A DNA stretch of 64,000 nucleotides. Origin: Propionivibrio limicola (GTDB taxonomy: Bacteria > Pseudomonadota > Gammaproteobacteria > Burkholderiales > Rhodocyclaceae). Position numbers and translations under genes: made by a program. Below are positions 1-64,000 of this stretch, piece after piece. The stretch lies in NCBI RefSeq assembly GCF_009469695.1, contig NZ_SSSR01000001.1:124001-188000 (forward strand). The letters run 5' to 3'. How positions within the stretch are numbered: position 1 is the stretch's first letter; every line of letters starts with the position of its first letter. Under the pieces are notes generated by a model that saw nothing but the letters and a program-made list of their open reading frames with translations, had not been told where the DNA came from and made no database searches.

Positions 1-77
1 GCATGCAGGAAGCGGCGCCCGGGAAGGGACCACCGCGACAGCCATTGCGAAGCCTGCGAAACGACACCGTTTCTCAT
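1..77 (-). CDS. partial start of the gene after mshP, probably mshQ
   Basis: Only the first 25 codons fit in the window (M-R-N-G-V-V-S-Q-A-S-Q-W...). The reading frame begins just after the mshP stop and runs off the edge. In Vibrio-type msh loci the gene after mshP is mshQ, so position suggests mshQ, but 25 residues cannot prove it. An in-frame ATG at 110 is an alternative start. The ATG at 77 is preferred because an AGAGA stretch precedes it and a basic, signal-like N-terminus follows. Confidence 0.4.
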   Translation of the reverse strand, partial: MRNGVVSQASQWLSRWSLPGRRFLH

Positions 78-112
78 GTGAAATTCTCTGGGTTCATCTC
101 TGTCAGCCATAT

Positions 113-604
113 TCATCGCCCGGCGACCACGGCAATTTCGCGCTCGATGTAGTTGGCGCCCGGCGCGAGATTCGGGCAGGTGCCGGGCGCAGCGCCGGTC
201 GGCTGGTTGCAGGCGGTCGCGACGATGCGGCGGATGACGAGCGGGACATCGCTCCCATCGTCGCCGACCTCGTTGTTCGTCGTCGCAACCTCCGCAAGCT
301 CGCACCTCACGGTCACCGTGAAGCCGGCCAGATTGCCGCCGGGCGCGAACGGCGCGCTCGCCCCGCAGGCGCCGTTTTTCAACAGGTTATAGACGCCCCA
401 CTCGGCCCCGGCGCGCGCCGCCTGGTACGCACAGCTGCCCTGGATGTCGGCCGCGTGGCCGATGTGCTGTCGCGTCGAGACATGGACGATGAACGCCGCC
501 AGCGCGGAGAGAATCACGAGCAGGAAAATCGCCGAGGCGAGCGCGAACCCTTGCCCGGCCCGCCGCGCGGAAAAAGTCGGCAGAAACTTCGAGCCCGTTT
601 TCAT
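113..604 (-). CDS. mshP: MSHA biogenesis protein MshP
   Basis: A 163-residue protein with a short basic leader, a GFALASAIFLLVILSALAAF hydrophobic helix at about residues 19-38, and a small Cys-containing periplasmic domain. This is the layout of MshP, a minor pilin-like component of the mannose-sensitive haemagglutinin type IV pilus. The helix lacks the classical FTLxE prepilin consensus, as is usual for MshP. The identification rests mainly on position: it overlaps mshO by 4 bp (ATGA) and follows mshE-G-F-B-A-C-D-O in the order known from Vibrio. It probably acts at the inner membrane or pilus tip. The paralogue PilX is the main alternative. Confidence 0.75.
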   Translation of the reverse strand: MKTGSKFLPTFSARRAGQGFALASAIFLLVILSALAAFIVHVSTRQHIGHAADIQGSCAYQAARAGAEWGVYNLLKNGACGASAPFAPGGNLAGFTVTVRCELAEVATTNNEVGDDGSDVPLVIRRIVATACNQPTGAAPGTCPNLAPGANYIEREIAVVAGR

Positions 605-1488
605 GGCGCGTTAACCACCTGCATCTGATGGACGAGCCGGACCGACTCGCCCGCATCCTCAAGCCGCAGGATCAGCGTCACGAGCCCGGTCCGCGTGTGC
701 ACGCCCGCGCTCGCAATGACCTCGTTGTAGTCGAAATCGCATTCGGCAACGTGGCCGACGAGCACTTGCGCCGCGACCCCGGCGGGCGGCGTCGGCTGGG
801 CGGAGGAAAACGGATAATCGGCATAGCGGAGCAGCCCGCCGGCAGCGGGCGTCCCGAAGTTCGGCGCACAGGCGTAAGTCACCGGCCGTCGCACCACATG
901 GAAGCGCGCGGAAGGCGACGGCGCCGGGAACTGAATCGAGGAGAAAGTCAGCGTATGCGCGGCGGCGTCCGTGCTGAAAAGGCTCGCATTGGAATTGGAG
1001 GTGGAGAGCGCCGCACGGTTATTGCCGGCGTAGGCATCGGACGCACTCCCCGGCCCGAGGTTGAAGAGCACGACGCTCTCGCCCGCCGCGTAGACGGGAA
1101 CCGGCCCGAGCACGTCGAACGACGAATCGGCGTTGCTGAAATCGAGGACGTCACCGGCCCCGCCGGCCGTCGGATACTGGCGGTAGCGCCCGCCGCCCGA
1201 CGTGGGAATGAATTCGAGGTAGGTCACGCCGCCCGAGACGACGACGCGCACGCTGTTCGGCAGCGCCGTTCGCAGGTCGCGGGCGATGCGCCGAATCGCC
1301 GTATCGGCGTTTTCCGTCAATTCGGCGCGCCGCGCGGTATCGACGTACGCATTGATCGGCCCCGGGATGAAAACGGCGACCATCGAAGCGATGATGCCGG
1401 TGATCACGATCACCGTGATCAGCTCGACAAGCGTGAATCCGCCGGACCGGGCGGCGGGAGGGGGGCGGAAAAAACGGTGATCGTTCAT
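601..1488 (-). CDS. mshO: MSHA biogenesis protein MshO (minor pilin)
   Basis: A 295-residue protein with a type IV prepilin leader: G-G-F-T-L-V-E-L at about residues 16-23, cleavage expected after the second Gly, and the conserved Glu at mature position 5. A hydrophobic helix follows, then a long C-terminal beta-rich domain. Large minor pilins of this size in msh operons are MshO, related to PilW. The start overlaps the end of mshD by 4 bp and the end overlaps mshP by 4 bp, so the set is translationally coupled. Its role in priming pilus assembly comes from the family. Confidence 0.85.
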   Translation of the reverse strand: MNDHRFFRPPPAARSGGFTLVELITVIVITGIIASMVAVFIPGPINAYVDTARRAELTENADTAIRRIARDLRTALPNSVRVVVSGGVTYLEFIPTSGGGRYRQYPTAGGAGDVLDFSNADSSFDVLGPVPVYAAGESVVLFNLGPGSASDAYAGNNRAALSTSNSNASLFSTDAAAHTLTFSSIQFPAPSPSARFHVVRRPVTYACAPNFGTPAAGGLLRYADYPFSSAQPTPPAGVAAQVLVGHVAECDFDYNEVIASAGVHTRTGLVTLILRLEDAGESVRLVHQMQVVNAP

Positions 1489-2063
1489 GGGATGTCGTTC
1501 GGCGCGTAGCGGGCGCGGTAGCCTTCGAGCGTGAAGGACTGGCCGCCCGGGCCGGTCGCCGTCACGGAGATCCTGAGCGCGTTGCCGCTCGCCTCGGTGA
1601 TCGTGTTCAGCACCACCGGCGCCACGGCCACGCTCGCCGAATAGCCGCCGAGGTAAGGCACGGCAACGCCGGCCACGTCGGTGATCGCTGCCAGCGCGAG
1701 GCCGTTGTAGTCGTTCACGTTGTCGAACGGCCGCGCATCACCAGCCTCCGGCCCCATCGCCTCCGGCGTCGTGGCGCAATCGCCGGGTCCCGTCGCCGTT
1801 TCGGCCTTCGCGTCGTCGGGATCGCAGTAGGTAAACGCCGCCTGCTGGACTTCCTCCATCAGCGCTTCGGCGATCGAGACGAGCTGCCGCTCGACCATCG
1901 GGTCGGCGCTGCCGCGAACGCTGACGTTGAACGCCAAAAGGATTCCGGCCAGCCCGACCGAGATGACAACCATCGCGACGATCAGCTCGACGAGCGTCAC
2001 GCCGCGCTGGCGGGAACGCTGCCCAGTCACGCGGCGATCAGGGGCAGACGACGGCATGGACAT
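1485..2063 (-). CDS. mshD: MSHA pilin-like protein MshD
   Basis: Type IV prepilin-like protein with an R-G-V-T-L-V-E-L cleavage region, then a hydrophobic helix (IVAMVVISVGLAGILLAF) and a roughly 150-residue C-terminal domain. The frame is open further upstream to 2108. The ATG at 2063 is chosen because it leaves a normal-length basic leader and only a 26-bp overlap with mshC; ATG 2057 is equally possible. Position between mshC and mshO identifies it as MshD, a minor pilin of the MSHA pilus (PilV-like). Confidence 0.8.
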   Translation of the reverse strand: MSMPSSAPDRRVTGQRSRQRGVTLVELIVAMVVISVGLAGILLAFNVSVRGSADPMVERQLVSIAEALMEEVQQAAFTYCDPDDAKAETATGPGDCATTPEAMGPEAGDARPFDNVNDYNGLALAAITDVAGVAVPYLGGYSASVAVAPVVLNTITEASGNALRISVTATGPGGQSFTLEGYRARYAPNDIP

Positions 2064-2547
2064 ACCCCGTTCCCGCCTCGACGGCGAGGCAGAAGGCGCC
2101 GTCGCCATTGACTCTCAAGCCCGCCGCGTCGGCCTGGCCCAGCGCATCAAAACGGATCGTCGCAGGAAGCGCCGCCGTTGCGCCGTTCGCCGCGAGCGAA
2201 ACGCCGTCCGGCATCGCGACCGACAGCGCCGCGCCGGTCGCAGGATCGACCACCGCTCGCCCGTCGCACGCCGCCGGCGGCGGCGACGAAGCCTGCGTCA
2301 CTCCCAGCCCACCCGACGTCACCGCGACGCACACCTGCCGCCGCTGCGCGACCGCCTGCTGGCGGGCAAAGCGCAAGGACGACGAAACCTCGTCGAAAGC
2401 GCCCCGCGTGTCAAACGTCTGCCGGTCGGCGAAGCGTGGAATGATCGCGACCGACAGGATGCCGACGAGGACGAGGATCACGATGAGCTCGACAAGCGTG
2501 AAACCGCCAGTCAAGGCCGGATAGGAAGCGGGATGTGTTTTATTCAC
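2038..2547 (-). CDS. mshC: MSHA pilin-like protein MshC (GspH/FimT type)
   Basis: Prepilin-like protein: T-G-G-F-T-L-V-E-L-I leader region, hydrophobic helix, then a GspH/FimT-like domain with the typical F-A-R-Q-Q-A-V-A-Q-R-R stretch. The GTG at 2547 is chosen as start. The only upstream ATG (2631) would place the first codons inside a strong stem-loop and give an unusually long leader. Neither start has a convincing ribosome-binding site, so the N-terminus is uncertain. The gene follows the major pilin mshA, separated by hairpins that may lower its expression. Confidence 0.8.
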   Translation of the reverse strand: MNKTHPASYPALTGGFTLVELIVILVLVGILSVAIIPRFADRQTFDTRGAFDEVSSSLRFARQQAVAQRRQVCVAVTSGGLGVTQASSPPPAACDGRAVVDPATGAALSVAMPDGVSLAANGATAALPATIRFDALGQADAAGLRVNGDGAFCLAVEAGTGYVHAVVCP

Positions 2548-2601
2548 AAGAAAAAGACCGCCACGGAATCGTGGATTGGACGCCTTGCGCGACCTGACAC
2601 A

Positions 2602-2653
2602 AGAAGAGGGGCCAAGCCCCTCTTCTCTCATCGAAAAACCGGGGTCTGTCCCC
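2602..2653 (-). terminator. tandem stem-loops between mshA and mshC
   Basis: Two hairpins follow the mshA stop on the minus strand. The first (2641-2653) is a GGGG/CCCC stem with a 5-nt loop, followed by a T5 tract at 2638-2634. The second is a perfect 11-bp stem (2602-2612 with 2616-2626, 3-nt loop). Together they look like a partial terminator or an mRNA-stabilising structure that would separate abundant pilin mRNA from the downstream minor-pilin genes. Confidence 0.6.
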
Positions 2654-2675
2654 TATTTGGTGCTATTTTTTCCTA

Positions 2676-3122
2676 TCAGTTCGTACACGCCACATATGCT
2701 GTAGCAGACTGCTCCGCTGAACCCAGCGTTCTCTTGATAGTGCATTGCACAGTCGTCCCCGAAGAACATGCTTTAGGCGTTCCACCTTCAATCTGTGCTT
2801 TATCCTTCGCTGTTGCCGCACCACTCTGAAGAGTGATGCTACCCGTAAGAAGGTTAGTCTGATTTGCAAGAACAGAGTTCGCGGCTCCTGCGCAAGCATC
2901 AGTAGTATCCGAAACATTCACACAAGTCCCACCAGACTTGCACTTAGCATAATTAAGATTCGATGCGCCAGTAATCGCTCCGGCAACCGCTTCAATTGCA
3001 GCCTTATCCGCCTCGTCAGTCATGCTAATGAATTTCGGCAGCGCGGTCGCAGCCAGAATGCCGAGGATCACGATGACGACGACGAGTTCGATGAGGGTAA
3101 AGCCTTGTTGCGTGTGTTTCAT
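2676..3122 (-). CDS. mshA: MSHA major pilin MshA
   Basis: A 148-residue type IV pilin. A short leader M-K-H-T-Q-Q-G is followed by [17 protein letters not shown], with Glu5 of the mature form. The mature part has four cysteines in its C-terminal half, enough for two disulfides. The ATG at 3122 has a GGAG ribosome-binding site about 9 nt upstream, so the longer open frame to 3332 is rejected. It is the structural subunit of the pilus, secreted across the inner membrane and processed by a prepilin peptidase. GC content in the variable region is lower than in the neighbouring genes, suggesting different selection or exchange. Confidence 0.88.
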
Positions 3123-3147
3123 GGTTTTCACTCCATTTAGGTAAAAA

Positions 3148-3720
3148 TCAACAGCCGGTGATCGTGAGCCCGCTGACCGTGGCGGCGGCGTTGGCCGCGG
3201 TCGATTGGGTGTAGGTGAAGTTGCAGTTGCCCGGCGTCGGCGCGCCGAGGACGCCGAACGTCGCGACGGTTCCGGAGATCGAGTAGGTGTAGCCTTCGGC
3301 CTGCAGTTCGGTTTGCGTCGGTTTGAACACACCGGTCAACCCGGCGGCCGAAAGGATTCCGGCGTTGCCGGAAAAATCGGTGACGGCCGGGTAGCCATAG
3401 ACCATGTAAACGAGGCCATTCTCGGTGCAGACGGTTCCGGTGGCGCCGGCGGCGTTCGACGCCGTTCCGCCGTCCGAACAGGCGGTCGTGTCAGCGATCC
3501 CGCCCCGCGCCAGCGTCGTGGCGTGGACAAGCGTCGAAGCGGCCATGACGCTGCCGCGCGCGGCTTGCAGCTTGGCGATCCGCGCGTCGCGCTGGAGGTT
3601 GGTGAAGCGCGGCAACGCGACAGCCGCGAGGATGCCAAGGATGATCACAACGACGATCAGTTCGATCAGCGTGAAGCCGCGCTCGCTCCGTGGGAGGCTA
3701 CGGTCACGCCAGTCATTCAT
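3148..3720 (-). CDS. mshB: MSHA pilin-like protein MshB
   Basis: A 190-residue prepilin with leader R-S-E-R-G, then [17 protein letters not shown] and [12 protein letters not shown], the MshA/MshB subfamily signature. It lies directly upstream of mshA (25-bp gap), as mshB does in Vibrio. The ATG at 3720 gives a normal short leader; the frame is open to 3771, but no good ribosome-binding site favours the longer form. Inferred role: minor pilin. Confidence 0.8.
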
Positions 3721-3806
3721 TCGGTAGTTCACTCTGTTTTCCAAGGAATATCCAAAGTAGCGGAATGGCATTTAACCACAACGTCCTCGGCAAACACAAT
3801 GAAGAA

Positions 3807-4301
3807 TCAAAAGCTTGAAGGACTTTTACCAACGCCCCCCGAATCGGCGTGGCTAATACACCACTCTTCGACCCGCTGCAGTCCGATTCCGGAAAGACTC
3901 GCGCGTGCGTTAGCCGCCTGCGGGCCGTCGACGAGGCGGAAACGCGCCTCGCGGCCGGAGCGGAAGCGGTAGGCAAGCTCACCGCGCACGCGGTCGTAGA
4001 ACCAGACGCCGTCCCCGGAGGACGCCGGAGGCGCGCCGTCGATCTCGCCGAGGTAGTTCGGCGGACGCCGGCCGATCCAGACCAGCGGGTTGCCGCTCGC
4101 CGGCAGTTCGCCGCCGACGGCCTGGTGGTGGGCGATCCGGTCGAGGAGTTCGATGCGGATCGCCGCCGCCTCGCTCTGGACAGCGGCTTCCTCGAAGTCC
4201 TCGCGCACCCGCTCAAGCGCGCGGGCCAAAAGAAGCGCGAGGACGCCGACGACCGCGATCGAGATCGCGAACTCGAATTTCCGCATGCCGGCCCGCCCCA
4301 T
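3807..4301 (-). CDS. mshF: MSHA biogenesis protein MshF
   Basis: A protein of about 164 residues with one N-terminal transmembrane helix (F-A-I-S-I-A-V-V-G-V-L-A-L-L-L-A) and a small periplasmic domain with a W-F-Y-D segment. It sits between mshG and mshB, the position of MshF in known loci. It has no prepilin cleavage motif. GTG 4304, ATG 4301 and ATG 4286 are all possible starts; 4301 lies 4 bp after the mshG stop. Its exact function in the family is poorly understood. Confidence 0.7.
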   Translation of the reverse strand: MGRAGMRKFEFAISIAVVGVLALLLARALERVREDFEEAAVQSEAAAIRIELLDRIAHHQAVGGELPASGNPLVWIGRRPPNYLGEIDGAPPASSGDGVWFYDRVRGELAYRFRSGREARFRLVDGPQAANARASLSGIGLQRVEEWCISHADSGGVGKSPSSF

Positions 4302-4305
4302 CACC

Positions 4306-5553
4306 TTACCGCTTGACCGCGACCTTGCCGAGGTCCCACATCGGCAGGAAGATGCCGAGCGCGAGAATCAGCACCATCACGCCGAGCAGCACGATGAGGA
4401 TCGGCTCGATTTGCTGACCGAGCGTTTTGAGTTCGTATTCGACTTCCTGCCGGTACATGTCGCCGATTTCGGCCATCATGTCGTCGACCGCGCCCGACTC
4501 TTCGCCAACAGCAATCATCTGCAGGACGACCGGGGTAAAGATGCCGGCGCTGATCGCGGCGCGCAGCAGGCTTTCGCCGCGCTCGACGTTCTCGCGCATG
4601 CTCTCGACGCGGCGCGAAATGAAGACGTTATCGACTGTCTGCGCCGAATTGGAGAGCGCCTGCATCACCGGCACGCCACTGCGAATGCCGAGCGCGAAAC
4701 TGCGCGAGAAGCGCGACAGCGCCGCCTTGTGCAGGATTTTCCCGGCAATCGGGATTTTCAGCGACAGCCTATCCCAATCATGCCGCCCGGCGGCCGTCTT
4801 GACCCATGCGCGGAAGGCGCCAATCGCTGCCAGCAAGCCGACCAACATAACCGGCCAATAATCAACCATGAAATTCGAGAACCCGAGCAGCACGCGCGTC
4901 ATCAATGGCAACTGGGCACCGAAACCGGCAAACACTTTGGCAAAAGCCGGAATGACGAAGATGTTGACGACGACGATCGCCGCTGCCATCGCCAGCACGA
5001 CGAACATCGGATAACGCAGCGCCGATTTGACCTGTTCGCGCATGTAGCGTTCGAACTCCAGATGCTCGAAGAGACGGAAGAACACTTCTTCGAGCAAACC
5101 AGTCGCTTCGCCGACGCGCACCATCGACAGGTAGAACGGAGAAAACACGCGCGGATGGCGAGCCAGCGCCTGTGATAGTTCGCGCCCCGCTTCCAGACTC
5201 TCGCGCACTTCACCGATCACGCGCCGCAGTTCCGGATTGATCGCCGCCTCCTGCAAACCGGCCAGCGCGCGCATGATTGGAACGCCGGACTTGAGCAGCG
5301 TGTGCAACTGGCGGCTGAACAACAGCAGGTCGATATGGGAGACGCGCGCCGGGAGCAGGGAAACATTCAGACCGGCACCTGCTTTCCCGGCCGCCCCGTC
5401 CGTGCGCGTTTTCGTTTCCCGGATTTCAACGGGAATCAGCCCCTGCCCCGACAGCATCTCGGCAACACTGCCCGGACTTACGTTTTCGACGACGCCTTCG
5501 ACGAGACCGCCTCCGGCATTGCGTGCTTTGTAGGCAAAGGTCGCCACCGTCAA
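4306..5553 (-). CDS. mshG: MSHA biogenesis inner-membrane platform protein MshG (GspF/PilC family)
   Basis: A 415-residue GspF/PilC-family protein with two T2SSF domains (about residues 75-195 and 278-400), each ending in hydrophobic helices. It has the usual G-E-A/G-E-E-S-G motifs (R-V-G-E-A-T-G and A-V-G-E-E-S-G). It forms the inner-membrane platform that works with the MshE ATPase. The frame begins with TTG overlapping the mshE stop (TTGA), or with GTG 6 nt later. There is no ATG, so it probably relies on translational coupling. Confidence 0.9.
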   Translation of the reverse strand: MTVATFAYKARNAGGGLVEGVVENVSPGSVAEMLSGQGLIPVEIRETKTRTDGAAGKAGAGLNVSLLPARVSHIDLLLFSRQLHTLLKSGVPIMRALAGLQEAAINPELRRVIGEVRESLEAGRELSQALARHPRVFSPFYLSMVRVGEATGLLEEVFFRLFEHLEFERYMREQVKSALRYPMFVVLAMAAAIVVVNIFVIPAFAKVFAGFGAQLPLMTRVLLGFSNFMVDYWPVMLVGLLAAIGAFRAWVKTAAGRHDWDRLSLKIPIAGKILHKAALSRFSRSFALGIRSGVPVMQALSNSAQTVDNVFISRRVESMRENVERGESLLRAAISAGIFTPVVLQMIAVGEESGAVDDMMAEIGDMYRQEVEYELKTLGQQIEPILIVLLGVMVLILALGIFLPMWDLGKVAVKR

Positions 5554-7256
5554 TCCTCGAACTGGACGCTGATCCGCATGGCTTCCTCAACGGTCGTCCG
5601 TCCCTGCACGACCTGCCGCACGGCATCGCGGCGCAAGGTTTCACCGGCCATCTGCCGGCGCGCCGCCTGGACAAACAGTGCCAAGTCCTCGCCGTTGAGC
5701 GCCTCGACGAGATCGTTGCTCATTTCGAGCATCTCGTAGACGGCCGTCCGCCCCTGGTAGCCCGTTCCACCGCAGTGCGCGCAGCCACGCCCGCGCTGGT
5801 AATGCTGCCGATCGACGGTATCGCCCAACTCGTAGCGCAGCCATTCGCGTTCGTTCGGGGTCGGCGTATAGGATTCGGCGCAGTTTTCGCAGACGAGGCG
5901 GACTAGCCGCTGGGCCAGCACCAGCTGCAGCGACAACGCCACCATGTAGCGCGGCACGCCCATGTCGAGCAAGCGAATCGGCGTTGAAACCACGTCGTTG
6001 GTGTGCAGCGTCGAAAGCACCATGTGGCCGGTCATCGCGGCCCGCATGCCGATTTCCGCCGTCATCTGATCGCGCATTTCGCCGACCAGAATGATGTCCG
6101 GGTCCTGCCGCAGCGCCGACCGCAGCACCCGTTCGAAAGAGAGATCGATTTTCTCGTGCACCTGGACCTGATTGATGCCGGGCAAGCGGTATTCGACCGG
6201 GTCTTCGACGGTGATGACCTTTTTTTCCGTCGTATTGAGTTCGGCCAGCGTCGCGTAAAGCGTCGTCGTCTTGCCGCTCCCCGTGGGGCCGGTGACCAGC
6301 ACCATGCCGCTCGGCCGCCGAACGGCTTTGCGCAGACGTTCCAGAACAGGCGCCGGCATATTGAGCCGCTCAAGACCGAGCAGGCCCGTGTTCTGGTTGA
6401 GCAATCGCATGACCACCGATTCGCCGAACTGCGTCGGCATGGTCGATATGCGCACGTCGACCATCGTATTGCGCACCTTGATGGCGAAACGACCGTCGAG
6501 GGGCAAGCGCTTCTCCGAGATATCGAGACCGGATATCAACTTCAGGCGCAAGGCCAGTGCCGACGCAATCTTGCTGTCGGCCTCCATCTGCACATAGAGA
6601 ACGCCGTCGATGCGGAAGCGGACGCGCAGCGAGCGCTCCTGCGGCTCGATGTGGATATCGGACGCCCGCGTGCGCATGGCCTCTTCGAAAACCGTTTGCA
6701 ACAGCTTGACGACGGGCGCTTCTTCAGCGCCCGTGGCCGCCCCGAGCAGTTCGCCGAACTCGACCGGCACGTCGCCCAAGTCCTCGGTCAATTCGCGCGC
6801 CAGGCCGCTGATCTCGTCGGTGCGCCGATAAACGCGGTCGATGAGCGCCAGCAACTGGCTTTCGGCCACCACGGCCAGTTCGACCTCGCGGCGCGTCAGA
6901 CGCAGGATGTCATCGTAAGCCTGCAGATCGGTCGGATCGACAAACCCGACCTGTAAATGCCCATGAATCTCGCCGAGCACAACGGCGCGAAAACGCCGCG
7001 CCTGCGCTTCTGTGAGCAGGTTGATCAATTCCGGATTCGGGTTGAACTGCTTGAGATCAACAAAAGGCGCGTTCAACTGGCGGGCCAGCGCACGCGAGAT
7101 CGCTTCCTCGGTGGCAAACGAGCTTTCGACGACAATGCGCCCGAGCTTACGGCCACTGCGTTTCTGTTCCTCAAGGGCAAATTTGAGCTGCTCTTCGGTC
7201 AGCACTCCTTGCTGGATCAGCAAGTCACCGAGTCTGATTTTTTCCGGACGCGCCAT
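5550..7256 (-). CDS. mshE: MSHA pilus extension ATPase MshE with c-di-GMP-binding N-domain
   Basis: A 568-residue GspE/PilB-type secretion ATPase. Residues 8-31 (R-L-G-D-L-L...Q) and 37-60 (K-L-G-R-I-V...Q) are two successive MshEN motifs, the c-di-GMP-binding element defined in MshE homologues. A T2SSE domain follows with Walker A GPTGSGKT (323-330), a Walker B/Asp box region (D-I-I-L-V-G-E-M-R-D) and a zinc-binding tetracysteine site (C-E-N-C...C-A-H-C). It powers pilin polymerisation at the inner-membrane base. It is the first msh gene on this strand; mshH-N are not in the window upstream. A diguanylate-cyclase-like gene lies just upstream. Confidence 0.93.
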   Translation of the reverse strand: MARPEKIRLGDLLIQQGVLTEEQLKFALEEQKRSGRKLGRIVVESSFATEEAISRALARQLNAPFVDLKQFNPNPELINLLTEAQARRFRAVVLGEIHGHLQVGFVDPTDLQAYDDILRLTRREVELAVVAESQLLALIDRVYRRTDEISGLARELTEDLGDVPVEFGELLGAATGAEEAPVVKLLQTVFEEAMRTRASDIHIEPQERSLRVRFRIDGVLYVQMEADSKIASALALRLKLISGLDISEKRLPLDGRFAIKVRNTMVDVRISTMPTQFGESVVMRLLNQNTGLLGLERLNMPAPVLERLRKAVRRPSGMVLVTGPTGSGKTTTLYATLAELNTTEKKVITVEDPVEYRLPGINQVQVHEKIDLSFERVLRSALRQDPDIILVGEMRDQMTAEIGMRAAMTGHMVLSTLHTNDVVSTPIRLLDMGVPRYMVALSLQLVLAQRLVRLVCENCAESYTPTPNEREWLRYELGDTVDRQHYQRGRGCAHCGGTGYQGRTAVYEMLEMSNDLVEALNGEDLALFVQAARRQMAGETLRRDAVRQVVQGRTTVEEAMRISVQFED

Positions 7257-7389
7257 TCAGATTCCAGTCGTTTTTATGGGTGGTACGCGGGGCCACCGAT
7301 TCTATCCGAATCATGGTCGCAAAGTGTTTTCAAGGTTTCCTGAACCAACCGAAAACCTGCACCTCTCCCCTGATCGGCGACGCCATGGA

Positions 7390-8604
7390 TCAAGAACCCG
7401 CGGGAGTTTCTCTTTCGTAAAACCGGATCGTATTGCGCCCGGCCTCCTTGGCCTGGTACATCGCCACGTCGGCCCATTTGAGAACGTCGGGCGGCGTCGC
7501 TTCGTGGTTGATGAAAATGACGACACCGATGCTGGCCGTGCAGCGATGCTCGATGAGCTGGTCAGGCGCGCCGGCTTTCTTCACGGTCAGCACATGCGGT
7601 TCGGCCAGCACATGCGGTTCGGCCAGCACATGGTGGATTTTCTCGGCGACGATGCGCGCCTGCACGGTCGATTCGGCGCGGCTCGTGTCGAGTTCGCTCA
7701 AGACGACGACAAACTCGTCGCCACCGAAGCGTGCAACGGTGTCGGTTTCACGCACGCAATCGGTCAGCCGCCGGGCGACCTGCTCCAGCAGAAGGTCGCC
7801 GACGGGATGGCCGTGCGTATCGTTAAGCGGCTTGAAATTATCGAGATCGAGGAACATCAGCGCGGCATAACGACCGCTGCGCCGGCTGGCGGCCATCACC
7901 AGCCCAAGCCGGTCGTCGAGCAGGCGACGATTCGGCAAGCCGGTCAGCGCATCGTAGAAGGCCAGGCCGCGAATCTTCTCTTCGGCCTGATGGCGTTCGA
8001 TGACGAGCAGCACCAGATTGGCGTAGCTCTTGATCAGTTCGATGCTGTCGTCCGCGTCAATTCCCGCCCCCTGAACTGACTCGCGCCGGTAGAGCGCGAT
8101 TGAGCCGAGCACCTTGCCGGACGGGTCCTTGAGAAGATGCGTGAGGCAAGCGCGCAGACCAATTTGCTCCGCCATCTCGCGGCGAGGCCCGGACGCCGGA
8201 TGCGCCAGAAGATTGTCGATAACAAGCGTATCGGCAAAATCCCGGCCGAGGTCGGCATAACGTTCGGCCACGACGGTACGATCCACGGCCCGCACATAGT
8301 CTTCCGGCAAACTCGGCGCCGCCACCACTCGCAGCGCCTCCCCTGCTTCATCGAGCAGCCGGATCGAGCAAAAAACGCCGGGATGCAAGGCTTCGATCCG
8401 ATGCGCGAGCAAATCGAGGACTTCATGCAGCATTTGTCCCGCGTTGATCCGGCAGAGGATCTCGTTGTTCAGTTCAAGCTCCCGCGTACGCCGGAGCAAC
8501 GCCAGCTCGGCCACTTTTCTCGCCGTAATGTCCTGCATGGCGCCGACCAGTCTTACGGTCTTGCCATCGCGCTGGATAGCCTCGCCACGGCTATGAATCC
8601 ACAC
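7390..8604 (-). CDS. PAS(end)-GAF-GGDEF half of an interrupted diguanylate cyclase
   Basis: This frame continues exactly, without a shift, from the preceding gene across a single TAG codon at 8605-8607. It opens with V-W-I-H-S-R-G-E-A, the last strand of a PAS domain, then a GAF domain (about residues 45-205) and a complete GGDEF domain with R-F-G-G-D-E-F (292-298). An RETD inhibitory I-site lies five residues before GGDEF. The catalytic half is therefore intact, but it has lost its periplasmic sensor unless the amber codon is read through. A GTG directly after the stop could allow reinitiation. There is no EAL domain. An 18-bp tandem duplication lies in the GGDEF domain. Confidence 0.8.
   Translation of the reverse strand: MWIHSRGEAIQRDGKTVRLVGAMQDITARKVAELALLRRTRELELNNEILCRINAGQMLHEVLDLLAHRIEALHPGVFCSIRLLDEAGEALRVVAAPSLPEDYVRAVDRTVVAERYADLGRDFADTLVIDNLLAHPASGPRREMAEQIGLRACLTHLLKDPSGKVLGSIALYRRESVQGAGIDADDSIELIKSYANLVLLVIERHQAEEKIRGLAFYDALTGLPNRRLLDDRLGLVMAASRRSGRYAALMFLDLDNFKPLNDTHGHPVGDLLLEQVARRLTDCVRETDTVARFGGDEFVVVLSELDTSRAESTVQARIVAEKIHHVLAEPHVLAEPHVLTVKKAGAPDQLIEHRCTASIGVVIFINHEATPPDVLKWADVAMYQAKEAGRNTIRFYERETPAGS
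7588..7632 (-). repeat. 18-bp tandem repeat inside the GGDEF coding region
   Basis: The unit cagcacatgcggttcggc occurs twice head-to-tail (7588-7605, 7606-7623), followed by a 9-bp partial copy. It encodes repeated H-V-L-A-E-P and keeps the frame. It falls after the GGDEF signature, in a surface loop or helix region, where an insertion might be tolerated. Confidence 0.9.
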
Positions 8605-10002
8605 CTAGCGCCCGCTCGGCAGCGTCAGCAGCGACTCGTGCTCCCACGGCGTGCCGTCGTTGATCGCCCGTTCGACCTCGGCCATCCGGGCCGGGCGTTC
8701 TTCCGGCGCGTAGAACGACAACGCCTCCTCGGCCTTGAGCACACTTCCCGGCGGCAGCTCACGGATGCGCGCCGCTTCGGCGCTGAGGATGATCGTATGC
8801 GAACCGATATCGCGCTCCCAGCCACCGATACGCGCCATCTCGTTGGTACGCCGCAGGCTTGAGTTCAAACGCATCAGCCGCTCCTCCGCGCTCTTGCGCA
8901 AAACGACTTCCTTGCGCAGACGGTAAAGCATCACCCCCATCGCCGACACGATGGCCAGCGCGGCGAGAATCCCCCACAGCAGCCCCCAAACGATGCGGCG
9001 CATGCGATTCTCGCTCGCCCCCACATCCGGGTCGTAAATAAATCCGTCGAGCCGCGCATCGCTCGCCGCCATGCCGGTTTCCTTGAAGGCATCAACCATG
9101 CTCTGCCAGCGCCAGCGGTTCATGTGCCCGATTTCGACCATGGCCGGCAAGACCAGCGACCGCATGGCCTCGGCCTCGAACTGCAAATGCTCGCGCGTCT
9201 TCGGGACACGGTACTTGTCGAGCAGCAGGTCGATCACTTCGTCCGGATGCTCCATGGCGTAGTTCCAGCCGCGCAGCGTGGCGGCACGGAACATTTTTAC
9301 GCGTTCCGGGTGCTGACGCAGCTCATCCTCCGACGTGAAGAGGATGTCGCCGTAGTAGTCGATGCCGTAATGACTCGGATTGATGACGTTATATTCGATG
9401 CCGAGCTGACGCAGGACGAACGGTTCGTTGGTGAGATAGGAATTGAACGCATCGACCTTGCCCGCAACAAGATCCTTGATGTCGTAGCTGGTCGGCTGGA
9501 TATTGACCGTTTCCGGCTTGACGCCTTCGTGCAGCAGCATGGCGTAAAAATCCGAGTCATGCCGACCGCGCATGAGCATGACTTTCTTGCCGACCAGATC
9601 ATGCGGCGTGCGGATTCCGGAATCGGCCCGCGTCACCAGCACCGACGGCGAATGCTGGAAGATCGCCGCCAGCGCGACCAGCGGCTGTCCGCGCAAGCGC
9701 TCGTACAGCACCTCGCTGTTGGCGGCGCCATATTGCGCCCGGCCGGAGAGCACTTCATCGACCGGCAGCTTGCCGGGGCCACCCTCGAGCAAGCGCACAT
9801 CAAGCCCGGCTTCCTGGTAGAAGCCCTTTTCGAGCGCCACGTAATAGCCTGCAAACTGGAACTGGTGCATCCAGCGCAGTTGCACGTTGACCGTTTCGGA
9901 TGCATTGGACTCGGCGCGACTGGCCCATGCCCCGAACAGGCCGGACAGCGCGAACAACACGGAAAGCAGGCGGATCAGCGTCAGTTTCAAGGCCGGGCTC
10001 AC
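8605..10002 (-). CDS. NMT1/SsuA-like periplasmic sensor - TM - PAS half of the interrupted diguanylate cyclase
   Basis: A 465-residue product. An N-terminal signal or anchor helix (about residues 7-26) is followed by an NMT1/SsuA-like substrate-binding domain (V-N-V-Q-L-R-W-M-H-Q-F-Q-F-A-G-Y-Y-V-A at about 38-56), typical of proteins that bind thiamine-pyrimidine-like or sulfonate ligands. A transmembrane helix at about 340-362, a short coiled coil and a PAS domain follow. The PAS domain stops in its final strand at L-P-S-G-R-TAG. The next codons in the same frame finish that domain, where a Trp (TGG) is expected in place of TAG. Together the halves make a one-pass periplasmic-sensing diguanylate cyclase of about 870 residues. 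The start is a GTG without a clear ribosome-binding site. Confidence 0.8.
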   Translation of the reverse strand: MSPALKLTLIRLLSVLFALSGLFGAWASRAESNASETVNVQLRWMHQFQFAGYYVALEKGFYQEAGLDVRLLEGGPGKLPVDEVLSGRAQYGAANSEVLYERLRGQPLVALAAIFQHSPSVLVTRADSGIRTPHDLVGKKVMLMRGRHDSDFYAMLLHEGVKPETVNIQPTSYDIKDLVAGKVDAFNSYLTNEPFVLRQLGIEYNVINPSHYGIDYYGDILFTSEDELRQHPERVKMFRAATLRGWNYAMEHPDEVIDLLLDKYRVPKTREHLQFEAEAMRSLVLPAMVEIGHMNRWRWQSMVDAFKETGMAASDARLDGFIYDPDVGASENRMRRIVWGLLWGILAALAIVSAMGVMLYRLRKEVVLRKSAEERLMRLNSSLRRTNEMARIGGWERDIGSHTIILSAEAARIRELPPGSVLKAEEALSFYAPEERPARMAEVERAINDGTPWEHESLLTLPSGR

Positions 10003-10130
10003 AAAAGGTTGAAGACGAACAACCCACGAAGGACGCTGAACGTTTGAACAGCGGCTTGCCGATTATGCCACTTGCCCAACAGCCGTGTGTTTTCTGATCG
10101 CTTTTGCGCTTGGCAAGACAAAGACGTATT

Positions 10131-10246
10131 CACCACCAAGGCACCAAGAACACAAAGTTTCACCAAGAAAACCCTCGAAAGGCTGTTGCCTGTCTTGTTT
10201 CTTTTCTTGGTGCGATCTTGGTGCCCTTGGTGACTTGGTGGTTCGC
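10131..10246. repeat. dispersed palindromic intergenic repeat (CACCAAG family)
   Basis: Two inverted arms built from caccaag/cttggtg words lie between draG and the sensor gene. The left arm reads caccaccaaggcaccaagaa and onward; the right arm ends in cttggtgacttggtggttcg. The same element recurs at 23553-23659. It can fold into a long imperfect hairpin and carries no credible gene. It may act as a terminator for both flanking units. Confidence 0.75.
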
Positions 10247-10252
10247 TTTTTT

Positions 10253-11164
10253 CTATCCTCTGGCACACGCAAGGGCAACAAGTTCGCGCGCCTGCGCCCG
10301 ACACGCCTTGCAGGTCGCCGGTTCGAGCGCTTTCAGCCAGCGCTTGGGGATGGCGTCGTAGCCGTAGAGCGCGCCGCCGAGCATGCCGGCGATGGCGCCG
10401 GTGGTATCGGCATCGCCGCCGCGGTTGGTCACGTCGATCAGGTAGTGCTCGAAGGTATCGGTATCGACCAGTCCCTGCAGGACGACGTGCAGGGTGTGGA
10501 CGATCCAGCCGCTCGGGTTTTCCTGCCGTTTGCTGCGGTAGGAAAACTCGGGGAATGCCTGCAGCAACGGCTCGATGCGTTGGCGATAAACCGAGCGCAA
10601 CGGAAGGCCGAGTAAAAAATCCTGCACCGCGAAGGTGAGAAAGTCGCAGGCGCCGTCGGACACCGGGTTGTTGTGCGTCGCATGCGCCTGCGCGCGCACC
10701 GCCTGCCGGACGACCTCGGGCGATTTCCCAAGCGTCGCCAGCGCAACCGGCAGGACGCGCATCGCGGCACCGTTGCCGGCATCGTATTCGGACGGCGCGG
10801 CCTCCGGATTGCCCGTACGCCGGAAGGAAATCAGGTTGCGCCGCACGGTGTTGCCGATATCGACCGGCTTGCTGCGCATCCAGCCGTCGAAGGCATGGGC
10901 GCAGGAAAGCGGCACGACCTCGCCACCGTCAGACAGAATCGCCGCGCCCAGCGCCAGCGACATCGTCGTGTCGTCGGTCACTTTCCCCGGCTTGAGATTG
11001 AGCCAGCCGCCACCGCAGATGTCGCGATGCTCGCCGTACTTGGCCGCAATCTCGTGCGGCGTCATGAACTCGACCGTGGCGCCGAGCGCGTCGCCGATGG
11101 CCAAGCCAAGGTAGGCGGCTTCGGCGCGGGAGGTCAGTTCCGTGAGCGAAGAATTCACACTCAT
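10253..11164 (-). CDS. draG: ADP-ribosyl-[dinitrogen reductase] glycohydrolase DraG
   Basis: A 303-residue ADP-ribosylglycohydrolase. It has the family metal-binding motifs G-D-A-L-G-A-T (about residues 24-30), T-D-D-T-T-M (about 63-68) and a C-terminal G-G-D-A-D-T-T-G-A-I-A-G. These coordinate two divalent metals in DraG. It removes ADP-ribose from dinitrogenase reductase (NifH) and so restores nitrogenase activity after ammonium or energy shock. It is the last gene of the nifB-led operon, 29 bp after a ferredoxin gene. The partner transferase gene draT is not in this window. A general ADP-ribosylglycohydrolase is the alternative, but the nif context favours DraG. Confidence 0.9.
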   Translation of the reverse strand: MSVNSSLTELTSRAEAAYLGLAIGDALGATVEFMTPHEIAAKYGEHRDICGGGWLNLKPGKVTDDTTMSLALGAAILSDGGEVVPLSCAHAFDGWMRSKPVDIGNTVRRNLISFRRTGNPEAAPSEYDAGNGAAMRVLPVALATLGKSPEVVRQAVRAQAHATHNNPVSDGACDFLTFAVQDFLLGLPLRSVYRQRIEPLLQAFPEFSYRSKRQENPSGWIVHTLHVVLQGLVDTDTFEHYLIDVTNRGGDADTTGAIAGMLGGALYGYDAIPKRWLKALEPATCKACRAQARELVALACARG

Positions 11165-11193
11165 GCCTTATCGATGTAAATGGCCGGACGCCA

Positions 11194-12775
<1,582 letters not shown>

Positions 12776-12784
12776 CGTCCGCTC

Positions 12785-13063
12785 CTAACGCGCCGAGATT
12801 TCGGCCTGCACTGCTGCCCAGCGCTCGGGCGGGATGCCGGTCAGCGAGCCGGGAGGGTTCATTTCCTCGCCAGCCGAGTTGAGGATAGCGCCCTCGACCG
12901 GACAGATCGACGCGCACTGTGGGTCGTCGAACTCGCCGGCGCACTCGTTGCACTTGTCGGCGTCAATCAAATAATGCGGCTTGGCCGCAAAAATCGCCTT
13001 GCTCGGGCAAAGCGGCTCGCACGCCGAGCAATTCACGCAACTGTCGATAATCTCAAGGGCCAT
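12785..13063 (-). CDS. fdxN: NifB-associated ferredoxin (2[4Fe-4S], FdxN-like)
   Basis: A 92-residue ferredoxin with the C-x2-C-x2-C-x3-C first cluster motif (C-V-N-C-S-A-C-E-P-L-C-P). The second motif is longer (C-N-E-C-A-G-E-F-D-D-P-Q-C-A-S-I-C-P), with the 8-residue spacer seen in nif-type FdxN/FdxB proteins. It lies 33 bp after nifB, the usual place of fdxN, whose product supplies electrons for NifB-dependent FeMo-cofactor precursor assembly. ATG 13063 is chosen; the frame is open six codons further to a TTG. Confidence 0.9.
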   Translation of the reverse strand: MALEIIDSCVNCSACEPLCPSKAIFAAKPHYLIDADKCNECAGEFDDPQCASICPVEGAILNSAGEEMNPPGSLTGIPPERWAAVQAEISAR

Positions 13064-13096
13064 GACCTGTTTTCTCCACAATTTCCCTGTCGGGAC

Positions 13097-14617
13097 TCAC
13101 GCCCGCCGTTCGCCTTGCCCTACGCCGCCCAGCTTGCCGGCCTCCAGCAGGCTGCGCCAGACGGCCATCACCGCTTCTTCGACCGGCTCCATCGCGTGTT
13201 CGACGTTCGGGCAGATACCCGCCGCCTCCAGCGCGCCCCACGGCTCGATGCCGATCCGTGAGCACAGCACGACTTCGCAGCCTTCAAGCGCCCGGATGAT
13301 GCGGTCGATACGCGACTCACCGTCGCCACACGTCTCGCTACCGCCGCAGTACTTGTCGGTCTTGCGATGGCCGATCAGCTTGACGCCCGCTTCGGTCGCT
13401 TCATAGACGAGGAATTCGCGCGCGTAACCGAAATGCTCGTTCACCACGCCGGAGCCCTTGGTCGCCACGGCCATCAGCACCGGACGGCCCTGCGGCTTGC
13501 GTGCCGGACGGTGAAAGGTAACCACCTGCGTCGTTGGTGCCGGCGCGTGCGCCCGCGCCCGTTTCGCTTCGAGTTCGGCATTCGCCTTTTCGCGGAACGC
13601 CTGCCGGCGCGCCAACGCGGCTTCGTGGTCAATTTCCATGGCTTCGACCTTCTCCATGGTGAATTCGGCGCCGCGGTCCTCGCCGAGCATGCCGACCGCG
13701 TCGGCCCGGCACTGGCGGCAGTGGCGCATCATGTTCATGTTGCCTTCGCAGGCATCCTGCAAGGCTTTCAGCTCATCAGCCGTCGGGCTGCGCTGGCCCA
13801 TGAGACCGAAGAAGGTGCCATGTTCGGGCTCGGCGATCAGCGGCATCACGTTATGCAGGAAGGCGCCCTTGGCCTTGACGATGCGCGAGACTTCCTTGAG
13901 ATGCTCGTCGTTGACGCCGGGGATCATCACCGAATTGACCTTGACCAGAATGCCGCGCGCCACCAGCATCTCCAGGCCCTTCTGCTGCTGCTCGATGAGG
14001 ATCGCCGCCGCCTCGCGGCCACGCACGCGCTGGTTCTTCCAGAAGATCCACGGATAAATCTTGGCGCCGATGTCGGGATCGACACAATTGATGGTGATCG
14101 TCACGTGCTCGATGTTGTGCCTGGCGAGTTCGTCCACGCACTCGGGCAGCGCCAGACCGTTCGTCGACACGCAGAGCTTGATGTCCGGCGCCTTCTCGGC
14201 CAGCTGGCGGAAGGTGGCGAAAGTGCGCTGCGGGTTGGCCAGAGGATCGCCCGGGCCGGCGATGCCGAGCACCGACATTTGCGGGATGTGCGCGGCCACG
14301 GCCAGCGTCTTTTTCACCGCCTGCTCGGGCGTCAGCACTTCCGACACGACGCCGGGACGCGACTCGTTGGCGCAATCGTATTTGCGATTGCAGTAGTTGC
14401 ACTGAATGTTGCATGCCGGCGCCACGGCCGCATGCATGCGCGCAAAGTAGTGGTGTGCGTCTTCCGAATAGCAGGGATGGTCCTGCACTTTGGCACGCAC
14501 CTCGTCGGACAAGCCGTTCATCTGCGAGGCCGTCGACCCGCAACTGCCCGCGCCGCATCCGCCGCCTGCAGGGGCAAAGGCCGGCGAAACCGTTTGTTCT
14601 GTCGTTTGAAGGCTCAC
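13097..14617 (-). CDS. nifB: nitrogenase cofactor biosynthesis protein NifB
   Basis: A 506-residue radical-SAM enzyme that builds NifB-co, the 8Fe-9S-C core of the nitrogenase cofactor, in the cytoplasm. The radical-SAM motif C-N-I-Q-C-N-Y-C is present, along with an H-P-C-Y-S segment near the N-terminus and a later C-R-Q-C-R-A-D-A-V-G motif used for K-cluster binding. The C-terminal 110 residues form a NifX/NafY-like domain (G-V-V-N-E-H-F-G). The GTG at 14617 is chosen because GGAGA lies 6 nt upstream; an open frame to 14740 would overlap the promoter. A sigma-54 promoter and two NifA sites precede it, and it heads a five-gene operon. Confidence 0.96.
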   Translation of the reverse strand: MSLQTTEQTVSPAFAPAGGGCGAGSCGSTASQMNGLSDEVRAKVQDHPCYSEDAHHYFARMHAAVAPACNIQCNYCNRKYDCANESRPGVVSEVLTPEQAVKKTLAVAAHIPQMSVLGIAGPGDPLANPQRTFATFRQLAEKAPDIKLCVSTNGLALPECVDELARHNIEHVTITINCVDPDIGAKIYPWIFWKNQRVRGREAAAILIEQQQKGLEMLVARGILVKVNSVMIPGVNDEHLKEVSRIVKAKGAFLHNVMPLIAEPEHGTFFGLMGQRSPTADELKALQDACEGNMNMMRHCRQCRADAVGMLGEDRGAEFTMEKVEAMEIDHEAALARRQAFREKANAELEAKRARAHAPAPTTQVVTFHRPARKPQGRPVLMAVATKGSGVVNEHFGYAREFLVYEATEAGVKLIGHRKTDKYCGGSETCGDGESRIDRIIRALEGCEVVLCSRIGIEPWGALEAAGICPNVEHAMEPVEEAVMAVWRSLLEAGKLGGVGQGERRA

Positions 14618-14651
14618 GTCGTTCTCCGCGAAGTCTGTTCGACCTTCTAGG

Positions 14652-14667
14652 AGCAATGGCTGTGCCA
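14652..14667 (-). promoter_or_regulatory. sigma-54 (RpoN) -24/-12 promoter of nifB
   Basis: Read on the minus strand: TGGCAC-N5-TTGCT. GG and GC are separated by exactly 10 bases, matching the RpoN consensus. It ends about 35 nt before the nifB GTG, a suitable leader length. Confidence 0.92.
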
Positions 14668-14723
14668 CACCAACGACAAGAAACAATGCCTTGTTTTTAA
14701 ACAAACTATTATCAACAGGCGTT

Positions 14724-14777
14724 TGTCGCGTTACGAACAAGACAATGACAACGCGACGACCTGTGATAAAAACGACA
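14724..14777 (-). promoter_or_regulatory. two NifA upstream activator sites (TGT-N10-ACA)
   Basis: Two exact TGT-N10-ACA motifs lie at 14724-14739 and 14762-14777, about 57 and 95 bp upstream of the nifB -24 element, with centres 38 bp apart. NifA hexamers bound here would contact RpoN polymerase by looping. The distal site is only 32 bp from the divergent gene's ATG. Confidence 0.9.
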
Positions 14778-14808
14778 GCCCATCCATCGCCCGCAGCAAC
14801 CTACCGAC

Positions 14809-16550
14809 ATGACCACCGCCCGCTTTTCCCTGGACACCGTTCGCACCCTCGCCAACGAAAAAACCTTCGCCCGCGGCATGGCCTATTTTCATGAAGGCGC
14901 CGTCGGCGTGATCGACGAGGATGGCCACACAATCAGCGCCACCTCAACGGCACATACCCCTATCGCGTCGAACTCACCGCCAGCGACGACGAACTCGATT
15001 ACGACTGCACCTGCCCGGTCGGACAGGACGGTGAGTTCTGCAAACACGCCGTCGCGCTGGCGCTGGCCTGGCTCGAAAACAGCGGCGAGGAAGTCTTCCA
15101 CGACGGCGAGCCGGAAAAACCGAAGAAAAAACGCGCCACCAAGGCCGACACGCTCCGCGACTACCTCGAAACGCTCTCCGAAAGCGAATTGCGCGAGGTT
15201 CTGATTGATGCAGCGGACCGCGACCGGAATCTGCGCGACCGCCTGCTGTTTGCCGCCAAGGGCCGCGACAGCCGAGGCATTGCCGACCTGAGCGGACTCA
15301 TCAACCAAGCCACGAAAATCGAGGGTTTCCTCGCCTGGGACGAGGCATGGAAGTACGAAGAACGCCTCAACGACTTGGCCACGATGCTCGAAAAACGCAT
15401 CGACAGCAGCGACGCCCAACTCGTCGAACTGATCGAACAGGCCATCACCCAGGCAGAATCGGCCCTCGAACACATCGACGACTCGAATGGCGACGTGTAT
15501 CCCGCTATCCAAGGGCTGCGGGAGGTTCATCAACTCGCCTGTACCCGCCTCCACCCGGACCCGGTCGACCTGGCCGAGCGGTTGTTCCACTACCAGATGG
15601 AGGGAGACTGGGACACTTTCCATACCATCCTGCCGGCCTACGAATCGGCGCTCGGTGCGCAGGGGCTGGCGCGCTACCAGGAACTGATTGAAGCGGAATA
15701 CGACGAACTACCGATCCTCACGGCCAAAGACGCCAATAAATCGTGGAACTCGCGCCGCAATCGTCTCGAAGCCGCGCTGACCGCCTTGGCCAAACAGCGC
15801 GGCGACATCGACGCCATCGTCGCCATCAAATCGCGCGACCTGTCGTCGCCCATGCAGCATCTCGAAATTGCCCAACTGCTCGCCGAACACCAGCGCTTCG
15901 ACGAAGCCCTGACCTGGGCCAACGACGGCATCGCCGCTTTTCCGGAGAACAACCGCACCGACGATCTACTCACCTTCTGCATCGACGAACACCTGCGACG
16001 CGGCAACGCCGACGACGTCGAACGACTGGCCTGGCAACGCTTCGAACACCGCCCCAACCAGGAGGCGTTCGCCTTGCTGCTCAAGACCGCAACACACATC
16101 GGTCGCCACGACGATATGCGCCAAAAAGCGCTGGCGTTCCTCGAAGCCCGCGTCGCCGCCGAAGAATCCTCAGGGGAAAAGCCGAGCGTCTGGTCACCCT
16201 GTACCCGCAACACCCTCGTCGAAATCCATCTCACCGAGGGCAACGGCGAAGCAATGTGGGCGACGCTCAAGGGCGGACGAACCAGCAAAAACCTTTGGGA
16301 ACGCTGCGCCGCCATGCGCGGCAAAACCCACCCGGACGACGCCATCGCCCTCTATTTCAAGATGCTGCCAATGGCCATCGAGGAAGGCACGCGCAACGCC
16401 CGCTACGAACAGGCATTCCGACTGGTCCAGTCAATCGGCAAACTGCGCGGACAACAAGGCAAAACGACTGAATTCGCCGCGGAACTCGCCCGCATCCGCC
16501 TTGAATACAAGGCTAAACGTAATTTCATCAAGGCGCTTTCGGTGTTGTAG
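14809..16550 (+). pseudogene. SWIM zinc-finger protein gene, frameshifted
   Basis: The first about 43 codons (M-T-T-A-R-F-S-L-D-T-V-R-T-L-A-N-E...) lie in one frame. The continuing homologous text lies in another frame from about 14943: L-N-G-T-Y-P-Y-R-V-E-L, then the SWIM motif C-T-C-P-V-G-Q-D-G-E-F-C-K-H (CxC...CxH), then a long helical, TPR-like region to 16550. The jump equals one missing base between about 14930 and 14943. No slippery heptamer is visible there, so programmed frameshifting is unlikely. The intact protein would have about 580 residues. SWIM domains bind zinc and often DNA or proteins; the function of this family is unknown. The gene is divergent from nifB. Either real decay or a sequencing indel is possible. 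Confidence 0.75.
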
Positions 16551-16568
16551 GCGAGGCGGCAGAACTTC

Positions 16569-16605
16569 GGAGGGCGTCGCGTAGCCCTGTTTCGCGACGC
16601 CCTCC
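16569..16605. terminator. hairpin between convergent genes
   Basis: A perfect 13-bp inverted repeat (ggagggcgtcgcg / cgcgacgccctcc) with an 11-nt loop lies between the stops of the SWIM gene and mscS. It has no strong U-tract. It probably works as a shared transcript end. Confidence 0.65.
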
Positions 16606-16612
16606 AAGAAAG

Positions 16613-17437
16613 TCATGAAGACTGAGTCACGATGATGTTCTGTGCAGGCATCGGGGCGGGGAAGCCGGCTCCGGCCAGAGACTCTTTGATCATGCGATTC
16701 GTGTCGAAATAGACCTGCCAGTAGTGATCGTTGTGGCAATAAGGGCGAACGACCAGAACGGGCCCCACGAGATTGAACTCCAGTATGGCGACATCGACAA
16801 CGGGTTCCGCCAGCACATTCGGGATAGTGGCCACTTTGTCGCGTAGCAACTGCATGGCCGTTTGGTGATCGGCGGCACCGGACAATTGCGCTTTCAGATC
16901 AACCCGGCGGAAAGGGTTGCTGGAGTAGTTCTGGATGGTATCCGAGAAAATCTTGTTGTTTCCGATGATGGTTTGCACATTGTCTGGCGTGTTGATCGTT
17001 GTCGTGAACAAGCCAAGTTCGGTCACGGTGCCGGTAATACCGCCAATGGTCACAAAATCACCAACCTTGATGGGACGCAGTACGACCATAAACGCGCCCG
17101 CCGCAAAATTGGCCAGCAACCCCGACCACGCCAAACCGATGGCGACGCCTGCGGCAGCAATCAGCGCGGCAAACGTGGTGGTCTGGATGCCGAAATAACC
17201 GAGGATGCCAATCACCAGCAGCACGTTCAAAGTGACCGTGATGATTGACCCCAGATAGCGCAATACGGTGGGATCGACCTTTTGTTTTTCCAGCGAGTTG
17301 CGAACCAGTCTGACCGCAAAGCCGATCAACCAGCGGCCGATGACCCAGAAAAGGATCGCCGCAATGATCTTGACGCCGAAATCGCTCGCATATTGAATCG
17401 CCAGATCCTGGTAACGCGAGAATTGTTGAGCATTCAT
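16613..17437 (-). CDS. mscS: small-conductance mechanosensitive channel (MscS family)
   Basis: A 274-residue MscS protein of canonical E. coli size. It has three transmembrane helices (about residues 20-42, 60-84, 88-112). The third is the pore helix with A-A-A-G-V-A-I-G-L-A-W-S-G-L-L-A-N-F-A-A-G. The beta domain (P-I-K-V-G-D-F-V-T-I-G-G-I-T-G-T-V) and the alpha/beta C-terminal vestibule domain follow. It opens under membrane tension and releases solutes during hypo-osmotic shock. It is transcribed alone, with hairpins on both sides. Confidence 0.93.
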   Translation of the reverse strand: MNAQQFSRYQDLAIQYASDFGVKIIAAILFWVIGRWLIGFAVRLVRNSLEKQKVDPTVLRYLGSIITVTLNVLLVIGILGYFGIQTTTFAALIAAAGVAIGLAWSGLLANFAAGAFMVVLRPIKVGDFVTIGGITGTVTELGLFTTTINTPDNVQTIIGNNKIFSDTIQNYSSNPFRRVDLKAQLSGAADHQTAMQLLRDKVATIPNVLAEPVVDVAILEFNLVGPVLVVRPYCHNDHYWQVYFDTNRMIKESLAGAGFPAPMPAQNIIVTQSS

Positions 17438-17543
17438 CGCCTGTTCTCCTTTGCGCTTGTTATCTTGTGATGGGCAAATGCTGCTGGGTCAATGCAATTC
17501 GATTGGCCGGAAAATTTGCGGACAACACAGTCACACCAATAAT

Positions 17544-17584
17544 TTGGTTCATCGCGCTTTGCCGGAAAAAGCGCGATGAACCAA
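17544..17584 (-). terminator. terminator-like hairpin downstream of the lipoprotein gene
   Basis: A 17-bp perfect stem (17544-17560 with 17568-17584, 7-nt loop) lies 15 bp after the lipoprotein gene's stop. It probably ends that transcript and insulates mscS. Confidence 0.75.
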
Positions 17585-17598
17585 TTTTCATACCTCGC

Positions 17599-17952
17599 TT
17601 ATTTTTTTTCCGGAGCGGTGGCCTCGTTGGCCTTCTTCATCGCCTCTTCGGCGGCGTTTTTCGCTTCGGTAGCCGCCTTGTCGGCAGCCTCCTTGGTTTT
17701 GTCGACCGCTGTGTTGGCGACTTCGCCGACTTTTTCCGCGGCTTCTTTGCCCGCTTCAGTCACGGCCTCGCCGGTCTTTAGTGCCGCTTCCTTGCTGGCT
17801 TCGCCGGCCGCTTTGATCGCTTCAGCCGCTTCTTTTGCGGCAGACTCTGCCGCCGTCGGGGCGGCTACCGCGGGTTCTTCCTTTTTGCCGCAGGCAACGA
17901 TAAACGGCAGACAGATCATGGTGGCGAGCAGGGTTCGGGAAAGAATTCTCAT
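17599..17952 (-). CDS. Ala/Lys/Glu-rich repeat lipoprotein
   Basis: A 117-residue predicted lipoprotein. The signal peptide M-R-I-L-S-R-T-L-L-A-T... ends with the lipobox I-V-A-C. After the Cys the protein is almost entirely Ala, Lys, Glu and Thr in roughly 11-residue periods (A-E-A-I-K-A-A-G-E-A-S, G-E-A-V-T-E-A-G-K-E-A and so on). This predicts a long amphipathic helix, as in LEA-like or apolipoprotein-like proteins. Family members are often stress or envelope proteins, but no function can be assigned. ATG 17952 is chosen because it begins the signal peptide; the frame is open to 17976. Confidence 0.8.
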   Translation of the reverse strand: MRILSRTLLATMICLPFIVACGKKEEPAVAAPTAAESAAKEAAEAIKAAGEASKEAALKTGEAVTEAGKEAAEKVGEVANTAVDKTKEAADKAATEAKNAAEEAMKKANEATAPEKK

Positions 17953-18069
17953 GAGATGGCATCTCCATTCTGACAAATCGGAATTGTTTGGGACTGCGCA
18001 GCATTCATACCGGGAGTGCGATGACGATGCCGACCGTGCAATACGACGACATCGTCTTGCGTGCGGGGG

Positions 18070-18411
18070 TTACTTGGTGCCCTTTGCATCGGCCTGACAC
18101 TTCTTGATGAAGGAGGCTTTGGCTGCGCCGGTCAGAGGTTTCCCATCTTTACCGACAGCTTTTGCTTCGCAATTTGCCCCGGAGGCCGCACCACCCCGGG
18201 CCTCATTTTCACATTTCTTCATAAATGACATTTTGGCGGCCCCAGTCAGAGGCTTGCCATTTTTCCCAATGGCCCTGGCTTCACAATCGGATGCCATAGG
18301 CGCGGATACCGTTGCGGCGGGAGCTGGTTTTGTCGAGGCGGCGGGCGCTTGGGCGAAAGCGGTCGCGGTGACAAACAAGCTGGAGAGTACGACGACAAGT
18401 AGCTTGGACAT
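18070..18411 (-). CDS. PsiF repeat-containing secreted protein
   Basis: A 113-residue protein with a cleavable signal peptide (cut near A-F-A-Q-A) and two PsiF repeats, C-E-A-R-A-I-G-K-N-G-K-P-L-T-G-A-A-K and C-E-A-K-A-V-G-K-D-G-K-P-L-T-G-A-A-K, each ending in K-K-C. The paired cysteines suggest a disulfide per repeat. The E. coli founder, psiF, is phosphate-starvation-inducible; the biochemical role is unknown. The start is fixed by a perfect AAGGAGGT ribosome-binding site 5 nt upstream of ATG 18411. No obvious pho box was recognised. Confidence 0.88.
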   Translation of the reverse strand: MSKLLVVVLSSLFVTATAFAQAPAASTKPAPAATVSAPMASDCEARAIGKNGKPLTGAAKMSFMKKCENEARGGAASGANCEAKAVGKDGKPLTGAAKASFIKKCQADAKGTK

Positions 18412-18687
18412 ACGAAACCTCCTTATTCGTGAGCACTGGCGATAGGCCGATTCCACAAGAGCAAGGCCGGAAAACATGGGGGCACGCCGGAACAAAGGTG
18501 TTGCCTTTGCAACATGTGGCGTCTATGTCACCACAGCTCAAGAATAGCGCCACGAAGAAGAAATACAAGAACCGCAAGTCGGCGACTCTGTGGTGATTTT
18601 TGGTTGTTCGCCTTGTTTCGTGCGATTGCCCTGCTCATCGCCACGCTACGGCTGCCTCAGTGACATAAGCTGTTAAAATCCGCCACC

Positions 18688-18766
18688 GGAGATGGCATTC
18701 CTCCTTTAACCGCCCTTCGGGCTGATGATGCCTACATAGTTCCCTGGCCCCATCGGGAGAATGTAG
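18688..18766 (+). promoter_or_regulatory. fluoride riboswitch (crcB motif) with expression platform
   Basis: Positions 18688-18735 match the fluoride aptamer: GGAGATGG...TTCCTCC, then AACCGCC, a CTTC loop, and GGGCTGATGATGCCTAC. Downstream, ctacat (18732-18737) can pair with atgtag (18761-18766), and TCCC with GGGA, giving an alternative hairpin that shares the aptamer's 3' strand. A -10-like TAAAAT lies at 18674-18679, just before the aptamer. It precedes a CLC-F fluoride exporter, the expected target. Confidence 0.92.
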
Positions 18767-18825
18767 ACGCTCGTCCATTTCTTCTCTGCGTGTCCAGATT
18801 CATTCAACAAACCCGATGGACACGC

Positions 18826-20160
18826 ATGAAATCCTCCAAGCGCCCCGAACAGATCGATCTGCTGCCTTACCTTGGCAAATGGATTTTGTTGTCGATGGCC
18901 GTTGCCGCGCTGGCCGGCTCGGCATCCGCCTTCTTCCTCCTATCGCTCGACTGGGCGACTGAAACCCGTAACACCCACCGCTGGCTCATCTGGCTGCTGC
19001 CGTTCGCCGGGTTTTTCGTCGGCTGGCTGTACCTGAAATTCGGCCAGCAGGTCGAAGCAGGCAACAATCTGCTCATCGACGAAATTCACGATCCGAAGAA
19101 AGTGATTCCCCTCCGCATGGCACCGCTGGTGCTCGGTGGCACAGTGATTTCCCACCTGTTCGGCGCCTCGGTCGGACGCGAGGGAACCGCCGTTCAAATG
19201 GGCGGCGCACTGGCCGATCAGCTCACCCATCTTTTCAAGCTGAAGCACGAAGACCGCCGCATCATCCTGATGGCCGGCATCAGCGCCGGCTTCGCTTCGG
19301 TCTTCGGCACCCCGCTCGCGGGCGCCGTCTGGGGGCTGGAGGTATTGGCCATCGGACGGTTGCGCTACGACGCCCTGCTCGCCTGCACGGTAGCGGCCAT
19401 CGTGGCTGACCAGGTCTGCGCTTTCTGGGGCGTGCATCACACCCACTACATCATCCCCGCGATTCCGCCTGTTACGGCCTGGGGACTTGGCGCCACAGTC
19501 CTCGCCGGCATGGTCTTCGGCCTGGCCGGCAAGGCATTCGCCGACGCCACACACGCACTCAGCGGATGGGTCAAGAAGACGATCAGCTACGCGCCGTTCC
19601 GCCCCTTGCTCGGCGGCGCAATTCTGGCCATCGTCATCATGTGTTTTGCCGTGGACCGTTACATCGGCCTCGGCGTGCCTGTCATCGTGGAAGCCTTTCA
19701 AAAGCCGCTGCCGGCTTACGACTTTCTCGGCAAGATGGTCTTTACCGTATTTTCACTGGGCGTCGGATTCAAGGGCGGCGAAGTCACACCGTTGTTTTAC
19801 ATCGGCGCCACGCTGGGCAATGCCCTTGCCCCTCTGCTCAACATGCCGTTCCCGCTCTTGGCCGGCATAGGTTTCGTCGCCGTCTTCGCCGGCGCCGCCA
19901 ACACGCCGATCGCCTCGACACTGATGGCCATCGAACTGTTCGGCGCCGAAATCGGCGTCTATGCCGGCATCGCCTGCGTCATCAGTTACCTGTTTTCCGG
20001 CCACACCGGCATCTACCGGTCGCAACGCTTTGGTCAAGGAAAGCACAAGCACGCGCCCGAGGGGATGAAGCTGGGAGAACTGCCCGCCTATCGCAAGCAA
20101 CTCCAGACCAAGGCGAGCCAGCCTGGCGCAACGGAAGACAAAGCGGATGAGCAATCATGA
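18826..20160 (+). CDS. fluoride/proton antiporter of the CLC-F (EriC-F) type
   Basis: A 444-residue CLC-family membrane protein with about 10-12 hydrophobic helices. It carries CLC-F rather than chloride-CLC signatures: G-R-E-G-T-A-V-Q-M-G in place of GSGIP/GREGP, G-N-N-L-L-I-D-E-I-H near the N-terminus, P-L-R-M-A-P-L-V-L-G-G-T, and G-G-E-V-T-P-L-F. It would export cytosolic fluoride in exchange for protons. A fluoride riboswitch in the 5' leader strongly supports the substrate. ATG 18826 is preferred over GTG 18790, which would lie close to the riboswitch platform. The C-terminal 45 residues are hydrophilic. Confidence 0.92.
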   Translation: MKSSKRPEQIDLLPYLGKWILLSMAVAALAGSASAFFLLSLDWATETRNTHRWLIWLLPFAGFFVGWLYLKFGQQVEAGNNLLIDEIHDPKKVIPLRMAPLVLGGTVISHLFGASVGREGTAVQMGGALADQLTHLFKLKHEDRRIILMAGISAGFASVFGTPLAGAVWGLEVLAIGRLRYDALLACTVAAIVADQVCAFWGVHHTHYIIPAIPPVTAWGLGATVLAGMVFGLAGKAFADATHALSGWVKKTISYAPFRPLLGGAILAIVIMCFAVDRYIGLGVPVIVEAFQKPLPAYDFLGKMVFTVFSLGVGFKGGEVTPLFYIGATLGNALAPLLNMPFPLLAGIGFVAVFAGAANTPIASTLMAIELFGAEIGVYAGIACVISYLFSGHTGIYRSQRFGQGKHKHAPEGMKLGELPAYRKQLQTKASQPGATEDKADEQS

Positions 20161-20437
20161 GCGAATGTCGGCCCGCCGCGCATACCGCGCCGACAGCATC
20201 GAGCAGACGTCATGTAGAAGCAGTCGCCGCAACCGAGCGGCTCGTAGTATTTGAGGACGACCTTGTAGCCGTCCAAGTCACCCGCCCCCTTGTCTGACGC
20301 GGTATCGGCACATTGCCTATCTCAAGAATCGAACGGCTTCTATAGACAACGTTGAGCTTGCCGGTCGCCTCCAGATAGCGCGCCACATCGGCCGCCGACA
20401 GCGCGCTCGCCTCGGATTCGTTGATTCGGGTAATCAT
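20088..20437 (-). pseudogene. small hypothetical protein, apparently frameshifted
   Basis: The frame from ATG 20437 (M-I-T-R-I-N-E-S-E-A-S-A-L-S-A-A-D-V-A-R-Y-L) is protein-like up to I-P-R-Q-T-R-G, then turns into Ser/Thr/Arg-rich shadow sequence. The other frame then becomes protein-like: G-D-L-D-G-Y-K-V-V-L-K-Y-Y-E-P-L-G-C-G-D-C-F-Y. The switch lies at a C5 run near 20286-20290, a typical indel site. The joined product would be about 115 residues with a C-G-D-C motif and would overlap the 3' end of the CLC-F gene on the other strand. No family recognised. Confidence 0.4.
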
Positions 20438-20525
20438 CGATTCACCAACAAAAGCCGCAAAGGGAAGGACTCGGGATGATAAAGGCACACCTTGGCGGTG
20501 AGAAGTGAAAGAAGCGAAACGAGCG

Positions 20526-21536
20526 TTATTGCACGGGGATCACGCGCTCGCCGCGCCGGAGCTGGTTGCGCAGTTGCTGGACCCGCGCATCGATGGCTTC
20601 GAGTTCGGCGAGGTGGTCTCGCTCCTCCTGACTGGTCGCCAGAATGCTGGCGATGCCGCCGTTGCGGATGATGAGCCGCTGCTCGGCCATCAGCGCCAGA
20701 ATCGGGTCGTGCGTGGCCATGAGGACGATCTTTTCCTGCCGCACGAGGAGCTGCAGCGCCTTCTTGCGGTCGATGCCGGCGTTTTCCACTTCGTCGATCA
20801 GCACCACCGGCGAGGCGGAAAGGAAGGCGGTGTCGGCGATCATCAGCGCCCGCGACTGGCCGCCGGACAGCGCCGTAACGGGCGTTGTCGCACTGAACGA
20901 CTCGCCGGCCAGCCGGTTGGCCTGCAGGATGATGTCGTCAACGATCGTTTCGCTGTCGATCTGCCGGCTTTCGGCGTGCATGCGGATGAAGTCGCCGGCC
21001 GCGAGGTCCATGACGAAGTTCATGTTCTGCGAGAGCTGGGCGACGAGCTTGTGCTCCAGCGCAAAGCGCAACTCCGGGTCGGGTGCGGCACCGTTGATCA
21101 GGATGCGCCGGCCGGTCGGTGTGTCGCCCTGCGCCATCCATTCGATGTCGGCGAGCAGGCGGCTTTTGCCCGAGCCGGTCGGGCCGACGATGCTGGTGAT
21201 GCTGCCGGGGTGGAGCGTGAGTTCGCAATTTTCCGGCTCGCCGGTCTTGTTGCGCCCGCCGATGACGGTCAGGCACTCGACCTTGAGCGGTGAATGCCGG
21301 ACCGGTGGATGCAGCAGCCGGTCGATGTGGTGCAGCAGTTGTTCCGGGCCGATGCCGACATGCTCAAAGTGATCGCTGGGCAGTTGCGCCATATAAGCTG
21401 CCAGCGTCACCGAACCATCCGGCGGCGGTTCGATGCCGAAATCGGCAAGCTGCATTTTCAGCAAGGGATACGCGGTCAGCAGTTCGGTCAGAGGCCGCTG
21501 CCACCAAGGGGGGGCTGTAGTCGACGAATCGTTCAT
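20526..21536 (-). CDS. soluble ABC-type ATPase with N-terminal DUF1858/ScdA_N-like domain
   Basis: A 336-residue protein. Residues 13-75 (L-T-E-L-L-T-A-Y-P-L-L-K-M-Q-L-A-D-F-G-I...) resemble the DUF1858/ScdA_N helical domain seen with redox or metal-repair proteins. Residues 85-320 form an ABC ATPase: Walker A GPTGSGKS (118-125), signature LSGGQ (223-227), Walker B V-V-L-I-D-E-V-E (244-251) and H-loop His276. It has no membrane helices and no permease gene nearby. It follows a GTPase gene and a substrate-binding-like gene on the same strand, with a repeat in between. ATG 21536 is chosen; the frame is open to 21617. Role unknown; metal or cofactor handling is inferred from the partners. Confidence 0.8.
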   Translation of the reverse strand: MNDSSTTAPPWWQRPLTELLTAYPLLKMQLADFGIEPPPDGSVTLAAYMAQLPSDHFEHVGIGPEQLLHHIDRLLHPPVRHSPLKVECLTVIGGRNKTGEPENCELTLHPGSITSIVGPTGSGKSRLLADIEWMAQGDTPTGRRILINGAAPDPELRFALEHKLVAQLSQNMNFVMDLAAGDFIRMHAESRQIDSETIVDDIILQANRLAGESFSATTPVTALSGGQSRALMIADTAFLSASPVVLIDEVENAGIDRKKALQLLVRQEKIVLMATHDPILALMAEQRLIIRNGGIASILATSQEERDHLAELEAIDARVQQLRNQLRRGERVIPVQ

Positions 21537-21561
21537 CTGAAAAACCTCAGTTTGAACCGCT

Positions 21562-21700
21562 TTCAACGCAGAGATCGCGGAGATACAGAGGGCGCAGAGA
21601 AAAGCATTGAGTTGCAAGGCGCGTGGAGTGCGTACTTGTGCGCTGGGCTTGCGTCTTCTCTGCCTTTTCTCGGTTTTTCTCTGCGTTCTCTGCGTCGAAT
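21562..21700. repeat. intergenic inverted repeat (cgcagaga family)
   Basis: Arms of acgcagagatcgcggagata and onward, and ctctgcgttctctgcgtc, face each other across about 70 bp between the GTPase and ABC ATPase genes. The element is a dispersed-type palindromic repeat with no coding potential. It is similar in design to, but different in sequence from, the caccaag repeats. Confidence 0.6.
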
Positions 21701-21719
21701 GCGGTTTGCTTTTTCATCG

Positions 21720-22403
21720 TCACACCTTGATCTTGCGGATGTTGCCTTCCTGGAAGTCGTCGCCGATGCGCGTCTCGCCGAGGCAGTAGGAACAGAGGGC
21801 GGCCGGTAGCGTGAAGCGTAGCGCGCCGCCTTCCAGCGTCGGCACGTCGGCCGCGTCGTTGAGCAGTGTCGTCAGCTCGTAGGCGCCCTGCCCGGTGATG
21901 CCGTTCACGTGCAGGATGCGCGCCTTGCTGTTGGCCTGCCGCACCTTGAAGGCGAACACTTCGCGCTCGGCTTGCGAGACGATGTCGCCCTTGGTGATGA
22001 CGACGATGTCGGCCATCTTGAGCATCGGCCCGACCTTCTTCGGCGTGTTGATGCCCATCAGGTTGTCGATCACGCAGATCGCCAGCACGCCGCGGATGTG
22101 CGGCGAGCAGCGGTTGCACAGGCCGGCGCTCTCGGAAATCAGCAGGTCGAACCCCTCGCCGACGCCCCAGCGCACGCAGTCGTCGATGTTGCTGACGAAG
22201 TAGTGGTCCGGACACAGATTGCCCGACAGCCCCACCCGTACCGGCACGTCGAGCGCGGCGTAGCGTTCGTCGTCATCGGTGGCAAGGCAGTCGAACTTGA
22301 CGACGCCGACCTGGCGCCCCTCGCCGTGCAGCACGCGGATGACGTTGGCCAGCACCGACGTCTTGCCGGACGACGGCGGGCCGGAGACGGTGATCAGCTT
22401 CAT
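21720..22403 (-). CDS. UreG/HypB-like P-loop GTPase with Cys pairs
   Basis: A 227-residue SIMIBI/G3E-type GTPase. P-loop G-P-P-S-S-G-K-T-S (8-16), K-F-D-C (36-39, base of switch I), E-S-A-G-L-C-N-R-C-S (91-100) in the switch II position, and T-K-G-D (137-140) as the guanine-specificity motif. Cys pairs C96/C99 and C204/C207, plus C39 and C64, could bind a metal, as in HypB, UreG or CobW chaperones. It lies 10 bp after the substrate-binding-like gene and upstream of the ABC ATPase. The likely role is GTP-driven metal or cofactor delivery; the target is unknown. No hyp or ure genes are in the window. Confidence 0.82.
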   Translation of the reverse strand: MKLITVSGPPSSGKTSVLANVIRVLHGEGRQVGVVKFDCLATDDDERYAALDVPVRVGLSGNLCPDHYFVSNIDDCVRWGVGEGFDLLISESAGLCNRCSPHIRGVLAICVIDNLMGINTPKKVGPMLKMADIVVITKGDIVSQAEREVFAFKVRQANSKARILHVNGITGQGAYELTTLLNDAADVPTLEGGALRFTLPAALCSYCLGETRIGDDFQEGNIRKIKV

Positions 22404-22413
22404 CCGCGAATCC

Positions 22414-23469
22414 TCAACCTTTCCTTACGCTGGCCGGCAAACCCGCCTGAAACTCGGCATCGAGCACGTTCGACAATTCGTTGAAATCACTCGACGCCAG
22501 CGTATCCATGTCGGCCATCGAATACGGCTGCGACCAGTCCATCGCATCGACGGTGTGGATATCGCCCTTGGCCAGCACGTCGCGCAGCGACTCGCCCCAG
22601 AAGAACGGCAGCACGTCGCGGCAGGCGTCGAGCTGGTCGTGCTTCACGAAGAGCAGCATCGGCGTCAGGATCGGGCCGTCGCTCAGCTTCACCTCGACGA
22701 CGCGCTTGCGGCTCGGAATCTGGCGGATCGCCGCGCTCGGCATGAGCACGAAGCGGGCGCGCTCCGGGTCGCTCGAATCCATGCTCTTGATGATCTGCGA
22801 AAAATGCTTGAGGTAGCGAATATTGGCGGCGAACTGGCGCGGCGCGCCCTCGCCCAGCCGCGTGCGCAACACCATCAGCAGCGCCGTGCCGGAGACATGG
22901 CCGCTGCACCCATGCATGCCGATTTCGCCGGCGTAGCAGGGTTTGACGAGGTCGTTCCAGGTCGTCGGCACCGGGCTCGACGATTCGACGCTTTCGTCCA
23001 TCACCATGCCCCACGAGCCGAAGCCAAGGAAGCCGAGGTTGTGCTTTTCTCCAACGGCGCGGAATTCCGGCGAAAGCAAGTCCGCCCATTCCGGTCGCGT
23101 CAGGCCGACGTAGAGACCGGAATCGATGAAGCGCGACTTGAACGGCTGCGTGAACAGCGCGTGGTAGTTGTTGGTCAGCCAAACGTCCGGCACGTCGTTG
23201 AGCGTCTCCGCGACGGCCATGTCGTCCTCCACCGAATGCGGCTCGCCTTCGAGCAGCGTCGGGCTGTGGAGCGGCACGTCGTGCGTCGCGTTGTACTCGG
23301 CGACGAAACTTTCCAGCACGCCCTTCAGCCGCACCTTGAGCGGACACGGCACGCTGATGTGCAGATTGATCGCATCGGGGCGCAACAACGGCACCGGCTC
23401 GGCGCTGACCTGCGCCAGAAAGTCGAGAAAATGGTTGGATTTGTCCGAAATGTCGGATTGAACGCTCAC
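22414..23469 (-). CDS. ABC substrate-binding-like protein without a signal peptide
   Basis: A 351-residue protein resembling iron- or spermidine-type extracellular solute-binding proteins: H-I-S-V-P-C-P-L-K at about residue 35, D-V-W-L-T-N-N-Y-H, and a W-N-D-L-V-K-P-C-Y-A-G-E-I-G segment typical of the family. The N-terminus is charged and has neither signal peptide nor lipobox, so the protein appears cytosolic, which is odd for this fold. Cysteines in P-C-P-L-K, K-P-C-Y and H-G-C-S-G-H could be ligands. GTG 23469 is chosen because GGAG lies 7 nt upstream; the open frame to 23520 adds no signal peptide. It is the first gene of the permease-less triad. Confidence 0.75.
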   Translation of the reverse strand: MSVQSDISDKSNHFLDFLAQVSAEPVPLLRPDAINLHISVPCPLKVRLKGVLESFVAEYNATHDVPLHSPTLLEGEPHSVEDDMAVAETLNDVPDVWLTNNYHALFTQPFKSRFIDSGLYVGLTRPEWADLLSPEFRAVGEKHNLGFLGFGSWGMVMDESVESSSPVPTTWNDLVKPCYAGEIGMHGCSGHVSGTALLMVLRTRLGEGAPRQFAANIRYLKHFSQIIKSMDSSDPERARFVLMPSAAIRQIPSRKRVVEVKLSDGPILTPMLLFVKHDQLDACRDVLPFFWGESLRDVLAKGDIHTVDAMDWSQPYSMADMDTLASSDFNELSNVLDAEFQAGLPASVRKG

Positions 23470-23552
23470 GGAAAGCTCCGGAAAAAGGCAGATTCCGGAA
23501 CCGTGCAAGTTCGATGCCAAGGTCGCTTTTCAGGTGACAGGCCAATAAAAAG

Positions 23553-23659
23553 CAAACCACCAAGTCACCAAGAACACCAAGGTGGCACCAAGAAAACATT
23601 CCAACGCTCTGTTTTTCTTGGTGAAACTTTGTGCCCTTGGTGACTTGGTGGTGAAACGC
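23553..23659. repeat. second copy of the CACCAAG palindromic repeat
   Basis: Inverted arms aaccaccaagtcaccaagaa and onward, and ttcttggtgaaactttgtgc through cttggtgacttggtggtg, lie upstream of the substrate-binding-like gene. They match the element at 10131-10246, including the caaagtttcaccaag/cttggtgaaactttg core. No gene is seen here. Confidence 0.75.
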
Positions 23660-23734
23660 TTTTATCCAGAGGCCAGAACGAATGTCAGCTTTGAAACATT
23701 CGCTGTCGCAAACGGCGCGACGAGGCGGCGCGGC

Positions 23735-23983
23735 TTAGTGCTTTTTTCCCATCCACTGGCCCGACTTGCCGTCGCTCGTCTTTTCGCAAACGACGTCGAC
23801 GCCCGCGAGGGTAGCCTTCTCGCCCACGTTGAAGAACTTGCCGTGATCGCCGGAATAGCATTGCGGGACTTTGGCGGCCACAGCCGGTTTCGCCGCTTCG
23901 GCGGGTTTTGCAGGAGCGGTCGATTGGGAAGCGCAGGCCGTCAGCGCGAGAACGGCGGCGGTAAGGATGAACAGGGAACGCAT
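23735..23983 (-). CDS. small lipoprotein, possibly DUF1496-like
   Basis: An 82-residue predicted lipoprotein. M-R-S-L-F-I-L-T-A-A-V-L-A-L-T-A-C gives a lipobox L-T-A-C, followed by an Ala/Pro/Lys linker. A compact 40-residue domain follows with two Cys (Q-C-Y-S-G and V-V-C-E-K) and a terminal G-Q-W-M-G-K-K-H. The C-Y...G...C...W pattern resembles DUF1496, but this is a weak assignment. ATG 23983 has AAGGAGA 8 nt upstream, so the longer frame to 24127 is rejected. Function unknown; transcribed alone. Confidence 0.75.
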   Translation of the reverse strand: MRSLFILTAAVLALTACASQSTAPAKPAEAAKPAVAAKVPQCYSGDHGKFFNVGEKATLAGVDVVCEKTSDGKSGQWMGKKH

Positions 23984-24142
23984 GAAACAAATCTCCTTGA
24001 TGGGTTGAACTGCGCCGGCGATTCTCTTGCATCGATGTTGCAGATTCATTGCAGCCGCGTCCGAACAAAATCCCATCGCAGCGCGCACGATGCAGGGATA
24101 ATTCAAGGCTTCGCTCTCACCCGCCATTACGGAAAGCCCCCC

Positions 24143-24331
24143 ATGGCCGCCAAGGAAGCCAAAGCCCGCATCAAGATCAACAAACTGCTCGACGAAACCG
24201 GCAAACCGCTGCTCGTACTCGAAGCCAAGTCGGAGGACAAGAACCCGCTGGTCGGCAAGAAACTGGCACTTTTGTTGCCGAAACCAATCCGTGTTCCCCT
24301 AACTGCTTTCAGATCCCCGGAGAGACGTTGA
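24143..24331 (+). pseudogene. remnant of a type I restriction enzyme R subunit (hsdR)
   Basis: The 62-codon frame begins A-K-E-A-K-A-R-I-K-I-N-K-L-L-D-E, the usual HsdR N-terminus. It then jumps straight to K-P-L-L-V-L-E-A-K-S-E-D-K-N-P-L-V-G-K, the nuclease-domain motif (the E-A-K of the PD-ExK site) normally found about 40-80 residues later. After that, unrelated residues lead to a stop. This looks like an internally deleted and 3'-truncated gene. No hsdM or hsdS lies nearby. The stop falls 5 bp before the permease start. Confidence 0.7.
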
Positions 24332-24335
24332 AACC

Positions 24336-25745
24336 ATGAATGCCAATCCTTCCTCCCAAGGACTCACGCGCGGCCTGCGCAATCGCCACATTCAACTCAT
24401 CGCGCTGGGCGGTGCCATCGGCACCGGGCTCTTTCTCGGTGTGGCGCAGACCATCAAGCTGGCGGGGCCGTCCGTTCTTCTCGGTTATGCAGTGGCCGGC
24501 CTGATTGCCTTCTTCATCATGCGCCAGCTTGGCGAGATGGTGGTCGAGGAGCCTGTCGCCGGTTCATTCAGCCATTTTGCGAACAAATACTGGGGCAGTC
24601 TGGCGGGATTTGCTTCGGGCTGGAATTACTGGGTGCTGTACGTACTGGTCAGCATGGCCGAACTGACGGCGGTCGGCATTTATGTGCAATTCTGGTTTCC
24701 CGGCGTGCCGACCTGGGCCTCCGCGCTGGCGTTCTACCTGTTGATCAACGCCATCAATATGCTGCACGTCAAACTCTTCGGCGAGATGGAATTCTGGTTT
24801 TCGATCATCAAGGTGCTGGCGATCGTCAGCATGATCGTTTTCGGTCTTTTCCTGCTGTTGAGCGGCCAGGCCGGGCCACAGGCCAGCGTTGCCAATCTGT
24901 GGCAACTCGGCGGCTTTTTCCCGCATGGGGTGAGCGGGCTGGTCATGGCCATGGCGATCATCATGTTCTCGTTCGGCGGGCTCGAACTCGTCGGCATCAC
25001 GGCCGCCGAGGCCGACAATCCCGAGGTGAGCATTCCGAAAGCGACGAATCAGGTGATCTACCGCATCCTGATCTTCTACGTCGGCGCACTGGCCATCCTG
25101 CTTTCGCTCTATCCGTGGGACAAGGTGCAGGAAGGCGGCAGCCCCTTCGTGATGATTTTCCACGCGCTCGACAGCCAGATCGTCGCCAATCTGCTCAATT
25201 TTGTCGTGCTGACGGCGGCGCTGTCGGTCTATAACAGTTGCGTCTATTGCAACAGCCGCATGCTGCTCGGGCTGGCCGCGCAGGGCAATGCTCCGGCCGT
25301 GCTGGCGCGCGTCAATAAGCGCGGCATCCCGCTGCTGGCGCTCGGCGTCTCGGCGGCAGCGACCGGGCTTTGCGTTCTGATCAATTTCCTGATGCCAGGA
25401 AAAGCCTTTGAGCTGCTAATGGCGCTGGTCGTCGCGGCGCTAATCATCAACTGGGCCATGATCAGCGCGACCCATCTGATGTTCCGCAAAGCGCTGCAGG
25501 AACGTCGCCAGACGCCGCGCTACCGCAGCTGGGGGCAGCCATATAGCAATTACATCTGTCTGGTCTTCATGGCCGGCATTCTGGCGGTGATGTGGCAGGT
25601 GCCGGACATGCGCCTGTCGGTCACCCTGATCCCGGTCTGGCTGGCCGTGCTGGCCCTCGGCTTCTGGTTCAAGCAGCGTCGCAATACGCTGGATGCCACT
25701 GAACCCACGCTCTTGACCCCCGCCTACGCCGAGGATGAGCAGTGA
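24336..25745 (+). CDS. aromatic amino acid permease (AroP/PheP type, APC superfamily)
   Basis: A 469-residue amino-acid permease with 12 predicted transmembrane helices. The AAT-family motifs are present: H-I-Q-L-I-A-L-G-G-A-I-G-T-G-L-F-L at the N-terminus, G-L-E-L-V-G-I-T-A-A-E-A near the middle, and the AroP/PheP-like S-V-Y-N-S-C-V-Y-C-N-S-R-M-L. It imports amino acids by proton symport through the inner membrane. Aromatic specificity is inferred from this motif and from the adjacent pheC. It may form a unit with pheC, 85 bp downstream. Confidence 0.85.
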   Translation: MNANPSSQGLTRGLRNRHIQLIALGGAIGTGLFLGVAQTIKLAGPSVLLGYAVAGLIAFFIMRQLGEMVVEEPVAGSFSHFANKYWGSLAGFASGWNYWVLYVLVSMAELTAVGIYVQFWFPGVPTWASALAFYLLINAINMLHVKLFGEMEFWFSIIKVLAIVSMIVFGLFLLLSGQAGPQASVANLWQLGGFFPHGVSGLVMAMAIIMFSFGGLELVGITAAEADNPEVSIPKATNQVIYRILIFYVGALAILLSLYPWDKVQEGGSPFVMIFHALDSQIVANLLNFVVLTAALSVYNSCVYCNSRMLLGLAAQGNAPAVLARVNKRGIPLLALGVSAAATGLCVLINFLMPGKAFELLMALVVAALIINWAMISATHLMFRKALQERRQTPRYRSWGQPYSNYICLVFMAGILAVMWQVPDMRLSVTLIPVWLAVLALGFWFKQRRNTLDATEPTLLTPAYAEDEQ

Positions 25746-25830
25746 TGACACCATCGCCATCAATCACCGTCCCAACCGCTATCTTTCCTGATCCGTCTGA
25801 CCGGCCTGACTTAACCTGAAAGGAAAAACC

Positions 25831-26604
25831 ATGAAACTCGCCTGGATCGTTACCGCCACCAGCCTGCTTTTCTCGCCATTGTCGATGGCGCAGGAGACTC
25901 CGGCTTCGCGCCTGGATACTGTCATCAAGACGCAAAAACTGCGCGTCTGCTCACCCGGCGACTATCGCCCGTTCAGCCTGGCGCGAACGGATGGCACCTT
26001 CGAAGGACTGGACATCGACCTCGTTCAATCGGCCGCCAAGGCTCTGGGCGCCCAGGTCGAGATGGTCAAAACAAGCTGGCCTACCCTGATGAAGGATTTC
26101 CAGGAAAAATGCGATATCGCCATCGGCGGCATTTCGGTCACGCTGGAACGCCAGAAGAGCGCCTTTTTCACCGCGCCTTACATGGTCAATGGCAAGGCGC
26201 CGATTACCCGCTGTGAAAACGTGGCGCGCTTCCAGAGCATTGCCGACATCGACAAGCCGAACGTGACGGTGGTCGAGAATCCTGGCGGCAGCAACGAGCG
26301 TTTTGCCCGCGCCAATTTCAAACAGGCCAAGATCGTCATCTTCAATGACAACACGACGATCTTCGACGAAATTCTCAAGGGCAACGCCGACCTGATGATC
26401 TCGGAATCGGTCGAAACGATCGTGCAACAGAAACTGCGCCCCGGCCTCTGCGCGGTCAATCCCGAGAAGCCGCTCCAGTACGGCGAAATGGCCTGGCTGC
26501 TGCCGCGTGGCGATAGCGTCTTCAAAGCCTGGATCGACCAGTGGCTGCACCTGGCCAAGGCCACGGGCGAATACGACAAGATCGTTGCGCAGTGGGTGCG
26601 CTGA
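25831..26604 (+). CDS. pheC: periplasmic cyclohexadienyl dehydratase PheC (SBP-derived)
   Basis: A 257-residue protein with a Sec signal peptide (cut near S-M-A-Q-E) and a type-3 extracellular solute-binding fold. It closely follows Pseudomonas PheC motifs: R-L-D-T-V-I-K-T-Q-K-L-R-V, G-D-Y-R-P-F-S, T-S-W-P-T-L-M-K-D-F, N-P-G-G-S-N-E-R-F-A-R-A-N, and C-A-V-N-P-E-K-P. PheC converts prephenate to phenylpyruvate and arogenate to phenylalanine in the periplasm. The Glu in the S-E-S-V-E-T segment aligns with a PheC active-site Glu. Pairing with an aromatic permease suggests periplasmic phenylalanine synthesis and uptake. A plain amino-acid-binding protein is the alternative. Confidence 0.85.
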   Translation: MKLAWIVTATSLLFSPLSMAQETPASRLDTVIKTQKLRVCSPGDYRPFSLARTDGTFEGLDIDLVQSAAKALGAQVEMVKTSWPTLMKDFQEKCDIAIGGISVTLERQKSAFFTAPYMVNGKAPITRCENVARFQSIADIDKPNVTVVENPGGSNERFARANFKQAKIVIFNDNTTIFDEILKGNADLMISESVETIVQQKLRPGLCAVNPEKPLQYGEMAWLLPRGDSVFKAWIDQWLHLAKATGEYDKIVAQWVR

Positions 26605-26825
26605 GTAGCACCCACGGCAAACCACTCCCCAGTTGACCGGTCAATTTCATCGAGACTTGACCATATCAATCGGGCACTTGCCCCCCGATGGTTATGAGGC
26701 AGAACTTGTCTGCGGTCGGCCAACTGCCGTCCTTTGCCCTTCCTCTTGAGCAGTAGTTCAGGTGTCTGGTTCACTCTGAAACCAGCCGAGTGATCCACAG
26801 AAGGCGCTCGGCCACAGACAACCTT
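26605..26825. other. intergenic stretch before the IS element
   Basis: No gene or RNA recognised. A short gttgaccggtcaa palindrome follows the pheC stop. Confidence 0.5.
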
Positions 26826-26911
26826 GGGACGTACTGAAAAACTCCTGTCATTTTGCATCAACGAAAGAGCCAGTCTGAGAAAATAGGGGAAGTGATTTCG
26901 GATGTTGAGAG

Positions 26912-27898
26912 ATGAAACAGATCAGTTTTTCGGAAGGGGAGTTTTCGGGGAAAAAGCGGGTAACGCGTCGGGAGCGGTTCCTGAGCGAAATCGAACGCGT
27001 GGTTCCGTGGCAAAAGCTCATTGACGTCATTGCCCCGCACTACACCAAAGGGGGCAAGACAGGGCGGCCGCCAATTCCGCTGGAACGCCTGCTTCGAATG
27101 TACCTGGTCCAGCAATGCTTCGCTCTCTCGGACGAAGGCACGGAAGACGCCCTGTACGACAGCCAGGCGATCCGTGACTTTGTCGGCATGGATCTGGCGC
27201 GCGAAAAAGCCCCGGACGCCACCACGCTGCTGAACTTCCGCCATCTGCTGGAGAAGCACCGCCTCACCGAAGGCCTTTTCGCCGCGATCAACACCCATCT
27301 AACCGAGAAAGGCCTGATCCTCAAGGAAGGCACGATCATCGATGCCACCCTGATCGCCGCCCCCTCCTCGACCAAGAACAAGGAAGGGAAGCGCGACCCG
27401 GAAATGCACCAGACCAAGAAAGGCAACCAATGGCATTTCGGCATGAAAGCGCACATCGGCGTCGACGCCGCCTCCGGGATCATCCACACCGTCGTCACTA
27501 CGCCCGCCAACGACCATGACGTCACTCAGGCCGGAAATCTGTTGCACGGCGAAGAGAAAAGCGTGTTTGGCGACGCCGGATACCAGGGTGTCGAAAAGCG
27601 CGAAGAAAACAAGGATTGCCAGATCAACTGGCATGTGGCCATGCGCCCGGGCAAGCGGCGCGCCCTGCCGGACGATGAAATCGGCCGGATCGACGAAGCC
27701 ATCGAAAAGCTCAAGGCCAAGGTTCGAGCCAAGGTGGAACACCCGTTCCACATCCTCAAGAACCGCCTGGGGATGAAGAAGACCCGTTACCGGGGACTCA
27801 TGAAGAACACGGCGCAACTCTTTACCCTGTTCGGCATCGCCAATCTGCTGATCGCCAAACGGAAACTCTTTGCTCTTGACGGGGGAGGTGCATCCTGA
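26912..27898 (+). CDS. IS5-family transposase
   Basis: A 328-residue DDE transposase. The N-terminal DUF772-like region (G-R-P-P-I-P-L-E-R-L-L-R-M-Y-L-V-Q-Q) is followed by a DDE_Tnp_1 domain with acidic residues in I-I-D-A-T-L, F-G-D-A-G-Y-Q-G and R-A-K-V-E-H-P-F-H-I-L-K. The last matches the IS5 signature R-x3-E-x6-K. It is full length with no internal stop, so the element may still be active. A GAGAG stretch 6-7 nt upstream of ATG 26912 is a plausible ribosome-binding site. Confidence 0.95.
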   Translation: MKQISFSEGEFSGKKRVTRRERFLSEIERVVPWQKLIDVIAPHYTKGGKTGRPPIPLERLLRMYLVQQCFALSDEGTEDALYDSQAIRDFVGMDLAREKAPDATTLLNFRHLLEKHRLTEGLFAAINTHLTEKGLILKEGTIIDATLIAAPSSTKNKEGKRDPEMHQTKKGNQWHFGMKAHIGVDAASGIIHTVVTTPANDHDVTQAGNLLHGEEKSVFGDAGYQGVEKREENKDCQINWHVAMRPGKRRALPDDEIGRIDEAIEKLKAKVRAKVEHPFHILKNRLGMKKTRYRGLMKNTAQLFTLFGIANLLIAKRKLFALDGGGAS

Positions 27899-27904
27899 AA
27901 ACAG

Positions 27905-27929
27905 GAAAAGCCCGTAAAACGGGCTTTTC
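27905..27929 (+). terminator. rho-independent-type terminator of the transposase gene
   Basis: gaaaagcccgt / acgggcttttc form a perfect 11-bp stem with a 3-nt loop and T-rich 3' arm, 7 bp after the transposase stop. Confidence 0.85.
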
Positions 27930-27955
27930 AAGGTCGGGGAACGGCTAAAAACGAC

Positions 27956-27985
27956 AATTTTTTTCGGGAAAAACCGAAAAAAATT
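27956..27985. repeat. perfect AT-rich hairpin near the IS right end
   Basis: aatttttttcgg / ccgaaaaaaatt form a 12-bp perfect stem around a 6-nt loop. It could serve as a bidirectional transcription barrier protecting the IS from outside reads. Confidence 0.7.
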
Positions 27986-28184
27986 CCCAACAACGATACT
28001 TGCGAAAAATTTGGCGTGTTGTTCAGCGCTTCCCTCCGCTCTGAAACTTGCCGTGTGGTCAATTCACAGTGATTGGACAAAGCTGACCTTGGCCCAGTGG
28101 CTAGATTTAGGCGGTAATGCGACAGTCAACTGCCGTTCAACTGCTGACGGCAGATCAGTGTGTTCCTAGAGCTGGCCTTAGATA

Positions 28185-29222
28185 TTACAGTGAGCAAATA
28201 TATAGGGCGGACTCATTTGGGACGGGAATGTCTAATTGAAGGCCAAATTCCATAGCTTCCGCCAGGACCAGTGAATCGAACGAATCCGCCACCACTCTAA
28301 GTCCTATTATTTTTGCTTTGTAGAGGCGCTTTTTGCCAACATATATCGTATCCCCAACTGATACGGATTGCTCCGCAGAAGCAACGACACCATAAATATT
28401 TCCGGTAAACCGCTTCTTAATTGTTCCAAAAATCGACGACAAATTACAACGAACACTGTCTTTTATAAGAGTAGAACGTAGCAGATCACCCAATGACTTA
28501 GCTACCAGACGAGAGAACTCGCTGTATCTTTTAATCTCACCCGCGGCAGCCACAGTGCCGACGTCACCATGCGCTGTATCATTCCTGTGCTTAACAAACT
28601 CGGCAAGATAGGTCTCTGGATTATACTGACCGCCAAGTTCATTAAGGCAAAATTCATTTATATCTTCGCTTTGATTTACCCACGAGAAGGCTGAGTCAAA
28701 ACCAATCTTCTTAAAGACTCTATTTAAAGTGTCTGGGCGATAATTGTCTGAATCAGTAAGAAATGCTTCGGGAAGCAGCCTATATGCATTCCCACGTAGA
28801 CCGTCGACCAATCCACACGCAATTTGGTCTTCCGTCAGCTTTCCGTAGATAGGTTGGGTAGTGCTCCACTTCATGAGAACATGTCCGATACCAATTCGGT
28901 GGCTGGTTCTCAAGTCCTGACAAAGATCAATATATCCGGAATAAATCCGCGGCAAGTACCCAACATACTCTTCAACCAATTCGGCTATGCACTGTTCAAA
29001 AACAGCGTAAATTCGTGTAACTGCTGCATAGTGGTCAAACAGCTGCCAATCCAACTTAACCGGCGCCAACTGCTTAAGAAGCTCTAATGAAGCCGGATCG
29101 ATTCGAAAGGGCTCATCAGGTAAGTTGCCATAGATCAACGTTCGAATTGAATCATGCCACTGAACAACGGCCGTTAATGCATCTATTTCTTTGTCTAGAC
29201 GAGCAAGAACGTTGTCAAACAT
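28185..29222 (-). CDS. MAE_28990/MAE_18760-like HEPN nuclease
   Basis: A 345-residue helical protein with the HEPN ribonuclease signature R-N-D-T-A-H (R213-x4-H218), a polar Asn after the Arg as is typical, followed by G-D. The N-terminal 200 residues resemble the MAE_28990/MAE_18760 HEPN family. The C-terminal about 100 residues form a beta-rich domain (G-D-T-I-Y-V-G-K-K-R-L-Y-K-A-K-I) of unknown role. It starts 5 bp after the DUF262 gene and is AT-rich relative to the rest of the window. Families of this kind act as toxins or RNA-cleaving effectors in defence. The target is unknown. Confidence 0.75.
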   Translation of the reverse strand: MFDNVLARLDKEIDALTAVVQWHDSIRTLIYGNLPDEPFRIDPASLELLKQLAPVKLDWQLFDHYAAVTRIYAVFEQCIAELVEEYVGYLPRIYSGYIDLCQDLRTSHRIGIGHVLMKWSTTQPIYGKLTEDQIACGLVDGLRGNAYRLLPEAFLTDSDNYRPDTLNRVFKKIGFDSAFSWVNQSEDINEFCLNELGGQYNPETYLAEFVKHRNDTAHGDVGTVAAAGEIKRYSEFSRLVAKSLGDLLRSTLIKDSVRCNLSSIFGTIKKRFTGNIYGVVASAEQSVSVGDTIYVGKKRLYKAKIIGLRVVADSFDSLVLAEAMEFGLQLDIPVPNESALYICSL

Positions 29223-29227
29223 TAATA

Positions 29228-30424
29228 TTATTCCCCGCGAATTACCGAGGAGAATAAGTCACGGAAAAGACTAATTCTATTTTGGATGGAATCTTTTGTA
29301 TTCCCTTGGCCTGTAAATGTGCCTGGATTGGCTGTCTCGATCAGCTGTTTTGCCTTAGAAGCTATAATTTCTCGCCTTGCGGTTAGAACATCGGCTTGGT
29401 CCTGCAATTCACTCAGACTAACCATAATAGCGTCAGCATACGCAATCTGGGGCTTCGTCGCCCAGTCGCCAGATTTCTGAATCCAAGGGCGGAACAACTT
29501 GTCTCCAAATATCTGGTTAGCCAAGACGATCGTATTAATAAACAGAATTTCAAGAAACGATATATCATCGCTATTGAAGTTTCGGCTACGGACCATGTAC
29601 TGATTCAAGAAACTCTGCATTCCGCCACGATAATATTCAACATGCCTGAGTGCGAAAAATCGGAGTACAAACTCCACATCTCGCATTTTGCTAAAGTGGG
29701 GGTTTTTCAGCAAAGTGTCTGGCGGGTTTTCAATTTCTTGTTCACTAAATCTTTGCAGCCCCCAAACAGACCTCATTAAATCGTGCCGCGACAGTTTGAT
29801 TAACAACCGGTCAAATTCATTGTGGTAAATACAGTGACGAACTTCTTGATTTTCGAGTTCTACACCGCCTGTATTTAGTCTTTCGAAAACCTGCTGCCGG
29901 AGCAACATTTCTTCATCTTTAGACGTTGCCGACTCCTTTAATAAAACGATATACGAGATAGACCTTCGATCTAAACCTTTCTTAATCTCGGAGGGCAATT
30001 TGGAATATATTTTCCCATTCAACTCTGGCCACTGTTCCAAGCCTTTTAGTTTGAACTTGTTCTCGTAGAAGTCAAAAATAGCCGAGATGCGCTGTTGTCC
30101 GTCCATTACCTCATAACGAGCCAAATCCGATTCATATAAAAAACACGGCGGCACCGGAATGTTCATGATAAAAGACTCAATGAGCTTGGATTTCCTTTTG
30201 TCATCCCATCGCTGACGACGCTGGTAGAACGGCTGCAGCTTTAGCCATCCTTCCCGCTTTATGGCCGAAACAAAATTTGGCAATTGCTCCCTATTAGTTT
30301 CAGTGACAATTCTAAGCTCACGCCGACCATATTTAAGATTGATTTCGTCATCGGTAACCGGATCCCTTGATTCCAGTGAAACGTTTCTCCACATTACTCT
30401 CTCAGTCGGGGAGTGTTTTACCAT
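29228..30424 (-). CDS. DUF262 (ParB/sulfiredoxin-like) domain protein
   Basis: A 398-residue protein with the DUF262 signature: L-Q-P-F-Y-Q-R-R-Q-R-W (64-74), V-M-D-G-Q-Q-R-I-S-A-I (106-116, the ParB-like NTP-binding/hydrolysis D-G-Q-Q-R motif), and R-L-N-T-G-G-V-E-L-E-N-Q-E-V-R. DUF262 forms the N-domain of GmrSD-type restriction enzymes and occurs in several defence systems. No DUF1524 HNH domain is attached here; the nuclease may be supplied by the downstream HEPN protein. AAGGAAG precedes ATG 30424. It is the first gene of the AT-rich two-gene cassette. Confidence 0.85.
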   Translation of the reverse strand: MVKHSPTERVMWRNVSLESRDPVTDDEINLKYGRRELRIVTETNREQLPNFVSAIKREGWLKLQPFYQRRQRWDDKRKSKLIESFIMNIPVPPCFLYESDLARYEVMDGQQRISAIFDFYENKFKLKGLEQWPELNGKIYSKLPSEIKKGLDRRSISYIVLLKESATSKDEEMLLRQQVFERLNTGGVELENQEVRHCIYHNEFDRLLIKLSRHDLMRSVWGLQRFSEQEIENPPDTLLKNPHFSKMRDVEFVLRFFALRHVEYYRGGMQSFLNQYMVRSRNFNSDDISFLEILFINTIVLANQIFGDKLFRPWIQKSGDWATKPQIAYADAIMVSLSELQDQADVLTARREIIASKAKQLIETANPGTFTGQGNTKDSIQNRISLFRDLFSSVIRGE

Positions 30425-30801
30425 TATTACTTCCTTTCAGATTACCGGCGCCAGTTCATGCTTTCAGCATCCGTTCCGAGGGAGGATATTCAGCGATATC
30501 TTCCGGAGGTTGCCAATATGCAAATTCCTTACCATCCTGCCCTGAAATGCTTAGATTTTCAAGGTAACACCTCCACCATCCGGATTGTCTGAAACCAATT
30601 TTTCTTAAGCAACTACAGGCTACCGATCTTCGTCACCTTCCCATGTCTCACTGCCGGCAAAATCCACGACGCCATCCGAACGACAGTTTTGGCGCGAATG
30701 CACGAATTCATCCGCGCAGAAAGCAGCCGCTTGAAGGATCGTAAGCTTGAACTGCTGATCACGACGGCGCGATTTAACACCGGCAAAGCCGTCCAGAACG
30801 G
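30425..30801. other. non-coding stretch between the DUF262 cassette and nifA
   Basis: The left part is AT-rich and holds the cassette promoter region; the right part is GC-rich. Short open frames (such as M-H-E-F-I-R-A-E-S-S-R on the plus strand from about 30698) have no recognisable homology. The plus-strand terminator that ends the stretch hints at a lost or very small plus-strand transcript. Confidence 0.45.
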
Positions 30802-30825
30802 GCCCGCCTTCACGGCGGGCTTTTT
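30802..30825 (+). terminator. rho-independent terminator facing the plus strand
   Basis: GCCCGCC-TTCAC-GGCGGGC followed by T5 on the plus strand, 12 bp after the nifA stop seen from the other side. No plus-strand gene precedes it. On the minus strand the hairpin has no U-tract, but it may still mark the end of nifA mRNA. Confidence 0.8.
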
Positions 30826-30836
30826 CATGGTATCGG

Positions 30837-32444
<1,608 letters not shown>

Positions 32445-32454
32445 GTTTTTATCT

Positions 32455-34002
32455 TTACTGCGCCGGAAGCGTGATGCGGACGCGGCAGCCGCCGCGGCTC
32501 GTTTCGTCGAGTTCGATGACGCCGTTGTGATCGGCGGCGACCTGCTGGGCCGATGACAGCCCGGTGCCGAGATGCTGGCCGCCGGCCTTGCGCGTCGAGA
32601 AGAAGGGCTCGAAGACCTTGAGCCGGAGTTCCGGCGGGATGCCGGGGCCGCTGTCCTCGATCACCACTTCGACGCTGTCGCCATTGGTTCCGGTGGCGCG
32701 CGTCGTCACGAACAGGTCGCGCTGGCGCCAGCCCTTGGTATTCATGGCGTCGATGGCGTTATCGACGATGGCCTTGAACATCATCCGCACGCGGTTCGGA
32801 TAGGCGTTGACGCTCGGCAGCACGGCTTGCGGCCGCCATTGCACGGTCACGCCGGCCGAGAGCATGCGCATCGTGGTGAGATCGAGCACGTCGCGGATGG
32901 CTTCATTGACATTGACCGACGTGCGCGATTCGGCCAGATGCCCGGGAATCGCGCTGCGCAGGCTTTCCACCGCTTCGCGCCCGGCGTGCATGGCTTCGGC
33001 CAGAACGCCCGCCGCGGGCGAGGGGCTGCCGGAATGTCCATTATTCCCACTCCGCCGCTCCATCGTCGCCAGCACCGAGGCCATGATGTTGAGCGGCCCT
33101 TCGATCTTGAACACGGCGGCGGTGAGGATTTCGCGCAGGCCGTCGACGCGCGATTCCTCGGCCATCATCGCCTGCAGCAGCGCGAGGCGCGTTTTTTCCT
33201 GCTCCATTTTCTGGCGCGTCGTTTCCTTGGCGACCAGCAGCAGATACAACGCATTGCGCTGATCGAAAAAACGGTCGGGATCGCTGTCGTTGCGCTGCAC
33301 CCAGATGCCGGAACAGGAGAACCAGCGCGGCGCGCCGCCCGGCGTGTCGATGCGCACTTCGCGGTCGTTGAAGGCGTAGCGGCCGCGCCCCGGCAGGCTG
33401 GTATAGGAGCCATCGTTCGCACGTATGGCGGCCAGAATCTGCGCCGCCGGATCGGCGACATGCAGGTCGATCATCAGCTTCTTGTACTCGTGGTTGTCGA
33501 GCACGACCTTTTCCTCGGCATCGAGCAGCGCCAGCACGACCGGTGCCGAATCGACGACCGACTCGATCAGCGCTTTCTGGCCGATCACCTCGCATTCGAG
33601 TTCGTGCAGCGTCGTGATGTCGCGGTGGATGCCGAGAAAGCGGGTCACACCGCCGTCGGCATCGGCCACCGGCGTAATCAGCAGATCGGCCAAATACTTG
33701 GCGCCGTCCTTGCGCCGGTTCACGAGGCGGCCGCTCCACGCGTGCCCGGCATGCAGTTGCGCCCACATCTGCTTGTAAATCTCCTCCGGCGTCGCCTTGT
33801 GCGAGAGCACCGACGAATTGGCGCCGATCACGTCGTCCGGCGCATAGCCAGTCACGCGGGTGAATGCCGGATTGACATAGAGAATGTTGGCGTCGGCGTC
33901 GGTGATGGAGATGGCGATATCCGCCTGTTCGACCGCTTGCTGGAACACTTCCGGCGCGATGGCCGGCTTGGCGTCATGCGGGGTGTGCAGTTGAATTTCC
34001 AC
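32455..34002 (-). CDS. nifL: NifL, redox- and nitrogen-responsive antiactivator of NifA
   Basis: A 515-residue PAS-PAS-HATPase protein. The first PAS (about 15-130) resembles the FAD-binding redox PAS of NifL. A second PAS follows, then a coiled linker and a kinase-like ATPase domain with N box D-N-A-I-D-A-M, G1 D-S-G-P-G-I-P, F box F-E-P-F-F-S-T and G2 G-T-G-L-S-S. In the H-box region the usual His is replaced (T-A-A-V-F-K-I-E-G-P), consistent with NifL acting by protein contact and not phosphotransfer. GTG 34002 has GGAG 6 nt upstream; the open frame to 34143 would cover the sigma-54 promoter and is rejected. Confidence 0.94.
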   Translation of the reverse strand: MEIQLHTPHDAKPAIAPEVFQQAVEQADIAISITDADANILYVNPAFTRVTGYAPDDVIGANSSVLSHKATPEEIYKQMWAQLHAGHAWSGRLVNRRKDGAKYLADLLITPVADADGGVTRFLGIHRDITTLHELECEVIGQKALIESVVDSAPVVLALLDAEEKVVLDNHEYKKLMIDLHVADPAAQILAAIRANDGSYTSLPGRGRYAFNDREVRIDTPGGAPRWFSCSGIWVQRNDSDPDRFFDQRNALYLLLVAKETTRQKMEQEKTRLALLQAMMAEESRVDGLREILTAAVFKIEGPLNIMASVLATMERRSGNNGHSGSPSPAAGVLAEAMHAGREAVESLRSAIPGHLAESRTSVNVNEAIRDVLDLTTMRMLSAGVTVQWRPQAVLPSVNAYPNRVRMMFKAIVDNAIDAMNTKGWRQRDLFVTTRATGTNGDSVEVVIEDSGPGIPPELRLKVFEPFFSTRKAGGQHLGTGLSSAQQVAADHNGVIELDETSRGGCRVRITLPAQ

Positions 34003-34032
34003 GTTGGCTCCCTTTCCTGATGCCTGGCTAAC

Positions 34033-34048
34033 AGCAATTTTCAAGCCA
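34033..34048 (-). promoter_or_regulatory. sigma-54 promoter of nifLA
   Basis: On the minus strand: TGGCTTG-N4-TTGCT, GG and GC exactly 10 bases apart, about 30 nt before the nifL GTG. It matches the RpoN consensus in all key positions. Confidence 0.85.
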
Positions 34049-34126
34049 AGGCCCGGATGAGCGGCGATGCGAGGCCGCCGGTTTTTCGCCCGCCGCACGC
34101 CTGACGCTGTCGCGTTTCTCGCAAAG

Positions 34127-34142
34127 TGTAGGGATTGCGACA
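34127..34142. promoter_or_regulatory. NifA upstream activator site between nifL and rnfA
   Basis: An exact TGT-N10-ACA palindrome (tgtagggattgcgaca) lies about 79 bp upstream of the nifL -24 element, an ideal distance, and about 160 bp from a weaker sigma-54-like element before rnfA. It suggests NifA autoactivation and possibly shared control of rnf. Confidence 0.8.
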
Positions 34143-34302
34143 TACGGCACGCCCGATAACGGCCGCGAAATCAGGCCGCCTTCCGCCGTTGGCCGTACGC
34201 GCAGCCGACGGCTCCAACCCCCGCAAAACCCCGATGCGGTGCAGGTTTTTCCGTCGTCGCACGTTTTTGGACGGCCCTCTGCCCGCCGCCGGACAAGGCC
34301 AC

Positions 34303-34318
34303 TGGCACGGATCGTGAT
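34303..34318 (+). promoter_or_regulatory. weak sigma-54-like element before rnfA
   Basis: CTGGCACGG followed by GTGAT at the -12 position. The -24 half (TGGCAC) is perfect, but the invariant GC of -12 is GA. Either a poor RpoN promoter or chance; it is located about 35 nt before rnfA. Confidence 0.4.
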
Positions 34319-34351
34319 AGGGCGACAGTGACTTCCCCCTGGAACACTGAC

Positions 34352-34933
34352 ATGAGCGAATACTTTTTCCTGCTGATCACAACGGCCCTCGTCAACAACG
34401 TGGTGATGGTCAAGTTCCTTGGCCTCTGCCCGTTCATGGGCGTTTCCAAGCGTATCGACAGCGCCCTCGGCATGGGGCTCGCCACCACGTTCGTCATCGT
34501 GCTGGCCGCCTCCGTGTGCTGGAACATCGAACACTGGCTGCTGGCGCCGCTCGGTCTTGGCTACCTGCGCCTGCTGACCTTCATTCTCGTGATTGCCGCC
34601 GTCGTGCAATTCACCGAGATGGTGGTGCACAAGATGGCGCCGAGCCTGTACCAGATGCTCGGCATCTACCTGCCGCTGATCGCCACCAACTGCGCGGTGC
34701 TCGGTCTGGCGCTGATCAACATTCAGGAAAAACACAGCTTCGTCACCACCGTGATTTACGACTTCGGATCGGCGTTGGGCTTCACCTTGGCCATGGTCAT
34801 GTTCGCCGGCATGCGCGAACGTCTGTCACTGGCGCGGGTACCGGCTGTCTTTACCGGAGCGCCGATCGCCTTCGTTCTGGCCAGCCTGATGTCGCTCGCC
34901 TTCATGGGCTTTTCCGGCCTCAACTTCAAATAA
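34352..34933 (+). CDS. rnfA: electron transport complex subunit RnfA
   Basis: A 193-residue integral membrane protein with six hydrophobic helices. It has the RnfA/NqrE signatures [14 protein letters not shown] and T-N-C-A-V-L-G, whose Cys residues hold the intramembrane 2Fe-2S site shared with RnfE. Rnf couples ion flow across the inner membrane to ferredoxin/NAD electron transfer. In diazotrophs it is thought to supply low-potential ferredoxin to nitrogenase. ATG 34352 is used; the open frame begins 8 codons earlier without family sequence. First gene of the seven-gene operon, divergent from nifLA. Confidence 0.95.
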
Positions 34934-34951
34934 CAGGAAAAGGAGACAACG

Positions 34952-35488
34952 ATGCTTGCCGCCGTTACTAGCCTGACCGCCCTGGGTGCCATCCTCGGCT
35001 GCGGACTCGGCGTCGCCGCCCGCAAATTCGCCGTCGAAGGCGACCCGCTTGCCGATGAAATCGAAGCCATGATGCCCGGCTCGAACTGCGGCCAGTGCGG
35101 CATGGCCGGCTGCTCGGCCGTAGCCAAGGCGATCGCCGAAGGATCGGCCACCGTCACCATCTGTCCGCCGGGCGGCAAGGCCCTGGCCACGGCGCTGGCC
35201 GCCAAGCTCGGAATTTCCGTGGATCTTGGCGACGTCGTCGATAGCGGTCCGCAAATCGCGCAGGTCAAGGAAGAAATCTGCATCGGTTGCTGCCGCTGCA
35301 TGAAAGCCTGCCCGACCGACGCCGTCGTCGGCGCCGCCAAACAGATTCACAACGTCATCCGCGAAGCGTGCACCGGTTGCGGCAGCTGCGTCGAACGCTG
35401 CCCGACCGAGGCGATCACGCTCCGCCCGGTTCCGGTGACCCTGCAGCACTGGGTCTGGCCGAAACCCGAGATTGAAGCCGAAGCCTGA
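34952..35488 (+). CDS. rnfB: electron transport complex subunit RnfB
   Basis: A 178-residue iron-sulfur subunit. It has an N-terminal membrane helix, a 4Fe-4S motif C-G-Q-C-G-M-A-G-C with a distal Cys in T-I-C-P-P-G-G, and two ferredoxin motifs C-I-G-C-C-R-C-M-K-A-C-P and C-T-G-C-G-S-C-V-E-R-C-P. It is the presumed ferredoxin-facing entry or exit point of the complex on the cytoplasmic side. AGGAAAAGGAG precedes the ATG. The protein ends soon after the second ferredoxin motif, as in short proteobacterial RnfB forms. Confidence 0.95.
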   Translation: MLAAVTSLTALGAILGCGLGVAARKFAVEGDPLADEIEAMMPGSNCGQCGMAGCSAVAKAIAEGSATVTICPPGGKALATALAAKLGISVDLGDVVDSGPQIAQVKEEICIGCCRCMKACPTDAVVGAAKQIHNVIREACTGCGSCVERCPTEAITLRPVPVTLQHWVWPKPEIEAEA

Positions 35489-35496
35489 GGTAAATC

Positions 35497-37032
35497 ATGG
35501 GACTCATCGAAAAGTTTCTCCACAACCTGAAAGCCCCGCACTGGGGCGTTCATCCGGATGACCACAAACGCCCGGCCGCCGACGCGCCAATACGCGTCCT
35601 CCCCCTGCCCGCACGGCTCTATGTGCCGTTGCAACAGCACGTCGGTCAGGCCGCGCGTCCCATCGTTCTCGTCGGTCAGAAAGTCCTGAAGGGACAGCTG
35701 ATCGGCGAGCCGCAGGGACGCATCTCGGCGCCGGTGCATGCGCCGACCTCGGGCACGATCACGGCGATTGGCGATATTACGGCGCCGCACGCTTCCGGCC
35801 TGCCCTTCGACGCGATCACGATCACTTCGGACGGGCTCGATCAGGCGATTGAGGTCGATGTGCCGGCCGATCCGTTTGCCTTGTCGCCGACCGAAATCAC
35901 CAATCTGATCGCTGCCGCCGGTATCGTCGGCCTCGGCGGCGCGACTTTCCCGGCCTCGGTGAAGATGGCGCTCGGCAAGCGCAGCGAGATCACGACGCTG
36001 ATCGTCAACGGCGGCGAATGCGAGCCCTACCTCTCCTGTGACGACCGCGTCATGCGCGACCACGCCGCCGATGTCGTCGATGGCGTCCGCCTGATGATGT
36101 ACGGCATGGGCGCCAAGGAGGCGCTGGTCGGCATCGAGGACAACAAGCCGGAAGCCATTGCCGCCATGCGCAAGGCGGCGTCGCACTTCCCCAAAGTCAA
36201 GATCCGGCCGGTGCCGGCACGCTACCCGATGGGTTCCGACCGCCAGCTGATCCAGACGCTGACCGGCAAGGAAGTCCCGTCCGACTGTCGCGCCGCCGAT
36301 GTCGGCGTGATCGTCAACAACGTTAATACCGCCTACTGCGTGCATCGCGCCCTGCGCTTCGGCGAGCCGCTGATCCGCCGCATCGTCACCATCAACGGCG
36401 GCGCCGTCTGGCAGCCGGGCAACCTCATGGTGCCGATCGGCACGCTGGCCGCCGACCTGTTCGAGTTCGTCGGCCTGAAGAGCGAACCGGCGCGGCTGGT
36501 CATGGGCGGCCCGATGATGGGCACCGTGATTTCTCATGCCAACATTCCGGTCGTCAAAGGTACATCGGGCTTTCTGGCGCTCAGCGAAGAAGAAATCCCG
36601 CATAGCGAAGCCGGTCCGTGCATCCGTTGCGGCAATTGCACCAGCGTCTGTCCGATTGGTCTGCTGCCGCTCGAGATGGCCGCCCGCGTGCGCGCCGGCG
36701 ATCTCGATGGCGCCTCGACGATGGGGCTGTCGGACTGCATTTCCTGCGGTTGCTGCTCGTACATCTGCCCGTCGCACATTCCGCTCGTTCAATACTTCTC
36801 GCACGCCAAGGGTGACCTGTGGGCGCAGGAGCGTAGCAAGCTGAAGATGGAAGCGGCCAAGAAGCTGGCTGTCGACCGCGCCGCTCGCCTCGAACGCGAA
36901 GCCAAGGAAAAAGCCGAAGCCGCCGCCCGCCGCAAGGCCGAACGCGATGCGGCGAAAGCCGCCGAAGCCGCCGCGAAAGCCGCGGCGGCAGCAACCGAAA
37001 GCACCGCAACCACTACGGAGACCGTGTCATGA
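35497..37032 (+). CDS. rnfC: electron transport complex subunit RnfC
   Basis: A 511-residue soluble subunit. It has an N-terminal barrel-sandwich region, an NAD/FMN-binding domain similar to NuoF (G-I-V-G-L-G-G-A-T-F-P, N-G-G-E-C-E-P-Y), a SLBB segment and two 4Fe-4S motifs (C-I-R-C-G-N-C-T-S-V-C-P, C-I-S-C-G-C-C-S-Y-I-C-P). The last about 70 residues are Ala/Lys/Glu-rich, as in E. coli RsxC but shorter. It is the NAD(H)-reacting subunit on the cytoplasmic face. It overlaps rnfD by 4 bp (ATGA). Confidence 0.95.
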   Translation: MGLIEKFLHNLKAPHWGVHPDDHKRPAADAPIRVLPLPARLYVPLQQHVGQAARPIVLVGQKVLKGQLIGEPQGRISAPVHAPTSGTITAIGDITAPHASGLPFDAITITSDGLDQAIEVDVPADPFALSPTEITNLIAAAGIVGLGGATFPASVKMALGKRSEITTLIVNGGECEPYLSCDDRVMRDHAADVVDGVRLMMYGMGAKEALVGIEDNKPEAIAAMRKAASHFPKVKIRPVPARYPMGSDRQLIQTLTGKEVPSDCRAADVGVIVNNVNTAYCVHRALRFGEPLIRRIVTINGGAVWQPGNLMVPIGTLAADLFEFVGLKSEPARLVMGGPMMGTVISHANIPVVKGTSGFLALSEEEIPHSEAGPCIRCGNCTSVCPIGLLPLEMAARVRAGDLDGASTMGLSDCISCGCCSYICPSHIPLVQYFSHAKGDLWAQERSKLKMEAAKKLAVDRAARLEREAKEKAEAAARRKAERDAAKAAEAAAKAAAAATESTATTTETVS

Positions 37033-38126
37033 TTCCCGTCCTTCCGGCCAGCGCGCCCGCCACGGCGCCCCATACCGTCACCGGCAGCAGCGTCACGCGC
37101 ATCATGCTGATCCTGCTCGCCACGCTGGTGCCGGCCACCGTTTATGGCTTCTGGCTGTATGGCTGGCCGAGCATCTTCCTGTGGATCGTCACTGTCCTCT
37201 CCGCCCTGCTCGGCGAAGCAGCATGCCTGAAAATGGCCGGACGCCGTGCCATGCCGTCGCTGCTCGACGGTTCGGCACTCGTCACCGGCTGGCTGCTGGC
37301 GCTCTCGTTGCCGCCCTGGGCGCCTTGGTGGATCGGCTGCATCGGCGGCCTGTTCGCCACGATTCTGGCCAAGCAGGTGTTCGGCGGTCTCGGCTACAAC
37401 CTGTTCAATCCGGCGATGGTCGCCCGCGTCTTCTTGCTGATTTCGTTCCCGGTGCAGATGACAATCTGGATCGCTCCGATGCCGATCACGGCGCCGGCCG
37501 CGCTCAATTTCCACGACGGACTGCTCGTCTTCATCCGCGGCATCCCGGATCTGGACGCGGTGACCAGCGCTTCCCTGCTCGGCTTCGCCAAGACGGAACT
37601 GTCGCGCGGTATCGATCTGTTCCACTCGCTGGCCGCTTCGACGGCGCCGGTCACCACGTTCTCCGGAAATCGCACCGGCAGCCTCGGCGAAACGGCGGCC
37701 TTGCTGATCGCCGCCGGCGGGCTCGTGCTCATGGCGTTCCGCATCATCAGCTGGCACATTCCGGTCGCCATGCTGGCCGGCATCGCCATCCCGGCGCTCA
37801 TCTTCAACAGCATCGACCCGGCGCGCTATCTCGATGTCTCGGCACACCTGCTCTCGGGTGCGGCGATGCTGGGTGCTTTCTATATCGCCACCGATTACGT
37901 CACCTCGCCCAACACCAAGTACGGGCAACTTGTCTTCGGATTCGGCTGCGGCTTTTTGACCTACGTCATCCGCACCTGGGGCGGCTATCCCGAAGGCGTT
38001 GCGTTCGCTGTGCTGCTGATGAACGCCGTCACGCCGGTCATCGACCGCTACCTCAAACCGCGCATCCTCGGCCGCGACTGGCGCGGCGCTCCCCTTGACC
38101 CGGCAATCGAAAAGGCAAAGTCATGA
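37029..38126 (+). CDS. rnfD: electron transport complex subunit RnfD
   Basis: A 365-residue NqrB/RnfD-family membrane protein with about nine or ten helices and the conserved G-G-L-G-Y-N-L-F-N-P-A-M and F-G-C-G motifs. Family members bind FMN covalently through a Thr in an S-G-A-T-P-like motif. Here the region reads L-A-A-S-T-A-P-V-T-T-F, so the Thr is kept but the surrounding motif is altered. The gene overlaps rnfC and rnfG by 4 bp each, indicating tight translational coupling. Confidence 0.94.
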   Translation: MIPVLPASAPATAPHTVTGSSVTRIMLILLATLVPATVYGFWLYGWPSIFLWIVTVLSALLGEAACLKMAGRRAMPSLLDGSALVTGWLLALSLPPWAPWWIGCIGGLFATILAKQVFGGLGYNLFNPAMVARVFLLISFPVQMTIWIAPMPITAPAALNFHDGLLVFIRGIPDLDAVTSASLLGFAKTELSRGIDLFHSLAASTAPVTTFSGNRTGSLGETAALLIAAGGLVLMAFRIISWHIPVAMLAGIAIPALIFNSIDPARYLDVSAHLLSGAAMLGAFYIATDYVTSPNTKYGQLVFGFGCGFLTYVIRTWGGYPEGVAFAVLLMNAVTPVIDRYLKPRILGRDWRGAPLDPAIEKAKS

Positions 38127-38758
38127 GCAAACTTGACGAATTGAGAGATCGCCTCTTCTATCAACCGCTGTCGCTCGGCCTCATCGCCTTAGCCACCAGC
38201 GCCGCGCTGTCCTTTGCCAACCAATCGACGCAGGAAGGCATCGCCGACGCGGAAAAACGCGACCTGCAAACCTCGTTGAGCGAGGTGTTGCCGGCCGGAC
38301 ATGGCGATAATGACCTGCTCAAGGACACGGTGACGGTCGCCGACAACGACGGCAAGGAAGTCACCATCTACCGCTCGCGCAAGGCCGGTACGGTCAACGG
38401 CGTCGTGTTCAAGACCGCCGCGCGGGGTTACGCCGGCGACATCGTGGTCCTCATCGGCCTGGATGAAAAAGGCACGATGCTCGGCGCCCGCGTCATCAAG
38501 CACCAGGAAACGCCGGGGCTTGGCGACAAGATCGAAGTCGCCAAGTCGAAATGGATTCACGACTTCGAGGGCAAATCGCTCGACAACCTGCCGGCCGAAA
38601 AATGGGCGGTGAAGAAGGACGGCGGCGTCTTCGACCAGTTCGCCGGCGCCACCATCACGCCACGCGCCGTCGTCAAGGCGGTCAAACAGGGGCTGGATTT
38701 CTACGCCGGCCACCGAGAGGAAATCCTGTCCGCGCCCACGCAAGGAGAAGCGAAATGA
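38123..38758 (+). CDS. rnfG: electron transport complex subunit RnfG
   Basis: A 211-residue protein with one N-terminal membrane helix (about 17-33) and a periplasmic FMN-binding domain. The flavinylation motif A-G-A-T-I-T-P-R-A-V is intact and would carry covalent FMN on its first Thr, attached by an ApbE flavin transferase encoded elsewhere. The H-Q-E-T-P-G-L-G-D-K-I signature of RnfG/NqrC is also present. It passes electrons between RnfE/A and RnfD. ATGA overlap with rnfE. Confidence 0.94.
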   Translation: MSKLDELRDRLFYQPLSLGLIALATSAALSFANQSTQEGIADAEKRDLQTSLSEVLPAGHGDNDLLKDTVTVADNDGKEVTIYRSRKAGTVNGVVFKTAARGYAGDIVVLIGLDEKGTMLGARVIKHQETPGLGDKIEVAKSKWIHDFEGKSLDNLPAEKWAVKKDGGVFDQFAGATITPRAVVKAVKQGLDFYAGHREEILSAPTQGEAK

Positions 38759-39453
38759 ATATCCGCGAAATCATGAAGAACGGCCTCTGGGACCAGAACA
38801 TCGTTTTCGCCCAAGTGCTCGGCATGTGCCCGACGATGGCCGTCACCACCAGTGGCACCAACGGTCTCGGAATGGGGCTGGCGACCACCGCCGTGCTCGT
38901 CGGCTCGAACATGATCATTTCGTCGATTCGCAATTTCGTCTCGCCGCAGGTGCGGATTCCGGTCTACATCGTGCTCATCGCCACGCTGGTCACGATTGTC
39001 GACATGGTGCTCAACGCCTGGATGCACGATCTGTACCGCGTGCTCGGGCTGTTCATCGCGCTGATCGTCGTCAACTGCGCAGTGCTCGGACGGGCGGAAT
39101 CATTCGCCTCCAAGTCCGGCATCGTCGCCTCGGCGTTCGATGGCTTGTTCATGGGACTCGGTTTCACACTCGCCCTCACCGCCATCGGACTGATCCGCGA
39201 ACTCATCGGCATGGGAACGTTATTCAGTCAGGCGAGCCTGTTGCTCGGGCCCAAATTCGCCTTCCTCGAAATGACGGTCATCCCGAACTACGGCGGCGTG
39301 CTGATGATGATTCTGCCGCCGGCCGGTTTTCTGGTACTCGGCCTGATGCTGGCGGTCAAACGCTTCTATGAACTCCGCGCCGCCGCGAAGGAAACGGCCA
39401 AGACCACTGCCTCGCCCACTCCGCTGGCCGAAGGCGCCATCGGTTGCCATTGA
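38755..39453 (+). CDS. rnfE: electron transport complex subunit RnfE
   Basis: A 232-residue membrane protein, paralogue of RnfA, with six helices and the conserved L-G-M-C-P-T-M-A-V-T and V-N-C-A-V-L-G-R-A cysteine motifs of the shared 2Fe-2S site. ATG 38755 overlaps the rnfG stop and has AAGGAGAAG just upstream, so the longer frame from 38551 is rejected. The C-terminal tail is hydrophilic and ends G-C-H. Confidence 0.94.
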   Translation: MNIREIMKNGLWDQNIVFAQVLGMCPTMAVTTSGTNGLGMGLATTAVLVGSNMIISSIRNFVSPQVRIPVYIVLIATLVTIVDMVLNAWMHDLYRVLGLFIALIVVNCAVLGRAESFASKSGIVASAFDGLFMGLGFTLALTAIGLIRELIGMGTLFSQASLLLGPKFAFLEMTVIPNYGGVLMMILPPAGFLVLGLMLAVKRFYELRAAAKETAKTTASPTPLAEGAIGCH

Positions 39454-39467
39454 GAGGAGAAAACACC

Positions 39468-39743
39468 ATGCAAATCGGAGTTGCCTATTCGGAGCAGGCC
39501 CAGCAGATCTGGATGAACATCGAGGTGCCGGAGGAAGCGACCGTCAAGGACGCGATCGACAAGTCGGGCATTCTGAAGATGTTTCCCCATATCGATCTCG
39601 ACGCACAGAAAGTCGGGGTCTTCGGCAAGGTCGTGAAACTTCAGGCGGGATTGAAAGCGGGCGACCGGGTCGAGATTTACCGCCCGATCATCTGTGATCC
39701 GCAAACCGTGCCGCGCCGCGACGGCGCGGGGGATGACGAATAA
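39468..39743 (+). CDS. rnfH: RnfH, Rnf-associated ubiquitin-like protein
   Basis: A 91-residue RnfH/UPF0125 protein with a beta-grasp fold. Typical segments are I-G-V-A-Y-S-E, D-A-I-D-K-S-G-I-L, K-V-G-V-F-G-K-V and G-D-R-V-E-I-Y-R-P-I. RnfH accompanies nif-linked rnf operons (rnfABCDGEH), and its presence argues against the E. coli-type rsx operon. Exact function unknown. ATG 39468 has GAGAGGAG upstream. Last gene of the operon; a short gap follows before a convergent gene. Confidence 0.92.
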   Translation: MQIGVAYSEQAQQIWMNIEVPEEATVKDAIDKSGILKMFPHIDLDAQKVGVFGKVVKLQAGLKAGDRVEIYRPIICDPQTVPRRDGAGDDE

Positions 39744-39761
39744 CGCCACCGGCCGATCGCG

Positions 39762-41963
39762 TTAGCGTCGGCCGTTTCCGTTGCTCGGAGAACTGGAGGC
39801 AAGATAAGCAGCGAATTCGCGCGCCGGAAGCGGCGGGCTGTAGTAATACCCCTGCACTTCGTCGCAATGATAGAGGTGCAAGAGATCCAGCACCGGCTTT
39901 GTCTCGACGCCTTCGGCGATGGTCCGCAAACCGAGGCTGCGCGCCATCTGGATGATGGCGCGGACGATGGCCGCATCTTCCTGCTCTGTCGCCAGCCCGC
40001 GGATGAAGGCTTGATCGATTTTCAGCTTGTCGACTTCGAAGCGCTTCAGGTAAGCCAAACTTGAGTAGCCGGTACCGAAGTCGTCGATCGACAGTTTGAC
40101 GCCCATCAGCTTGAGCCTTTTGACGGTGGCCAGCACATTCTCCGTATCGCGGATCAGGATCGACTCGGTCAATTCGAGTTCGAGCATGGCGGGATCAAGC
40201 CCAGACTCTTCAAGGGCGCGGGCGACCGAGTACTCGATGTTGCCGCGCTTGAATTGCAGCGCCGACAGATTGACGGCGACCGTCGGCGCGGCCGCCCCGA
40301 GCGTCTGCCAGCGCACCGCCTCGCGGCACGCTTCGCGCAACACCCAGTCGCCAATCTCGATAATGAGCCCGGTTTCCTCGGCCACCGGGATGAAGCGGCC
40401 GGGGGATACCACACCGAGGTCGGGATGCTTCCAGCGGATAAGCGCTTCGGCGCCGATCAACTCGCCGCTCGCGATGTTGATTTGCGGCTGGTAGTGCAGC
40501 ACGAACTGGTGATTCTCAAGGCCACGCCGCAATCCGGCATGCAGCATGACCTGCTCGACAGCGTCATCGTTCATGCCGTCGTTGAAGAAGCGATACGTAT
40601 TGCGCCCCGCCTCCTTGGCGCGGTACATCGCCATGTCCGCTTTCTTCAGCAAGGTGGCGAAATCCGCGCCGTCTTCGGGATAGATGACGATCCCCGCCGA
40701 CAGTGAGGTCGTCACCTCCTTGCCCTCGATGTCGAACGGCTCATGCAGCCGCTCCATCAATTCGCCCAGGAACGTGACAATCGCGTCAGGCTCGGCGAGA
40801 TTGGCGAGCAGCAGCACGAATTCGTCGCCGCTCTGCCGGCTCAAGGTGTCCGTACCGCGCAACGATTCGCTGATCCGGGCGGCGATTTCGATCAAAAGCC
40901 GATCAGCCGCCGTGCGGCCAAGAAAATCGTTGAGCTTTTTGAAGCGATCAAGGTCAAGGACGATCAGCGCGACCTTGGTGCCAGCCTTGGTCGAAAAGGC
41001 GATCGACTGCTGCAATCGGTCCTGCAACAGCACCTGGTTGGGCAGGCCGGTCAGCGAATCGTGGTAAGAAAGAAAGCGCGCCTTTTCTTCGGCCCGCTTC
41101 CGTTCGGAGATGTCCGAGACGATCCAGATGCTCCCCTCGTCGGGTCTTTCGGGATCAATGGCGCGGCCAGCCAGTTCGCACCAGAATGTGCTCCCGTCGG
41201 CACGCATCATGCGCAGTGTCGCGGAAAAATTTCCGCCCCCGCCAATCCCTCCATAGGCCTCCTCGCCCAAGGCGGCGAAGGTTGCATCGCTATCGTATAA
41301 GGCTCTGGTCGTCTGGCCGATGAGCGAGCCATGCGGGTAGCCGTAGATTTCCTCGTAACGTCTGTTGCATGAGACGATCTTGCGTTGGCGGAGCATCACA
41401 ATGCCGACCAGCGCGTTATCCAGCAAGGCGTCCTTTTCCGCCAGCAGCGCTTCGACCATTTCGAGACTGCGTTGCCGCTCGGTCACGTCGCGCCCAACCA
41501 TCACGCCGTACGGACGACCTTCAAGCACCGTTACCCGGTAGGTGAGCTCGATGGAAAGGCGGGAGTCGCAGCACTGGTGGTCGATAATGAGCGTATGGCC
41601 CGGCGACTCGGCGCTACCCGCTTGAGCGGAGCCTCGGGCCTCACCCACTTCGCGACGAAGTTCCTGCAGCACATGCGCCGTATCGCCCAGCCCCAATTCG
41701 GCGAATGGGCGGCCAATCACCGTCTCGACGGGCTTGCAGACAACGCGGCCAAGTGCAACGTTGGCATCGACTATCGTTCCTGCGCCAAGATCGACGAGGA
41801 TGACGAAATCCGTCGTCCGATCAAGCAGCGTACGGAACCGTTCGAGGCGATCCATGTTCTGCCGCAACTGCGGGTAGTAGCTCTTGTGGAACGACCGTTC
41901 GCCCAGCCCGATAATGCTGTCTTTGCGCGACCCCCAGTCGTCGCCGTCAGATGGCTTCACCAT
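39762..41963 (-). CDS. PAS-PAS-GGDEF-EAL c-di-GMP signalling protein
   Basis: A 733-residue cytoplasmic protein. A conserved N-terminal strip (K-D-S-I-I-G-L-G-E-R-S-F-H-K-S-Y-Y-P) is followed by two PAS domains (about 40-165 and 170-290), GGDEF (about 300-460) and EAL (about 475-725). The GGDEF motif is S-G-D-E-F and may be weak or inactive. The EAL domain keeps E-A-L-I-R-W, E-L-T-E-S, D-D-F-G-T-G-Y-S-S-L, K-I-D-Q and E-G-V-E-T, so it should act as a c-di-GMP phosphodiesterase. The start overlaps the ercA-like gene by 17 bp, implying joint expression. Confidence 0.9.
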   Translation of the reverse strand: MVKPSDGDDWGSRKDSIIGLGERSFHKSYYPQLRQNMDRLERFRTLLDRTTDFVILVDLGAGTIVDANVALGRVVCKPVETVIGRPFAELGLGDTAHVLQELRREVGEARGSAQAGSAESPGHTLIIDHQCCDSRLSIELTYRVTVLEGRPYGVMVGRDVTERQRSLEMVEALLAEKDALLDNALVGIVMLRQRKIVSCNRRYEEIYGYPHGSLIGQTTRALYDSDATFAALGEEAYGGIGGGGNFSATLRMMRADGSTFWCELAGRAIDPERPDEGSIWIVSDISERKRAEEKARFLSYHDSLTGLPNQVLLQDRLQQSIAFSTKAGTKVALIVLDLDRFKKLNDFLGRTAADRLLIEIAARISESLRGTDTLSRQSGDEFVLLLANLAEPDAIVTFLGELMERLHEPFDIEGKEVTTSLSAGIVIYPEDGADFATLLKKADMAMYRAKEAGRNTYRFFNDGMNDDAVEQVMLHAGLRRGLENHQFVLHYQPQINIASGELIGAEALIRWKHPDLGVVSPGRFIPVAEETGLIIEIGDWVLREACREAVRWQTLGAAAPTVAVNLSALQFKRGNIEYSVARALEESGLDPAMLELELTESILIRDTENVLATVKRLKLMGVKLSIDDFGTGYSSLAYLKRFEVDKLKIDQAFIRGLATEQEDAAIVRAIIQMARSLGLRTIAEGVETKPVLDLLHLYHCDEVQGYYYSPPLPAREFAAYLASSSPSNGNGRR

Positions 41964-43104
41964 AAATAGCCTTTACATCTGCTGCGCCTGCATGACGCGG
42001 ATTCGTAACGAGGCAGGCATCCTTGATCGCATGAACGGCAAGCTCCTCTATATCCGCCACGCGTACGCCACGCTGGCCAAGGCCGCCCGTTATGCCCAAA
42101 CGATGCCTTAGCTGATTGAGTACTCCGGAAATCCGGTCCGCACATTCCTGATCTGTCAGACCGCGCGCATACATGCCCATGGCCTCGCCGATCTGGCGGT
42201 ACCGTTCCGGCGCAGCGGCGAAATTGAACCGAACAACATGCTCGAGCAGCAACGCATTGCATTCGCCGTGTGGAAGATCGAGAAAACCGCCCAGTGAATG
42301 AGCCATCGCGTGCACCGCGCCGAGGCTGGCGTTCGAAAAGGCCAGACCGGCCTGCAGGCTGGCCAACGACATGTTCTCCCTTGCGTTCAGATCATCGGGG
42401 ATGAAGACGGCATGTTCGATGTTTTTCCAGATCAGGCGTATCGCGGCCAACGCGTGCACATCGACCACGGGGGAACTTGCCGAGGACACATAAGCCTCGA
42501 TGGCGTGCGTCAAAGCATCGACGCCCGTGCACGCGGTCAGGTAGGGATCCATGGTGAGCGTCGTTGCCGGATCGACCAGCGCCACATCGGGAATGACAGT
42601 CTTGCTGATGATCGCCATCTTGTAGCGATTCAGCGAATTCACGATGATGCAGAACTGCGAGATGTCGGCCGCCGTTCCGGAGGTTGTCGGGATGCAAATG
42701 AGCGGCGGGCCGGGTACTTCAACGCAATCGATGCCCTCGAATTTGCCGACGTGACAGCGATTAGCGTGCACAATCCCGATAGCCTTCGCGCAATCGATTA
42801 CGCTTCCACCGCCCAGCGCGACGATGACATCACAGCGTTCTGCCGCATAGGCTTCCGCCCCGGCCATGACTTCATGATCTTTTGGATTTGGCGAAAGGCC
42901 GAGAAAAACCACGGCGTCGACGCCTACGTCGGAGAGATCTTCGCAAACTTGCGCCAGCCAGCCGGCCGCTGCCACTCCGGCATCGCAAACGATAAACACC
43001 CGCCTCGCCATCATATTGCGCGCATAAAACCCGACGCGCCGGCGCGATTCAACACCGAATATGAATTCCGGCGCAACGAACTTGCGCATTTCGTACAGAG
43101 CCAA
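41947..43104 (-). CDS. ErcA-like iron-containing alcohol dehydrogenase
   Basis: A 385-residue group III (iron-dependent) alcohol dehydrogenase. NAD-binding G-G-G-S-V-I-D-C-A-K; T-T-S-G-T-A-A-D; metal ligands in the family motifs D-A-L-T-H-A-I-E-A-Y, G-A-V-H-A-M-A-H-S-L-G and P-H-G-E-C-N. The N-terminal M-R-K-F-V-A-P-E-F-I-F-G is typical of ErcA, which in Pseudomonas is a signalling-linked alcohol dehydrogenase encoded beside PAS regulators. The frame starts with TTG 43104; ATG 43089 is equally possible. Overlap with the GGDEF/EAL gene suggests a regulatory role, though an ordinary metabolic enzyme is possible. Confidence 0.85.
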   Translation of the reverse strand: MALYEMRKFVAPEFIFGVESRRRVGFYARNMMARRVFIVCDAGVAAAGWLAQVCEDLSDVGVDAVVFLGLSPNPKDHEVMAGAEAYAAERCDVIVALGGGSVIDCAKAIGIVHANRCHVGKFEGIDCVEVPGPPLICIPTTSGTAADISQFCIIVNSLNRYKMAIISKTVIPDVALVDPATTLTMDPYLTACTGVDALTHAIEAYVSSASSPVVDVHALAAIRLIWKNIEHAVFIPDDLNARENMSLASLQAGLAFSNASLGAVHAMAHSLGGFLDLPHGECNALLLEHVVRFNFAAAPERYRQIGEAMGMYARGLTDQECADRISGVLNQLRHRLGITGGLGQRGVRVADIEELAVHAIKDACLVTNPRHAGAADVKAIYGEAI

Positions 43105-43392
43105 TTTGCCCCCCGATCCAATCCAGATACCAAGGCTGAACTCGGACGTGCGTTTGCTGCACCCGAGTTTCCCTTCATTCCCTCATTCATTTCTGAGTAT
43201 AGCGACAGACTCCAACTTTTTGCCCGCAAGCCGCGTGCGGGATGCGTTCCATTGGTGTCCTCCGTTTGGCAAATTCTACAAAACGGCGGACTTTTTTATT
43301 TCCCGCCTACGCCACTCCGTCTGGGGTTTGGGGAAAATCGCCCCCTCGTGTAGTTACGCAACAACGCCCCGTAACCTCACTTCCACGACGGG

Positions 43393-44121
43393 CTAATCCG
43401 AATTGCGGTGCTTTACGATCGACCAATTTGCATCGTTTCGAATTCCCAGCATTGTAATTTCCCCATCTTCAACCCTGACCAATCGATCGGCCTTGGCGAT
43501 GACTCGTTTGTCATGCGTCGAGAAAATAAACGTTGTGCCGTCCGACTGGTTAATCTGCTTCATCAGATTAAGGATTTCCTCGCCAGTTTTGTGATCGAGA
43601 TTGGCGGTCGGTTCATCGGCCAACACGATAGCCGGATGAATCGCCAGCGCTCGAGCAATCGCTACGCGCTGCCGCTGCCCACCGCTGAGCTGGTTCGGAC
43701 GATGATCATGAAATTTCGTCAGGCCAACCACAGCAAGGAATTTTGCCACCCTCTCTTTTCGCTCGTGTGACGAAATATCTTTTCGCTGAAGTAACGGATA
43801 CTCGACGTTCTCAGCAGCCGTAAGAACGGGAAGCAAGTTAAAGGTTTGGAAGACAAACCCGATCGTCTTGTTGCGCAATTCGGCAAGTTGATCGGGCGTC
43901 CTTCCGCTGACATCGTTATCGTTGATAAAGATCCTGCCGCTTGTCGGCGTATCGATACATCCGATCAAATTGAGCAATGTGGTCTTGCCACTCCCGGAGG
44001 GACCGGCTATCGCCAGAAATACCCCCCGCTCAAACGACAAGGTGATGTCCTTAAGTGCCCGAACTGTCTGATTTCCGAGCGAATAATCTTTATAGACATG
44101 TTCTACGCGGACTATACTCAT
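43393..44121 (-). CDS. LolD/MacB-type ABC transporter ATP-binding protein
   Basis: A 242-residue ABC ATPase. Walker A G-P-S-G-S-G-K-T-T, Q-loop F-Q-T-F-N-L-L-P-V-L-T-A-A-E-N-V, signature L-S-G-G-Q-R-Q-R-V-A-I-A-R-A, Walker B I-V-L-A-D-E-P-T, H-loop S-T-H-D. The N-L-L-P-V-L-T-A segment is typical of the LolD/MacB/FtsE subfamily, which pairs with FtsX-like permeases and moves lipoproteins or other substrates. No such permease is encoded nearby. ATG 44121 starts the family sequence. Divergent from a LolA-like gene with 59 bp between the starts. Confidence 0.88.
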   Translation of the reverse strand: MSIVRVEHVYKDYSLGNQTVRALKDITLSFERGVFLAIAGPSGSGKTTLLNLIGCIDTPTSGRIFINDNDVSGRTPDQLAELRNKTIGFVFQTFNLLPVLTAAENVEYPLLQRKDISSHERKERVAKFLAVVGLTKFHDHRPNQLSGGQRQRVAIARALAIHPAIVLADEPTANLDHKTGEEILNLMKQINQSDGTTFIFSTHDKRVIAKADRLVRVEDGEITMLGIRNDANWSIVKHRNSD

Positions 44122-44180
44122 TCGAACTCGTCCTAACGACACAGTTGAAGTTGAAGAATCAGTTACGGCAGGAACATAGC

Positions 44181-44981
44181 ATGGCGATCGAAATTCCTCT
44201 TAAGCGTGCCATAAAATTTGGCAAACTATTGTGCGCTTCCCTGATGATACTTCCCACCTGCGCGGCCTACGCCGCAGACCCGGTGCTGCCGAGTGCAACC
44301 TCCTCAACTATAGACGTCCGCGCGATTGTCGAAAAAGCCGATTTGGTCCGCTTTCCCGCAGAGAGCTTTCAAGTCGACGTCGCGATCACCACCACACATT
44401 CTGGCAATGCAGCCGAAGAACGGAAGTACCGGGTCCTCTCCAAAGGGAACGCCAACACGATCGTCATGGTGACAGAGCCAGCTGCAGAACGCGGCCAGAT
44501 CATTCTCATGAAGGAGCGTGACCTGTGGATATTTATGCCCGACGTCTCGCAACCGATACGAATAGCGCTATCACAGCGACTCACGGGGCAAGTCGCCAAC
44601 GGAGATTTGGCGCGTGCGAACTTCGCCGGTGACTACGATCCAAAACTACTCCGCACCGAACTTATTGATTCAGAAATATATTACGTACTCGAGCTCAACG
44701 CGATCGACAAGAGCGTCACGTATCAAAAGGTTATTTACTGGGTCCGCCAAAAGGACCATTGGCCTTATAAAGCCGAGTTCTACTCCTTATCGAGTAGACT
44801 GCTAAAAACCTGCAGGTATGAGAGCTTCAAACTTCTTGAAGGGCGAACCAGGCCAACGCGACTGATAATGGACGACGCAATACGGGATGGCTCCCGCTCC
44901 ATTCTTCAATACAGCAACATGAAGCTAAAAGATCTTCCCGACAAACTATTCACCAAAGATTATCTGAAAAAACTTGATTGA
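44181..44981 (+). CDS. outer membrane lipoprotein-sorting protein (LolA-like)
   Basis: A 266-residue periplasmic protein with a Sec signal peptide (cut near A-Y-A-A-D). The domain fits the outer-membrane lipoprotein-sorting family (DUF4292/PF17131 relative of LolA/LolB): R-K-Y-R-V-L-S-K-G, M-K-E-R-D-L-W-I-F-M-P-D, L-T-G-Q-V-A-N-G-D-L-A and Y-E-S-F-K-L-L-E-G-R-T-R-P. Such proteins usually accompany a LolD-like ATPase and an FtsX-like permease; here only the ATPase is present, divergently. ATG 44181 has AGGA upstream. GC content is lower than in genes before 43 kb. Confidence 0.82.
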   Translation: MAIEIPLKRAIKFGKLLCASLMILPTCAAYAADPVLPSATSSTIDVRAIVEKADLVRFPAESFQVDVAITTTHSGNAAEERKYRVLSKGNANTIVMVTEPAAERGQIILMKERDLWIFMPDVSQPIRIALSQRLTGQVANGDLARANFAGDYDPKLLRTELIDSEIYYVLELNAIDKSVTYQKVIYWVRQKDHWPYKAEFYSLSSRLLKTCRYESFKLLEGRTRPTRLIMDDAIRDGSRSILQYSNMKLKDLPDKLFTKDYLKKLD

Positions 44982-45043
44982 TAGTCAGCAATTTTCTGAC
45001 TTGGGACCTGTAGGTATGGGGAAATCAATCAGTCATCCATACA

Positions 45044-45073
45044 AAAAAACGCCCTGAAAACCAGGGCGTTTTT
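45044..45073. terminator. bidirectional rho-independent terminator after nuoN
   Basis: aaaaaacgccctg / cagggcgttttt stem with A-tract and T-tract on either side. It ends both the LolA-like gene (plus) and the nuo operon (minus). Confidence 0.92.
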
Positions 45074-45094
45074 CCTTCCTGAATTACAAAAGCA

Positions 45095-46582
45095 TCAAAG
45101 CGATTGCGAAAGCGTGTACGCGCATAACCACATCAGACCGTTAGGAAAAACTCCAAGCAAAGCGACCAACAATCCGTTCGCTGAGATAAGAACTTTTACT
45201 CCGAGAGGCGCAACGACCCGCGCTTCCTCTACCGGCTGATCAAAATACATGACCTTTACAACGCGAAGGTAATAAAACGCTCCAACCAACGAGAAGAACA
45301 CCGCCGCTATCGCTAGCCAAAGATACCCGGCCGCCACAACCGCCTGAAGAACTGAAAACTTCGCGAAAAATCCCACAAAAAATGGAATACCGGCCATCGA
45401 GAACATCATCATCATCAGAAGAGCCGCATACCACGGATTGCGCTTGTTAAGCCCGGCTAGATCCTTAATCTCCTCAGACTCAAACCCGGTCCGTGCAAGC
45501 AAGGTCAGCATGCCAAATGCCCCGGCACTGGTCAGCACGTACGTAATGACATAAAACATCGACGAACTATAGGCATTCAGCGCAAACCTGGCGTCCCCCC
45601 CCACAACCCCGGTCACCATCCCAAGCAACATGAAGCCCATGTGCGAAATTGCGGAATATGCAAGCATCCGCTTGATATTACTCTGCGAAATCGCGGCGAA
45701 GTTTCCAAGCGCCATCGACAGAACGGAAAGGATCAGGAACATTATTTGCCAATCTGCCGACGCAATAAGCAATCCATTGACCAGCATCCGGACCATGATT
45801 GCGAAGGCAGCAAGTTTGGGCGCACTGGCGATAAATAGCGTAACAGCCGTCGGGGCTCCTTGATAAACATCCGGGATCCACATATGAAATGGCACGACAC
45901 CAAGCTTGAATGCAACTCCGGAGACCAAAAATACCAAACCAAACGCAAGAATCGTCCTGTTAATTTGGCCATTGAATGCCTGCTCGGCAACTGCAGTAAT
46001 CTCAAGCGTACCGGTTGCGCCGTAAATCATCGACATTCCATAGAGCAAGAGGCCCGAAGCGAGCGCCCCAAGCACAAAATACTTCATCGCAGCTTCCGTT
46101 GATGTCACAGAATCACGATTAAGGGCAACCATCGCGTACAACGAAAGGGACAACAGTTCAATACCGATATACACCGTTAAGAAATGATTGGCCGAAATCA
46201 TGACCATCATTCCAAGTGTCGCAAACAACGTAAGCACGTAAAACTCGCCTCGTGCCAATTGTGGTCGGTCGTTAACATACCCGCGTGAATAAAACAGAAC
46301 GACGGATACGGTCACATATACGCACAACTTGAGCAGATCTCCCATGAGATCTCCGACGTACATGTTATTGAACGTGTAAAGGATTTGCCCGGAGCTGGTC
46401 AACAGCGTAGCTACCGCTGCCCCAAGTAGCGAAACCTGTATCAACGCAAATGTGAGCGTACGTTTCTTGTCCTGCACGAATACATCAACGATAAGAACCA
46501 AGCATGCCATAGCCAAAACCACGATCTCCGCACTGGCTAAACGAAGATCAGGAACCACAAATTGCATATCGGCGAGCGTCAT
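45095..46582 (-). CDS. nuoN: NADH-quinone oxidoreductase subunit N
   Basis: A 495-residue antiporter-like membrane subunit with 14 predicted helices. It carries the conserved Proton_antipo_M core: [11 protein letters not shown], a Lys-containing [15 protein letters not shown] and [13 protein letters not shown]. It is one of the three proton-pumping modules of complex I. Last gene of the nuo operon, ending just before a strong terminator. Confidence 0.96.
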
Positions 46583-46593
46583 AAAAACACCAC

Positions 46594-48078
46594 TTATAAA
46601 ATCTTACTAACGGCAACGTGGCGCAAAAGTTCATTCACGGAACTATGCAAAACTTCCGTAAATGGATATGGGTAAACCCCCATTCCAAGCGCACCAACGG
46701 CTAGCAACGCGAGTACAAAAAACTCTCTCGCGCTGATGTCTGACAACTCCGCGACATGATGATTTCCGACGTCCCCAAACACGACACGCTTATACATCCA
46801 TAACGTGTAGGCGGCACCCAGTATCATCGTTGAAGCGGCTGTGAACGCAACCCAGAAATTAAACTTAACTGATGCAAGAATCACCATAAATTCCCCGACA
46901 AACCCTGAGGTCGCGGGAAGCCCGGCGTTTGCCATGGCAAATAACATAAAAAAGGCAGCGAATTTCGGCATCGTGTTAACGACACCACCATAGTCCGCGA
47001 TCTGCCGGGAATGGACCCGATCATACATAACCCCAATGCAGAAGAACATGGCACCGGCAACAAATCCATGCGACACCATTTGCACGATGGCCCCTTCCAA
47101 GGCTAGAGGACTAAACATGAAAAAGCCGAGGGTAACGAATCCCATGTGTGCGATCGAAGAATACGCAACCAGCTTTTTCATATCCTGTTGGACGAGTGCG
47201 ACGAGCCCGATGTAGACCACCGCAATAAGGGAAAGTCCAATCAATAAGCCAGAAAATTCGTGTGAGGCATCCGGTGCAATCGGCAACGAGAATCGTAAAA
47301 ACCCGTATGCACCAAGCTTTAGCGCAATGGCTGCCAAAACAATAGAACCGCCCGTTGGTGCTTCTACGTGAGCGTCAGGCAACCAGGTATGAACCGGCCA
47401 CATCGGAACTTTCACCGCAAAGGCCACCATAAATGCCAAAAACACCCACTTTTGCGCATCCAAAGCCATCGGTAGCTGGTGCCATTCCAAAATCGAGAAG
47501 CTATTCCCCGACACAAAATACAAATAAATCAGAGCGATCAAGAAGAGCAGCGAACCCAGCAACGTGAAAAGAAAAAACTTAAACGCGGCATAAACTCGAT
47601 TCGGGCCACCCCACACACCGATTATGAGATAAAGAGGAATAAGTGAGGCTTCAAAAAAAACATAAAACAACATTCCATCAAGCGAAGCGAAAATTCCGTT
47701 AAGGAATCCCGACATGATCAGAAAGCCCGCGTTGTACTGCGCGACCCTGAAATTGATTACTTTCCACCCGGCAACAACGACGATGAACGTAATAAAACTG
47801 TTGAGAATTATGAACAGCACCGATATCCCATCGACGCCCAGGTGGTAATTAATATTGAAACGCGGGATCCATGGCATTAGCTCAACGAACTGCATGGTGG
47901 GCGTCGACACATCAAATCCCGTATAAAGGGGAATCGTAACTAAAAAACCTATTCCAGCACCGATCAGCGCAAATTTCCGCGCCAGCGACGCATTACGCTC
48001 CGCCCCGCTAGTCAATACAACAAGACCGGCAAGTATCGGCACCCAGATCGCGAGAGATAGTAGAGGCATTTCTGACAT
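46594..48078 (-). CDS. nuoM: NADH-quinone oxidoreductase subunit M
   Basis: A 494-residue antiporter-like subunit. Key motifs are [11 protein letters not shown] (with the conserved Glu), [15 protein letters not shown] and [15 protein letters not shown]. It forms a proton channel in the membrane arm between NuoL and NuoN. Gaps to nuoL and nuoN are 22 and 11 bp. Confidence 0.96.
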
Positions 48079-48100
48079 TTTTAGACTCGATTATTCGGTT

Positions 48101-50149
48101 TTAGGCACGCAACAGCCAGAAGGAAAGCAACGCACAGACGCCAAATATCATTGAGAATGCGTAATGATAAATATGACCGGACTGAAGCAGCTTGGCTAAT
48201 AAAGAGAAAATCTCCACGACGCGTACCGAACCACCGACGATAACCCCGTCGATAACGCCTGCATCGCCCCCCCTCCAAAGCCCCTTCCCAAGCAATCTTG
48301 CCCCGCCCGCAATGATCCTCTCGTTAAACTCATCAAAGTAATATTTATTTTCGAGAACTTTGTATAACGGATCGAATACCGACTTGATCGCTGCTGGAAT
48401 ATTCGGGCACTTCAAATAAAAAACCCAAGCGGTTACAACTCCAGAAACTGCCAAGAAAAACACGGGAGTAGAAAAACTGTGCAAAGCCATCGCTACTGCC
48501 CCGTGAAACTCCTTCCCCATTTCCTCAATTGCAGGATGGATATGTGAATTGATAAACACCGCGCCATCAAAGTAGCCGCCAAATAGCATTGGCTCAACCG
48601 CGAAATATCCAATAAATAGCGAAGGAATGGCTAACAAAATCAGCGGCAATGTTACGACGAGCGGGGGCTCATGCGGCTTTTCTCCCGGCCCCAATCCGTG
48701 ATGGTGATCGGGCGAGACTTCTTCATCGTCATGATCACCATCGTGCGAATGCGTCCCATGGCTGGATTCATGCTTCCCGAAACGCTCCTTGCCGTGGAAT
48801 ACGAGAAAAAACATCCTGAAAGAATAAAACGCGGTGATAAACACTCCCGCCATTACAGCGAAATACGCGAACCCGGATCCAAAAACATTCGACAAGGCGA
48901 CTGCCTCAATGATCGAATCCTTTGAATAAAAACCGGAAAAGAACGGTGTTCCAATCAAGGCTAAAGAACCGACCAGCGAAGTCATCCATGTAATCGGCAT
49001 ATATTTCCGCAAACCACCCATGTTCCGAATATCCTGATCGTGATGCATACCGATAATCACGGCACCAGCCCCAAGAAACAACAACGCTTTGAAAAAGGCA
49101 TGTGTCATCAAATGAAAGATGGCAATTGAATATGCGGAGGCGCCCAAAGCCACCGTCATGTAGCCGAGCTGAGATAAGGTCGAATAAGCGACAACCCGCT
49201 TGATATCATTTTGAATGATCCCGAGAAAGCCCATGAACAAAGCCGTGATCGAACCGATAATAATGACGAACGACAACGCGGTTTCAGAGAGTTCAAACAG
49301 CGGCGACATTCTTGCGACCATAAAAATACCGGCGGTAACCATTGTGGCTGCATGGATGAGCGCGGAAATCGGAGTCGGACCCTCCATTGAATCAGGAAGC
49401 CAGACGTGTAGCGGGACCTGCGCCGATTTCCCCATCGCTCCAATGAACAGCAGAATACAAGTCGCGCTCATAAGTGAGACGGTGCCCCACTCAACGCCGG
49501 GAACAATAGGCACAAGCACATCGGCGAGTGCGGCAGCCTGCGAGAAGACGGTCTTATAATCAAGCGATCCGAAGTGGGCCAAGACCAAACCAATTCCAAG
49601 GATGAATCCGAAGTCACCGACCCGATTTACCAAGAAAGCCTTCATATTGGCAACAATCGCCGTCGGTCTCGTATACCAGAAGCCGATCAACAGATAAGAA
49701 ACGAGACCAACCGCTTCCCAGCCGAAAAAAAGCTGCATGAAATTGTTGCTCATCACCAGCATTAGCATGGCGAAGGTAAATAACGAAATATAACTGAAGA
49801 ACCGATTATATCCGGGGTCATCCTGCATATAACCAATAGTATAAATATGCACCATGAGCGATACAAACGTCACAACGAGCATCATTGTTACCGTAAGTTG
49901 ATCGATCAGAAAACCAACCTCAAACGAGTAATCGCCAGACGTCATCCAGTGATATACCGTCCCGTTAAAGGTATTTCCGGCTAAAACATCTTGAAAGATG
50001 AGTATCGAGGCTAAAAATGCGGTCGCCACACCGGCAATGGTGACAGTGTGAGCTAGCGGTCGCGAAATAATCCTGCAAAACAGACCAGCAATCATGGCCC
50101 CGAGCAACGGAGCCAACGGGACCAGCAGGTAAAGCTTTTGCATATCCAT
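48101..50149 (-). CDS. nuoL: NADH-quinone oxidoreductase subunit L
   Basis: A 682-residue distal antiporter-like subunit with the long C-terminal lateral helix. Motifs include F-F-G-W-E-A-V-G-L-V-S-Y-L-L-I-G, K-S-A-Q-V-P-L-H-V-W-L-P-D-S-M and D-I-K-R-V-V-A-Y-S-T-L-S-Q. Between two C-terminal helices lies a His/Asp/Glu-rich loop (about residues 457-495, e.g. H-G-T-H-S-H-D-G-D-H-D-D-E-E), variable in the family and potentially metal-binding. Confidence 0.96.
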   Translation of the reverse strand: MDMQKLYLLVPLAPLLGAMIAGLFCRIISRPLAHTVTIAGVATAFLASILIFQDVLAGNTFNGTVYHWMTSGDYSFEVGFLIDQLTVTMMLVVTFVSLMVHIYTIGYMQDDPGYNRFFSYISLFTFAMLMLVMSNNFMQLFFGWEAVGLVSYLLIGFWYTRPTAIVANMKAFLVNRVGDFGFILGIGLVLAHFGSLDYKTVFSQAAALADVLVPIVPGVEWGTVSLMSATCILLFIGAMGKSAQVPLHVWLPDSMEGPTPISALIHAATMVTAGIFMVARMSPLFELSETALSFVIIIGSITALFMGFLGIIQNDIKRVVAYSTLSQLGYMTVALGASAYSIAIFHLMTHAFFKALLFLGAGAVIIGMHHDQDIRNMGGLRKYMPITWMTSLVGSLALIGTPFFSGFYSKDSIIEAVALSNVFGSGFAYFAVMAGVFITAFYSFRMFFLVFHGKERFGKHESSHGTHSHDGDHDDEEVSPDHHHGLGPGEKPHEPPLVVTLPLILLAIPSLFIGYFAVEPMLFGGYFDGAVFINSHIHPAIEEMGKEFHGAVAMALHSFSTPVFFLAVSGVVTAWVFYLKCPNIPAAIKSVFDPLYKVLENKYYFDEFNERIIAGGARLLGKGLWRGGDAGVIDGVIVGGSVRVVEIFSLLAKLLQSGHIYHYAFSMIFGVCALLSFWLLRA

Positions 50150-50153
50150 TGTA

Positions 50154-50459
50154 TTAACCCTTCAGGCTGTCCAGATCATCAACGTGGATGGTCCGTAGAT
50201 TTCTGAACAACACCACAAGAATAGCAAGCCCAATTGCAGATTCAGCCGCCGCTACGGTGAGAATAAAAAACACGAACAACTGGCCAGCCAAGTCCTGCAT
50301 ATAGTGCGAAAACGCAACAAAATTCATATTAACCGCGAGCAGCATCAACTCAATCGACATCAATAGAACAATTAAATTCTTACGATTGAGAAATATGCCG
50401 ACGACACCGACCGAAAAGAGTATCGCACCTAGCACGAGAAAATGTGACAGTGTAAGCAA
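50154..50459 (-). CDS. nuoK: NADH-quinone oxidoreductase subunit K
   Basis: A 101-residue three-helix membrane subunit with the conserved Glu in [12 protein letters not shown] and a second in [10 protein letters not shown], both essential for proton translocation in the family. It starts 83 bp after nuoJ, the largest gap in the operon. Confidence 0.95.
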
Positions 50460-50542
50460 GTTGCCTCCTGGAGCTTTTTTGATATCTCGACGACTTTGTT
50501 ATCCAGCGGATTAACGCACAACCCACGACAACAACTGATTGA

Positions 50543-51145
50543 TTACTCACGAGCCTCGGCCGGAATCTTCAAAACCCGAACACGATCCTTGGCTTTTACA
50601 AAAACTTGCTCGGACGGGCTGACCGACTTGCTCTTTGTTTTGCCGCGTAACGTGAGCGCGACAGCAGCAACGACCCCAACGAGTAGAATCACCGAAGCAA
50701 GCTCGAAAGGATATACGTACTCTGTGAACAACAACCTGCCCAAAGCCTTGGAATTACTGTATTGGCTATCCTGTTGGGGAATGTCGCTCTCAAGAAGGCC
50801 GGAATATGTTCCACCCAAGACAAGCGCCATTTCGGCAACCATAAGCAAAGAAACAATCGAGGCCAATGGAAGATATTTCCAAAAGCCTTCTCTTAACCTA
50901 TCAACATTAATGTCCAGAAGCATAACCACAAACAGGAAAAGCACCATTACCGCGCCAACGTAAACTAGCACCAAGGCGATGGCTAAAAACTCCGCCTGCA
51001 ACAATATCCAAACCCCACTCGCACTAAAAAAAGCGAGGATAAGATGCAGAGCTGCGTGAACGGGATTCTTTAGCGTTACGACCCGTAAACTGGCAAACAC
51101 CAAGACAGCGGAAATAAAATAAAAAACGAACGTCTTGAATTCCAT
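50543..51145 (-). CDS. nuoJ: NADH-quinone oxidoreductase subunit J
   Basis: A 200-residue membrane subunit with five helices and the conserved pi-bulge helix region V-Y-V-G-A-V-M-V-L-F-L-F-V-V-M-L-L. It takes part in coupling quinone reduction to proton movement. The C-terminus extends into a charged cytoplasmic or periplasmic tail (K-T-K-S-K-S-V-S-P). Confidence 0.94.
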   Translation of the reverse strand: MEFKTFVFYFISAVLVFASLRVVTLKNPVHAALHLILAFFSASGVWILLQAEFLAIALVLVYVGAVMVLFLFVVMLLDINVDRLREGFWKYLPLASIVSLLMVAEMALVLGGTYSGLLESDIPQQDSQYSNSKALGRLLFTEYVYPFELASVILLVGVVAAVALTLRGKTKSKSVSPSEQVFVKAKDRVRVLKIPAEARE

Positions 51146-51159
51146 CGTGTAGTCGCCTC

Positions 51160-51648
51160 TTAGCGGTATTTAGAATCCAAAGCACGATCTTCGGCAATTT
51201 GGTTTTCGTACTTGTCGCCATTCGCCAAAAGCATCGCTTTGGTATAATAAAGGTCATTGCGTGATTCACCGTGGTACTCGAACACACGGGTCTCAACAAT
51301 GGCGTCGACGGGACATGCCTCCTCGCAGAAACCACAGAAAATGCACTTGTTCAGGTCTATGTCATAGCGCGTCGTGCGCCGCGAACCATCATCGCGTTCG
51401 CCGCACTCAATCGTAATCGCCATTGCCGGGCACACCGCCTCGCACAGCTTGCAAGCGATACAACGTTCTTCACCATTCGGATACCGGCGCAGCGCATGCA
51501 ACCCCCGGAACCGGTAACTCTGTGGAGTCTTCTCTTCAGGATATTGAACCGTGATCTTGCGCGAAAAAAGATGCCGGCCCGTAACAGATAGTCCTTTTAA
51601 CAGTTCCTTAAGCAGGAGACTATTTAATATTTCTTTCACCGATCCCAT
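51160..51648 (-). CDS. nuoI: NADH-quinone oxidoreductase subunit I
   Basis: A 162-residue TYKY-type subunit with two 4Fe-4S motifs, [12 protein letters not shown] and [12 protein letters not shown] (clusters N6a and N6b). It passes electrons to NuoB near the quinone site. Gaps of 14 bp on both sides. Confidence 0.96.
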
Positions 51649-51662
51649 GAGTATTTAGCCTC

Positions 51663-52769
51663 TCACTTCCAGATATTCCAAGGCGACATCATCCAGCAAC
51701 CGACAATGAGAAGCCAAACAAGACAAACCGGAATAAATACCTTCCAGCCAAGTCGCATCACTTGATCGTATCGATAGCGTGGGAATGTCGCTCGGGCCCA
51801 AAAAAAGACTACCAGAAGAGCAAACATCTTAAAGAACAGCCAAAAGGCGCTGTCCGGCAGGAACCCAAAAGGTGACGACCATCCACCCAAGAACAGCAGG
51901 GAGATCAACGCAGTACCAAGAATCATTGCAGAATATTCGGCGAGTTGGAATACAGCAAAACTCATACCGGCATATTCAACATGATAGCCAACAATCTCGG
52001 ACTCTCCCTCGGGCAAATCAAACGGAGCCCGTCCGCACTCTGCAAAAATCGAGACAAGATAGACAACAAACATGGGCAGCAAGGGCAACCAATTCCACGA
52101 AAGGAAATTCAAGCCCATATCGGCGAATCTTCCCTGACCCTGCGCTTGTACGATATCAACAACATTCAGGCTGTTCGAAATCATTAGCACCACGACCAGC
52201 GAAAGCCCCATCGCAACTTCATACGAAATCATCTGAGCGGCAGAGCGCATGCTGCCCAAAAATGCGTATTTCGAATTTGATGACCAGCCAGCGAGAATGA
52301 TCCCGTAAACGCTGATAGACGTCACAGCCATGATGAATAGCAGGCTTGCGTTCACATTCGCCAGTACCAAAAAGTCGCTGAACGGAATTACAGCCCACGC
52401 CAACACCGCCGGGGTAAAGGCGAAGACGGGCGCAATCAGGAATACGAATTTGTCCGCACCCGATGGAATCGTCACTTCTTTCAGCAGCAGCTTGAGACCA
52501 TCGGCCAAAGGTTGAATAAGTCCCCAAGGCCCAACCCGGTTTGGCCCGATCCGAACCTGCATCCAGCCAATCACCTTACGCTCAGCAAAGGTTGTATACG
52601 CCACACCAAGCAGCAGCGGCGCAATTATGAGCATCACTTTAATGACTGTCCAGACGACAGTAAGAATATCTTGCCAGGCGCCGCCAAATAATTCCTGTCC
52701 GAACTGCATGAACCGATCCAGATATGGAAGCAAGAACCCCGGCAAAATTAGCTGAAGCGTATCGACCAT
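51663..52769 (-). CDS. nuoH: NADH-quinone oxidoreductase subunit H
   Basis: A 368-residue membrane subunit with eight or nine helices, forming the quinone chamber and linking the peripheral and membrane arms. Conserved segments: [34 protein letters not shown] and [13 protein letters not shown]. The start codon shares one base with the nuoG stop. Confidence 0.96.
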
Positions 52770-55099
52770 TATGCGGACTCCATTTTTATCGCGCCGAACA
52801 TATCGCCGAGCATTGAAGTTGACGCGTGCGCTGCCGAAATCTGTACGCAGCCAAAGGGCACCGCATTATCTACCGCTATGGATAGAACAGTCTCACCCGA
52901 AGACTGAACAACACGAGTCAATGAGCTATCAGCGATCCCAAGACTTTTCAGCGTGCCAGCACTAACTCGCGCAGTTGGCGATACTGAATCACGGGTTTCC
53001 TGAAGGCTATTCGCGCGCCGTACCAAGGAATCTGCGAAATAAATAGGCACATCCGAAATGCGCTGCAAATCCATCTGCGCTGCCTCAAGTCGGACCGAGA
53101 CACCGGCAACGGAATTGTCCAACCCGCCCGCAAACTCACCGGGATTACCGACAATCTCGTTTCGAACCGCCTCACTCGACTCTTGATCGAAACCGCCGAA
53201 GTCAAGCAAGTTACCTAAAACGCGCAATACTTTCCACGCGGGGCGCGCATCCCCAGGGGTCTGACACACTCCAGCAACACTCTGAATCCTGCCTTCGGCG
53301 CTCACAAACGTACCCGACGTTTCCGTAAACGCAGCAACCGGCAACAACACATCCGCCGTATCGAGCATCGCCTGACTTTTAAATGGCGTGAGCATCACGA
53401 CAAGGGATGCCTGCTTGAGCGCGGCACTAGCCATTCCTGGATTGTGGCAATCCAATTCTGGCTCTACGCCCAGCAGGATATAGGCCTTGCGAGGCTCAAC
53501 GAACATATCATAGGCATTACCGGAACTTGGCAAAGCACCTGCGAGATGACCACCAACGCAATTGGCCCCCTCGCCAATAAACCCAACAACCGCACCGGAA
53601 AGCCGGCCTAGTTCGTTCGCAAGAACATGAATCGTCGATGCGGACGGATGTTGCTCGGCGAGATTCCCCAAAAATACGGCCTTTTTCCCGTCCGCCAGTA
53701 GGCTTTCGGCAATCGAAACGCTAGCCGCGTCGGGCTGGACATTTTCAAGCTCGTCTAGGGTCTCGATTCCTTTCAACGCCGCCACGGCCTTCACCACCGC
53801 CGCCAGAGCGAAAGGGAGCTGACTAGGCGCTACGGTAATCCGGGCATTAAGATTGATCAGCGGATCATCTCCCGTAACGGAAATTAGGCTGACTTTTCCA
53901 GACTTTCTGGCTAATTGACGAAGCCGCTGGGCAAATAACGGATGATCCTTGCGCAGGACACTGCCGACGACGACGGCCGCATCAAGTTCTTTAATCTCGG
54001 AAAGGCGCAACCCAAGCCATGGCGCCCCTACCATCTTGGCGTCAGTTGCGAAATCGCGGCGACGCGGTCGGAAATCAACGCAACCAGAACCAAGTCCCCG
54101 CGTCAACTTCTGGAGAAGGTAAAGCTCCTCCAACGTCGACGAAGGTGACGCCAAGGATGCAATGGCATTTCCCCCATGAGTCCTTGCGACATCCTTCAGC
54201 CCGTGAGCCACATAGTCGAGGGCCACACTCCAATCGACTTCTCGCAAACTCCCATCCACCCGCACCATTGGCTTCAGCAAGCGATCACTGCAGTTAAGCG
54301 CCTCATAGGAAAAGCGATCACGGTCGCTAATCCAGCACTCATTGACATCTTCGTTTTCGCGCGGCAGCACGCGCATAACGCGATTGTTCTTTACCTGAAC
54401 ATACAGATTTGTACCGAGGCTATCGTGCGGACTTACCGATTTCCGACGCGACAGCTCCCAGCTACGCGCCTTATAACGGAAAGGTTTCGAGGTAAGAGCT
54501 CCAACCGGGCAGAGATCAATCATGTTTCCGGAAAGCTCGGAATCGACGGTTCTCCCAACGAACGTCTGGATTTCGGAATGCATATTCCGATTCGCCATAC
54601 CAAGTTCCATCACTCCGGCGATTTCCTGACCGAATCGAACACAGCGCGTGCAGTGAATGCAACGTGACATTTCCTGCATTGATATCAACGGACCAACGTT
54701 CTTCTGGAAAACGACGCGCTTATCCTCCCGATATCGTGCTTCAGATCCGCCGTAACCGACCGCGAGATCCTGCAATTGACATTCTCCCCCCTGATCGCAA
54801 ATCGGACAATCAAGAGGATGGTTGATCAGAAGGAACTCCATGACGCCTTTTTGCGCATTCACGGCAAGTTCAGAATGCGTAAACACCTTCATTCCGTTCG
54901 TGACAGGAGTAGCGCACGCGGGCAGTGGTTTGGGGGCTTTCTCGACCTGAACAAGGCACATCCGGCAGTTAGCCGAAATCGACAGCTTTTTGTGATAACA
55001 AAAATGCGGAATATAAGCGCCCACAAGCTGAGCCGCATCCATGATGGTGCTTCCCGCCGGGACTTGGGTTTGCTTTCCGTCTATTTCAATTTCAAGCAT
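52769..55099 (-). CDS. nuoG: NADH-quinone oxidoreductase subunit G
   Basis: A 776-residue iron-sulfur subunit. The N-terminal 2Fe-2S ligands lie in C-Y-H-K-K-L...C-R-M-C and a later Cys, then [11 protein letters not shown] and H-C-T-R-C-V-R-F (N5 and N4 clusters). A long molybdopterin-oxidoreductase-like domain without cofactor function follows. It carries electrons from NuoF toward NuoI in the matrix arm. The extra N7 cluster ligands (a CxxCxxxC set near residue 230) are not seen. Confidence 0.95.
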
Positions 55100-55110
55100 A
55101 TCGAACTACC

Positions 55111-56439
55111 TTAAGACAACGCACTAAAGAAACCGCTACCCGCCCGTTGAATATCGACCGGTACGAGGCATTTCTTCTGTTCGATGTGGTAAATGAATTC
55201 GTCGCGGAAGTGCTTAACGAAACTCTGTACCGGCAATGCAGCAGCATCTCCCAGAGCGCAAATGGTGCGCCCCATAATATTTCCGGTAATACTTTCCAGC
55301 AATTCCAAGTCGTCCTCACGTCCATTACCATTTTCGATCCGATGAACGATTTTATATAACCAACTCGTCCCTTCGCGACATGGCGTGCACTGGCCGCAAG
55401 ATTCCTCGTAATAAAAATATGAAAGTCGCTCCAGCGCTTTCACCATACACACAGTCTCATCGATAATGATTACGGCCCCCGACCCCAGCATTGATCCTGC
55501 CTTGGCGATCGAATCGTAGTCCATGGTGCATTGCATCATGACGTCGCCTGGCACGACCGGCGATGATGAACCGCCGGGAATGCATGCCTTGAGTCGCCGC
55601 CCACCGCGCATACCTCCAGCCATTTCGAGCAATGTCGAAAATGGCGTACCAAGCGGAATTTCGTAATTGCCTGGCTTATTAACATGACCCGAGATCGAAA
55701 AAATCTTTGTACCGCCGTTATTCGGTTTACCAGCATTCAGGAAGGCATCACCGCCAAGATTTACAATCCACGGAATAGAAGCGAACGTCTCGGTATTGTT
55801 GATCGTTGTGGGCTTGCCATACAGACCAAAATTGGCCGGAAATGGCGGCTTGTATCGCGGCTGCCCCTTTTTCCCCTCGATGGATTCGAGCAGTGCAGTC
55901 TCTTCTCCGCAAATGTATGCCCCATAGCCATGGTGAGCGAAGAGGTCAAAATCGAACCCCGACCCTAAAATGTTCGCCCCCAAGAGTCCGGCCGACCGCG
56001 CTTCATCCAAGGCTTCTTCAAATCGCTTGTAAATTTCCCATATCTCGCCATGGATATAGTTATACCCACACGAAGCACCCATCGCATATCCGGCGATCGC
56101 CATCCCCTCAATTACGGAATGGGGGTTATAACGCAAAATATCGCGATCTTTGAACGTACCGGGTTCGCCTTCGTCGGAATTACAGACTACGTATTTATTG
56201 CCTTGATAGTCGCGCGGCATGAAGCTCCACTTAAGCCCTGTGGGGAATCCCGCCCCCCCACGGCCTCGCAGACCCGACTTCTTAACCTCACCGATAATTT
56301 CGTCAGGAGAAATTTTTTCTGCCAAAACTTTTTTAAGCGCCGAATATCCACCGCGCTTCAAATAATGCTCAAGTCGCCAAGCATTGTCACCGTCCAAGCC
56401 CGACGTAAGCATTGGTTGAATTGCACCCAAAATGGTCAT
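55111..56439 (-). CDS. nuoF: NADH-quinone oxidoreductase subunit F
   Basis: A 442-residue FMN- and NADH-binding subunit. [13 protein letters not shown] binds [19 protein letters not shown] is the family signature, and [12 protein letters not shown] binds the N3 4Fe-4S cluster with a distal Cys. It is the NADH entry point of complex I. The ATG overlaps the nuoE stop. Confidence 0.97.
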
Positions 56440-56912
56440 TACTCAAGCTCCGCCAACAGTCTGTCGATTTGCTCCGGCCCCATGCAGCTACACATCCGCC
56501 GGTTACTGACCAGCATTACAGGCGCATCACCGCACGCCCCCATGCATTCACCCTCTTTGAGAGTGAACTTGCCGTCCACCGTTGTTTCGTTAAAACCAAT
56601 ACCCAACTTCGCCTTTAAATACTCGGCCGCATCAACTCCGCCGGATAACATGCAGGGTAGATTGGTACACACTGTGAGCTTGTATTTTCCAACCGGGTTC
56701 AGGTCGTACATCGAGTAAAAACTCGCTACTTCATAGGCTGCGATCGGCGCCATGCCCAGATAGTTAGCAACGAACTCAATCGTCTCGTTAGACAACCACC
56801 CCCGCTCCTCTTGCGCAATAGCCAGCGCCGCCATAACGGCAGACTGTTTTTGGTCAGCGGGATATTTTTCGATCTCTCGATCGATTCTCTGCAGAGATTC
56901 AGTAGTAAGCAT
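56439..56912 (-). CDS. nuoE: NADH-quinone oxidoreductase subunit E
   Basis: A 157-residue thioredoxin-like 2Fe-2S subunit (cluster N1a). Ligands are in C-T-N-L-P-C and [12 protein letters not shown] 56912 overlaps the nuoD stop; a TTG three bases earlier is not preferred. It works with NuoF in NADH oxidation. Confidence 0.95.
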
Positions 56913-58165
56913 CAACGGTCAATCTCGCCAAAAACGATATCAATAGTGCCCACCATCGTCACAACGTCCGCAATCATGTGGCCCCGTACCAACTCATCCA
57001 TAGCCGACAGATGGACATAGCCCGGCGAGCGGATCTTCAAGCGATAGGGTTTGTTCGCACCGTCAGAAATCGCATAGATACCGAACTCACCCTTCGGGTG
57101 TTCCACTGCGGAATACACTTGCCCTTCAGGAACATGGATACCTTCAGTGCACAATTTGAAATGGTGCACAAGTTCTTCCATATTCGATTTCATCTTCGCC
57201 CGTGATGGCGGCGCAACCTTATGGTTATCGCTTATCACCGGACCAGGATTGACACGCAACCAGTCTATACACTGCCGGAGGATTCTGTTCGATTGCCGCA
57301 TTTCTTCAACGCGGACGAGATAGCGATCATAACTATCACCAGTCACGCCAACAGGAATATCAAAGTCAAGCCTGTCATAAACCGCATATGGCTGTTTCTT
57401 TCGCAGATCCCACGCCACGCCAGAACCACGCAACATTGCACCGGAAAAACCGAGTTGCATCGCACGCTCCGGAGAAACCACGCCAACGTTCACCAGGCGC
57501 TGCTTCCAGATCCGGTTGTCTGTCAGAAGCGTCTCGTATTCATCGATAATTTTCGGGAAACGAACAACAAAATCGTCAAGAAAATCAAGCAACGTCCCAC
57601 TGCGCACTTCATTCAGTTTTTTGACTTCAGCCGCACTTTTCCATTTTGATTCTTTGTACATCGGCATCGTATCGGGCAAGTCGCGATACACGCCACCCGG
57701 CCGGTAATAGGCGGCGTGCCAACGTGTTCCCGAGACGGCTTCGTAGCAATCGACCAGATCCTCACGCTCTCTCATGGCGTAAAGCATCATCGTCATGGCG
57801 CCAACATCAAGGCCATGCGCACCGATCCACAGCAGGTGATTCAGGACACGAGTAATCTCGTCAAACATCACTCGGATGTACTGAGCACGAACGGGCACAT
57901 CAATGCCAAGCATTTTCTCGATGGCCAGGCAGTAGGCATGCTCGCTGCACATCATGGACATGTAGTCGAGACGGTCCATATAGGGGACCGATTGAATCCA
58001 CGTTTTTGTCTCGGCAAGCTTCTCGGTCGCCCGATGCAACATGCCAATGTGCGGATCAGCCCGCACCACAACTTCACCATCCAGTTCGAGCACCATACGC
58101 AAAACCCCATGCGCTGCGGGGTGCTGCGGACCGAAATTTATTGTGTAATTCTGAATATCCGCCAT
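56912..58165 (-). CDS. nuoD: NADH-quinone oxidoreductase subunit D
   Basis: A 417-residue 49-kDa-type subunit. [11 protein letters not shown] contributes the quinone-binding His, with [15 protein letters not shown] and a D-P-C-D/hydrogenase-like C-terminus (F-G-E-I-D-R) as in the family. ATG 58165 (M-A-D-I-Q-N-Y) begins the homology; the open frame to 58198 would overlap nuoC. Confidence 0.95.
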
Positions 58166-58166
58166 G

Positions 58167-58763
58167 CTAAACATCCCCGTAAGTGTTTTCACGCACAACG
58201 CGCGGGGTAATTTCTCGTTCCTCGATCGTTACCGGCTGATAAACAACGCGGCGCTGCTCGGAGTCGTAACGCATTTCAACATACCCACAGACAGGAAAGT
58301 CTTTCCGGAATGGATGACCAACGAACCCGTAATCCGTCAAAATACGACGCAGATCGGGATGCCCCGGGAACACAATTCCGTATAAATCAAACGCTTCACG
58401 CTCAAACCAATTTACCGAGTTCCATACTTCCACCACAGACGGTACGGAAGGAAAATCGTCATTCTCGGCAAAGCAGCGGACGCGTACCCGCCAGTTGTTG
58501 GAAATTGACAAAAGCTGACTAACAACAGCGAAACGCTTTCCAGTCCACGTGCCATTCCCATACGCCGAATAGTCGACGCCACACAAGTCAATTAACTCTT
58601 CGCACCGCAATTCAGGGTTATCACGAAGAATAAACATCGACTCAAGGTATGTATCGACCTTGACGTCAAGATTAACCTCCCCAAATGCAACTTGGAGCGA
58701 TTCGACCCGTTCCCCGAGATGCTTACGCAAGGCTTGACAGAGCGATTCCAGCTTGGACGACAT
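58167..58763 (-). CDS. nuoC: NADH-quinone oxidoreductase subunit C
   Basis: A 198-residue 30-kDa-type subunit with the signature [20 protein letters not shown]. It supports the quinone-module core with NuoD and NuoB and binds no cofactor. It is separate from nuoD, unlike the fused NuoCD of enterobacteria; the nuoC stop is 1 bp from the nuoD ATG. Confidence 0.96.
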
Positions 58764-58780
58764 ATAGGACTTCCAGCGAA

Positions 58781-59257
58781 TTAACGAGCAATGGTACTAG
58801 TACGGCGGATCTTGTTCTGCAACTGAATCAGCCCATAGATAAGAGCTTCTGCAGTAGGCGGACACCCGGGAATGTAAATATCAACCGGAACAATCCGGTC
58901 ACACCCGCGAACAACCGAGTAGGCGTAGTGGTAATACCCACCACCGTTGGCGCACGACCCCATTGAGATCACCCAACGTGGCTCGGCCATCTGGTCATAA
59001 ACCTTGCGCAAAGCCGGCGCCATCTTATTTGTCAGCGTACCCGCCACGATCATCACATCAGACTGACGGGGGCTGGGGCGAAAAACAATCCCGAAACGGT
59101 CAAGGTCGTAGCGAGAACAACCGGAGTGAATCATCTCAATCGCACAACACGCCAGACCAAACGTCATGGGCCACATCGACCCTGTGCGCATATAGTTGAT
59201 AAGCTTGTCGGCGGTCGTGGTAATAAAGCCTTCTTGAAGGATGCCTTCAATACTCAT
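58781..59257 (-). CDS. nuoB: NADH-quinone oxidoreductase subunit B
   Basis: A 158-residue PSST-type subunit holding cluster N2. Ligands are in [18 protein letters not shown] and G-C-P-P-T-A-E-A-L. It transfers electrons to quinone at the interface with NuoD and NuoH. Confidence 0.97.
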
Positions 59258-59260
59258 GTC

Positions 59261-59635
59261 TCACTCCCAATCCAGCCCGCCCTTGGCCCAGGCATATGCA
59301 TAGCCAACGACCAGAATCGCGATAAACACAATCATTTCAACAAAGCCGAAGAACTTTATCGATTCGGTGGCAACAATTTCCTTGAAGATCGTTGCCCAAG
59401 GCACAAGAAAGGCAACTTCCAGATCAAAAAGGATAAAAAGAATCGAAATAAGGTAATAACGCACATCGAATTTCATACGTGCGTCTTCGAATGCCTCAAA
59501 CCCGCATTCGTAAGGCGATAACTTTTCCGGATTCGGCCGGTGCGGAGCGACGACCATACCGGTTATTACCGGTGCAATACCAAAAACCAAGCCGATCAAG
59601 ACAAAGACAAGCACCGGGAAATACGTTTCCAGCAT
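59261..59635 (-). CDS. nuoA: NADH-quinone oxidoreductase subunit A
   Basis: A 124-residue three-helix membrane subunit with the conserved S-P-Y-E-C-G-F-E loop and R-F-D-V-R-Y-Y-L-like segment (here K-F-D-V-R-Y-Y-L). ATG 59635 starts the family sequence M-L-E-T-Y-F-P; the open frame adds four codons. First gene of the nuo operon, just after tRNA-Leu. Confidence 0.95.
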
Positions 59636-59693
59636 GATTCGCCACACCTTTTGTCAAAAACAAAGGGGCCGCTAGAGACGCCACCCCTTCGAT

Positions 59694-59778
59694 TGGTGCC
59701 GACGATGAGACTCGAACTCATACGACCAAGGTCACTACCCCCTCAAGATAGCGTGTCTACCAATTTCACCACGTCGGC
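59694..59778 (-). tRNA. tRNA-Leu (anticodon GAG)
   Basis: An 85-nt type II tRNA. The 7-bp acceptor stem GCCGACG/CGTCGGC, D-arm GGTGAAATTGGTAGACAC, anticodon loop CTTGAGG, long variable arm, T-loop GTTCGAGTC and encoded CCA are all visible. It closely resembles E. coli leuU-type tRNA. It lies between secG and nuoA, the usual betaproteobacterial location. Confidence 0.95.
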
Positions 59779-59839
59779 ACAACCCAGTTCAGATGGCGCC
59801 CAAGAGGGATAAGGGCACCATCATTACGAAACCCAGCTT

Positions 59840-60211
59840 TTACTTTGGAATTTCTTTCGACTTCGATCCGGGCTCTTGAGAACTTCCAGCCGGATTCTCA
59901 GACGTTGTTGCAACTCCGGAAACAGCGCCGGATTCTACCGCTTTCTCCATAACGCTTCCAGTCGTTTTTGGCTTGCTTGCCGCCATATAGGCCAAAGAGA
60001 GGCTGGTGGCAAAAAAAACGGCCGCCAAAATCGCGGTTGTTCTGCTCAGGAAATTGGCAGAGCCTGTCGCACCAAAAAGACTTCCCGATGCGCCGCTACC
60101 GAACGCTGCCCCCATGTCAGCCCCTTTGCCATGCTGAAGCAGCACCAAGCCGATAATCCCCAAACTAGCCAGAATATGAACCAGCAAAATAATCGAAAAC
60201 AAGTACCCCAT
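59840..60211 (-). CDS. secG: protein translocase subunit SecG
   Basis: A 123-residue two-helix membrane protein with the SecG core G-L-V-L-L-Q-H-G-K-G-A-D-M-G-A-A-F-G and S-G-S-L-F-G-A-T-G-S-A-N-F-L. It stimulates SecYEG-mediated protein export. The C-terminal Ser/Glu/Lys-rich tail is typical of betaproteobacteria. Located 9 bp after tpiA. Confidence 0.95.
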   Translation of the reverse strand: MGYLFSIILLVHILASLGIIGLVLLQHGKGADMGAAFGSGASGSLFGATGSANFLSRTTAILAAVFFATSLSLAYMAASKPKTTGSVMEKAVESGAVSGVATTSENPAGSSQEPGSKSKEIPK

Positions 60212-60220
60212 ACTTCCTCT

Positions 60221-60976
60221 TTAGCAAACAGCTGCTGAACATATTGCAAGAAAATCGGCCGCCACCAAGGACGCCCCCCCCACTAAGCCGCCATCAATAT
60301 CAGGCATCGCAAACAACTCAGCCGCATTCGAGGGCTTGACACTCCCCCCGTACAGTATCTGCAGTTTTTGCGCCACTTCCGGATCGAAAGATGCAATCAA
60401 CGCACGGATAGCCGCATGAACCTCCTGCGCCTGCTCCGAACTCGCAGTCCTTCCCGTACCGATCGCCCAAACTGGCTCATAGGCAACAACAGCGGTTGAA
60501 AAGGCCGTGACCCCCACTTTATCCAGAACAGCCCTTATCTGCGAGGACACCACCTGAATAGTCGCTCCGCTCTCGCGTTCGGACAATGTTTCCCCAACAC
60601 AAAGCACTGGCAACAACCCCGACGACAAAGCCAGCGAGAACTTTTCCGCAACCACTGCGTCCGACTCACCGTAAATCGAACGTCGCTCAGAATGACCAAC
60701 AAGCACATAGCGACAAGCAAAATCTTGCAGCATTGATACGCTGACTTCGCCCGTATAAGCACCCTGCGGATACTCGCTTACGTTCTGAGCCCCCCAGGCA
60801 ACGGGAGTCGCACTCAAGATTGATTGAGCTTGAAAAAGATACGGATAAGGGACAAAGACAGCGACAGAAACGCCCCGCAAGACCGCCGAGCCTGCCACGA
60901 TGGCTTGCAGCAGATCTTGATTGGTGGCTAGACCACCATGCATTTTCCAGTTCCCGGCAACCAGCTTCTGACGCAT
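60221..60976 (-). CDS. tpiA: triosephosphate isomerase
   Basis: A 251-residue TIM-barrel enzyme interconverting dihydroxyacetone phosphate and glyceraldehyde 3-phosphate in glycolysis and gluconeogenesis. Active-site Lys in G-N-W-K-M-H-G, His in V-G-H-S-E-R-R and catalytic Glu in A-Y-E-P-V-W-A-I-G-T-G are all present, with the phosphate loop G-G-S-V-K at the end. It heads the tpiA-secG-tRNA-nuo row. Confidence 0.97.
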   Translation of the reverse strand: MRQKLVAGNWKMHGGLATNQDLLQAIVAGSAVLRGVSVAVFVPYPYLFQAQSILSATPVAWGAQNVSEYPQGAYTGEVSVSMLQDFACRYVLVGHSERRSIYGESDAVVAEKFSLALSSGLLPVLCVGETLSERESGATIQVVSSQIRAVLDKVGVTAFSTAVVAYEPVWAIGTGRTASSEQAQEVHAAIRALIASFDPEVAQKLQILYGGSVKPSNAAELFAMPDIDGGLVGGASLVAADFLAICSAAVC

Positions 60977-61123
60977 ATATTCTCCCCGACAAAGCCGAAC
61001 GATTATAGACAGCCCGGAGCATTCCGGTCAATTTGAAAACGGTTACCCATCTACATCGCATCTTTCGGCGGGAACCCGCACAACGCCCACCAGCATCCCG
61101 ACATTCACAACCCGACAAGAAAT

Positions 61124-61142
61124 GGGCCGCTTGAAGCGGCCC
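61124..61142 (-). terminator. terminator after pstB
   Basis: GGGCCGC-TTCAA-GCGGCCC on the minus strand, about 20 bp after the pstB stop, followed by ATTTCTTGT. A compact 7-bp GC stem with a moderately T-rich tail; it likely ends the pst transcript. Confidence 0.75.
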
Positions 61143-61162
61143 GCCATTGACTTACAACACGA

Positions 61163-61963
61163 CTACCCGAAGCGACCCGTAATATAGTCCTCGGTTTCCT
61201 TCCGTTTTGGTTTGATGAAGATCTGGTCGGTAATGCCGAACTCGACCATCTCGCCAAGATACATGTAAGCGGTATAGTCGGAGATACGTGCAGCTTGCTG
61301 CATGTTGTGCGTCACGATCAGAATCGTTACTTTTTCCTTGAGCTCCGAAATAAGCTCCTCAATGCTGGCGGTAGCGATGGGATCCAGCGCAGAAGTTGGC
61401 TCATCGAAGAGCAACAATTCAGGGTCAGTCGCCAAGGCACGGGCAATGCACAAGCGTTGCTGCTGCCCCCCCGAAAGATTAGCCCCCAAGTCCTTTAACC
61501 GATCCTTGACCTCGCTCCAAAGGGCTGCACCGCGCAACGCGGCTTCAACCTTATCGTCGATTACCGAACGCGCCGTTTCGCCGCGCACGCGCAGCCCGTA
61601 AGCCACATTCTCGTAAATCGATTTCGGAAAAGGATTGGGCTTCTGAAAGACCATGCTGATCCGCATGCGCACCTCGATCGGATCGACTGCTTTCGAAAGC
61701 AGATTGGTGCGATCCGGATGAAACTCGATCGCACCTTCATAGCGGTTCCCGGGGTACAAATCGTGCATACGGTTAAAACAACGCAGGTACGTTGACTTGC
61801 CACACCCCGACGGACCGATCAGCGAGGTCACCTTCTTGTCGTAAACTGGCATGTTAATGCCCTTCAGGGCCTTAAAGTCACCGTAGTAAAAGCTCAGATT
61901 TCGAGCCTCTGCCTTGAGAACGGTGCTATTAGCCACCGCCAAATCTTCGGTATTCACATTCAT
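61163..61963 (-). CDS. pstB: phosphate ABC transporter ATP-binding protein PstB
   Basis: A 266-residue ATPase of the Pst high-affinity phosphate importer. Walker [10 protein letters not shown], signature [13 protein letters not shown], Walker [13 protein letters not shown] and the PstB-specific [17 protein letters not shown] 61963 is chosen over an upstream TTG. It lies 19 bp after pstA. Confidence 0.95.
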
Positions 61964-61982
61964 CGATATCACCGTCAAATTC

Positions 61983-62906
61983 TTACCATTTGATGTTCTT
62001 GCGCAAACGATAGCGCAACCAGATTGCCAGTCCGTTCATGGCCAGAGTCATGAGAACCAGTATGAAACCAGCTGCCGCGGCGTTATTCAGAAACGCCGCC
62101 TCGGGGCGCGATGTCCAGTTGAACATCTGGATGGGCATCACGGTAAAGGGGGCAAAGAGCCAGTCGAACACACCGGCCGGCGGATCCCCCGCAAACGGCA
62201 TCGGCGGCAGGAACGCGATAAAGGTCAGCGCCCCCACTGTAATGATCGGCGCCGTTTCCCCGATCGCACGCGCCATGCCGATAATCACGCCGGTCAAAAT
62301 ACCGGGGCTGGAATAAGGGACAATGTGGTCGCTAACAACCTGCCAGGTCGTAGCCCCACAGGCGTACGCGCCCTCGCGGATAATTTGCGGAATCGACCGA
62401 ATGGCTTCCCGGGTCGCAACGATCACGACTGGCAGAATAAGCAGCGCGAGCGTCAATCCGGCGGTCAAAATACTTTGACCGAAGCCGAATGTATAAACAA
62501 ACAACCCCAAAGCCAGCAAACCGTAAATGATCGACGGAACGCCAGCCAGATTGGTCACATTGATTTCAATGACGTCAGTCAGCCAGTTCTTGGGCGCATA
62601 TTCTTCAAGATAGACACCTGCCGCAACGCCAAGGGGAACGGCGGCACATGCCGTCACCAGCATAACGAGCACCGAGCCGACCCAAGCCGAGAGAATCCCG
62701 GCATTTGCCGCGCGACGGGACGGGAAGGAGGTCAGAAAATCGATATCGATCCGCCCCAGGCCATTTATCGCCATGTCGATGAACAGCGAAGCGAAGGTCA
62801 TCAAAGCGACCATCAAGGCCAGAATACCAAGCACGCCGAACATCCAATCCCAGCGCTTGTGCGCCGCGATGATGGCGCGAAGGGCTTGTAAATCCTGCTC
62901 TTTCAT
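61983..62906 (-). CDS. pstA: phosphate ABC transporter permease PstA
   Basis: A 307-residue inner-membrane permease with six helices and the binding-protein-dependent transport loop [20 protein letters not shown]. Segments such as L-E-E-Y-A-P and [11 protein letters not shown] are PstA-typical. It pairs with PstC to form the phosphate channel. ATG 62906 shares a base with the pstC stop (TGATG). Confidence 0.95.
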
Positions 62907-63817
62907 CAATACACCTCGCGATATTTCTTGCGCATGTAATAACCAACCAGATTGAAGGAGAGCGTCAGCAGCATCAACGTCAATCCCGCAGCAAAAATGG
63001 TCTGGTAGCCGATACTGCCGTGCGGCAAGTCTCCCAACGCCACCTGAACGATAAATGAAGTGACCGTTGCCCCCGGTTCGGTTGGATTGAACGTCAGGTT
63101 CGGCTGCATACCCGCCGCGACCGCGAGGATCATCGTCTCGCCGACTGCCCGGGAAACCCCCAGAATAAACGCGGCTGCAATCCCGGAGATGGCCGATGGC
63201 ACCACGACCCGAAGCGCCGTCTGCAGACGGGTCGCACCGGTCGCGTACGACCCCTCGCGCAACGCCATCGGCACCGCCCGCATTGCATCCTCCGAGAGTG
63301 AAGCGACATACGGGATAATCATGATTCCCATGACGATACCGGCAGAGAGAAGGTTAAACCCGGGCAAATCCGGATAGACCTTCTGCAACAATGGCGTCAG
63401 GAAGAGCAGTGCGAAATAGCCGTAAATAATGGTCGGGATACCGCCCAGCAACTCCAAGAATGGCTTGGCGATTTCACGCACAGAAAACGGAGCGAACTCA
63501 GAGAGATAAATCGCGATGACTGTCCCGAGCGGAATTGCCACGAGCAAGGCCACGGCTGAACTTGTAATCGTCCCCGACAGCAAGACCATGATGCCGTAAT
63601 GTGCATCATCGAAAAGCGGGGTCCACTGTGTGTCGAACAGAAAGTCGGTCAGCGGAACATGCTGGAAAAAGACCCACGATTCCTTTATCAAAATATAGAC
63701 AATAGCTGTCGTGGTGAAGACTGACACACAGGCAGCAAGCAACAAAACGGCTTCGATCAGCCGTTCTTTAATGTGACGCGTATGGTCTTTTTTTAGACGA
63801 TCACTGGGTACGGTCAT
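62906..63817 (-). CDS. pstC: phosphate ABC transporter permease PstC
   Basis: A 303-residue inner-membrane permease with six helices. Motifs: Y-L-S-E-F-A-P, L-E-L-L-G-G-I-P-T-I-I-Y-G, the transport loop D-A-M-R-A-V-P-M-A-L-R-E-G-S-Y-A-T-G-A-T and S-R-A-V-G-E-T-M. ATG 63817 begins the charged N-terminus (M-T-V-P-S-D-R-L-K-K-D); the longer frame to 63856 lacks a ribosome-binding site. Confidence 0.94.
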   Translation of the reverse strand: MTVPSDRLKKDHTRHIKERLIEAVLLLAACVSVFTTTAIVYILIKESWVFFQHVPLTDFLFDTQWTPLFDDAHYGIMVLLSGTITSSAVALLVAIPLGTVIAIYLSEFAPFSVREIAKPFLELLGGIPTIIYGYFALLFLTPLLQKVYPDLPGFNLLSAGIVMGIMIIPYVASLSEDAMRAVPMALREGSYATGATRLQTALRVVVPSAISGIAAAFILGVSRAVGETMILAVAAGMQPNLTFNPTEPGATVTSFIVQVALGDLPHGSIGYQTIFAAGLTLMLLTLSFNLVGYYMRKKYREVY

Positions 63818-63959
63818 AAAATCAAGCCTTTCGGCGGTTGTAGCACACGAATCCAACGACTCCTCCCATCATCCGGGCAGAGCACAGTTTTTCCGGCTGC
63901 GCCCGGGAACCCACATTTCACTCCAGCCGGAACTCCCCCGGCCGGAGCGGAAAGCGGAG

Positions 63960-64000
63960 TTACTTGGCTTCCAGTTTCATCAACTGTTCGATCGTAATAC
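63960..64000 (-). CDS. pstS: partial 3' end of pstS (phosphate-binding protein)
   Basis: The last 12 codons before a TAA read I-T-I-E-Q-L-M-K-L-E-A-K. The position upstream of pstC on the same strand is that of pstS, the periplasmic phosphate receptor, but the fragment is too short to prove identity. A 142-bp gap to pstC follows, long enough for the attenuating hairpin usual between pstS and pstC. Confidence 0.5.
   Translation of the reverse strand, partial: ITIEQLMKLEAK

Follow-up and report, generated by a model that had tools for sequence, protein, structure and literature searches.

The ferric-binding protein FbpA binds iron through tyrosine ligands, with His9 also an iron ligand, and binding-protein folds in the cytosol can serve as sensors. 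Transfer of nitrogenase to new hosts requires a complete parts list, and we know of no settled account of the route by which molybdenum reaches the iron-molybdenum cofactor (FeMo-co) in diazotrophs that lack NifQ. NifQ itself acts as a Mo-Fe-S donor for FeMo-co, as stated in excerpts of one paper (PMC11605450). According to portions of another, the G3E GTPases include established metal-delivery proteins and carry a hallmark glutamate in their G3 motif, while a CxCC motif is the hallmark of COG0523/CobW GTPases (PMC9164220). The window analysed here, a 64,000-nucleotide stretch of the Propionivibrio limicola genome, contains three adjacent genes for a binding protein, a GTPase and an ABC ATPase (the trio), which probably form an undescribed machine that helps to supply metal to nitrogenase; searches covering open-licence PMC papers, in part as excerpts, returned no description of it.

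Three importer-like proteins between nifB and nifA

The trio was confirmed on the minus strand between nifB and nifA, the binding-protein gene coming first, followed by those for the GTPase and the ATPase (Table 1). The initial annotation had described same-strand genes encoding importer parts with no permease, and this was borne out by the open reading frames and by matches exceeding the Pfam cut-offs for all three proteins. No permease adjoins the trio in the window, leaving the ATPase without a transmembrane partner, and among the matches listed none of the three proteins passed a specific NCBIfam cut-off. The surroundings are rich in nif genes, as had been noted, with nifB, draG, nifA, nifL and rnfA each scoring over cut-off in the window.

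Table 1. Trio genes and putative regulatory sites, in window coordinates
Feature	Position	Strand	Evidence
Binding protein (substrate-binding-protein-like), 351 aa, GTG start, first trio gene	22414..23469	-	PF13343 (SBP_bac_6), 128 bits
G3E-type GTPase (HypB/UreG/CobW superfamily), 227 aa, CPxH + CxxC + CxxC	21720..22403	-	PF02492 (cobW nucleotide-binding domain), 44.1 bits
ABC-type ATPase, 336 aa, ATG start at 21536, probable DUF1858-like N-terminus (~residues 1-80)	20526..21536	-	PF00005 (ABC_tran), 51.5 bits
Sigma-54 (-24/-12) promoter-like site TGGCATCGAACTTGCA, 1 mismatch, begins 50 bp before GTG	23504..23519	-	pattern scan
NifA upstream-activator-like site TGT-N10-ACA, ~170 bp upstream of -24 element	23683..23698		pattern scan

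The GTG at 23469 is the best start for the binding protein; a longer TTG start at 23520 was rejected because it abuts the promoter-like site. N-terminal hydropathy was 1.1 or 1.7 for the two starts versus a median of 2.94 for 21 ModA controls, so that no signal peptide was evident from either start by this test. Values below the threshold were likewise obtained for 106 of 110 homologue reading frames, in what is a crude test that was passed by 19/21 ModA and 4/4 NMT1 controls but by 9/18 FecB controls. The claim that the protein lacks a signal peptide therefore also held when the start was re-examined, and from its sequence we predict the binding protein to be cytosolic. An AlphaFold2 model (pLDDT 90) predicted a two-lobed fold of the ferric-binding-protein type, with P5PA, FbpA, FutA and AfuA as the closest solved folds (VIA-align Z ~16-17.6). 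The protein did not match ModA (TIGR01256) and gave two weak aminoethylphosphonate-type matches at E 1 or better. Cys/His ligands had been anticipated in the cleft of the predicted structure; the FbpA-type fold and the conserved residues were found, Cys42 being near-invariant and His222 invariant across 48 aligned binding proteins, with both absent from the divergent, short L063 protein, but the position of these residues in the predicted cleft is approximate only.

The GTPase had been described as UreG/HypB-like with several Cys pairs, a description upheld by its PF02492 match, which exceeds the 20.7-bit cut-off, and by the motifs C64-P-D-H67, C96-x-x-C99 and C204-x-x-C207, all invariant in 28 aligned sequences. 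Identity was 63-83% to 26 of 27 aligned homologues and 52% to the divergent L063 copy. The sequence ESAG at residues 91-94, with E91 invariant in the same 28 sequences, likewise indicates membership of the G3E family, and the nearest meaningful solved structures were UreG and HypB. Scores nevertheless fell below the equivalog cut-offs for both HypB (TIGR00073, 41.7 vs 121.2 bits) and UreG (TIGR00101, 26.8 vs 204.2 bits), and no CxCC metal motif occurs in the 227 residues.

Motifs that we take to be Walker A, Q-loop, LSGGQ and the His switch are readable in the ATPase, which is 46-63% identical to 25 homologues; comparison of its profile with the PDB at 1e-20 gave no useful result. The DUF1858 domain proposed at its N-terminus was recovered in part: Pfam gave no PF08984/DUF1858 match in any of 26 homologues, but hhalign scored the domain at 96.5% against the DUF1858-type N-terminal domains of sibling binding proteins, and because of this profile-profile score the assignment of a DUF1858-like domain is probably correct. 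For a model of the domain (pLDDT 78), a fold search with an E threshold of 0.001 gave no match. In other branches DUF1858 is carried by the binding protein, with PF08984 over cut-off in L036, the one scanned, and a similar N-terminal pattern visible by eye in most of 76 binding proteins among the matches listed.

Measured against the consensus forms of the sigma-54 -24/-12 site and the NifA site TGT-N10-ACA, the region upstream of the trio appears to follow the pattern of the NifA/sigma-54 regulon, a -24/-12-like site with TGT-N10-ACA upstream of it, and the joint chance of both window sites was computed as ~4e-5. Neither pattern was enriched across the whole window. The layout is similar at the orthologue from L023, the window's nearest relative, with a 2-mismatch sigma-54-like site 55 bp before the gene and TGT-N10-ACA at -185; this was the only one of 47 other binding-protein starts scanned to have both sites. 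Sigma-54-like sites with at most 2 mismatches were found at 9 of the 47 starts versus 4% of random stretches; five of the nine fall within the called reading frame, and those of L176, L178 and L179 are identical in sequence.

Distribution of the trio and linkage to nitrogenase

A search of genome contigs, covering 80 relatives among 220, revealed that the trio recurs in fixed order and without its own permease across many anaerobe phyla, including diazotrophs. A conserved neighbourhood of this kind was the check suggested in the initial annotation for a real system. Among the matches listed, the ATPase gene lies next downstream of the GTPase gene in 76 of the 78 loci with the GTPase placed, and the binding-protein gene next upstream in 72. 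Trees of the GTPase, ATPase and binding protein share one split, with support of 0.61, 0.94 and 0.99, respectively, that separates the window's branch, which we term type N; some genes enter the 164-sequence GTPase tree more than once, taken from both a short and a long fetch.

NifD was found in 46/47 type-N genomes, the exception being G900, versus 7/30 other trio genomes (Fisher p ~2e-12, relatedness ignored), where G452 of type N (641 bits against a cut-off of 653.55) and a fragment under cut-off in the non-N G550 were counted as present, genomes carrying both types were scored as type N, and G524, a 40%-identical relative, was placed in neither class. Within the Desulfuromonadia sample alone, representing the class of L053's Geobacter genome (which we take to bear that name), the counts were 22/22 for type N and 5/12 for the others; NifD was also present in 24 of 28 trio-less Desulfuromonadia genomes examined, from 82. 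ModA/ModB genes lay within ~9 kb of 22/40 type-N loci versus 3/80 others (Fisher p 2e-10), one of the three, L028, having no GTPase start placed, and nif genes within ~9 kb of 14/40 versus 0/80 (Fisher p 3e-8), with weak assignments for L179 by a NifX-like match and L192 by an FdxN-like match; relatedness was ignored in both tests, and flank lengths are unequal between loci (only 3.4 kb for L048; the window piece comprised positions 10001-36000). L161 and L189 were retained among the loci despite their broken or fused frames.

Gene order in L174 reads nifH-nifD-nifK-nifX-fdxN-nifX-like-[trio]-nifB-modAB-modC-like-nifV and is similar in L171, but with no ModA match, while L173 reads nifDK-nifX-fdxN-nifB-modCAB-[trio]-nifV. 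At L025, a ModE-like gene (80.8 bits vs a 98.5 cut-off) lies 34 bp downstream of the trio. An early guess at a nif-linked role is thus supported by the strong linkage of the window's branch to Mo nitrogenase and molybdate transport. The expectation that homologues would stand without a permease held for one of the trio's own, but ModB or FecCD is often nearby in type N, usually accompanied by a separate ATPase and binding protein. A FecCD-, Zn- or P-type transporter was rejected as a simple partner, such neighbours occurring in some loci only. The trio is dispensable, since 14 relatives of the window genome have NifD over cut-off but no trio. Sister branches mostly lack NifD and have no ModA match in 8/18, so the engine is not Mo-specific.

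NifQ (PF04891) was absent from the Pfam matches of the three trio proteins at E 1 or better. Of the first 10 type-N genomes, two have NifQ, the window genome and that of L023, with no match in the remaining 8 or in 16/16 further type-N genomes of Bacteroidota, the phylum of L031's Chlorobiaceae genome. In Desulfuromonadia, 7/23 trio-bearing versus 10/24 nif-bearing trio-less genomes have NifQ (p 0.55). The trio as a simple NifQ replacement was rejected because the two co-occur in the window and L023 genomes, Desulfuromonadia show no negative association, and nif-bearing relatives exist without the trio.

Neighbours in other branches include a HypA-like protein, Hcp and Crp/Fnr-type genes, and for this reason the cargo there may differ from that of type N. 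An 80-aa zinc-ribbon protein in these branches has a weak HypA match (E 7e-5, 23.2 bits vs a 28.9 cut-off), and the Hcp-cluster and Crp/Fnr identities come from family models run on L036 members.

Proposed mechanism and competing explanations

We propose, with a probability of about 0.5, that the trio works under nif regulation as a soluble metal carrier driven by NTP, serving FeMo-co biosynthesis and most likely moving molybdenum. Set against this are the fold, of ferric-binding rather than ModA type, the NifQ of the window and L023 genomes, the nif-bearing relatives that do without the trio, the general frequency of NifD in Desulfuromonadia, and the occurrence of both regulatory sites at a single other start. 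The metal, as molybdate, thiomolybdate or a Mo-organic-acid species, would pass from ModABC or FecCD-type importers through the trio to the NifB/NifEN/NifH assembly line. The cytosolic binding protein would keep the cargo in its cleft via Cys42 and His222, the HypB/UreG-like GTPase, with its three Cys/His motifs, would take over or gate the metal, and the ABC ATPase would spend ATP on opening the binding protein or on powering the hand-over, a step that the DUF1858 domains may aid as docking modules. Here we infer the cargo, cleft residues, direction of transfer and roles of the NTPases, along with the interaction of the trio with Nif proteins and its regulation by NifA. A broader possibility, which we advance tentatively, is that the trio represents an unnamed ancient family of soluble machines composed of a binding protein, a G3E GTPase and an ABC ATPase, an intracellular counterpart of ABC importers with a near-constant engine and a binding protein that would have diverged for each metallocofactor precursor. 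Type N would then bring Mo or Mo-homocitrate into FeMo-co and the HypA-like/Hcp branches would serve another cluster, perhaps the hybrid cluster, or perhaps handle a scarce metal under nitrosative stress.

The same machine might instead carry iron or iron-(homo)citrate for NifB-co, the P-cluster or FeMo-co, which we consider rather unlikely. Ferric-binding proteins and a metal-citrate binder are among the closest solved folds, nifB adjoins the trio in L174 and lies ~7.7 kb from the GTPase gene in the window, and Cys42 falls at or beside the position of FbpA His9, judged from the ends of the aligned ranges; however, the transporters neighbouring type N are of the molybdate type (22/40 loci) or FecCD, once with the ModE-like gene of L025, and inspection of the window sequence by eye shows no evident counterparts of the FbpA Tyr ligands. 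The regulator genes adjoining some trios, ModE-like in L025 and of Crp/Fnr or Rrf2 type in other branches, together with the general sensor role open to cytosolic binding-protein folds, would suit a switch in which molybdate, tungstate or some other ligand is sensed by the binding protein and the signal passes through the NTPases to Nif or Mod activity, with no delivery of cargo. We regard such a switch as improbable, given that Pfam detected no DNA-binding, kinase or receptor domain in the three trio proteins, that the three conserved Cys/His motifs of the GTPase fit metal handling, and that two NTPases would be expensive for a switch.

It is very unlikely, in our estimation, that the trio is a general Fe-S or nitrosative-stress accessory of anaerobes with an incidental nif link in type N, although Hcp is present in 36/47 trio genomes, including the window genome, and among the matches listed 15 of the 82 first regions have an Hcp-cluster gene in the fetched flank and 11 have a Crp/Fnr-type regulator there. 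A 642-aa gene in the type-N locus L164 also matches the Hcp cluster; judging by its length, it is perhaps a CO dehydrogenase. Against an accessory role, Hcp is absent from 11/47 trio genomes and is not a neighbour in any of the first set's ten type-N regions; the linkage to nif and Mod follows the type-N split, and in L171 and L174 the trio is embedded in a run of nif genes. A dedicated Hcp maturation factor was rejected on the same two Hcp counts. We give hardly any credence to the trio as a passenger, recently transferred into the window genome and with no selected role there: at E 1e-15 the binding protein occurs in the window genome only, among 398 genomes sampled from its phylum, and no GTPase match above ~31% identity was found in 27 same-genus genomes, yet the reading frames are open with GC3 of 0.82-0.93, the conserved Cys/His residues are retained, and the nif-type promoter-like layout is common to the window and L023.

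Comparison with known systems

The trio offers a short candidate, consisting of three genes, a NifA-type promoter-like region and, in the binding protein, two residues that are candidates for metal binding. If the metal-carrier proposal is correct, the parts of ABC importers can be used inside the cell for passing metals; even with a cargo other than Mo, a trio that is conserved across anaerobe phyla and has no specific NCBIfam match listed deserves a function.

Like HypB/HypA and UreG, which insert nickel into NiFe-hydrogenase and urease, respectively, the trio includes a G3E P-loop GTPase with Cys/His motifs, but this GTPase scores far below their equivalog cut-offs, is partnered by a cytosolic binding protein and an ABC ATPase, and in type N has a nif/Mo rather than a hydrogenase or urease neighbourhood. 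With COG0523/CobW GTPases it has PF02492 in common while lacking CxCC, their hallmark. SufC and other permease-less ABC ATPases of Fe-S assembly are likewise soluble and serve a metallocluster pathway, as described in portions of PMC9164220, whereas the trio ATPase has a binding protein and a GTPase as partners in place of SufB/SufD. The trio would act at the same step as NifQ, after molybdate uptake and before NifEN; it contains no match to NifQ, the two co-occur in the window and L023 genomes, and the Desulfuromonadia counts give no sign that one replaces the other. FbpABC and ModABC have the two-lobed binding-protein fold and ABC ATPase in common with the trio, which, in contrast to these importers, has no evident signal peptide or permease of its own and adds a GTPase and probable DUF1858-like domains.

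Composition and conservation of the trio

The first gene of the trio encodes a protein whose sole Pfam match is the PF13343 substrate-binding-protein domain, while Pfam assigns the second and third, respectively, to P-loop GTPases (cobW/HypB/UreG domain family) and ABC-type ATPases. From the coordinates, the genes are separated by 10 bp and 183 bp. Among the NCBIfam matches listed for the three proteins (for the ATPase, the best 25 of 129), none exceeded its cut-off. The set is a real, conserved three-gene system that lacks a permease, as the initial annotation had described. A scan of one-per-species genomes found relatives encoded in 220 stretches, of which 80 were kept; at loci with a placed GTPase, the ATPase gene was next downstream in 76/78 and the binding-protein gene next upstream in 72/78. 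Relatives were found in Firmicutes, Fusobacteria, Spirochaetes, Bacteroidetes, Chlorobi, Acidobacteria, Krumholzibacteriia, Cloacimonadota, Desulfobulbus, Geobacter and others, and a Fusobacterium vincentii record has the same three genes in the same order with a GTPase 63% identical to that of the window. As a search at 1e-15 through 398 genomes of the phylum detected the binding protein in the window genome alone, the window copy was probably acquired.

Features of the trio and its surroundings in the window
Feature	Position	Strand	Remarks
Binding-protein gene	22414-23469	minus	first gene; GTG start at 23469
GTPase gene	21720-22403	minus	second gene
ATPase gene	20526-21536	minus	third gene
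Sigma-54-like site	23504-23519	minus	TGGCATCGAACTTGCA; starts 50 bp before GTG; one mismatch to consensus
NifA-type site	23683-23698		perfect TGT-N10-ACA from pattern scan; ~170 bp upstream of sigma-54-like site
Imperfect inverted repeat	23556-23652		on ACCACCAAGTCACCAAG; between the NifA-like and sigma-54-like sites
Repeat copies near draG	10132-10148, 10226-10242		ACCACCAAGTCACCAAG
Sigma-54-like site, nifB	14652-14667
TGT-N10-ACA sites, nifB	14724, 14762
GTPase/ATPase gap	21537-21719		repeated CGCAGAG-like motif, read from sequence
92-aa reading frame	20210-20488		directly downstream of trio; no family match; possible fragment of a broken gene, judged by eye
Low-GC part	~43000-64000		GC falls from ~0.62 to ~0.50, strong AT skew; genes that by eye resemble those for NADH dehydrogenase and phosphate transport; may mark an island or an assembly boundary

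Identity to the window GTPase was 63-83% in 26 of 27 aligned proteins, with 52% for the divergent copy at locus L063, and identity to the window ATPase was 46-63% (25 ATPases). Binding proteins shared 36-52% with that of the window at the nearest loci of its own branch (type N, defined below), 20-22% at L053, L095 and L099, which lie deeper in type N, and 13-19% in other branches. Together, these identities suggest that the cargo subunit varies while the engine stays constant. Across 48 binding-protein sequences, Pro41-Cys42-Pro43 is near-invariant and His222 invariant, and the GTPase carries the signature motifs C64-P-D-H67, C96xxC99 and C204xxC207. At L063 (4340-8679), two trio-like sets adjoin each other beside NMT1-type ABC importer genes, one of them combining a very divergent GTPase with a short, divergent binding protein in which both Cys42 and His222 are missing.

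The predicted binding-protein structure (pLDDT 90) was nearest to P5PA, FbpA, FutA, AfuA and a metal-citrate binder by Foldseek and VIA-align, with VIA-align Z scores of 15.3-17.6 among the 50 entries listed and 15.8 for the sulfate binder 1sbp. Because range ends in several rows pair model residue 33 with FbpA residue 1, Cys42 would lie at, or adjoining, the place of FbpA His9, an iron ligand, to the accuracy of those range ends. In line with the proposed lack of a signal peptide, a crude N-terminal hydropathy test that missed 9/18 FecB controls gave no obvious signal peptide in 106/110 homologue frames; the four exceptions include at least two (L163 and L167) whose frames run past the shared N-terminus. 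In type N, the ATPase N-terminus was matched to DUF1858-type profiles by hhalign but not by Pfam, and the binding protein is often short. In other branches, a DUF1858-type domain lies at the binding-protein N-terminus (PF08984 in L036), with a PDB profile match to 2fi0 across that segment; by eye, a similar pattern recurs in most of the proteins listed.

Branches of the trio and their neighbourhoods

In the first set, the GTPase tree set the window and nine loci apart from the rest, and type N was defined on this tree. Matches were found in 35/117 genomes of a Desulfuromonadia sample (the class to which the Geobacter genome of L053 belongs), including one 40% relative (genome G524), and in 17/296 of a Bacteroidota sample (the phylum to which the L031 genome belongs). 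The same split recurred without exception in the GTPase (71/164 sequences, support 0.61), ATPase (37/113, 0.94) and binding-protein (34/100, 0.99) trees.

Type N is tied to Mo nitrogenase. NifD was present in 10/10 type-N genomes versus 2/18 others in the first set, and in 46/47 versus 7/30 with later sets added. As the NifD background in Desulfuromonadia is high (24/28 trio-less genomes), the neighbourhood test weighs more than co-occurrence. Within ~9 kb, ModA/ModB lay near 22/40 type-N loci versus 3/80 others, and a nif gene near 14/40 versus 0/80. At L174, one strand reads nifH-nifD-nifK-nifX-fdxN-NifX-like-binding protein-GTPase-ATPase-nifB-modA-modB-ModC-like ATPase-nifV, where nifB scores 301 bits, under the 343.65 cut-off, and matches in its core part only. 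L171 has a similar order without a ModA match, L173 has the same parts rearranged, L099 has modABC and then nifHDK downstream, and L025 has a ModE-like gene after the trio. In many Bacteroidota type-N loci, the gene immediately upstream encodes a FecB-type binding protein and is often accompanied by a FecCD permease. The nif context noted for the window is likewise evident, with nifB and draG on one side of the trio and nifA, nifL and rnfA on the other; the contig (C11, trio at ~144.5-147.5 kb) also carries nifD at C11:93072 and NifQ at C11:81989. ModA also lies near L028, L030 and L032, which are Krumholzibacteriia/Gemmatimonadales loci outside type N, so the association with Mo may predate the one with nif.

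An 80-aa zinc-ribbon gene that weakly matches HypA is common in other branches (42 loci), where Hcp occurs at 15 loci and a Crp/Fnr regulator at 11; Hcp is present in 36/47 trio genomes. At L036, L039, L044, L060, L075, L101 and others, an 80-aa CxxC protein with this weak match is often present, and these loci adjoin the gene for the hybrid cluster protein as well as regulator genes of the Crp/Fnr or Rrf2 type. Both trio types occur together in six Desulfuromonadia genomes. In G524, a 40%-identical GTPase (L193) lies beside an Rrf2-type regulator and an ATPase with no recognised binding protein, and is perhaps a third type.

Promoter region

The chance of a sigma-54-like and a TGT-N10-ACA site both being suitably placed was ~4e-5, using densities from shuffled sequence. 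Across the window, neither kind was enriched (4 sigma-54-like sites versus 2.45 expected; 9 TGT-N10-ACA sites versus 7.16 expected). The window nifB has the same layout. The L023 orthologue, alone among 47 other binding-protein starts in having both kinds, has a two-mismatch sigma-54-like site (-55) together with an enhancer-like one (-185). Separately, ACCACCAAGTCACCAAG has six matches with at most three mismatches in the window versus 0.08 expected.

Proposed role and relation to known systems

Of the first ten type-N genomes, those of the window and L023 have NifQ; searches of the remaining eight, and of 16/16 further type-N Bacteroidota genomes, gave no NifQ match. The trio is not a simple NifQ stand-in, since NifQ co-occurs with it in those two genomes and is found in 7/23 type-N versus 10/24 nif-bearing trio-less Desulfuromonadia genomes. 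The trio is also missing from 14 relatives of the window genome whose NifD match exceeds the cut-off. The best-supported reading, to which we give about even odds, is that a cytosolic cargo protein and a metal-handling GTPase would work with an ATPase driving hand-over to FeMo-co assembly, with Mo the likeliest cargo.

As our literature and database searches found no known system of this composition, and the trio failed the specific family tests for HypB, UreG, CobW, ABC importer, ModA and NifQ, we consider the system new; its chemistry may be of the known NTPase-metallochaperone kind.
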